From Ignavibacteriota bacterium (GTDB taxonomy: Bacteria; Bacteroidota; Ignavibacteria; Kapaibacteriales; UBA2268), in contig JACRLY010000080.1 of the NCBI GenBank assembly GCA_016219595.1, positions 1 through 35,178 of the forward strand: a stretch of 35,178 bases of DNA. Reading direction: 5' to 3'. The position numbers and the translations under genes were made by a program. Below are positions 1 to 35,178 of the stretch, in pieces (position 1 is the stretch's first letter; the number at the start of each line of letters is the position of its first letter). Under the pieces are notes generated by a model. That model was not told the DNA's origin. It did not search any database and saw only the letters and a program-made list of their open reading frames with translations.

Positions 1-590
1 TACATCCCGGAAAACAAGAATCCTGCAAGAATAATATTTATTATTGCATAAAAGTTAATACTGGGATTTGCAAGATGACCCAATCCGAATAAAATACTGT
101 TCATCAGGATTGCAATAGTAATCCCATATCTATCAAGTACAGCCTGAAATATAATTCCCCGGAATATTAATTCTTCAATTATTGCTTCAATAAATATAAT
201 GATGGAAATATAAATAAATACATCGGTTTTTGGGAACATATATTCATCAGAATAAGCTGAAAATATAGTTGCAAATATGATTATTATAAATACAAAAAAC
301 AGATTCAAACCTGCTCCGACACCAATATCTTTCAATGCCCATTTATCTGGTTTTATTCCGAATGCATACCATTTGCCATTTTTACGTAGTACTTCAATAA
401 TAACTGACAGACCGAGTAAGATGAATAAAACAACGGCTTCAGTCAAAATAGATATTAAAAATTCAGTATCCCCGCTTTTTTTTAAATTCTTTGTATAGAT
501 TAGAAGTGGTAATATCAAAGCATTCGAGAATGCAAAGAAAACCAATACTCGTATCCACCAGCGGGCGGTCAAACGGTGAATCGTATCCAT
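1..590 (-). CDS. CPBP-family intramembrane metalloprotease (3' end outside window)
   Basis: This ORF is absent from the supplied track because it runs off the window edge. Reading minus from ATG at 588-590 gives MDTIHRLTARWWIRVLVFF followed by several hydrophobic segments. About 145 residues in comes the CPBP (Abi/CaaX-protease-like) motif 1, EAIIEELIFRG, where the two glutamates are metal/catalytic residues. It is followed by motif-2-like FGLGHLANP with the conserved histidine. The family consists of polytopic inner-membrane proteases, some linked to prenyl-protein processing or bacteriocin immunity; the substrate cannot be told here. Only about 196 codons are visible and the last motif region is missing. 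The start lies 4 bases downstream of the stop of the small HicB-like gene on the same strand, so the two are probably co-transcribed. The family call is firm, the role unknown. Confidence 0.85.
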   Translation of the reverse strand, partial: MDTIHRLTARWWIRVLVFFAFSNALILPLLIYTKNLKKSGDTEFLISILTEAVVLFILLGLSVIIEVLRKNGKWYAFGIKPDKWALKDIGVGAGLNLFFVFIIIIFATIFSAYSDEYMFPKTDVFIYISIIIFIEAIIEELIFRGIIFQAVLDRYGITIAILMNSILFGLGHLANPSINFYAIINIILAGFLFSGM

Positions 591-594
591 TTAT

Positions 595-798
595 TTAATT
601 ACTTTGAATTTGTTTGGAAATCTCTAAAATGTGTTTTTCTATAAATTCCTTCATTAAGTTTCGCACTTGTTCATGTTCATCGCCTTTAATCATGAAATTC
701 AATTGAGGACAATAGGACGCATAATTATTATCCCCTCTTTTACGGATAAGGATTTCATAATCGTCCGGATTGATACTATTTGATATGTTTGCCATCAT
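595..798 (-). CDS. small HicB-like domain protein
   Basis: This is a 67-residue soluble protein. The segment YEILIRKRGDNNYASYCPQL then GDEHEQVRNLMKEFIEKHI follows the HicB antitoxin-fold pattern: a beta strand, y.a.cPqL, a G-D turn, then one amphipathic helix. It lacks the DNA-binding domain often fused to HicB antitoxins, and no HicA-like toxin is visible beside it. Tandem ATG codons at 793-798 leave the start ambiguous by one residue; no convincing Shine-Dalgarno is present. It stops 4 bases before the CPBP protease start, suggesting a two-gene unit. The fold assignment is inferred from pattern only. It could instead be one of the free-standing HicB-like proteins of unknown role that are not antitoxins. 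Confidence 0.6.
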   Translation of the reverse strand: MMANISNSINPDDYEILIRKRGDNNYASYCPQLNFMIKGDEHEQVRNLMKEFIEKHILEISKQIQSN

Positions 799-917
799 AA
801 TTTATATAATTAACAATTAATAATTCACAATTAACGATAAACTTTATTTTTAATTATAATAATAAAATGACAGCAATATTATTATTAATCAATTAAAGTG
901 TAATCTGAACCTATCAA

Positions 918-949
918 TTTGAATATGTTCATATAATACAATAAATTTG
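918..949 (+). promoter_or_regulatory. Bacteroidetes-type promoter for the heparinase-like gene
   Basis: TTTG at 918-921 and TAAATTTG at 942-949 are separated by 20 bases. This matches the published Bacteroides consensus of TTTG (-33) and TAnnTTTG (-7). Transcription would begin near 955-958, leaving a very short leader before ATG 965. It lies between two divergent genes, in a 150-200 base AT-rich spacer that shows no other gene. Confidence 0.55.
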
Positions 950-964
950 CAGGACTTTTTAATA

Positions 965-3157
965 ATGATTTTGGAAGAATTGAGTCAGTTAAAAAAATTT
1001 ATAAGATTGTTTTTTATTAGACCCGGGATAGCTGTTTCCAAGGTTCTTGATATTTATTCCAATAAATTCAAACATAAAAAGTTGAAAGATAGGTATTTAA
1101 CTAATAGTTCATTCCAGCAAAATCCATTCAAATCCGGGCAAAAATTATACAACTTAAATCTCTTTCCTGACCTTATCAACAATATTAGTGAAATAGAGCA
1201 AAATAAGAAAAATGATAATTTTGAAAAGTTAGTTTTAAACTTAATAAACCATAATTTTAACCTTTTAGGTTCAGATTGGAAAAATGTCAATAAAATTGTG
1301 AAAAATAAAATCAAAAATCTTTCTAATGAATTGGAACAAAATAGAATAATAGATTTAATTGATAAAGATTATAGACAAATTGACTGGCAAATTGATTTTA
1401 AATCAGGTTACAGATGGGATGTATCAACATTTTATAAAGATATTAAGTTCGGGACAAAAGCCGGAGCAGATATAAAAATTCCTTGGGAACTTGGAAGGAT
1501 GCAGCAAATTCAATTACTTATCATTTATTATGAATTAATAAATAAAGATGGAATTGATAAAAGTGTTATTAGCAGTGAATTAAAAAATCAAATTTTGGAT
1601 TTTATAGCTTCAAATGCACCCGGATTTGGAGTTCAGTGGGCTTCTACTATGGATGTTGCAATCAGGGCAGTAAACCTGGTATTAGCTTCATCATTTCTAA
1701 AAAAAGCAAATATTGAATTTGATAATGATTTTGAAAGTTATTTAATAAGTAGTATATATGAGCACGGGAAACACATTATTGATAACTTAGAATGGTCAGC
1801 CGGAATGAGGGGGAATCATTACCTGGCAAATATAACCGGAATAATATTAATTGCATCTCATTTGCCCATTACTCAAGAAATTAATTCATGGCTTGAATTT
1901 GGAATCAATGAACTTATGAATGAGATTTTATATCAATTTAATGAGGATGGTAGCAATTTTGAGGCATCGACAAATTATCATTTATTTTCGGCAGAAATGG
2001 TTTTCTCATCAATTTTTGTATTGCTTAATTTACCAAAGGAAAAATTAACTGCTTTAAACTGTGGGGTAAAAACTTACTACAATTATGCTTTAAAGAAAAA
2101 TAAAGTTTTTAATGGTTTATGGTTATTTGACGCTGAAAATAAAATTAATTTCAAATCCAGGATAATTGATAGACTGAAAAAAATATATGAATTCTCATCA
2201 GCAATAATTAATGAAGAAGGTGTAATACCGCAGATAGGGGACAATGATAGCGGACAATTACTAATTCCGAATTACGATTTAACATTCGAAAGTCATAAAC
2301 CTTTTGGAGCAAATCATTTAAGTCAACTTGATTTAATGAAGAAAGTATTGGAATTAATTGATAAATTAAGAGATAATTCAGATTTATTACAATTTTCAGT
2401 ACCAAAAGAATTTAAGGATTTTGGTCTGTATATCTTAGAGAAAGAAAATGTCAGATTATATATTAAGTGCGGAAGTATCGGACAAATGGGAAAAGGAGGA
2501 CATAGCCACAATGACCAGTTATCATTTGAATTATTTATCGGAAAAGAAAATGTCATAGTCGACCCGGGCACTTATTGTTATACATCTGAGCCTCAATTAA
2601 GGAATGAGTACAGGTCGACGAAAATGCACAATACATTATGGTTCGAAGGACTTGAACAAAATGAATGGTGGAATGAATCGGCAGATGATTTGTTCTGGCT
2701 GAAAAAAGATAAAGCAAAAGCAAAAAAAATTGAGTTTTCTGAAAACCAATTTGCAGGTGAACATTTTGGATATAGAAAACCGCATAAAAGAGAATTTACA
2801 ATTTTAAAGTCGAATGATATAGGTAGAGAGACATTAGCAGAAAATATTCCGATTATTAGTGATAGTCAAATAGCAGAATGTATCAAAGTAAAGGGTGTGG
2901 ATACTTGTGAATTGAATAAAACAAAAAATATTTCTTTTCATCTTGCACCTGGAGTGTTAATAATAAATGAAACTGAAACAAGTTTTATAATTGGAGTAAA
3001 TAATAAAAAAATTGAAATAATTTCTTCAGCCGGCAAATTCAGAAAAGAAAAATATTTTTATTCTCCTGAATATGGCTTAAGAATAGAAGCCGAAAAACTG
3101 GTGTTGATAAGCAGTGAAAACAGAATTGAATGGCAGATTGAAATAAAATCAGAATAA
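965..3157 (+). CDS. heparinase II/III family polysaccharide lyase
   Basis: This is a protein of about 730 residues with the two-part architecture of the heparinase II/III and alginate-lyase family: an alpha/alpha toroid N-domain and a beta-sandwich C-domain. The N-domain carries GNHYLANITG near residue 282. The C-domain carries GGHSHNDQLSFE near 511, VDPGTYCYT, and YRSTKMHNTL near 548, all family signatures with the likely catalytic histidine and tyrosine residues. Such enzymes cleave uronate-containing polysaccharides by beta-elimination, and many sit in exopolysaccharide loci. No signal peptide is evident at the N-terminus (MILEELSQLKK), so the location is uncertain. The track start is TTG 947, but that codon lies inside a good TAAATTTG -7 element. 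ATG 965, preceded by AGGACT, is preferred. The stop is followed 42 bases later by the FtsX-like gene on the same strand. Substrate unknown. Confidence 0.8.
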   Translation: MILEELSQLKKFIRLFFIRPGIAVSKVLDIYSNKFKHKKLKDRYLTNSSFQQNPFKSGQKLYNLNLFPDLINNISEIEQNKKNDNFEKLVLNLINHNFNLLGSDWKNVNKIVKNKIKNLSNELEQNRIIDLIDKDYRQIDWQIDFKSGYRWDVSTFYKDIKFGTKAGADIKIPWELGRMQQIQLLIIYYELINKDGIDKSVISSELKNQILDFIASNAPGFGVQWASTMDVAIRAVNLVLASSFLKKANIEFDNDFESYLISSIYEHGKHIIDNLEWSAGMRGNHYLANITGIILIASHLPITQEINSWLEFGINELMNEILYQFNEDGSNFEASTNYHLFSAEMVFSSIFVLLNLPKEKLTALNCGVKTYYNYALKKNKVFNGLWLFDAENKINFKSRIIDRLKKIYEFSSAIINEEGVIPQIGDNDSGQLLIPNYDLTFESHKPFGANHLSQLDLMKKVLELIDKLRDNSDLLQFSVPKEFKDFGLYILEKENVRLYIKCGSIGQMGKGGHSHNDQLSFELFIGKENVIVDPGTYCYTSEPQLRNEYRSTKMHNTLWFEGLEQNEWWNESADDLFWLKKDKAKAKKIEFSENQFAGEHFGYRKPHKREFTILKSNDIGRETLAENIPIISDSQIAECIKVKGVDTCELNKTKNISFHLAPGVLIINETETSFIIGVNNKKIEIISSAGKFRKEKYFYSPEYGLRIEAEKLVLISSENRIEWQIEIKSE

Positions 3158-3199
3158 TCAGGTTTATACATATATTTTAAAAACTAAATTCAAACAAAT

Positions 3200-4333
3200 A
3201 TGGGTTGTATTATTAAGAATCAAAGAAAATCTATTTTCAGATTATTTTTAAGTGTATTAACTTTAAGTTTTATTTTTTCTTTTTATTATTCTTCATATAT
3301 TATTGTTGACAGGTATATTTCAGAAATAAGCTCAAATGTTATAATTACAGCTATTGTCAGACAGGATGTTCCGGATGATTCGGTAAAGTTAACATTAAAG
3401 AATATAAAATCTTTTTATTGGGTGAATAAGGCATTTCTTATTAAACCGGAAAAAGGATTGATAAGAACCGACAGTACAATTGGTGGAATTTCTCAAGACT
3501 TACTACCGGAAAACCCTCTGCCATCCTTAATCAATGTTTCAATTAAACAAAACTATCTTAATAGATTCAACCTTGCTAAATATAATCTGCTAATTAAAAG
3601 AATAGATGCTGTTGACAGTACTATATTACGCAAGAATTTTGCCGATACAGTGTTTTTAATAAAAAATCAATATTCTGTTTTATCTTTGATTATAGGGATA
3701 ATATTAGGACTAATCGTAATCTTTATCACATTTTTATCTTTGAATCCGGAATTTATTAGTCTCAAATTATCTATAACGTACAAAACCGGAATAAAAAATT
3801 ACAATCAATTATCAAAAGCAATACTTGGATTGATGTCTGTGGTGGTTTCAATAAGTATTGCCATCTCTTCAGGAATTTTATACCTTCTTTGGTATTTGAC
3901 TGTGGAAGAACTTAGCTGGTTTTCCGATACACATTGGCAGGTATTAGTATTGAATTTCTGTTTTGTGATACTGTTGTTCGGTATAATTTATTTGATATTA
4001 TACCTGGTAAATGAACCTAAAAGAATCATTAATGAAAATGTTCCGATAAATAATGAAAGTATTGAGGAGATTATAATCACTGATGATACAGTTGCAGAAC
4101 CAACAAATATTGAAATTGCAGAATTAACTGAAAATAAAGAAATCCAAAAAAATGGTGACATAATTGAAGATGAAGTTGAAGCTACAATTCCTGAAAAAGA
4201 CGAAATCGCTGAAAATGTTGAAATAGAAAACACCAGTGATATTCAGATTGAGGAAATAACAGCAAATAAAGAGAATGAAAATACTGTTACAGAAAACATT
4301 AAAGTAGAAAACTGGGAAGATGACATTACTTGA
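3200..4333 (+). CDS. FtsX-like membrane protein with a long acidic tail
   Basis: The 377 residues have FtsX-like topology: a cytoplasmic stub, TM1 at about 12-35, an extracytoplasmic domain to about 155, then three TM segments near 158-181, 207-232 and 247-271. The extracytoplasmic part contains LLPENPLPSLINVSI (102-115), matching the NPLP motif of FtsX that precedes its second beta-alpha unit. FtsX normally pairs with the ATPase FtsE to control cell-wall hydrolases at the septum, but no ftsE is adjacent here. Residues 272-377 form a low-complexity Glu/Asn/Ile-rich cytoplasmic tail with repeats of the EIAEN/VEIEN kind, which ordinary FtsX lacks. The last 14 bases overlap the LptG-like gene, indicating translational coupling. 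FtsX family membership is moderately sure; the function is open. Confidence 0.6.
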   Translation: MGCIIKNQRKSIFRLFLSVLTLSFIFSFYYSSYIIVDRYISEISSNVIITAIVRQDVPDDSVKLTLKNIKSFYWVNKAFLIKPEKGLIRTDSTIGGISQDLLPENPLPSLINVSIKQNYLNRFNLAKYNLLIKRIDAVDSTILRKNFADTVFLIKNQYSVLSLIIGIILGLIVIFITFLSLNPEFISLKLSITYKTGIKNYNQLSKAILGLMSVVVSISIAISSGILYLLWYLTVEELSWFSDTHWQVLVLNFCFVILLFGIIYLILYLVNEPKRIINENVPINNESIEEIIITDDTVAEPTNIEIAELTENKEIQKNGDIIEDEVEATIPEKDEIAENVEIENTSDIQIEEITANKENENTVTENIKVENWEDDIT

Positions 4334-5402
4334 CAAATACATTTTAAAGCAGATAACTATTACATTGCTGTTCTCATTAATAGCATTGTGTATAATATTT
4401 GTTATTGTGAATCTATTAGAAAGTCTTGACGAGTTTCTTGACCAGGATGCAACATTTTTTACTATATTTAAATATTATATATATTTTCTGCCTGAAATCC
4501 TGAAGCTTCTGACACCGGTTGCAATGTTGATTTCCACCTTGTTTTCAATCGGAAGACTTTCATCGAATAATGAAGTTATAGCTATGAAATCGGGAGGAAT
4601 AAGCCTTTACAGGATAATGATGCCTGTGGCATTTTTCAGTGTGATATTAAGTTTTGCACAATTATATTTCAACGGATGGGTAGTTCCGGCTGCTAATGAA
4701 AAGAAAATTGATATAGAAAGGAAATACTTAAATAAAGCAGCAGGCGGAGGGCAGATTTTCAATCTTTATTTCAGGGATAATCCTGAACGAAATATTGTTA
4801 TGCAGTACTATGATGCAGACATGAAAACAGGAAATAAGATTGCAGTCGAAGAGTATACAAGCCAGTCTGAACCAAGATTAACAAAGAGAATAGAAGCAGA
4901 CAAAATCAGATGGGATTCTTCCAAATCGGTCTGGAAAATCATAAATGGTATTGAAAGGAATTATTCCGGCGGGGCTGTTGATACAAAGCGTTTCGATACT
5001 ATAAATTATTCAATAAATCTGACTCATAATCAAATTATCGAGCTGAAACGTTCTACAGATGAAATGAATTATGATGAACTTTGGAATTATATAACGATTC
5101 TCAAAAGGGGTGGCAAAGATGTAAGGAAGCAGGTTATTGAATATTATGGAAATTATGCATTTCCTTTTGCAAATTTGATTGTAATATTATTCGGAGTTCC
5201 ATTTGCTTCAATCCGAAAAAAGGGTGGTCTTGCTATCCAGATGGGTGCGGCAATGGTTATTTCATTCCTCTATCTTGTTTTTACTAAAGTCGGGCAGACT
5301 ATAGGTTATTCTTCCGATATAAATCCGGTTTTTGCAGGTTGGATGGCAAATATTATATTTTTTATATTTGCATTAGTCAATCTATTTAGAACAAGGACTT
5401 AA
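4320..5402 (+). CDS. LptF/LptG-family LPS export permease
   Basis: The 360-residue polytopic protein matches the YjgP/YjgQ (LptF/LptG) family in length and layout. Three TM segments come in the first 120 residues, then a periplasmic beta-jellyroll region (about 130-265), then three C-terminal TM segments. Characteristic stretches are LDKYILKQ at the start, SSNNEVIAMKSGGISLYRI (about 83-100) and a WVVPAANEKK-like segment after TM3. In the Lpt system two such permeases with LptB2 extract LPS from the inner membrane and pass it to the LptC/A/D bridge. Whether this one is LptF or LptG cannot be settled from one copy. It starts inside the 3' end of the FtsX-like gene in another frame. A hairpin with a T-rich tail follows at 5442. 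Confidence 0.85.
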   Translation: MTLLDKYILKQITITLLFSLIALCIIFVIVNLLESLDEFLDQDATFFTIFKYYIYFLPEILKLLTPVAMLISTLFSIGRLSSNNEVIAMKSGGISLYRIMMPVAFFSVILSFAQLYFNGWVVPAANEKKIDIERKYLNKAAGGGQIFNLYFRDNPERNIVMQYYDADMKTGNKIAVEEYTSQSEPRLTKRIEADKIRWDSSKSVWKIINGIERNYSGGAVDTKRFDTINYSINLTHNQIIELKRSTDEMNYDELWNYITILKRGGKDVRKQVIEYYGNYAFPFANLIVILFGVPFASIRKKGGLAIQMGAAMVISFLYLVFTKVGQTIGYSSDINPVFAGWMANIIFFIFALVNLFRTRT

Positions 5403-5441
5403 TAATGTCGGGAACATGTAAACTAAAATAATTGAGTTGTT

Positions 5442-5505
5442 CATTTCTGAAGTATATAAAACTGTATTTTTAATGTATATGTTCATTTTCAGAAATGTTT
5501 TTATT
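5442..5505 (+). terminator. possible intrinsic terminator after the LptG-like gene
   Basis: CATTTCTGAA (5442-5451) is the exact complement of TTCAGAAATG (5488-5497), followed by a T-rich run GTTTTTATTT. The 36-base loop is long and AT-rich, so folding would be weaker than in a typical terminator. Its place directly after the LptG-like stop and before a separate gene pair fits termination. Confidence 0.4.
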
Positions 5506-5521
5506 TATAAGCGATTAATGA

Positions 5522-5529
5522 TATTTTTG
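5522..5529 (+). promoter_or_regulatory. possible -7 promoter element
   Basis: TATTTTTG fits the TAnnTTTG -7 consensus and lies about 70 bases before the GldL-like start, downstream of the putative terminator. No clean TTTG is seen 19-21 bases upstream, so support is weak. Confidence 0.25.
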
Positions 5530-5598
5530 AATAAGAAAGGTATAACAAAGTAATTCAGAAATAAGAGATAAATTAATTAGTAAAATTTAACGATAATT

Positions 5599-6390
5599 AT
5601 GAAAAATATTGATACTCTTTCATCACTCGATGGCAGGGCAACCCTTGCTGAGGTTTATAATGAACTGAGATTCGAAAAACAGTTGTCCAATTTCTCTACA
5701 TTGTTGATTTGTTGGAGAATTTGTGTCAGGGAGAGGGAATTGTTCCGTTATGTAAAAAAAGATGTAACTGTTCTTCATCCTCTTGGAATCTTTTCAGGTA
5801 CAGGCCTGTGGATGGAAGAGATACTAAACAGGTACTACTTTACAACAATTAATTCCTTTGTATATTTTGGTGCTGCAATATTACTTGTGCTTATCGGATT
5901 AAGAAGATTTACCAATTATGTAAATCCCGATATCGTACTTGGAGGTGTAGCATTCGAAGCATTAATGCTGATTTTTATGTTTGTTGTAATGTTATTTACG
6001 CCGAGTGAGGAACTTGAGACATTAAAAGCAAGGACAAATGAAAATCAGAATACAATCGAAGACCTTATTGTTGAGGTAGGAGAAATAAGCAGGGATTTTG
6101 CAGCAGTGGTCGTTCAACTTGAAAAACTCTCTGATTCTTTCCAGGAAGTTTTGAAACAACAAAGCAATCTTACATTTTTAATCGGTAAACTTTCCGATAA
6201 TTATTCAGATGCTTCTGCACCCAATCCACAAATGCTCGAAATAATGAAAGAAACTAATTTTGCTTTGTCGGAATTTAAAAATACTGTTAACAACCTGAAT
6301 AATGCTGCAGAATTACTCAAAAGAGAAGAAATTGAAATTGCAGTCAGGAAAGAAGTAGAGAGGGTTTTAGTAAATAAGTTAACTCAATAA
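5599..6390 (+). CDS. probable divergent GldL/PorL-like T9SS motor protein
   Basis: This 263-residue protein has two adjacent TM segments (about 84-103 and 111-134) and a long C-terminal cytoplasmic part predicted helical or coiled-coil (about 136-260). The TM pair resembles GldL, which is known to carry a basic residue at the end of TM1 and a glutamate in TM2 essential for proton-driven motion. Here VYFGAAILLVLIGLRRF ends TM1 with Arg102-Arg103, and GGVAFEALMLIF places Glu120 in TM2. It differs from classical GldL in having about 80 residues before TM1. The next gene has GldM-like size and topology. This is recognition from topology and motif, not a firm family match; a generic coiled-coil membrane protein remains possible. 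Confidence 0.5.
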   Translation: MKNIDTLSSLDGRATLAEVYNELRFEKQLSNFSTLLICWRICVRERELFRYVKKDVTVLHPLGIFSGTGLWMEEILNRYYFTTINSFVYFGAAILLVLIGLRRFTNYVNPDIVLGGVAFEALMLIFMFVVMLFTPSEELETLKARTNENQNTIEDLIVEVGEISRDFAAVVVQLEKLSDSFQEVLKQQSNLTFLIGKLSDNYSDASAPNPQMLEIMKETNFALSEFKNTVNNLNNAAELLKREEIEIAVRKEVERVLVNKLTQ

Positions 6391-6446
6391 ATTCTCAATT
6401 GGGAAGTTAGAATTCTGAATATAAATTTAGATATCTGATTAATAAA

Positions 6447-7943
6447 ATGAAATTAAGATATAGAAAAACGATAGAAATATATTTTGTTTTATATTTAGCA
6501 GCCTTGATTTTTCTATTGCCTTCACCTGAAGATGATAAAAAAAATTCTGATGAAAATAATTCAAAGGTATTTCAAATACCTTTTTCAATACAACCCGAGA
6601 AAACAACATTGAATTGCAGGCTGATACTTGATTCATCAGGTGTAAGGATAATGTCGATTGATTCTATGAACACGGTGATTTATTTCGGAGATGTCGAAAA
6701 TGTGGATTTTGAATTTACAATCGAAGACCCATTACTCAGGCAAAAACTTTTTTTGAAAAACGAGGAGGACACATCAAATCCATATTTCAGATTCGTTGCT
6801 AATAAGAAATCCCAGTCTGCTGTATTTTTCTGGAGTCCACCTATATTCGAAAGGGCAAATAAGACTTATAATGTGACGGTTACAGCGGTTGCCAGCCTGA
6901 AAGATGAAAAAAATGTTTCTGAAATAACTCAATCTTTCGAGACAAATAGAATAATAAAAGCTCAGACAAAATTCACCCTGAATATGATATATATGAATGC
7001 CGATTTAGTTGCAAATGGTACAGGGCTTCAACAGAATCCTAATGAAGCAGGTAACAGATTTAATGGTCAAAATCAAATATTTACAGGATTTCAACCTTCC
7101 GGTGAAATTGATATAAAATCTGAACAGGGTTTCATCAGGTCATTTGCCTATAATAAATGGACAAATATTATTAATATATACGGCGGTACTTTTGGGAATG
7201 ATGTAATAAAATATAATTTGCAGTCAAAACCTGATTATGATGATAATGGGGGAACTGCTTCGATTTTGAAAGTGGAACAAAATAGAATTATAATTGGAGG
7301 TATTACCCCTTCTTATGGTAAATTAAAAGTTCTGTTTACTGCTATTTCAAAATATGATAAAAAGGAAAGAAGTGTGGATTTTGTTGTAGTAACTGAAAAA
7401 TTTCAAACTCCGGTTTTCGACAAAACAATGTATCCCGAGAAGACTTATACTATAGACCCTAAAATCCCATTAATGTTAGGCAAAGATATTAAAGCAATGA
7501 TTAAGGATGCGCAATCTGTAAGAGTCCAAAGCGAACAGGGTAATATTTTCCAGTTTACACCCGATTTAAGCGATACAGATAAAATTTTCACTCTCGAATG
7601 TTACATTGATAATAATTTATTAGGGCAGAAATATCAAATCAAAGTATTGAATTATCCAAATCCTGAAATTAAGGATGTTCAGTATATAAGAAATGGTGAA
7701 GTAAATATCATTACATATTCTTATGGTAAATATAACTCAAAAGATAATGTATCGGATATTTTAGTAGAAGGTAATGCTATTGTTCGTGAATTAAGGGGTA
7801 AGACACCTGAGTCTCCTGATAATATAACGCACGTACAGATATTCAGGTGTACACCGAGAAATCAGTCTCAACCATTTTCATTCAGAATTTATGCAATTGA
7901 TTCCCGAGGAAAGAAATCCTCGCCAAAGAATTATGAAGAATAA
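6447..7943 (+). CDS. probable divergent GldM/PorM-like periplasmic shaft protein
   Basis: The 498 residues are close to the roughly 510 of GldM. The N-terminus has a short basic stub and a single TM segment, TIEIYFVLYLAALIFLLP (about 8-25, with an internal Glu); the remainder is extracytoplasmic and beta-rich. Known GldM has one N-terminal TM helix and four periplasmic domains that transmit motor rotation from GldL to the outer-membrane T9SS ring. The spacing after the GldL-like gene is 56 bases. Segments such as SFAYNKWTNIINIYGG, and a region near residues 275-310 followed by a linker, would fit a GldM domain boundary, but similarity is faint. The assignment leans on the neighbour and on the T9SS sorting domain encoded at 18.7 kb. 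It could otherwise be an unrelated periplasmic protein. Confidence 0.45.
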   Translation: MKLRYRKTIEIYFVLYLAALIFLLPSPEDDKKNSDENNSKVFQIPFSIQPEKTTLNCRLILDSSGVRIMSIDSMNTVIYFGDVENVDFEFTIEDPLLRQKLFLKNEEDTSNPYFRFVANKKSQSAVFFWSPPIFERANKTYNVTVTAVASLKDEKNVSEITQSFETNRIIKAQTKFTLNMIYMNADLVANGTGLQQNPNEAGNRFNGQNQIFTGFQPSGEIDIKSEQGFIRSFAYNKWTNIINIYGGTFGNDVIKYNLQSKPDYDDNGGTASILKVEQNRIIIGGITPSYGKLKVLFTAISKYDKKERSVDFVVVTEKFQTPVFDKTMYPEKTYTIDPKIPLMLGKDIKAMIKDAQSVRVQSEQGNIFQFTPDLSDTDKIFTLECYIDNNLLGQKYQIKVLNYPNPEIKDVQYIRNGEVNIITYSYGKYNSKDNVSDILVEGNAIVRELRGKTPESPDNITHVQIFRCTPRNQSQPFSFRIYAIDSRGKKSSPKNYEE

Positions 7944-8042
7944 ATGAGAATTTGAAATTTGCAATTTTGACGGTTAACTGTAACAATTCAATTATATAAA
8001 CGTAATATGAGAATATTTCTATGTATTTCATAGAGGACTTAG

Positions 8043-9419
8043 ATGAAATTAATAATAAATGTAATAATTAAAATGCAAAGTTTGAAATTAATTTTTGTAT
8101 CATACCTTTTATTTGTCATTTTGACAAATTATTCTTTTTCACAACTTAAATCGGAGCAAAAGGTTTTCACTTTGGAACAATGTTTAGAAATTGCATTAAA
8201 CAATAATTATGAAGTTCAGGCTGCAAATGCACAGGTGGTTGCAGCAAATGCTGATATAACAAATGCATTCGGTAAATTTCTTCCATCAATTAATTTTGAT
8301 GCGGGTTATAACAGGCAATTAAATATGAAAGGAATAACCTGGGTCGATAGTTATGGTAATGTTCACGGTTCTAATCCGAATTCATACAACATGAGTGCTA
8401 TTGCCAGTTATGCAATCTTTAACGGATTTTCGAGAACAGCAAATTATAGCAGGGCTCAGGATGCGTACGATGCAAGTTATGCCAACTCCAGGTATATTTC
8501 TCAAAAAATTAAACTTAATGTATACAGGCAATTTATTGATATCGTAAAAAAAGCACAAATTCTCAAAACCAGGCAGGAAAATCTTGAACTTGGCAAAAAA
8601 GAACTTGAAAGAATACAGGCTCAATATGATGCCGGTGTAATTCCAATTGCTAACGTGTATTCTCAGGAAGCTGAACTTGGCAACAGAGAGTATGAATTAA
8701 CAATATCCGAAAATGACCTTAATGTTTCTAAAGTGAAGCTACTCAATATAATGGGAATTAGAACTGATAATGAAGCCGATTTTCTTGAATCAAGTATTAA
8801 AACGAATACTAATGATAATGACATTACTAATTTTCGAACAAGTATAGGGAGTATAAATTCATCTATCAACCAGGCATTCAAATTAAGACAGGATTATATT
8901 TCACTGCAATCTGAATTATCTGCAAATAAATCTAATTTAACTATATCGAAAAGCGGTTACTATCCAAGTATCTCTGCATCGGGCGGATGGTCATGGTCAA
9001 ATACAACACTTGATAATTTTAGTGAATTAGGAAGGTCATATATAGGATTAAATTTTTCTGTTCCGATTTTCGATAATTTTAACACGAGCTATCGTTCTGA
9101 AACTGCATTTTATCAATTAAAACAAAAAGAGATTGAAAAATATCAATTGGAGCAGTCGATAAGAACAGACGTCCAGACTTGCTATATGAATCTTGATGCG
9201 GCTGAAAAACAATTGGAAATAACTAAACGTGCATTGCGAGCTGCCGAACAAAATTTCGAAAGCTTTAAAGAGAGATTCAGAATCGGTTCTTCGAATATAA
9301 CCGATTACCTGACTGCAAATAACCAGTTAATCACATCTCAGATTAACAGGATTAATTCGATTTATAATTATCTTCAGGCACAGAAAGAAATAATGTTTGC
9401 TATTGGAAAACTTGAATAA
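8043..9419 (+). CDS. TolC-family outer-membrane efflux protein
   Basis: The 458 residues have a signal peptide (hydrophobic run about 13-32, ending near NYSFSQ) followed by the duplicated alpha-helical/beta-barrel layout of TolC channels. FTLEQCLEIALNNNYEVQAA (about 42-61) is the usual start of the family domain. Repeats of long helices contain LELGKKELERIQAQYDAGVI and, in the second half, the paired AAEQNFESFKERFRIGSSNI. The protein forms the outer-membrane exit duct of tripartite pumps. AGAGGA lies 6 bases before ATG 8043, preferred over the internal ATG 8073. Upstream is a small hairpin TCTATG/CATAGA (8018-8034). It heads the row TolC, RDD, MacA, ABC ATPase and permeases, so it probably serves that exporter. 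Confidence 0.9.
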   Translation: MKLIINVIIKMQSLKLIFVSYLLFVILTNYSFSQLKSEQKVFTLEQCLEIALNNNYEVQAANAQVVAANADITNAFGKFLPSINFDAGYNRQLNMKGITWVDSYGNVHGSNPNSYNMSAIASYAIFNGFSRTANYSRAQDAYDASYANSRYISQKIKLNVYRQFIDIVKKAQILKTRQENLELGKKELERIQAQYDAGVIPIANVYSQEAELGNREYELTISENDLNVSKVKLLNIMGIRTDNEADFLESSIKTNTNDNDITNFRTSIGSINSSINQAFKLRQDYISLQSELSANKSNLTISKSGYYPSISASGGWSWSNTTLDNFSELGRSYIGLNFSVPIFDNFNTSYRSETAFYQLKQKEIEKYQLEQSIRTDVQTCYMNLDAAEKQLEITKRALRAAEQNFESFKERFRIGSSNITDYLTANNQLITSQINRINSIYNYLQAQKEIMFAIGKLE

Positions 9420-9490
9420 AAATATAAATATGAAAATTTATTATAATCAATTTGTAGATCACTATTCATTAATAAAAGCGCGGGGACTTT

Positions 9491-10204
9491 ATGAAATGTG
9501 AAAAATGCGGGAATGAGTATTTATCTCAATCCTATTTCGCTACACCGACAATTTGTAATGATTGTTTTAATAAGTTGTCTGAAGAAGAAAAACAGCAATT
9601 GATGAGCCAGGCTTATAATTATTATCCAATTGACCAATATGCATACAGGATAGGATTCGGAAGAAGATTGGGAGCATACCTGATTGATTGGGCATTTGTT
9701 AATCTTTTATTTGTGATTGCATTTTTTGCAACTGGATTATATGATGAATTCAAAGGTTATTTTTATGATTTAAGCGATTTGATGAAATTTTTCCAGGACC
9801 CTGGTTTAATGCAGGAATTTACTAATTCTATTCTGCCGATTACATTTATTCTGACATTTATGTATTATTCGCTAGAAATTGTATTGGCGGCAACTCCCGG
9901 TAAAATAATCCTTGGAATTCAGATTGCAAACCAGGATAGAACACAAGCTACTATTATTACATTATTTACCAGGTTTGTGTTAAAACATTCCAATTCGATT
10001 TTCAGTTTACTTGCATTCGTTATTGCTGTCAAAGCATTTGATTTTGTAGGTTCCTTGCTTGGTTTAGCATTTATTGTCGGTTGCTTTTTTGTATTAGCAT
10101 CAAAACGCCAGGGCTTCCATGATATGATTGCTAAAACGGCCGTTTTCAGAAAAAAAGAAGTTCTAGATAGGAATAATGTTGCCATAAATGATAATTCATT
10201 GTAA
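9491..10204 (+). CDS. zinc-ribbon RDD-family membrane protein
   Basis: The 237 residues begin with a zinc-ribbon-like module, Cys3-x2-Cys6 and Cys22-x2-Cys25. It is followed by an RDD domain starting RIGFGRRLGAYLIDWAFV (about 53-70), where the Arg-Arg and Asp match the motif that names the family. Four or so hydrophobic segments follow (about 66-86, 117-137, 164-180, 182-202). RDD proteins are small polytopic inner-membrane proteins, mostly of unknown role; some are reported as cation exchangers. The Shine-Dalgarno-like GGGGAC lies just before ATG. It sits between the TolC and MacA genes with gaps of 71 and 97 bases, so it may be co-transcribed with the pump without being part of it. Confidence 0.8.
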   Translation: MKCEKCGNEYLSQSYFATPTICNDCFNKLSEEEKQQLMSQAYNYYPIDQYAYRIGFGRRLGAYLIDWAFVNLLFVIAFFATGLYDEFKGYFYDLSDLMKFFQDPGLMQEFTNSILPITFILTFMYYSLEIVLAATPGKIILGIQIANQDRTQATIITLFTRFVLKHSNSIFSLLAFVIAVKAFDFVGSLLGLAFIVGCFFVLASKRQGFHDMIAKTAVFRKKEVLDRNNVAINDNSL

Positions 10205-10285
10205 AATTTAGAATTTTGAATTCTGAATTGGAAATAGGAGTTAGGAAATAGAAAATTTATTGGAAATTGGAAATTATTAATTGAT
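10205..10285. repeat. degenerate intergenic word repeat
   Basis: The spacer between the RDD and MacA genes is built from diverged short words such as GAATTTTGAATTCTGAATT, GGAAATAGGAG and TTGGAAATTGGAAATTATT. Similar word mixtures occur at 801-840, 6391-6422, 34381-34440 and 34574-34640. No coding or structured element is seen in it. Confidence 0.5.
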
Positions 10286-10301
10286 TTAAACAGGTTTAGT
10301 A

Positions 10302-11597
10302 ATGGGTAAGAAAAAATCTAAAAAGAAATTATTTATTGTTCTCGGCATAATATTAATCTGTATAATTGTCATTTTTGCTTTTTTCTCCTCACAGGGGACA
10401 AAGGCAATTTCAGTACAGGTATCGAAAGTCCAAAAACGCACTATAACTCAAACTGTATCGGCTATTGGAAAAATTCAGCCTGAAACGGAGGTCAAAATAT
10501 CATCGGAAACAAGCGGTGAAATAATATTTCTATCCGTGAAAGAAGGTGATACAGTAAAAGCAGGTCAAATGTTAATTAGAATCAAGCCTGATATTATAGA
10601 AAGTCAATTGCAACAAGTGTTAGCCGCTGCAGAAGCAACCAAACAGGATATCGATGCACGCAAATCTGAACTTGCCCGGACTAAAGCCGAATTGCAGAGA
10701 ATGAAAGAACTTTATGACAAAAAATTTGCTTCACAGGAAGAGTACGACAAACTCGTTTCTGCTTACAGCCAGGCTGATGCTGCATATAAAGCCTCGATGT
10801 CACGCTATGACCAGGCAATGGCAAGTTACAGGCAAGTCAAAAGCAGCGCTGAAAGAACAATAATATATTCTCCTATCAACGGTGTAATTACAAAACTTGC
10901 AGTCGAACAAGGTGAAAAAGTTGTTGGTGTTGCTCAAATGACCGGTACAGAACTGATGACTGTATCTGATTTAAATGTTATGAATGCAGAAGTTGAAGTC
11001 GATGAAAATGATATAACCATGATTCATATAGGTGACACTACCCGGATTGAAATTGACGCTTTACCCGAAATGGTATATAAAGGTGTAGTAGTAGAAATAG
11101 GTCATTCTGCATTATTAAATCAACTCGGCACTCAGGACCAGGTTACTAATTTCAAAGTAAAAATCAGGTTATTGGATAAAGAAGCCAGGCTCAGACCCGG
11201 CATGAGCTGCAATGTTGAAATTGAAACTGAGACAAGGCATAATATACTATCTGTGCCTTTGCAGGCAGTTACTGTTAGGGACACAGTATTGGGTATGAGA
11301 GCAATGGAAAACAAACAGGACGATATGAAAGTCAATAAAGAGGAAGAAAAAGAAAACAGGGATAAAAAGAAGAAACCGCAAACCGTTGTTTTTGTTAAAA
11401 AAGGCGATATTAGCAAAATGATGCCTGTCAAGACGGGTATTAGCGATGATGGATATATAGAAATAATTGAAGGTTTAAAAGAAAACCAGGAGATTATTAG
11501 CGGTAATTTTCTTGCTGTCAGTAAACAGCTTTCTGACGGCACCAAAATTCGTGTTGATACTTTACTAAAGAAAAAGAAAAAAGCGAGTAGTAAATAA
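10302..11597 (+). CDS. MacA/HlyD-type periplasmic adaptor of a tripartite ABC exporter
   Basis: The 431 residues start with a basic stub and one TM anchor (about 9-28). The biotinyl-lipoyl half motifs are near 64-92 (SSETSGEIIFLSVKEGDTVKAGQML) and near 190-210 (YSPINGVITKLAVEQGEKV), flanking a coiled-coil hairpin of about 95-180. A beta-barrel domain and a membrane-proximal domain follow. This order is that of MacA-like membrane-fusion proteins bridging a MacB-type permease to TolC. The membrane-proximal domain is interrupted near 335-365 by a Lys/Glu-rich insertion (VNKEEEKENRDKKKKP), and the C-terminus is LKKKKKASSK. The next gene, 77 bases on, is the matching ATPase, and TolC lies upstream. 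Confidence 0.88.
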   Translation: MGKKKSKKKLFIVLGIILICIIVIFAFFSSQGTKAISVQVSKVQKRTITQTVSAIGKIQPETEVKISSETSGEIIFLSVKEGDTVKAGQMLIRIKPDIIESQLQQVLAAAEATKQDIDARKSELARTKAELQRMKELYDKKFASQEEYDKLVSAYSQADAAYKASMSRYDQAMASYRQVKSSAERTIIYSPINGVITKLAVEQGEKVVGVAQMTGTELMTVSDLNVMNAEVEVDENDITMIHIGDTTRIEIDALPEMVYKGVVVEIGHSALLNQLGTQDQVTNFKVKIRLLDKEARLRPGMSCNVEIETETRHNILSVPLQAVTVRDTVLGMRAMENKQDDMKVNKEEEKENRDKKKKPQTVVFVKKGDISKMMPVKTGISDDGYIEIIEGLKENQEIISGNFLAVSKQLSDGTKIRVDTLLKKKKKASSK

Positions 11598-11623
11598 GTT
11601 ACAATAGTTAGTAGTAGAATAAT

Positions 11624-11642
11624 TTCTGAAAATATTTCAGAA
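11624..11642. promoter_or_regulatory. small perfect hairpin between adaptor and ATPase genes
   Basis: TTCTGAAA, a 3-base loop ATA, then TTTCAGAA forms an 8 bp perfect stem in the 77-base gap. No T-run follows, so it is not an obvious terminator. It could be an operator or an mRNA structure. The same TTTCTGAA/TTCAGAAA words form the stem at 5442-5497. Confidence 0.35.
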
Positions 11643-11674
11643 TAAACAGATACAATAGATAATGATTTGGAATA

Positions 11675-12397
11675 ATGATGATTAATACCGAAGAAAAAAA
11701 TAACGGGAACACGATAATAGAAATAGAGCATATTGCAAAGATATACCAGATGGGTACTGAATTTGTCCATGCAATTAGAGATATTACACTTAAAATTTAC
11801 AAGAATGATTACCTGGCTATAATGGGTCCTTCAGGTTCCGGGAAATCAACCCTAATGAATATTATCGGATGTCTCGATACTCCAACTAAAGGAAAATATC
11901 TTTTTAAGGATATGGATGTCAGCGAGATGACAGACAATGACCTTGCTTCTATTCGTAATAAAGAAATCGGTTTTGTTTTTCAGACTTTTAATTTATTAGC
12001 CCGTTCGTCATCGCTGAAAAATGTCGAATTACCTTTAATTTATGCAGGAATAAGTAAATCCGTAAGAGATGAAATGGCAATGAAAGCACTTGAAAATGTT
12101 GGATTGAGCGACAGGGTAAATCATAAACCAAATGAACTTTCAGGCGGTCAGCGTCAAAGAGTGGCAGTTGCTCGTGCATTGGTAACCGAACCGTCCATTA
12201 TTTTAGCAGATGAACCTACTGGAAATCTTGATACAAAAACCGGCCTTGAGATTATGAATCTATTTAATGAATTATGGAAGGCAGGTAATACTATCATTCT
12301 TGTTACTCATGAAGAAGAAGTTGCCAACTTTGCTAAAAGGATTATTAAATTACGTGATGGTTTGATAGAAAATGATTCTATAAATCATCAGCAATAA
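11675..12397 (+). CDS. MacB/LolD-type ABC transporter ATP-binding protein
   Basis: The 240-residue ATPase has all ABC motifs intact: Walker [10 protein letters not shown] (51-59), Q-loop Gln103 in FQTFNLL, signature LSGGQRQ (155-161), Walker B IILADEP (175-181) with catalytic Glu180, D-loop NLD, and H-loop His212. The spacing and the [18 protein letters not shown] segment are typical of the MacB/LolD/FtsE group that energises FtsX-domain permeases by mechanotransmission. It is encoded apart from its permeases rather than fused as in E. coli MacB. ATG 11675 is followed at once by a second ATG (11678), so the exact start is uncertain by one codon. It lies 28 bases before the first permease, a tight operon. 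Confidence 0.92.
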
Positions 12398-12425
12398 AGT
12401 TTGTCTTAAGAGTCTAATACCGTAT

Positions 12426-13682
12426 ATGAAGTTTAGTGAAATAACTGAGAATATTAAAATTGCCTTTGAAGCAATGAGAGTTAATAAACTCAGGTCTCTT
12501 CTTGCTTCTTTGGGTGTTGTTATCGGTATTTCATTTGTTATTTTGATGGGATGGGTGTTGTCAGGACTTGACCAGGCACTGGAAGACACTTTCAATATTA
12601 TCGGTACAGATATGCTTTATATCGATAAATGGGATTGGGCAGGTGGAAGAAACTGGAAAAAAATTCGGCAGCGTAAGGATATAACTTATGACCAGGCTAC
12701 GGAATTTTGTGAGAAAATAAAAAATGCAGAGTTGGCTATTCCTAATGCCAGGGAATTTGGTTATAAAATCAAATATAAAAATGAAGAGTTCCAGGGGATG
12801 AGTTTTATTGGTACAAGGTGGGAACATTCTATGACTCCCGCTGGTTCAACCTATATCGGAAGGCATTTCACTCAATTCGAAGATGATATTGGTTCTAATG
12901 TTATTGTTCTTGGTTATAAAGTACACCAGGCACTATTAAATGAGGGAGACCCGTTAGGACAATATGTGAAAATTGAAGGAAGGAAATTTCTTGTAATCGG
13001 AGTGATTAAAAAGCAGGGAACAATGCTTTTTGATTTTGTCGATAATCAGTGCTTTATGCCGATTAAAGCATTTCAATCAGTTTTCGGCAGATCCGGAAGG
13101 TCTGTCTCTGTTGCAATAAAAGCAGGAAGTATAAATAGCCTTGATGAAGTACGTGCCGAATCAGAAGGATTGATGAGGCAAATCAGGAATATAAAACCAG
13201 GTGAAGAAAATGATTTCTCAATAAATGAAACAAAAGCTTTCGAAAGCACGGTTGAAGTTCTCAGGCTATCGGTTTGGAGTGTTGGCATAGGTATGACTGT
13301 ACTTTCATTCCTTGTTGGAATAATTGGGATTATGAATATTATGTTTGTTTCAGTTACTGAAAGAACCAAAGAAATCGGGATTAGAAAAGCGGTTGGAGCA
13401 AAGAAAAGAACTATATGGATGCAATTTATTATTGAAGCGGCAATATTGAGTTTTATCGGCGCTGTAATTGCTTTTATAGGTTGTTCCGTGTTTGTTTATT
13501 TAATTGCAACATTACTTCCTAAATTTGTTCCTGAAACAGCATTCTTGTCTCCAATTCTCCCTTACGAATTGCTTTTAATTGCTTCATTCGTTTCAATCTT
13601 TGTTGGCATGTTAGCAGGTTTGGTCCCGGCTGTCAGGGCTGCCAATCTTGACCCGGTTGAAGCTTTAAGGAGAGAGAATTAA
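12426..13682 (+). CDS. MacB-like FtsX-domain ABC permease 1
   Basis: The 418 residues show the MacB-type permease layout. A cytoplasmic stub, then TM1 (about 21-43, LRSLLASLGVVIGISFVILMG), is followed by a large periplasmic domain (about 45-280) of MacB_PCD type. Three C-terminal TM segments form an FtsX domain (about 285-415), with GIMNIMFVSVTERTKEIGIRK after TM2 and ANLDPVEALRREN at the end, both family hallmarks. These permeases do not carry substrate through the membrane; they pump it from the periplasm through TolC. It is homologous to the next gene along its whole length, sharing NKLR, VTERT/VKERT, EIGIRKAVGAK and LDPxxALR segments. The pair probably forms a heterodimer, or two alternative homodimers, with the single ATPase. 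Confidence 0.9.
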   Translation: MKFSEITENIKIAFEAMRVNKLRSLLASLGVVIGISFVILMGWVLSGLDQALEDTFNIIGTDMLYIDKWDWAGGRNWKKIRQRKDITYDQATEFCEKIKNAELAIPNAREFGYKIKYKNEEFQGMSFIGTRWEHSMTPAGSTYIGRHFTQFEDDIGSNVIVLGYKVHQALLNEGDPLGQYVKIEGRKFLVIGVIKKQGTMLFDFVDNQCFMPIKAFQSVFGRSGRSVSVAIKAGSINSLDEVRAESEGLMRQIRNIKPGEENDFSINETKAFESTVEVLRLSVWSVGIGMTVLSFLVGIIGIMNIMFVSVTERTKEIGIRKAVGAKKRTIWMQFIIEAAILSFIGAVIAFIGCSVFVYLIATLLPKFVPETAFLSPILPYELLLIASFVSIFVGMLAGLVPAVRAANLDPVEALRREN

Positions 13683-13812
13683 TTAATAGAAATAGAAGTT
13701 AGCAAATAAATAAAAGAAATTTTTGATTTGAATTAAGTTATTATGAAATTAATTCGGAATCTATAAAATAAAAACAAAAAAATATGTGTGAAAATAATTG
13801 TGAATTATTGAA

Positions 13813-15042
13813 ATGAACATAGGCGAAAGCATATACCAGGCATTTGATTCGGTCAGGACAAACAAATTAAGAACATTCCTGACTCTTCTTAGTATATCAA
13901 TAGGAGTATTTGCAATTATTGGTGCAGGTTCACTTGTCGATTCAATCAATGGTTCTGTATTCAGCGAAATGGAAGCTCTTGGCAGGAATTCATTTTTCAT
14001 TTATAGAATGCCTGCTCTCGAAATGGGGCATAACTGGAGAAAATACAGGAAGAGAAAACCTATTACTTATTCTGTCCTGAAAGAATTAAAAAAGAAAATG
14101 ACGCTTTCTGAATTTGTTACTGCTCATGGTTTTTCTATGGCAAATACAATCGAATACGGTGAAAATTCTACCGACCCGGATGTGAATTTAATGGGAGCTG
14201 ACGAGAATTTTTTCACTGCTCAAAATGTGGCTATTTACAGGGGAAGACCTTTCACTCAAGAAGATATTGATTATAATAGAAATTTTGCTGTTATTGGTAA
14301 TGATATTGTAGTAAAATTATTTCCGAATATCGACCCCTTAGGAAAAAGAATTAAAATAAAAAATCATTCTTATACTGTGATTGGTGTTCTTGAAGCAAAG
14401 GGTGCCGTAATGGGGGAGAGCCAGGATAACAGGGTTATAATACCTTTGACCGAATTTCTGAAATATTATGCATCAATGTGGGAATATGACTTATTTATTA
14501 CTATCAAAGCAATTGATTACGAAACTTTAAATGATGCCATTGATGAAGCAATTGGTATTATGAGGTCGATCAGGAATCTTAAACCATGGCAGGAAAATGA
14601 TTTTGAAGTTGAAACGAATGAATCCTTAACTGAACAATTTGCAAGTTTCACAGGATTCCTTTCATATTTTGGAGCATTCTCCGGAATAATTGCCTTAATT
14701 GCTGCCGGTGTAGGAATAATGAATATTATGCTTGTTTCGGTTAAAGAAAGAACCAGGGAAATAGGCATAAGAAAAGCTGTTGGAGCTAAACGTCGCTGGA
14801 TTCTTACTCAATTTATTATAGAAGCAATTACACTCTGTCAAATAGGAGGATTCATAGGTATAATCATGGGTTTAATTGCTAGTGCCTTTTTCGGCTCTCT
14901 CATGAATATAAAACTTGTTCTTCCATATTCATGGGTTATTTTCAGTATTATTATCTGTACACTGCTCGGACTGATATTCGGTTCCTATCCTGCCTGGAAA
15001 GCAGCCAAACTTGACCCGATTGACGCATTAAGGTATGAATAA
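13813..15042 (+). CDS. MacB-like FtsX-domain ABC permease 2
   Basis: The 409 residues are the paralogue of the upstream permease, with TM1 at about 20-42 (LRTFLTLLSISIGVFAIIGAG), a MacB_PCD-like periplasmic domain (about 45-275) and a C-terminal FtsX domain (about 280-405). It contains GIMNIMLVSVKERTREIGIRK and ends KLDPIDALRYE. A 130-base AT-rich gap without visible gene or terminator separates it from permease 1, larger than the other gaps of the operon. It appears to be the last gene of the exporter row. The substrate is unknown; relatives of this class export macrolides, lipoproteins, peptides or siderophores. Function as an exporter permease is well supported. Confidence 0.9.
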   Translation: MNIGESIYQAFDSVRTNKLRTFLTLLSISIGVFAIIGAGSLVDSINGSVFSEMEALGRNSFFIYRMPALEMGHNWRKYRKRKPITYSVLKELKKKMTLSEFVTAHGFSMANTIEYGENSTDPDVNLMGADENFFTAQNVAIYRGRPFTQEDIDYNRNFAVIGNDIVVKLFPNIDPLGKRIKIKNHSYTVIGVLEAKGAVMGESQDNRVIIPLTEFLKYYASMWEYDLFITIKAIDYETLNDAIDEAIGIMRSIRNLKPWQENDFEVETNESLTEQFASFTGFLSYFGAFSGIIALIAAGVGIMNIMLVSVKERTREIGIRKAVGAKRRWILTQFIIEAITLCQIGGFIGIIMGLIASAFFGSLMNIKLVLPYSWVIFSIIICTLLGLIFGSYPAWKAAKLDPIDALRYE

Positions 15043-15278
15043 TACTATTAATTGAAAATATTTATTCAATCTTTTAAATTCAAATTAGTTTATTATTTTT
15101 ACTCAATGATAAATTATCCAATTCAGTAAAAATATCAATTTATATTTACCCTGATGAAAAATTAATTTAATTTAGATTAAATTATGTTTTTATTTAAACA
15201 AATTATTTGTTAATTTTTGAAAGGTTAATTAAAACATGATTTGTTAAAATATTAATTAAAATTCAGGAGATTATAGTT
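15043..15278 (+). other. AT-rich leader region upstream of the T9SS cargo gene
   Basis: There is no ORF here. An AT-only inverted repeat, ATTTTTACT (15095-15103) with AGTAAAAAT (15125-15133), lies near the start and may close the exporter transcript, but no T-run follows it. AGGAG at about 15265-15269, roughly 9 bases before ATG 15279, is a clear Shine-Dalgarno. I see no exact TAnnTTTG promoter element. Confidence 0.4.
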
Positions 15279-18254
15279 ATGAAAAATTTTTCCTCCTTTT
15301 ATATTTATTTATCTGTTTTCATTCTCGCTTCATTTATACATCAAATCGCATCAGCACAGTATTTACTCTCAGTTAATAAATTACCGTCTTGGCTAACTCA
15401 AGAAAATACTATTGAAAAAAAATTGGAATCTCCGATTGAAATGGCACCAAGAAATGCTAATCCAATGTCAGGTGAATATTATCAGAAAGCAATAGAACAC
15501 TTAAAAAATATGCCGGATGAAAATATAAATTCTAAAAATAAAAATGCTCAAATACAATCAATAACTCAATGGCAATCTATTACTGCTACAAGAGTACCTC
15601 TGAAAGATAACCCCAACATTGCCGCACATGGTAGAATCAGAACTCTATATTGGTTCCTTAATTCTTCCAATCCTTCGGGCAGTATTTGGGAATCTTATAT
15701 AGGTGCCAGTAGTGGCGGAATTTGGAAAAAATCATGGAACAGACCTGACAGCTGGTGGTATTCTTATGGAGATAAATTACCTAATCCTTCTGTTGGAGCC
15801 TTATGTGTTTATCACGATTACATTCGCGGTGATGTAATATATGCTGGTACGGGTGACTGGGAAAGATTCAATGGTGCCGGACTTTTTATGTCTACCGACC
15901 AGGGATCTTCGTGGAATAAAATTCCACTTATGGACGGTACAAATGAAGTCATTCCCACTGCAATAACTTCAATCATTAGAAAAGAAAATTACGGTTCTCC
16001 TGATACTATGTATGTTGCCACCGATATGGGTTTCTTCAGGTCTGCTTACGGTGGCACAACCGGATTTACGAGGATACCCATTGTTGCGGAACCCAATTGG
16101 GGTATTTTTGCTATGGTTAAAAATCCTGTCAGTCAGAATATATTATATGCATCTTTACCTTACAGGGGTATTTACAAAACTACAAATTGGGGTAGCACAT
16201 GGTTTCCAGTTAATAATGGATTACCCGATATGAGTAAAACCGGCAGGACTATGTCTTTGGCTATCAGCCAAAGTAATCCCCAGGTTTTATATGTTGCTGT
16301 TACTGATACAAACAGCGATATTCAAGGCGTATTTATCACTACTAACGGTGGTGACATTTGGACAAGAACAAATGCTCCGAATGATATTTCAATTGCCGGG
16401 CAGGCTTTCCATGCAAATGCAATTGCTGTTCATCCTTCGGATTGGAGAATTGCTTATGTAGGTTCTGTAAATTGTTATATAACCAGGAATGCGGGACAAA
16501 ACTGGGACAGGATAGATCCCGGTCATTCAGATATAACGGGATTTTATTTTCTCCCGAACAATCCAAATACGGTTATCATAACAAGCGATGGCGGAGTATT
16601 CATTCGTGATGACAGCAGAAATACAATCCAAAACACTTCTGAAAATTTTTCAGGTGGTGTGCCGCTACAGGAGTATGGGATGGACTATGCTGTAAGTGAG
16701 CCAAACATGATGATTGCCGGAACTCAGGACAATGGAACGATGGTTTCAACAACAGCTTCAGTATCTTCCACAAAAAATTGGACTGAATTTTACGGTTGTG
16801 ACGGAGCTAATTATGTTTACATAGACCCTGTAAATTCAAACTACGCATATTTTAATTCCTGGTGCGGTGAAACTAATCCAAGATTCAGAACACCCAACAA
16901 AGGTATCAATGTTGATGATATTAACAGCGGATTGGCAATGGTTTATTATTCACCTATTGGGATGAATAAATTCAACACAAATTATATTTTTACATATACT
17001 AATCAAGCTGTTTACTTTTCATCCAATCGTGGTAACGATTGGAGAAGAATCAATAACCTTTCGATGGATTTTACTGCAGGACAATTTCCGAAGGAAGCAC
17101 CAGCCGGATTAGCCGTAAGTAATGGTGCCGGAACTAATCCTGTATTATATGTTTGTTTTTGGAAACCTAAACCTTCCGACGTTATTCCTTCGGAGCCGAA
17201 TCCTGAAAGAAAAATTTTCGTTTCTGAGGGTGTACCTGGTTCCATGATTAACAGAATATCTTATCTTCCTGATTTATCTACTGTCAGGGCTGTAATTGCT
17301 GATAACTGGAATCCAAATATAGCATACGCTTTTCCTGAAGCACCTGTTTTCAAATTATTTAAAACATCAGACAGGGGATTGACCTGGAACAATATTTCAG
17401 GTAGCCGGCCCGATTCCTCACTACCGCCGGCGAATGTGAATTATGCTGTTTCTGTTCCCGGTGATGCAAATACAATTTTTGCAGGAACTGATGTCGGAAT
17501 GTTTAAAACCTCGAATAATGGTTCAACTTGGCAGAAATACCAATACGGCTTACCTATTGTACCAATAAATAATATTGTTTATATACCAACAGCCGGTAAT
17601 GATTTACTTAAAATTGGAACTTTCGGCAGAGGATTTTGGGAAAGGATTATTGATGGTGATGACCCTAATTGGACTCCTGCACCTACTGTAATTCGGAGAG
17701 AAAATCGATGTCCAGATTCTTTGATTTATTGCCGTTTATATTGGTCTATTATTCATTTGAGGGCACTCGACAATCCTGTCTGGAGAATTCCTCCCGGCTG
17801 TTTCATGGTTGCTAACGGACAAGGTACAATTGAAAGGTCATTTGATGCCGGTCAGACCTGGGAAATGTTCCAGTTGCCAACAAAGGAAAATATTACTTCA
17901 ATTGCGCCTCTTAGCGAATCTGGTGCTTTTGCTGTAGGAGAAGAAGGCGGTATGTTCATTACAAAAGACTATGGGCAGACCTGGAATCAAGTACAAACGC
18001 AATATAATGTGCCTCTACTTTCAGTTGCATTTTCATCTTTCAACGATGGTTACATTGTCGGTCAGGACGGATTATTATTAAGAAGCAACGATGGAGGAAA
18101 TTCATGGTCGGAATTTATGAATGACCCGGTAAAAACTTTTAGTCAAATATATTTTGTTAATTCCGGCTTAGGTTTTATTGCTGGAATGGATAATAAATCA
18201 AAGCCTGCTACTCCATTTATGCTTAGAACAAATGATGGTGGTAAATCATGGTAA
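15279..18254 (+). CDS. T9SS cargo with BNR/Ycf48-like repeats, N-terminal part (ends at an in-frame ochre)
   Basis: The 991 residues start with a signal peptide (hydrophobic about 5-26, cleavage near ASAQ). Multiple BNR/Ycf48-like beta-propeller blades follow, with repeated Asp-box-like turns: TDQGSSWNKI, TNGGDIWTRT, TSDRGLTWNNI, TSNNGSTWQKY, TKDYGQTWNQV and SNDGGNSWSEF. Such propellers are common in large secreted FCB proteins; none of the residues proves an enzyme activity. The reading frame stops at TAA 18252-18254 in the middle of a blade, just after TNDGGKSW. The same frame then continues open to 18962 with more blades and a T9SS sorting domain. The product made here would therefore lack its export signal. 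Treat it with the following entry as one interrupted gene of about 1,227 codons. Confidence 0.8.
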   Translation: MKNFSSFYIYLSVFILASFIHQIASAQYLLSVNKLPSWLTQENTIEKKLESPIEMAPRNANPMSGEYYQKAIEHLKNMPDENINSKNKNAQIQSITQWQSITATRVPLKDNPNIAAHGRIRTLYWFLNSSNPSGSIWESYIGASSGGIWKKSWNRPDSWWYSYGDKLPNPSVGALCVYHDYIRGDVIYAGTGDWERFNGAGLFMSTDQGSSWNKIPLMDGTNEVIPTAITSIIRKENYGSPDTMYVATDMGFFRSAYGGTTGFTRIPIVAEPNWGIFAMVKNPVSQNILYASLPYRGIYKTTNWGSTWFPVNNGLPDMSKTGRTMSLAISQSNPQVLYVAVTDTNSDIQGVFITTNGGDIWTRTNAPNDISIAGQAFHANAIAVHPSDWRIAYVGSVNCYITRNAGQNWDRIDPGHSDITGFYFLPNNPNTVIITSDGGVFIRDDSRNTIQNTSENFSGGVPLQEYGMDYAVSEPNMMIAGTQDNGTMVSTTASVSSTKNWTEFYGCDGANYVYIDPVNSNYAYFNSWCGETNPRFRTPNKGINVDDINSGLAMVYYSPIGMNKFNTNYIFTYTNQAVYFSSNRGNDWRRINNLSMDFTAGQFPKEAPAGLAVSNGAGTNPVLYVCFWKPKPSDVIPSEPNPERKIFVSEGVPGSMINRISYLPDLSTVRAVIADNWNPNIAYAFPEAPVFKLFKTSDRGLTWNNISGSRPDSSLPPANVNYAVSVPGDANTIFAGTDVGMFKTSNNGSTWQKYQYGLPIVPINNIVYIPTAGNDLLKIGTFGRGFWERIIDGDDPNWTPAPTVIRRENRCPDSLIYCRLYWSIIHLRALDNPVWRIPPGCFMVANGQGTIERSFDAGQTWEMFQLPTKENITSIAPLSESGAFAVGEEGGMFITKDYGQTWNQVQTQYNVPLLSVAFSSFNDGYIVGQDGLLLRSNDGGNSWSEFMNDPVKTFSQIYFVNSGLGFIAGMDNKSKPATPFMLRTNDGGKSW

Positions 18255-18962
18255 AATGTAATTGACATTCCTACCGATTTAATAATTAATAAAGTATTTT
18301 TTACATCCGAAACCAATGGCTTTATGCTTGGTAACGGAGGATTTCTAAGGCAAACATTCGATGGTGGAGCCAATTGGGAGAACTACGGTTACAATGAAGC
18401 AAAATCAGATTTATTTGATATTGGATTCAAAACTCAGGAAGAGGGATTTATCACAGGAGCAAACGGACTGATAATGAGAACTACTGACGGCGGTAAAAAT
18501 TGGTACAAGGAAGAAACTCAGACAAGCGACAATTTTTATAATATCGTAGCCGATACAAACAATGTGATAGCTATAACTGATACGGTATTATATAAGAGAA
18601 ATTACCTGAATAACAGGGAAACTTATGGTCAGGCTCTCATTCATTGGGTGAATCCTGATTATGATACATTAAAAATTACTGATGTTCATGATATCGATGG
18701 AGTAATCAATGCTCTCGAAGTATATCCTAATCCTGTTAATTCTGTTTTAAATCTTAAATTTTCAAATTCCGGTGCAATTGATGCTGAAATCAGGATTGTG
18801 AATTTAATTGGAAATGAATTAAAACTTTATAAAGAAAAATGTCAAACTCAGGGAACTTACCTTTTCAGTTACAATTTGAGTGATTTAGATAATGGAATTT
18901 ACTTTATTCATCTCAAAACAAAATATGGAACTTTTGTGAAAAGAGTTGTTCTCATAAAATAA
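18255..18962 (+). CDS. same T9SS cargo, C-terminal part with type A sorting domain
   Basis: This is the direct in-frame continuation of the 15279 gene after its ochre codon. There is no stop between 18255 and 18962, and the first ATG is only at 18324. The residues after the stop (NVIDIPTD, then KVFFTSETNGFMLGNGG) complete the broken propeller blade. Two further blades follow (TFDGGANWENY, TTDGGKNWYKE). The last about 80 residues are a T9SS type A C-terminal domain: LEVYPNPVNSVLNLKF, then a region of IRIVNLIGNEL, then LDNGIYFIHLKTK and KRVVLIK. That domain directs outer-membrane translocation and surface attachment but needs the N-terminal signal peptide encoded upstream. On its own this fragment has neither signal peptide nor a good ribosome site, so it is a gene remnant or a readthrough extension. 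Confidence 0.75.
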   Translation, partial: NVIDIPTDLIINKVFFTSETNGFMLGNGGFLRQTFDGGANWENYGYNEAKSDLFDIGFKTQEEGFITGANGLIMRTTDGGKNWYKEETQTSDNFYNIVADTNNVIAITDTVLYKRNYLNNRETYGQALIHWVNPDYDTLKITDVHDIDGVINALEVYPNPVNSVLNLKFSNSGAIDAEIRIVNLIGNELKLYKEKCQTQGTYLFSYNLSDLDNGIYFIHLKTKYGTFVKRVVLIK

Positions 18963-18982
18963 ATTTACTGTTGTAATTTGTG

Positions 18983-19020
18983 AAATATCAGCCGTTGTAT
19001 TGTTACTACGGTTGATATTT
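18983..19020. terminator. bidirectional hairpin between convergent genes
   Basis: AAATATCAGCCGT (18983-18995) pairs with ACGGTTGATATTT (19008-19020) over 13 positions with one G-T pair, around a 12-base loop. It lies 20 bases after the cargo stop and 8 bases before the convergent SDR gene's stop, the expected place for a shared terminator. T-rich flanks are short. Confidence 0.6.
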
Positions 19021-19028
19021 TCTTAATA

Positions 19029-19952
19029 TCATTTTTGCATTGATTTAACTGTTTCTTCAATACCATTTTGATATGATGTCGGTTGAAAGTTGAATTCTTT
19101 TTCAAATTTACTACTGTCAAACAAATAATCGAATTCACTCTGATATAACATTTCCACGCTTTCGCTAATTATTCCATTAAATAATCCAATCATTTTCATC
19201 ATCCATTTTTTTACATTTGTGTATTTGGGTTTAATATGAAATGATGATGCAACAATTTCAATAAACTCTTTACCCGTCATCACATTTCTATCTGTTGGCA
19301 AATGCCAAACCTGGTTATATACACTTTCTGTGTTACCAAGTATTGCCGTTGCCTTTCCCGCATCAGGAGTATAAGTAAAAGAATGGAAAACTTTATCATT
19401 CATCAACCATTGTGCTTTTTTACCATTCCTGTATCTTTCAAAAACCATGGCATTCACAAAACTTAAAGGAGTGTTAGGACCATAAAAATCAGCTGACCTT
19501 GCTATTATTGCCTTTAAACTTCCTTTGTTAAATTCATTAATAATCATTTCTGATATTTTTGCCCTGACCTCTCCTTTTTTGCTAGATGGATTAACTGGAG
19601 TTTGTTCAGTCATCCATCCATCAACTTTTCCATATAAATATACATTATCAAAAAATACAAGTTTTGTATTGTGGTTGATACAAGCATCTATCACATTTTT
19701 CATAATAATTGGCCATTGAACCTGCCATATTTTTATATCATATTTTAAACCAACTGTTAAATATGCTACCGATGTACCTTCAACAGCTTTTAAAGTTTGT
19801 TCGATATTTGTGAGGTCGGCAGAGAATATCTCATCTCCCTCATTTACTTTTACAGGATTACGGCTTACTAATCTGATTTTATCCGTATATGCTGTTAAAT
19901 TTTTTGCCAAACCTCTGGCAATTACTCCATTTGCTCCTAATATTACCTGCAT
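19029..19952 (-). CDS. NAD(P)-dependent epimerase/dehydratase-like SDR
   Basis: The 307 residues form an extended/atypical short-chain dehydrogenase. The N-terminal nucleotide-binding loop is GANGVIA (6-12), and an Arg after beta-2 (VSR, residue 31) is often linked to NADP preference. The catalytic pair is Tyr105-x3-Lys109 in DNVYLYGKV. The C-terminal half (about 165-300) contains RSADFYGP and a substrate-domain region with HLPTDRNVMTGKEFIEI. Members act on nucleotide sugars, small ketones or flavonoid-like compounds; the substrate cannot be read here. It is a lone gene convergent with the T9SS cargo. No Shine-Dalgarno is visible before the ATG, and 41 bases separate its start from the end of the FnIII gene upstream on the same strand. 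Confidence 0.8.
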   Translation of the reverse strand: MQVILGANGVIARGLAKNLTAYTDKIRLVSRNPVKVNEGDEIFSADLTNIEQTLKAVEGTSVAYLTVGLKYDIKIWQVQWPIIMKNVIDACINHNTKLVFFDNVYLYGKVDGWMTEQTPVNPSSKKGEVRAKISEMIINEFNKGSLKAIIARSADFYGPNTPLSFVNAMVFERYRNGKKAQWLMNDKVFHSFTYTPDAGKATAILGNTESVYNQVWHLPTDRNVMTGKEFIEIVASSFHIKPKYTNVKKWMMKMIGLFNGIISESVEMLYQSEFDYLFDSSKFEKEFNFQPTSYQNGIEETVKSMQK

Positions 19953-19993
19953 ATTTATTTTTATTGGTATTATTAATTCATTTAATGGACTTA

Positions 19994-21988
19994 CTATTTC
20001 TCAGCTCCAAACCAATCATCAATCTTACTTTCTATATTTTTCTTATTCACACATGTTAATGCATAAAAACATGATTCGCCTACCGGTGCATTTTTATCTA
20101 AAAATGATTCGGTTTCTGATTTCAATGTAGTCACTAACACTGCATCTTTTTTCTCAGTCAGACGGTACAATCTGTATTCTTTTATATTTTCCTGCATTGT
20201 TTTATTCCATTTTAACATTACCCCTTCTTTTATTCGTGCAACATTCAAACTTGAAATTGATACTGGTCTGAAAACAGGTATCTCGATAATTGCCGGGGCA
20301 CTCAAATTACTTTTACTTGTACCTATTGAATACGATTCTACAGCATATAAATATGTTAAACCTTCTTCAGCGGTAGAATCCTCAAAATAATTCATAGAAT
20401 TATCTTCTGCTTTTCCATTTACGACAACAAATGATGTAGAATCACTTCCATCAGCTTTTAATATTTTTCTGTATAATTTATAACCGATAATATTTTTGTC
20501 AATTTCAGCCACATCTGACCATGTCAATAAGATACTTCCGAAATTATATTTTGCTCTGAGATTCAATGGTGTTTCTAATGAAATACTAATTTCCGGTGAA
20601 ACGAAAACCTTTTCTGAAAAAGGACTAATATCATAGCTTGTATTAGCCGATTTAACCGCATAAACCAAAGAAATGCTTTTGACATTTTTCAATGAATCTG
20701 TGAACTGTACATTCAGACTGTCGGTTAGAATTATATCGGTTATCTGGAGAAGAGTATCATTCTGAGTCATATCAGAACGGTAAACATAATAACCGCGTGT
20801 ATCAGCAGTCGGCTTTCTCCATTTGAGTGTTACAACTCCGTTTTTAGATACAGCTTGTAATTCCAAAGGTGGCTCTGCTTTTTTGACTGCACCAAGCATA
20901 CCGGTAATTCTTGCACTTGGAAGGCTTTGTCCATAAGCATTATTTATTATCAGGTAATAAAAATAAGTTGTAATTGGATTTACCTGGTTGTCAATAAACA
21001 TTGTATCACCTGGATTAGCACTGCCAATGCGATTGTATCCTTTGTCGTATTTATCACTTTTGTAAATATCAATACTCCTAAGAAACTCCGGTACATCGCT
21101 TTTCCAGCGAATTCTTATTGAGTTCAAACTATCAATACTTTCAGTGTGTAATGCTTTAATATAAGATTCTGCCTTGTTTATCAAATTTACAATTCTTATT
21201 GTATCTGATGCATTCCCGGGATTTCCATATAAATCATAAGGAATTGCATAATACTGATATATTTCTTTTTTATGTACTAAAGTATCAATAATTCCTATAT
21301 AAACACTGTCATGCCTGTTTGAAAACCCGACAAAAGGACCAATTTCTGCAAATTCGGTTTGCATATAATTACATCTGAATACCTTCACTCTCATCAATCC
21401 AATATGTTCAGGTGCATAGAATCTAAGATAAATCCTGTTTTCTTCAGGATTACTGTATATAGATTTCAATTTTAAATTCGGAATTACAGTATTATAATTT
21501 ATAGGTTTTAATGTACTGATTTTATCTGATTCATTTGTTTTTGATATGATTACTTTATACTTGTAAGTATTACCTTTTTTGACATCTGTATCATAATATG
21601 CCGTTCCCAATGCCTCACGATACATTGGAAAACCACCGTAAAGGGGAACGGAGTCAACATCATTTGTCTTTATGATAAAATCCCAAATATTCTGTTTGAA
21701 TTTTTCTTCAGGCAATTCATAAACATTGTTATGTGCATTAATATTAACCAGATTTTGAAAAAAATCATCATAATTAGATTTGAACACAAGTAATTTGATT
21801 AACTTCCAATCTTCCCTGGCTTCATCAGTACGGAATATCTGATAAACAAAATCTCTTGGTATTTTATTTCCGCACATTATATATATTCCTTCAGGACCCG
21901 GAGCAAGGTAAGGATATTCAGGTTGTTGTGCAAAACATACACCAATGTTCATTATTATTGCAAACAATAGTAAATAATACTTCTTCAT
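19994..21988 (-). CDS. secreted multi-domain fibronectin type III protein
   Basis: The 664 residues begin with a clear signal peptide (MKKYYLLLFAIIMNIGVCFAQ). The second half contains successive FnIII-like beta-sandwiches. One is at about 275-365 (SIRIRWKSDVPEFLRSIDIY), one at 370-465 (GVVTLKWRKPTADTRGYYVY), one at 473-570 (SILLTWSDVAEIDKNIIGYK) and one at 575-655 (GVMLKWNKTMQENIKEYRLY). The first 270 residues also look beta-rich with FnIII-like pieces. There is no T9SS sorting domain, enzyme motif or lipobox, so it is probably periplasmic or held at the surface by partners. AGG lies about 8 bases before the ATG. It is the last gene of the minus-strand locus with the barrel and the TANFOR-like giant, 138 bases downstream of the giant. 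A role as a binding or accessory protein of that locus is an inference. Confidence 0.75.
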   Translation of the reverse strand: MKKYYLLLFAIIMNIGVCFAQQPEYPYLAPGPEGIYIMCGNKIPRDFVYQIFRTDEAREDWKLIKLLVFKSNYDDFFQNLVNINAHNNVYELPEEKFKQNIWDFIIKTNDVDSVPLYGGFPMYREALGTAYYDTDVKKGNTYKYKVIISKTNESDKISTLKPINYNTVIPNLKLKSIYSNPEENRIYLRFYAPEHIGLMRVKVFRCNYMQTEFAEIGPFVGFSNRHDSVYIGIIDTLVHKKEIYQYYAIPYDLYGNPGNASDTIRIVNLINKAESYIKALHTESIDSLNSIRIRWKSDVPEFLRSIDIYKSDKYDKGYNRIGSANPGDTMFIDNQVNPITTYFYYLIINNAYGQSLPSARITGMLGAVKKAEPPLELQAVSKNGVVTLKWRKPTADTRGYYVYRSDMTQNDTLLQITDIILTDSLNVQFTDSLKNVKSISLVYAVKSANTSYDISPFSEKVFVSPEISISLETPLNLRAKYNFGSILLTWSDVAEIDKNIIGYKLYRKILKADGSDSTSFVVVNGKAEDNSMNYFEDSTAEEGLTYLYAVESYSIGTSKSNLSAPAIIEIPVFRPVSISSLNVARIKEGVMLKWNKTMQENIKEYRLYRLTEKKDAVLVTTLKSETESFLDKNAPVGESCFYALTCVNKKNIESKIDDWFGAEK

Positions 21989-22056
21989 TTTTTACCTATC
22001 TATTATTTTTCTAGTTAATTTCTTAAATAACTTTTATCCACTAAATCCATTTGACC

Positions 22057-22088
22057 AGGTGGGAGATTTTAACCCAAATCTTCCACCT
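22057..22088. repeat. strong inverted repeat between the giant gene and the FnIII gene
   Basis: AGGTGGGAGATTT (22057-22069) pairs with AAATCTTCCACCT (22076-22088) over 13 positions with one G-T pair and a 6-base loop. On the minus strand it lies in the 138-base spacer downstream of the giant protein's stop. It lacks a T-run on either strand, so it may be a stabilising 3' mRNA hairpin or an attenuator rather than a simple intrinsic terminator. Confidence 0.5.
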
Positions 22089-22126
22089 TTACAAAGTGAG
22101 GATTTATTTTTATCCAATTTTTTCAA

Positions 22127-25100
22127 TTACTCCACAACACTACTGCAGTTATTACTGCAGCTTCCGGTGCCTATATTGACATCAACACCTCCGGTACCAA
22201 CAGTAACGTCGGCTTTCAAACTGATAAATGGTTCAGTATCACTTCCTAATTCAAATATTGTTCCGTCACACCCTATCAAATAGGGTATCTTCTGTTCGAG
22301 TTTACCATAAATGTTAATACTTGCACATATACCAAAATTAATATCATCCGGATATGTGAATTCCAATTGTCCCTTTATGATTGCTTCTGCTTTTGCATAT
22401 AATGAAGTACAGGTTATTGCACTCAATTCTAATTCGGCAACTGCATACAACATTACTGATACACCTGCACTTATCGGTGATGCGAAATTAGCCCAGGCAG
22501 CAGCTTCCACACCTACTTCTAAGCTTACCGATGCACTCGCAATTACAAGGTTCACCGATTCATTGAATGTTAGTTGTGGTATGCTCTTCCTTCCCGTCAC
22601 AAAAAATCCGGCAAATGTTGTTGCATTCTCAAAAGCGCAGGGCAGTCCTTTCCCGATTGAATGACTTGTTACCATATCAAGTGTAGACTGTGGAATTCCA
22701 CCCATCTTGCCTCCTGCGTCATAAATCCCAATTAACAATCCCACGCTGAACACTCCAACAGGTGTTACCTCTGCCTCCGCCGCCGCAGCAAAATAAAATC
22801 CGTGCGGGTCTATGCAAATCTCAGCACATCCACTTATTTTAATCGGACCAATCTCCTTATCCTCGAAATTCAGAGTTCCGATAAACCTCGCATTCGGCAA
22901 ATCAAATGTCATTGTGAAATCACCGAATTCAGTGTTTGTTCCGGATGTAGTTATTTTCTGATTTTTTACATCCGCATCTGTTTTTATTTCTCCATAGACA
23001 GCAAGATTTAATGGCTTTGTCCCAAATCCCTTATCTGAGAAGCTACCTGCAGGATAAAGCTTCAATCTCAAAATATCCCAGTCATTGTTTTTCACCACCA
23101 TTCTCGAGCTGTCTACCCTGAATTTACCTCCTTGGGCACCACCCAGGTCAATGAACTGGTCTCCGACTCCCGGGTCCCTATCGATTCTAATTGTGATTAT
23201 ATTATTCACCTTTTTCTTATTCAGGATGATAAATATTGAATCCAATTTTCCGGGTTCTCTCACATGTCCGTAAAGTTTAAGGTCACGATTACTGATTAGC
23301 TGTTGATTATAATTAGCCCTCGATTCGAATTTAACATAACCCGGTGCATCGAATGTAATATCTGTTGGAAGCATCTCAACTTTTAAATTACCACTAGGTT
23401 TTGTAAACTTTAGCTTGTAAGTCAAATCATTAGCCACTCTTGGTATCTCAAAATCCATCAATCCGTCTATCTTAAACATATCGGCATAAGAGTATATTGC
23501 TAACGGTTTGAATGTAACTATATCATAAAATGGCATTTTTTCACAATCCGGTGAGAAACTGACTATCTGTTCACCGTCACTCAATAAACTGACTGCCTGT
23601 AATTTCAAATCTGACGCAAATCCCGGTAATCCCGGTACCTTAGCCGCTGGATTTCCTATGAATATCAACTTATAATGAGGCTTAAGGTCTAATCCGCATT
23701 TAGGGTCAAGTCCGAACTGGGCTGATTGAGGATTAGTCAGATTCATTTTACAAATGCCGCCCAAAGTTAATTGCGTTACATTCGGTTTTGCAATCGTTGA
23801 TGGTATATTTACTTCAATTAACGTGGTCGCCGGATTCTGCGGGTCTAATCTTATATTTGACCATGCGTGGGGGACAAGATAAATTATTCCCTGTGAATTA
23901 AGAGTGCTGTTCTCTATTTTCGAGTCGGCATCAAACTCCAAAAACTTGAATTTTAGTTTTTGCTGATTTGCATCTGTCAGATAATAAATTTTTCCTTGTT
24001 TGTACCAATTATATATTATCGAAAAATGTGCTGGATTTGTACAATCTTCAAATGATGTTATCATTTTATCATAAGTGCTATCTTTTGCTAAAGCCATATA
24101 AAACTGGTCATCCTGGAATCGGAAATAACTCCCCGGGAAATTAAATGAATTATCAACTATCCTTGCTTTAGAACTCAAATGTCCTCCAGTTAGTGAGTCC
24201 TTTACAACTTTCAGATAATTATTCCCTTGTCCACCTGCTGCCAATAAAACATTGTAGTTGAAAGTTTTGTTTCCCCATTCCAAATTTATTGTATTCGGTG
24301 GTGGGGACTTACCTTTTAATCTCACTTTCATTGATGGCAATGTTAGTGGAAATGTAGAACTCCCCGGCTGTGCTTCAAAATATGGCCTTCCCTTATCATC
24401 AAACTTATCTTTGCCCGGTCGCACAACCAGGTTCCCCAAACCTGCATATTGAGAACTGTCCAGCAGTTCAAAAGCATTTGCTGATTTACTGAAATCTATC
24501 AATCCGTTCAGTTCAAATTCACCGTTAAGTTTCTCAACTAATTTATGCACTTTAATATGAAATCCATGCAATCTCTGAAGATTCGCAACTTTAAATTCCT
24601 TCAATTCAAAATTACACTCATATACAAAACTCTGCCCCTTGTTAAATTCCACCTTCTTCTCTTCACCCGTTAAATTCGGATAGTCTATGTTCCCGTCAAT
24701 CACTGTCCCCGGTATTTGACCGGGTAAATTTATATTCCCTGAACTGTCCTTTGGCGGATTCTCATCAGGCGGCACGCACCTCATATTTATCCATGGCTTT
24801 TGAACATCATTCCCTTTTTGAGGATTTATCCCTTTAAGTGTGTAATTTCCATTAGCATCTGATTTAGTTTTCCTGATATTTGTATTGAATCCGTTAAGCA
24901 CATACACCATCGCATAAGGTACTGCCTTCCCCTCAACTGTAACTTTACCCTTCACTGTCATGCCTGGATTCAACAGGAAATGATAGGATTTGTAAACTTT
25001 TGATTCCTCATTCTGTATTTCAGTATTTACTGGTATTAAATCAGATGTATCAGGCGGCTCAATTTTTAACCAGAAATTTTTCATCGAGGCATTCTTAAAT

Positions 25101-25528
25101 ACAAAACTTGCCTGACCATTGCTGTTAGTTGTGTCTTCATAATCAAGTATTTTCACTATACAATTCGGAACCGGCTGTTTTGTATATGTGTTTGTCACAT
25201 CTATTATTATCCTGTGCTTTCTCTCCTTCACCACAATCTTACCCAAATAATAATTAGTCGTGTCATTCGGTAAATTCTGCAAAGCTGGGATCACAATTGT
25301 ATCATTAAAATACTTCAAATCCACAGGGTAAATATATAACGTGTCAGCATATCCTGTCGGCACTTTCACACTGAACTTTTGTCCTAACTCGGTAAAATAA
25401 ACATTTTGCATCTGCATGACCAAATTCTCATCGCTTTCCTCCTGCATCTCATTCAAATTCAGTTCCAAACTCATATTCATATTCGATTTCACCTGGGACT
25501 TCTTCTTCGTTTTCTTTGCATTGCTCAT
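22127..25528 (-). CDS. TANFOR-like giant secreted protein, C-terminal part
   Basis: About 1,133 residues from ATG 25526-25528; the track's GTG at 25558 is simply the codon after the upstream ochre. The N-terminus MSNAKKTKKKSQVK is lysine-rich with no signal peptide, yet everything after it looks extracytoplasmic. KVPTGYADTLYIYPVD completes a carboxypeptidase-regulatory-like fold begun in the upstream ORF. Ig-like units follow near 110-165 (IIIDVTNTYTKQPVPNCIV) and 195-245 (GKVTVEGKAVPYAMVYV), then a long beta-rich region. An Ala/Val-rich repetitive stretch near 970-1085 precedes a Cys-containing end (GTGSCSNNC). There is no T9SS sorting domain. It is in the same frame as, and directly abuts, the 25559-29266 ORF, so the two are best seen as one interrupted gene of about 2,380 codons. 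As an independent protein it could not be exported. Confidence 0.7.
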   Translation of the reverse strand: MSNAKKTKKKSQVKSNMNMSLELNLNEMQEESDENLVMQMQNVYFTELGQKFSVKVPTGYADTLYIYPVDLKYFNDTIVIPALQNLPNDTTNYYLGKIVVKERKHRIIIDVTNTYTKQPVPNCIVKILDYEDTTNSNGQASFVFKNASMKNFWLKIEPPDTSDLIPVNTEIQNEESKVYKSYHFLLNPGMTVKGKVTVEGKAVPYAMVYVLNGFNTNIRKTKSDANGNYTLKGINPQKGNDVQKPWINMRCVPPDENPPKDSSGNINLPGQIPGTVIDGNIDYPNLTGEEKKVEFNKGQSFVYECNFELKEFKVANLQRLHGFHIKVHKLVEKLNGEFELNGLIDFSKSANAFELLDSSQYAGLGNLVVRPGKDKFDDKGRPYFEAQPGSSTFPLTLPSMKVRLKGKSPPPNTINLEWGNKTFNYNVLLAAGGQGNNYLKVVKDSLTGGHLSSKARIVDNSFNFPGSYFRFQDDQFYMALAKDSTYDKMITSFEDCTNPAHFSIIYNWYKQGKIYYLTDANQQKLKFKFLEFDADSKIENSTLNSQGIIYLVPHAWSNIRLDPQNPATTLIEVNIPSTIAKPNVTQLTLGGICKMNLTNPQSAQFGLDPKCGLDLKPHYKLIFIGNPAAKVPGLPGFASDLKLQAVSLLSDGEQIVSFSPDCEKMPFYDIVTFKPLAIYSYADMFKIDGLMDFEIPRVANDLTYKLKFTKPSGNLKVEMLPTDITFDAPGYVKFESRANYNQQLISNRDLKLYGHVREPGKLDSIFIILNKKKVNNIITIRIDRDPGVGDQFIDLGGAQGGKFRVDSSRMVVKNNDWDILRLKLYPAGSFSDKGFGTKPLNLAVYGEIKTDADVKNQKITTSGTNTEFGDFTMTFDLPNARFIGTLNFEDKEIGPIKISGCAEICIDPHGFYFAAAAEAEVTPVGVFSVGLLIGIYDAGGKMGGIPQSTLDMVTSHSIGKGLPCAFENATTFAGFFVTGRKSIPQLTFNESVNLVIASASVSLEVGVEAAAWANFASPISAGVSVMLYAVAELELSAITCTSLYAKAEAIIKGQLEFTYPDDINFGICASINIYGKLEQKIPYLIGCDGTIFELGSDTEPFISLKADVTVGTGGVDVNIGTGSCSNNCSSVVE

Positions 25529-25558
25529 TTGTATATACTGCTGTTCCACCAAAGGCAC

Positions 25559-28500
25559 TTAATTCAGATTTTTAATATCAAATTCTTTCAGGTACGCCGC
25601 CTGTTCTGTCTTAGTCATCTTCCCGTTCTTTGTCCTCACATAACATTCAACAGCTTTTCCTTCTTCATTTATAACATACCCGTAAACAGTACCCTTCGGC
25701 ATCATCAGCACCTGCGGAAAATGCATCTGCTGTCCCATCTTCAGCGATATTCCGCTCGGCACTGGCGGTATGCACTCCTTACTCGCTGACTGAGTTACTG
25801 TATCAACCGAACCCGTAAGCTTCGTCGCTCCATACAAATAATATCCCGGGCTATTAAATTTCAACCTGTACCTGTAATGATTTATATTATCATACTTCGC
25901 CGGCAAATTCTTAAACACAAAATAACCATTCTGATAAGCTTCACCCACAATCCTTACACATCCTCCTGTACCTGTATAAAGTCCCATGTCACTGTCATCA
26001 GATTTCTTCCCTGAATAAAGCATTACAATTCCAAAATTCACGCTACGCATCGCATTCGACGCATCCAGAACACGTCCGGATATTATTGGTTTCTTCGGCT
26101 CGAGGTAAACATTTATCGATAAGCTCACCGGCTTATAATCCTCTACAAACAAATAATCATACTCATTCCTGTAGTACACTTCTGCTAATTTTGCATTCAT
26201 CTGGCTTTCATAATTCTGCCACGCAACTTCTGCTTTGGCTGCATTTGAAAGGCTTCCAGCATGAGTATTCTCCCATGCCTCATCTATCTCCTTATTGTTC
26301 GAATACGCTGTATCCTTCTTCCAGTCATCATAACCACGGGGGAAATAAATAGTTCTTTTTTGGTAAGAATTTTCGCCAACAGTATCGCTTGTGCTTATTT
26401 CAATTTTATAGTCATCCCAATTCACATTCTTATTGTGCAAAAACAATCCCGTGAATCCTGCTCCCGTTTGCTTATCAACGTATTCTTCACCATGTAAATA
26501 ATTATCCCATCTCGTAATCTTCACAGTGCTACCGTATATCACTCCACCCGGTTCGCTCTGCTCCAGATTTTTAGGATTCTTTCTCGGCACTACATTCAGT
26601 TTATATGTCCTCTTGTATGCTATCAATGTTCCCACATCGACAGAGTCCAAAGGTTGTATAAGAATATCATTTGATGGATTATAAATATATTGCTTCGTGT
26701 AATCAATTACCACAACTCTCGTTGTCCTGTGAAGCTTACCGCTGTATCCGGCAACATTGCAAAACTCCCCGTTTCCTGTTCCGAAATTACCCGAACTCTG
26801 CCAACTGCCAAGTGAATCTATGTGAGCAAAATTCTTGAAAACAAATTTCCCTTCACCGTTTGTCGTCGTTGTTGCCAATAATGTATTCCCATCTCCGAAC
26901 GGTTTCGACAAATCTGCTTCCAGCTGTGCTGCCTGCTGTCCCGTATTAGTTACACTCACTGCATTATTATGTTCTTCAAGCACATGATATGGGTCGATTA
27001 TAGTCTTGTTACCATTATTATCTTCTACGTAATAGGTAACCATCAAACCGATTTGCCTGTAATTCATCGGCTTTATATTCGATTTCGGGTCACTGGGGTC
27101 TCGCGAAACCAATTGTCCTGAAACTGATGCTGTCGGCGGATTATTTGAAATAATTGTTGCTTTCTTATCTACCTTAAAATTATAAATTTGATTTATATAA
27201 TTATAGACAAGCACATATAAATTCGGTACAAATTTTTGTGAAGTCAGCCAATATTCACTCCAATTCTTCTTTACCTGACCATTAATAATTTCTTCCTGCC
27301 ACATATCAACAAGGTAATTATCCCCATTCATCCAATTGACAATCAGTTTATCAATAGTTACAATTGTATGTGCTTTACCATCGCTTCCAATCACCGTTTC
27401 AACTTTTCCCTGTGACACCTGTTTCATCTGGTATAATTCCTTCTTTGGGTCACCAGGCTCGATTTCACCCTCATAATAGGGTATCTCTGCCTTGCTTCCC
27501 ATACGGTATACACTTACTTTCACGTTCTGTGGATTCAGGTCTTTAAAATTTCCCTTATTATACCCTTTACTCACCTCAAACTTCAACTTGTAACTCCAAA
27601 CATAAGTCACAATTTTCCCTAAATTGATAGAATCTGCATTCAACTCTATTTTCTTATTAATTTCCAGATAATAAAAATTATTTATTAAAAGTACGTAATA
27701 TTCAAACAATCTTCCTTTCACCAAAGTCGCAGTATTTATATTACCGAATTTCTTATTCACCTGGTATTGCATGATTTTATTTAAATCCCCGCCATTCTTT
27801 GCTCCTACAATAGGTACACTGAAACTTCCATCCTCGTTCAATGTAACAGGTACATCTGCTTTACCCATCCCTTTATAATATAAATTCTGGTCAATGCTGT
27901 CAGCTATTATCTCATTTGTAACTGTATCCCTAATCATAAGGAATCTCTTTAGTTTAACTCCGGGAGAATTGACCGGGTATTCATCCGTATAATGCTGGAA
28001 CCTGTACATCAGTTGCCCGTTTATATTATATACATTCTCAGGTAAATCAAGGTAAGCATAATCAGCATTAATTGTGTCTAAAGCATATTTCTGTGCTGTC
28101 GAATCGGGCAAATTTAAATTAGTATTTTTCAACACATCGAACTGTTTAAAATCAACACTCATCGAATTAATGAAATGAACTTTATATTTTATAAATGCAG
28201 TGTCGCTCTGTTTTGCAGTATTATTTTTCCAAAGCACATAAAAATTCTTTTTATTATTAACTTCTATTTTCGGAGTTTCTCCAATCGAACCGGCTTCTTT
28301 ACACGTTGGAATTATAATATCAATACCTTTTTCAATATTTGATGCAGTAGTATCCGGTGTATGAGGAGTTTCAACAGTTTTATATATGAATTTCCATGCC
28401 TCGCTCACTCCCGCATTTTTAAACATTACATTATTCGCCGGGTCTCGTGCAACAACTCTCCATGCGTATGTCTCCCCGTTTAAAAAGGTCGGGTCATTAG

Positions 28501-29266
28501 GAAAGGCCACATAATTTGTAGTTGGTAAATCCTTTTCAAAATAAAATTGTGATGTGCTGTACATAACTGCATTCGGATTATCTGCCGGATTAACCATCTT
28601 TGCAATTTGCAGTTTATATAATGTTCCCAATGGTGCAGTAGGGGAGCCAATCCATGTAAAAATCACTGGATTAGCAACGCTTATACTCTTCAATGTATCC
28701 TCATTTGCCGGCTGTATCAATATCGGCGGTTCAGGATATTGTATTGAAATATTCTGACAAGCATCTTCCGATACCGGTTCACCTGTGTTATAATCATACG
28801 CTCGGTAACATACATCATATATCCCTTCCGGCAGCGAGCCAGACCTCATCAGCTTCTCTCTTTCGATACCTACTATATCGAGGTCCCTTACATCAAATAA
28901 ATTTCTTAACTGTACACCTGAAATTGTTGTCGGAATATTCGGTTGCAATATAATCGGTGTTAATGGTTTATGCCCGGGTTTTGTCGAAATTATGATACCA
29001 TTGTCAACTCCCTTAATCATTCCTCCAAGCTTTATTTCCCGGTTTACCTGGTCAGTATTAACAAGTATCAGAAATGTATTATTTTTCCCCTCGAAATAAT
29101 CCGAAAAATATGGAGAATAAGGGGGTACAATATTTAATGTAATTGTTACTACATTGTTTTGGGCTTGTGTGTTTATATTGAATAATAAGAATAGTAACAC
29201 AAATCCTAAATGCATCATTAAGTCCGAAGGATGAGAATAAAATGATTTAATATATCCCTTTGTCAT
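25559..29266 (-). CDS. TANFOR-like giant secreted protein, N-terminal part (ends at an in-frame ochre)
   Basis: The 1,235 residues have a signal peptide (hydrophobic MMHLGFVLLFLLFNINTQAQ, about 17-36). Residues about 40-180 resemble the TANFOR domain known from large Tannerella-type Bacteroidetes proteins: PPYSPYFSDYF, an RDLDIVGIE segment, LPEGIYDVCYRAYD and VSEDACQNISIQYPEPPIL. An FnIII-like unit follows (about 180-300, GETYAWRVVARDP). Long beta-rich modules follow, two of which share a motif: INLGKIVTYVWSYKLKFEV near 550 and VDVGTLIAYKRTYKLNVVP near 880. Carboxypeptidase-regulatory folds lie near 1,090-1,190 and at the C-terminus (YGYVINEEGKAVECYVRT). The last fold is cut by TAA 25559-25561 and completed by the downstream ORF. 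AAGGTGG four bases before ATG is a strong Shine-Dalgarno. It follows the barrel gene by 40 bases. Confidence 0.75.
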   Translation of the reverse strand: MTKGYIKSFYSHPSDLMMHLGFVLLFLLFNINTQAQNNVVTITLNIVPPYSPYFSDYFEGKNNTFLILVNTDQVNREIKLGGMIKGVDNGIIISTKPGHKPLTPIILQPNIPTTISGVQLRNLFDVRDLDIVGIEREKLMRSGSLPEGIYDVCYRAYDYNTGEPVSEDACQNISIQYPEPPILIQPANEDTLKSISVANPVIFTWIGSPTAPLGTLYKLQIAKMVNPADNPNAVMYSTSQFYFEKDLPTTNYVAFPNDPTFLNGETYAWRVVARDPANNVMFKNAGVSEAWKFIYKTVETPHTPDTTASNIEKGIDIIIPTCKEAGSIGETPKIEVNNKKNFYVLWKNNTAKQSDTAFIKYKVHFINSMSVDFKQFDVLKNTNLNLPDSTAQKYALDTINADYAYLDLPENVYNINGQLMYRFQHYTDEYPVNSPGVKLKRFLMIRDTVTNEIIADSIDQNLYYKGMGKADVPVTLNEDGSFSVPIVGAKNGGDLNKIMQYQVNKKFGNINTATLVKGRLFEYYVLLINNFYYLEINKKIELNADSINLGKIVTYVWSYKLKFEVSKGYNKGNFKDLNPQNVKVSVYRMGSKAEIPYYEGEIEPGDPKKELYQMKQVSQGKVETVIGSDGKAHTIVTIDKLIVNWMNGDNYLVDMWQEEIINGQVKKNWSEYWLTSQKFVPNLYVLVYNYINQIYNFKVDKKATIISNNPPTASVSGQLVSRDPSDPKSNIKPMNYRQIGLMVTYYVEDNNGNKTIIDPYHVLEEHNNAVSVTNTGQQAAQLEADLSKPFGDGNTLLATTTTNGEGKFVFKNFAHIDSLGSWQSSGNFGTGNGEFCNVAGYSGKLHRTTRVVVIDYTKQYIYNPSNDILIQPLDSVDVGTLIAYKRTYKLNVVPRKNPKNLEQSEPGGVIYGSTVKITRWDNYLHGEEYVDKQTGAGFTGLFLHNKNVNWDDYKIEISTSDTVGENSYQKRTIYFPRGYDDWKKDTAYSNNKEIDEAWENTHAGSLSNAAKAEVAWQNYESQMNAKLAEVYYRNEYDYLFVEDYKPVSLSINVYLEPKKPIISGRVLDASNAMRSVNFGIVMLYSGKKSDDSDMGLYTGTGGCVRIVGEAYQNGYFVFKNLPAKYDNINHYRYRLKFNSPGYYLYGATKLTGSVDTVTQSASKECIPPVPSGISLKMGQQMHFPQVLMMPKGTVYGYVINEEGKAVECYVRTKNGKMTKTEQAAYLKEFDIKNLN

Positions 29267-29306
29267 AAACCACCTTTATATTAATTTATTTTTTTCATGT
29301 TATCAT

Positions 29307-30893
29307 TTAAAAATTATATATGTAGCCAACACTGCTCCTGTATTCGGTAAAACTCGGATTAGTTCCGCTCAAACGCGAATCAATCAAATTCACGTCAAAC
29401 CTTACATTGTGTGAATTTGCTAATTGATATGAGCTCTGTATTGTAGCTGTAGTCGTTGCTCCCGAACTAACACCGTTAACATTTTGAATCTGGTAGCCAA
29501 CCGAACCACCAATATTGATTGAACTTAAAGTCCAATTCAATTGAACAATCGGACCAATAAACAAACTCTTCGAATTTGCCATCGTTGACTGAACTGCATT
29601 AATATTTAATCCATAACTAATTCCCGATTTAATCAATACAGTCTGATAGGTGAGTGTTCCCGTTAAATTCTGAGTCTCTGTAGTTCCTGCAGTTTTTTTA
29701 TTAAGGTCATTTAAGGTTTGGTATCCTCCCATCAATAAAATATTATGAACTGCCGATTCCCCTGACATTGTAATTCTAAAAACAGAATTGAAATTATGAT
29801 TTACCCTCGATACTTTCATAGAATCTACAAATGGAATTGTATCTATCCTGGGAAATATTTTTCTTGTTTGGGCTATCCCGTAGCTCGAATACCTCAAATC
29901 TATACCATAGCTCTGCTTCTGATGAGACAAATCGATTGAGCCGATTATTCTGTTCGATGTGTATGTTTTTGTTTTCATTAGATTATCATTTTGAATCCCA
30001 ATGCTTCCGCTTACTCTCAATAAATTATCAAAAACAGTGAAATATGGTGACAATGTTATATTTTCAACATCCGATTCCATGTAATAAATACCCATTGATT
30101 TATAATCAGGGTCAATCCTCTTGTATGCAAGCCTCAAGCTGAATCCTTTTCCCCTGTATGTTAATCCGGTTTGAAATGCAGTAGTTAATTGTGTAGATGT
30201 CCTCACATTATAAATACTCTGAAATTGCTTCAAAATTCCACTGCTCGTCGAATCGTTTATTGCAGACGCCCTCGTGTCAAGTGTATATACACTACCTGCC
30301 GCATCAATATCCATACTCAAAAACGAAAACGGTGAGAATCTGCTCGTTAATCCCAATACCATATTCTCTGCAGGCTTATATAACACACCAGTGGTGTCAA
30401 CACTTCTCAAATAATTTGTATCAATCGAATTAAAATCATCCTTTGCTCTTAGCAATATCAAATCGCAATAATCAGTCTGAGTTCCAAGACCGAATTTAAC
30501 TGCATATCCCATTCTCTCAAATGTTGGGGCAATCATTCGGGTTGACGATGAATCTCCTACTGTCGCTTTCAGGAATCTCCCATACATAGCACCAAACCTG
30601 AAAATGCTAGGATTAAGCTCGATTCCTCCTCCTAGAAAAGTGTGTCCCGACAATGTAAAAGGCGAATAACTCAGATTTCTCCAGCCGGCATGAGCTGTAA
30701 TCCATTTATATTTGGGACTAACTCCATATTGATTAAATGGCTGGATAAAACTCCTGTTTTGCTCACTGATTGTCGCCGAAAACGGAAATGATATGCCGAA
30801 CAAATTAATTGTAAATGAGCCGACCAGGGAATAGTCAAATGGCTTGTATCGGGCATCCATACCTCCTGATATTCCATAATGGCTCAAATTCAA
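29307..30893 (-). CDS. outer-membrane beta-barrel protein lacking its signal peptide
   Basis: The protein is about 528 residues of alternating amphipathic strands ending in a terminal aromatic, SSVGYIYNF, the usual barrel insertion signal. The N-terminal part has PFNQYGVSPKYKWITAHAGW, YSPFTLSGHTFLGGG, and FGAMYGRFLKA, a pattern I associate with uncharacterised FCB outer-membrane proteins. The track starts at TTG 30893, but homologous-looking sequence extends upstream in frame (ADDKIITASGSIGLNLSHYG) to a TAG at 30939-30941, with a TAA 12 bases further up. No frame upstream encodes a hydrophobic signal sequence and there is no ATG or Shine-Dalgarno. A barrel without a signal peptide cannot reach the outer membrane, so the gene appears 5'-truncated. 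The preserved body suggests recent loss, or a non-canonical start. Confidence 0.65.
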   Translation of the reverse strand: MNLSHYGISGGMDARYKPFDYSLVGSFTINLFGISFPFSATISEQNRSFIQPFNQYGVSPKYKWITAHAGWRNLSYSPFTLSGHTFLGGGIELNPSIFRFGAMYGRFLKATVGDSSSTRMIAPTFERMGYAVKFGLGTQTDYCDLILLRAKDDFNSIDTNYLRSVDTTGVLYKPAENMVLGLTSRFSPFSFLSMDIDAAGSVYTLDTRASAINDSTSSGILKQFQSIYNVRTSTQLTTAFQTGLTYRGKGFSLRLAYKRIDPDYKSMGIYYMESDVENITLSPYFTVFDNLLRVSGSIGIQNDNLMKTKTYTSNRIIGSIDLSHQKQSYGIDLRYSSYGIAQTRKIFPRIDTIPFVDSMKVSRVNHNFNSVFRITMSGESAVHNILLMGGYQTLNDLNKKTAGTTETQNLTGTLTYQTVLIKSGISYGLNINAVQSTMANSKSLFIGPIVQLNWTLSSINIGGSVGYQIQNVNGVSSGATTTATIQSSYQLANSHNVRFDVNLIDSRLSGTNPSFTEYRSSVGYIYNF

Positions 30894-31087
30894 TCCGATT
30901 GAACCGCTCGCAGTAATTATTTTATCATCTGCGATTCTCTAGTATTTTATTTATTTTTCTATTCTTATTATACTCAATCAATACCCCTATTATATAATAT
31001 AAGGAATTTTTTGAATTATCTGAAAGGAAATCTATAAACAATTACAATTTTTATTTAATAGTAATGAAAATAAAACAGGAGGGATTT
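30894..31087. other. AT-rich spacer upstream of the truncated barrel gene
   Basis: No ORF or RNA gene is seen. The first about 48 bases (30894-30941) still read in frame with the barrel on the minus strand. Beyond that the sequence is low-complexity, with TATATTATATAATAGGGG-like runs on the minus strand that could hold a -10 region, but no TAnnTTTG element. The missing signal-peptide codons should have been here. Confidence 0.4.
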
Positions 31088-31750
31088 TCATTTGTAATTT
31101 TCATATTCAATATATTTTGCCGTTTTCAATGCGGTTTCTCTTCCGTGTATTTTTTCAACTATGTACAGAGCCCCGTCTATTCCCGCCGATACACCTGCCG
31201 TAGTAATTATTTTACCGTTGTCTGTAAACCGTTTTCCGTCACAAACTATTATCTTCGGATATAATTTTTGTAATCTTTTTCTTGCTCCGTACCAGGTTGT
31301 TGTCTCCAATCCATCCAGCATACCCAAATCTGCAAGTATGAATGCACCCGTGCAAACTGACAAAACATACTCAGAGTTGACTGTCTTTGCTAATATCCAT
31401 TTACCAGTCTCAGGAAACTCTTTTGATAAATTTAAATTACCGCCCGGAATAACCAATATATCAGGCTGAGGACAATTAATAATTGTATAATCGGCTTTTA
31501 TTTCTGTATTTGTATGACTTTTAATTGAGGAATTATTAGGTGAAACGGTATATACTTCAAATGCAGATGTCGAATCATTCACCATCGCATCGTTGAATAT
31601 TTCCAGTGGACCACAAAAATCTAAAAGATATACTCCGTCATAAATTAAAATAGCAACTTTTTTTTTGACTCCCTCTGTTGAGTAAGAATTGTAGCTAAAA
31701 ACAAAAATCAATAATAGAAATAATAACGATAATTTAAATTTAGTTCTCAT
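31088..31750 (-). CDS. exported DJ-1/PfpI-family protein
   Basis: From ATG 31748-31750 the protein has 220 residues. Its signal peptide (MRTKFKLSLLFLLLIFVFSYN, cleavage near SYST) is followed by a DJ-1/PfpI class-I glutamine-amidotransferase-like fold (about 31-205). Family residues are Glu50 in GPLEIF, IPGGN (101-105), nucleophile Cys133 in SVCTGAFILA, and TTAGVSAGID (183-192). The latter two resemble the GATase domain of AraC/GlxA-type regulators and isonitrile hydratases, but there is no DNA-binding domain. Activity is unknown; the intact Cys/Glu pair suggests a functional site. The track start at 31789 is wrong because those codons are the stem and T-run of the tRNA terminator; GAGAGGA sits 7 bases before the chosen ATG. 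A periplasmic location is unusual for this family. Confidence 0.85.
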   Translation of the reverse strand: MRTKFKLSLLFLLLIFVFSYNSYSTEGVKKKVAILIYDGVYLLDFCGPLEIFNDAMVNDSTSAFEVYTVSPNNSSIKSHTNTEIKADYTIINCPQPDILVIPGGNLNLSKEFPETGKWILAKTVNSEYVLSVCTGAFILADLGMLDGLETTTWYGARKRLQKLYPKIIVCDGKRFTDNGKIITTAGVSAGIDGALYIVEKIHGRETALKTAKYIEYENYK

Positions 31751-31762
31751 AATAATCCTCTC

Positions 31763-31794
31763 AAAAAAAAAAGATATGATTTTACTCATATCTT
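31763..31794 (-). terminator. intrinsic terminator of tRNA-Met
   Basis: On the minus strand AAGATATGA, a 6-base loop, then TCATATCTT forms a perfect 9 bp stem (31771-31794), immediately followed by a run of T residues (A-run 31763-31770 on the plus strand). It lies 18 bases after the tRNA 3' end and before the DJ-1 Shine-Dalgarno. Confidence 0.85.
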
Positions 31795-31812
31795 CACGAA
31801 TAATTTATTTCG

Positions 31813-31886
31813 TACCGGAGGAGGGAGTTGAACCCCCGACACATGGATTATGATTCCATTGCTCTAACCAACTGAGCTACTCCGGC
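31813..31886 (-). tRNA. tRNA-Met (CAT)
   Basis: The 74-base minus-strand cloverleaf starts GCCGGAG and ends CTCCGGT plus discriminator A. It has a D-arm GCTC/GAGC, an anticodon stem ATGGA/TCCAT with loop ATCATAA (anticodon CAT at 31850-31852), a variable region GTGTC and a T-arm GGGGG-TTCAACT-CCCTC. The anticodon stem lacks the three G-C pairs of an initiator, and position 1 pairs (as G-U), so it is an elongator Met. A CAU tRNA-Ile2 is possible, but the body resembles known elongator Met sequences. CCA is not encoded. It is transcribed between the BFN gene and its own terminator. Confidence 0.92.
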
Positions 31887-31901
31887 AAAATTTTCGAGTT
31901 A

Positions 31902-31909
31902 CAAAATTA
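31902..31909 (-). promoter_or_regulatory. -7 promoter element of the tRNA gene
   Basis: TAATTTTG on the minus strand fits TAnnTTTG and lies 15 bases before the mature tRNA 5' end. The matching -33 position falls inside the last codons of the BFN gene and reads TTAG-like, so only half of the promoter is convincing. Confidence 0.4.
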
Positions 31910-31917
31910 AGAAATGT

Positions 31918-32511
31918 TTACGAACTTTCTAATATCTTTCTTAATTCGTCACGCAACAAAGCTGCTTTTTCATAATTCTCGTCTTTCACTGCTTTCTCAA
32001 GCTGTGTCTGGAGTAATTCCGCCTTTGTTTTTGGTCTGTGTTTATCCACCTGGGATTGATTCCGTAGGTATGCATCTTCTTCGCCGCCATCGATTCCGGG
32101 TTCTTCTCCCTGTGGAATCAAGCCGGTCTCATCGAGTATATCACCCTTCACGAAAATTGGTGCATTGAATCTTACAGCAAGTGCAATTGCATCGCTCGGT
32201 CTTGCATCTATTTCAAATTCGCCTTCGTCAAAAATGAGCTTTGCATAAAATGTTCCTTCACGCAATTCATTCACATATACTTCCGTCAAATTCGAATCAA
32301 ATGAATCAATTAAATTTTTCAGTAAGTCGTGTGTCATTGGTCTCGGTGGCACCACCCCTTCCATCTCGAGTGCTATCGCTTGTGCTTCGAATGCTCCTAT
32401 GATAATTGGCAGACGCCTGTTGCCGTCTACCTCTTTCAATATCAAAGCGTATGCACTGTTACTCGCAGGGCTTGCAGATAATCCGAGAACAACTAATTGT
32501 ACTTTATCCAT
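31918..32511 (-). CDS. bifunctional nuclease (BFN) family protein with UVR motif
   Basis: The 197 residues contain a BFN/DUF151 domain at about 1-130: VVLGLSASPASNSAYALIL, PIIIGAFEAQAIALEMEG, PRPMTHDLL and the signature DARPSDAIALAVRFNAPIF. A Glu/Gly-rich linker follows, and then a UVR helical motif (about 163-195, LEKAVKDENYEKAALLRDEL). The plant and bacterial BFN family is described as having RNase/DNase activity; the UVR motif mediates protein contacts in UvrB/UvrC. This BFN-UVR fusion is common in FCB bacteria and its role is not established. The start ATG has no strong Shine-Dalgarno. It lies 81 bases downstream of etfA on the same strand and may be expressed from its own promoter. Confidence 0.88.
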   Translation of the reverse strand: MDKVQLVVLGLSASPASNSAYALILKEVDGNRRLPIIIGAFEAQAIALEMEGVVPPRPMTHDLLKNLIDSFDSNLTEVYVNELREGTFYAKLIFDEGEFEIDARPSDAIALAVRFNAPIFVKGDILDETGLIPQGEEPGIDGGEEDAYLRNQSQVDKHRPKTKAELLQTQLEKAVKDENYEKAALLRDELRKILESS

Positions 32512-32592
32512 TTATATCTTTATATTTTTCGTCAAATTTTTTATCTAAGACTGAATATTTTTTTAAATATTGCACTCTCCGATTTTCACTTT

Positions 32593-33576
32593 TTATTTTC
32601 CTGTCAATGCTTTTACCTTCTCCGTAAGCTTTGGAACTACGTTGAACAAATCACCGACTATACCGTAATCGCACACCTTGAATATTGGCGCATCCTTATC
32701 TTTATTAATTGCAACAATTACTTTCGATGTAGACATTCCTGCAAGATGTTGCACTGCTCCCGATATTCCACATGCTACATAAAGTGTCGGCGAAACCGTT
32801 TTTCCTGTCTGTCCTACCTGCTCGCTGTGTGGTCTCCAACCAGCATCTACTACTGCTCTGGATGCCCCGACCGCTCCTCCGAAAGCCGATGCAAGATTCT
32901 CTATTAAGTTATAATTCTCTGTTCCTTTAATTCCTCTGCCTCCCGATACGATTGTGTCTGCTTCCAAAACATCCATCTTTCCTTCGTTTTTCATCATTGC
33001 TGTTACGAATGCTTTCCTGTCGTCTTCGCTCAAGCTCGGGGCATAATCCTTTGTTGTAATTGTTATCGAACCCTCCACCTTTGTCGCTGTGAATACATTT
33101 GGTCTCAATGAAAACACTTTCTTCTCAGAATTTACCATCGCCGTTATCTGCGATTTACCTGCATATACGGGTTTATTTGCTATTATGTTTCCGTCCTTGA
33201 CTTCCAATGCAACACAATCTCCTATATAACCAGCTTCTAACTTTGCCGCTACCCTGGGTGCGAGTTCCAAACCTTTTGCATTTGCTGAGAAAAGTATTAT
33301 ATCCGCATTTTCCGATTGTATTACCTGGTGCAAAATTTTTGCGGCCGCCGTCGAAGAATAAGTTTCCATCAACTCGTGCTTGGCATTAATTACATCTGCC
33401 ATCCCGTAATCACCTACAGCTTTCACCTGTTCCTTAGTCCCGTTAATTATCATTCCGGCATAAGGTATCCCTGTCGCCGATGCGAGTGTACGAGCCGCTG
33501 AAATTGCCTCCAACGATGTTCTCTTTAATGTTGTTCCCTGACCTTCTAAAAATACCAGTATTTTATTCATTCTCAT
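32593..33576 (-). CDS. etfA: electron transfer flavoprotein, alpha subunit
   Basis: About 327 residues from ATG 33576, or two codons later at 33570 (MNKILVFLEGQ, the usual ETF-alpha opening). The track start 33639 lies inside etfB and is rejected; AAGGAG precedes the chosen start. The N-domain is ETF-like. The C-terminal FAD domain is intact: SGGRGIKGTENYNLIENLA, the VGASRAVVDAGWRPHSEQVG segment, QTGKTVSPTLYVACGISGA and QHLAGM. With EtfB it forms a soluble FAD heterodimer that collects electrons from acyl-CoA dehydrogenases and passes them to the quinone pool or other acceptors. Its start is about 7 bases after the etfB stop, a tight two-gene operon. No dehydrogenase or ETF-quinone oxidoreductase gene is in the window. 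Confidence 0.96.
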   Translation of the reverse strand: MRMNKILVFLEGQGTTLKRTSLEAISAARTLASATGIPYAGMIINGTKEQVKAVGDYGMADVINAKHELMETYSSTAAAKILHQVIQSENADIILFSANAKGLELAPRVAAKLEAGYIGDCVALEVKDGNIIANKPVYAGKSQITAMVNSEKKVFSLRPNVFTATKVEGSITITTKDYAPSLSEDDRKAFVTAMMKNEGKMDVLEADTIVSGGRGIKGTENYNLIENLASAFGGAVGASRAVVDAGWRPHSEQVGQTGKTVSPTLYVACGISGAVQHLAGMSTSKVIVAINKDKDAPIFKVCDYGIVGDLFNVVPKLTEKVKALTGK

Positions 33577-33583
33577 TTTCTCC

Positions 33584-34330
33584 TTATATAATTTTCGCTT
33601 CTTCATGTAACAACCTGACCAATTCCTCGACATCCCCATCGCCGTCGCCTAACAATTTCCCGATTCTCTGCTTCGAAGGAATTGCCATGCTCATCACTGT
33701 TACTTTCTCTTCCGTTTGAATAGCTTCCCTTGCTTCGATTGGCTTAGATTTCGCTTTCATAATGTCAGGAAGTTTCGGATATCTCGGCTCATTCAATCCC
33801 TTCTGACAGCTAATTATACAGGGGAGTGATACTTCAACGATTTCCTTTCCGCCTTCCACATCCCTTTCTGCTGTTGCTTTTCCATCTACAATCGTTAGTT
33901 TCGATACCACTGATACAGAGGGTAATCCGAGAAACTCTGAAACCATCGATGGCATTTGCAGCGAATCATAATCAACCGACTGACGTCCCATGAAAATCAG
34001 GTCCGGATTCATTTCCTTTGCATATTCTGCCAGGTTTTTTGCCACGAAAAATGAATCTTTTTTCTCATCCGCTTTGATGTGTACTGCTTTGTCCACACAC
34101 ATTGCAAGGGCAGTTCTCAATATATCCGTCGAAGATTCATTGCCTACCGTTACCGCGGTAACAGTACCACCGTTTTTCTCCTTCAAACGCAATGCTTCTT
34201 CTATCCCGTATTCATCATAAGGGCTGATGACATATTTTATGCCTTGTGTGTCAATTGTTTTACCGTCGGGTCCCACAAGTATTCTCGTAGCCGTGTCAGG
34301 AACCCGTGATATACAAACAAGAATGTTCAT
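33584..34330 (-). CDS. etfB: electron transfer flavoprotein, beta subunit
   Basis: The 248 residues start MNILVCISRVPDTATRI and include the ETF-beta signature segments ISPYDEYGIEEALRLKE (about 35-51), ALAMCVDKAVHI, DLIFMGRQSVDYDSLQMPSMVSE region and EVSLPCIISCQKGLNEPRYP. The last is followed by IMKAKSKPIE, the AMP-binding and alpha-contact area. GGAG lies 6 bases before ATG. A TATATTTG -7-like element sits about 38 bases upstream, so the etfBA transcript probably starts there. It is the first gene of etfB-etfA, the standard order. Base composition is somewhat less AT-rich than the plus-strand envelope genes. Confidence 0.95.
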   Translation of the reverse strand: MNILVCISRVPDTATRILVGPDGKTIDTQGIKYVISPYDEYGIEEALRLKEKNGGTVTAVTVGNESSTDILRTALAMCVDKAVHIKADEKKDSFFVAKNLAEYAKEMNPDLIFMGRQSVDYDSLQMPSMVSEFLGLPSVSVVSKLTIVDGKATAERDVEGGKEIVEVSLPCIISCQKGLNEPRYPKLPDIMKAKSKPIEAREAIQTEEKVTVMSMAIPSKQRIGKLLGDGDGDVEELVRLLHEEAKII

Positions 34331-34367
34331 TAATACTCCATTTCGAATAGTTCAATATAAATTTTTG

Positions 34368-34375
34368 CAAATATA
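34368..34375 (-). promoter_or_regulatory. -7 promoter element of etfBA
   Basis: On the minus strand TATATTTG matches TAnnTTTG 38 bases before the etfB start. The -33 position about 20 bases upstream falls in the degenerate repeat tract and is not a clean TTTG. Confidence 0.4.
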
Positions 34376-34380
34376 ACTAA

Positions 34381-34440
34381 ATTTCCTAATTGATAATTGA
34401 GAATTGAAAATTGATAATGAAATTAGGACATTGGAAAATG
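34381..34440. repeat. degenerate AATTG-word repeat
   Basis: Diverged tandem words (CTAATTGATAATTGAGAATTG, AAAATTGATAATGAAATTAGG, TTGGAAAATGG) fill the first part of the 263-base gap between etfB and uvrA. They belong to the same family of word mixtures as at 10205-10285. Confidence 0.5.
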
Positions 34441-34463
34441 GGAGAAAAAAGTCTGTCACCCTG

Positions 34464-34573
34464 CCTTAATCCATGTTCTCAAATTTTTAATTGTCACCCT
34501 GAGCGTAGTCGTAGTATAGTCGAAGGGTCTTCTTAAATCATAAATCCTTAATCCTTGTTCTCAAATATTTTAA
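34464..34573. repeat. direct repeat pair flanking a CACCCTGAGCG palindromic element
   Basis: CCTTAATCCATGTTCTCAAA (34464 on) recurs as CCTTAATCCTTGTTCTCAAA (34546 on), both running into a T/A-rich tail. Between them, 34492-34532 holds GTCACCCTGAGCG and CGAAGGGTC, an imperfect palindrome of a kind I recall as a dispersed REP-like intergenic repeat in environmental bacteria. Another GTCACCCTG lies just before the first copy (34455). No gene is present in the 263-base gap. Confidence 0.55.
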
Positions 34574-34593
34574 AAGAAATTTTCTATTTTCTA

Positions 34594-35178
34594 TCATCTA
34601 TTATCTATCTTCCGACTTCCGGCTTCATTTTTCCGACTCCCGACTAACTCCTCTTTAAGATATTTACCCGTATAACTTATTGGAGAATTGATGATTTCTT
34701 CGGGTGAACCCACTGCAATGATTTCGCCTCCTGCGTCGCCGCCTTCCGGACCCAAATCAATCAGCCAATCCGCATACTTGATTACATCTAAATTATGCTC
34801 TATTATGACGATTGTATTTCCCTTGTCTGCAAGCTTAGTCAGCAATCGCAGAAGTATGCGAACATCCTCGAAATGCAATCCTGTCGTGGGTTCATCCAGC
34901 AGGTAAAGAGTTTTTCCCGTGCTTGTCTTCGACAGTTCCGCAGCGAGTTTAACCCTTTGTGCCTCGCCTCCCGACAGGGTTGGAGCCTGCTGTCCCAAAG
35001 TGATGTAAGTCAATCCGACATCCACAAGAGTCTGTAGCTTATTCTTGATTTTCGATATTTCGCTGAAAAACACAAGTGCCTCCTCGACAGTCATTGCCAA
35101 AACATCCGCAATGGATTTTCCCTTGTATTTTACTTCCAAAGTTTCGCTGTTGTACCTTCTTCCGTTGCAGGTGTCGCA
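34594..35178 (-). CDS. uvrA: excinuclease ABC subunit A, C-terminal part (5' end outside window)
   Basis: The reading frame is open to the window edge; the track start at 35139 is an internal TTG. The visible 194 residues begin in the second zinc-binding region ([20 protein letters not shown]) and contain the second ABC ATPase half of UvrA: signature [15 protein letters not shown], Walker [13 protein letters not shown], switch IIEHNLD and the closing [20 protein letters not shown]. UvrA is the DNA-damage sensor of nucleotide excision repair with UvrB and UvrC. The last about 16 residues ([16 protein letters not shown]) follow the expected C-terminus and are encoded by AGTCGGAA-type repeat words, so a dispersed repeat has probably replaced or extended the natural end. 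Confidence 0.93.

What the first reader, a model, noticed from the sequence alone, without database searches (positions are those of the whole stretch)
19994..30938. Barrel + TANFOR-like giant + FnIII locus: candidate undescribed surface or secretion system
Three consecutive minus-strand genes encode an outer-membrane barrel, a giant secreted protein (about 2,380 codons if joined) with a TANFOR-like head, FnIII and carboxypeptidase-regulatory folds and internal modules, and a separate multi-FnIII secreted protein. None has a T9SS sorting domain or lipobox, so surface display or release would need the barrel or another route. The gaps (40 and 138 bases) and shared strand suggest co-expression. 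Function is inference; the domain patterns are visible in the sequence.
Basis: partly seen in the sequence, partly recalled or inferred. Interest (0 to 1): 0.7.

Follow-up and report, generated by a model that had tools for sequence, protein, structure and literature searches.

The report
Outer-membrane barrel paired with TANFOR giants
Across much of the phylum Bacteroidota, giant secreted proteins that share a front domain (TANFOR, already linked to toxins) but carry different tails are encoded next to one particular family of outer-membrane barrel, which suggests the barrel holds or exports them; the copy in this genome looks damaged.

Summary
The three minus-strand genes are real and form a conserved cassette: an outer-membrane barrel, a giant with a TANFOR head, and a multi-FnIII protein. 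In a survey of 327 genomes of the phylum, 76 of 88 core barrels have a TANFOR-type head within 15 kb, all on the same strand and 57 within 1 kb. All 68 barrel genomes also encode a head, and 0 of 40 control SprA genes lie near one. In two species head and barrel are fused in one ORF. Heads of 36 intact giants form one family, but their C-terminal 400 residues fall into 17 clusters, one with a colicin-type DNase. TANFOR proteins were described as polymorphic toxins with an unknown exit route (Jana 2020, PMC7073777); that paper does not mention the barrel, and no Pfam or NCBIfam family describes it. I conclude the barrel is the TANFOR head's dedicated outer-membrane partner (anchor, or less likely exporter). 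The window copy looks broken: the giant is cut by an in-frame stop, and the barrel lacks a start codon and signal peptide, although selection on it was strong until recently. What the giant's body does is unknown. Physical contact and function are inferred, not shown.

The parts
29307..30938 (-). Outer-membrane beta-barrel of an unnamed family (A2); 5' end with start codon and signal peptide missing in this copy
25559..29266 (-). First part of the TANFOR giant: signal peptide, TANFOR head plus Ig-like module (about residues 30-320), start of the body; ends at an in-frame stop
28301..29176 (-). Conserved head region (about 290 aa) shared by all giants of the family
22127..25558 (-). Second part of the same giant in the same frame: CarboxypepD_reg domain and a beta-rich C-terminal body found only in close relatives
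19994..21988 (-). Secreted multi-FnIII-like partner protein, no T9SS sorting domain

Best explanation
This is one copy of a widespread Bacteroidota surface module. Shown: barrel, TANFOR-head giant and usually a FnIII protein are neighbours on one strand in many families; the barrel and head are conserved while the giants' C-termini vary; head and barrel occur fused in some species. Inferred: Sec exports all three to the periplasm; the barrel inserts in the outer membrane and is the dedicated docking partner of the TANFOR head; it holds the giant at the membrane so that the variable body (a toxin in some species, an unidentified beta-rich body here) can reach the outside, with the FnIII protein as a structural or assembly accessory. 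I think anchoring, with export by T9SS, is more likely than export through the barrel, but this is not decided. In this genome the cassette is probably recently inactivated.
For: Linkage: 76/88 core barrels have a head within 15 kb, all 76 on the same strand, 57 within 1 kb. 68/68 barrel genomes have a head, 78/81 head genomes have a core or larger barrel, and the control SprA gives 0/40. Order: 24 of 49 barrel loci are barrel-head-FnIII and further permutations keep one strand. Fusion: L105 ORF of 911 aa has head 22-303 and barrel 342-911; L107 ORF of 1,016 aa is similar. Co-divergence: Mantel r=0.85 barrel-head, 0.47 barrel-FnIII in 29 loci; clear paralogue pairs track together. Polymorphism: 36 heads form 1 cluster, their C-termini 17 clusters; one has a Col-Pyo_DNase (E=3.9e-41). 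SprA, a T9SS marker, is present in all 68 barrel genomes against 253/327 overall. Purifying selection on all three genes, dN/dS 0.05-0.08.
Against: No physical interaction, localisation or secretion was tested. Linkage counts are not corrected for phylogeny, and SprA absence is concentrated in one family. Six fetched core barrels have neither head nor FnIII hit beside them. The fusions are two confirmed ORFs (others are inferred from matching frame lengths) and their barrel part aligns only from profile position 107. No model of the complex could be made.
Confidence: 0.68

Rival explanations
1. The barrel is itself the export channel: a new two-partner-type secretion route in which the TANFOR head targets the giant to a wide barrel through which it passes.
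For: Predicted barrel of about 25 strands (my count); best PDB fold matches include the wide MtrB barrel (TMq 0.55) and the FimD usher. No T9SS sorting domain on giants or FnIII partners. Head-barrel fusion.
Against: T9SS marker present in all barrel genomes. Large barrels match many PDB barrels non-specifically with high rmsd. Nothing supplies energy or an Omp85-type POTRA signature.
Confidence: 0.25
2. The barrel is a nutrient or small-molecule porin that merely shares an operon with secreted proteins; the linkage reflects co-regulation only.
For: A few core barrels lie alone (L084, L088, L113, L119-L121). Weak Porin_4 hit in one of 18 members.
Against: Presence correlation 68/68, immediate adjacency, fusion, tight co-divergence.
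Confidence: 0.12
3. The giant is a purely structural surface adhesin or sheath, not a toxin carrier, in the lineage of this window. (This concerns the payload and is compatible with the best explanation.)
For: No toxin domain in the window giant or most order-level giants; the body is beta-rich; no small immunity-type gene follows, the FnIII gene does.
Against: C-termini are polymorphic across taxa and a related giant carries a DNase; PMC7073777 found that unrecognised C-termini can be toxins.
Confidence: 0.5
4. In this genome the stop and the missing 5' end of the barrel are assembly errors or strain mixture in a metagenome bin, and the locus is intact.
For: 132-contig, 91% complete assembly; selection still looks strong.
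Against: Two independent lesions in one operon; the barrel lesion is a deletion of tens of bases, not a base-call error.
Confidence: 0.3

Closest known systems
TANFOR polymorphic toxins (Jana, Salomon, Bosis 2020, PMC7073777)
   Same: TANFOR head with Sec signal, giant size, variable C-termini incl. nucleases, Fn3 and T9SS-substrate neighbours, T9SS-bearing genomes
   Different: That paper does not mention a barrel (0 hits for 'barrel' or 'porin' in its main text); the window giant has no recognised toxin or immunity gene
PorP/SprF barrels anchoring type B CTD proteins such as SprB (Gorasia 2022, PMC9143113)
   Same: An outer-membrane barrel partners a surface protein at the cell surface (in that paper PorP-PG1035 and SprF-SprB)
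   Different: This barrel matches no PorP/SprF model, PorP is nearly absent in this order (1 weak match in 40 genomes), and the giants lack a type B CTD
MtrB-type wide porin sheath; FimD usher
   Same: Among the nearest solved folds of the predicted barrel
   Different: 8-9% identity, partial TM-scores, no sequence homology, unrelated partners

Membership tests
TANFOR domain-containing proteins (TIGR02542) | N-terminal TANFOR domain of about 145 residues after a Sec signal | tested here: met
   E=1.2e-12 over 2-137/145 but 48 bits, below the curated 67; 12 of 24 linked giants match
TANFOR polymorphic toxins | Variable C-termini behind a common head | tested here: met
   36 heads in 1 cluster, C-termini in 17 clusters
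TANFOR polymorphic toxins | Toxin domain and downstream immunity gene | tested here: not met
   None recognised in the window giant; a DNase domain is found in a linked relative; unknown toxin folds cannot be excluded
T9SS substrates | Type A or B C-terminal sorting domain | tested here: not met
   None in 24 giants or 20 FnIII proteins
T9SS substrates | Genome encodes T9SS | tested here: met
   SprA in the window genome and all 68 barrel genomes
PorP/SprF barrels (TIGR03519) | Match to the family profile | tested here: not met
   No match for 18 barrels and none in the window genome
Two-partner secretion / Omp85 (type V) | POTRA domains and Omp85 barrel | tested here: not met
   No such Pfam domains in 18 barrels; only a weak IAP75 hit in two
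Outer-membrane barrel | Signal peptide plus closed antiparallel barrel | tested here: met
   Signal peptide visible in relatives, about 25 strands predicted; signal peptide missing in the window copy

The most novel reading that the evidence does not exclude
The barrel is a previously unrecognised, dedicated outer-membrane export channel for TANFOR proteins, that is, a new Bacteroidota secretion pathway in which a common head targets interchangeable bodies (including antibacterial toxins) to one wide barrel.
Probability: 0.22. Interest if true: 0.85.

Novelty: new variant of a known kind. Interest (0 to 1): 0.6.

Why it matters
How TANFOR polymorphic toxins leave the cell is an open question; T9SS was proposed without a sorting signal being found. 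A barrel family that travels with the TANFOR head and is sometimes fused to it gives a concrete candidate for their outer-membrane partner, testable by one gene deletion in a tractable Flavobacterium. The head profile built here also finds far more TANFOR-type heads than the existing TIGR02542 model: 133 of 327 genomes (weak hits included) against 11.

Tried and rejected
Structure of the giant's C-terminal half: pLDDT 53, pTM 0.35, too poor to search. PDB sequence search with barrel, head and body profiles: no useful relative. Alternative genetic code or programmed readthrough for the split giant: rejected because congeners have one open frame with no stop. Membership in PorP/SprF, Omp85 and T9SS-substrate families: profiles not met. 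Deep paralogue matching for barrel-head co-divergence is noise below about 30% identity (56 agree, 25 disagree); only recent paralogues are informative. The larger 800-930 aa barrel relatives are a separate group: 1 of the 24 examined lies near a head. No complex model was possible, since only single chains can be folded here.

Full report
What is there. The window lies on contig C54 of a 3.45 Mb, 132-contig assembly. Its closest named relative carries contig MHAY01000028.1 of 'Ignavibacteria bacterium RIFOXYC2_FULL_35_21'. The three minus-strand genes are at the stated coordinates with gaps of 40 and 138 bases. The giant is two ORFs in the same frame separated by one stop codon. TANFOR matches at E=1.2e-12, below the curated cut-off, and CarboxypepD_reg at 6.9e-8. 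The barrel and FnIII proteins have no significant Pfam family of their own.

The window copy looks damaged. In congeners G002 and G003 the giant is one open frame of 2,494 and 2,520 aa (L033, L034). The barrel in relatives starts with a signal peptide; in the window the segment that would hold the start codon and signal peptide is missing and no start lies in frame upstream. Yet dN/dS against relatives is 0.05-0.08 for all three genes, like the neighbouring control genes (0.05-0.09) and much as among the relatives themselves (0.08-0.12). So if the lesions are real they are recent. Intact copies exist in relatives. This genome has no second core barrel and no second strong head.

Conservation of the cassette. 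Within the order, a giant-head search hit 37 of 60 relatives, and the fetched loci mostly show barrel-giant-FnIII on one strand in several families. I built profiles for the barrel (A2) and the head (A3) and searched 327 genomes drawn evenly across the phylum. The co-location script finds 88 core barrels in 68 genomes; 76 have a head within 15 kb, every one on the same strand, 57 within 1 kb and 61 with the head downstream. A chance placement would give about 0.75% per head. As a control, 0 of 40 SprA genes in head-bearing genomes lie within 15 kb of a head, all 68 core-barrel genomes have a head, and 78 of 81 head genomes have a core or larger barrel. These counts are not corrected for shared ancestry. 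Among 49 barrel-bearing loci examined, 24 have the order barrel-head-FnIII, and the rest are permutations or partial sets, six with barrel alone.

Fusion. In L105 one 911-aa ORF holds a head (residues 22-303) and a barrel (342-911). In L107 a 1,016-aa ORF does the same. Frame lengths indicate more such fusions (G192, G226, G263, G349). Because the head precedes the barrel in the fusion, I infer that it sits on the periplasmic side or in the lumen.

Co-divergence and polymorphism. Distances between barrels and heads of 29 loci correlate at r=0.85, those of barrel and FnIII at 0.47. Recent paralogue sets (three copies in G072, G091, G183; two in G161, G171) match barrel-to-barrel and head-to-head consistently. 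By contrast the giants' bodies differ: 36 intact giants have heads in one similarity cluster and C-terminal 400 residues in 17, with clusters shared between distant families and different within the window's own family (L038 against L033). One linked giant ends in a Col-Pyo_DNase domain. The conserved FnIII partner next to unrelated bodies argues that it serves the head or barrel, not a particular payload (inference).

Structure. AlphaFold2 predicts the barrel (intact relative L033, alignment A2) with pLDDT 82.6 and about 25 long strands. The nearest PDB folds are the wide MtrB barrel (TMq 0.55), then SlpA, FimD, LptD and SprA among others, at about 8-13% identity; this says 'large barrel' and no more. 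The body of the window giant gave a poor model.

Relation to what is known. TANFOR giants were described as polymorphic toxins and hypothesised to be T9SS substrates; Fn3 genes are enriched near them (PMC7073777). The main text has no mention of a barrel or porin, and in the held open-access library I found no other paper on TANFOR biology; subscription papers, preprints and supplements were not searched. The closest functional analogy is anchoring of type B T9SS proteins by PorP-like barrels (PMC9143113), but this barrel does not match that family, and PorP is almost absent from this order. SprA is present in all 68 barrel genomes (my check), so a T9SS role remains possible, though no sorting domain was found on giants or FnIII partners.

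Conclusion. The pairing is shown; docking, anchoring or export are inferred. The giant class is known, the barrel partnership appears not to be.

Noticed in passing
L102:4775-9692, L103:4253-8953: A sister barrel family of 800-930 aa, weakly matching the same profile, sits beside a CHASE2-adenylate/guanylate cyclase and near a small secreted protein (Ig-like in L102) in two distant genomes; a possible outer-membrane signalling module not linked to TANFOR.
   Followed up: partly
window 15279-18254 and 18324-18962 (+): A glycosylhydrolase/Ycf48-like ORF is separated from a second ORF that continues the match and ends in a T9SS sorting domain; possibly another broken gene in this window.
   Followed up: no
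whole phylum: The public TANFOR model TIGR02542 matches 11 of 327 genomes where a wider head profile matches 133 (weak hits included); published TANFOR counts are probably underestimates.
   Followed up: partly
giant head, positions C162 and C179 of L033 giant; equivalent residues in the window giant near 28750: Two cysteines after the LPEG motif are invariant in 24 aligned giants, suggesting a disulfide in the TANFOR head.
   Followed up: no
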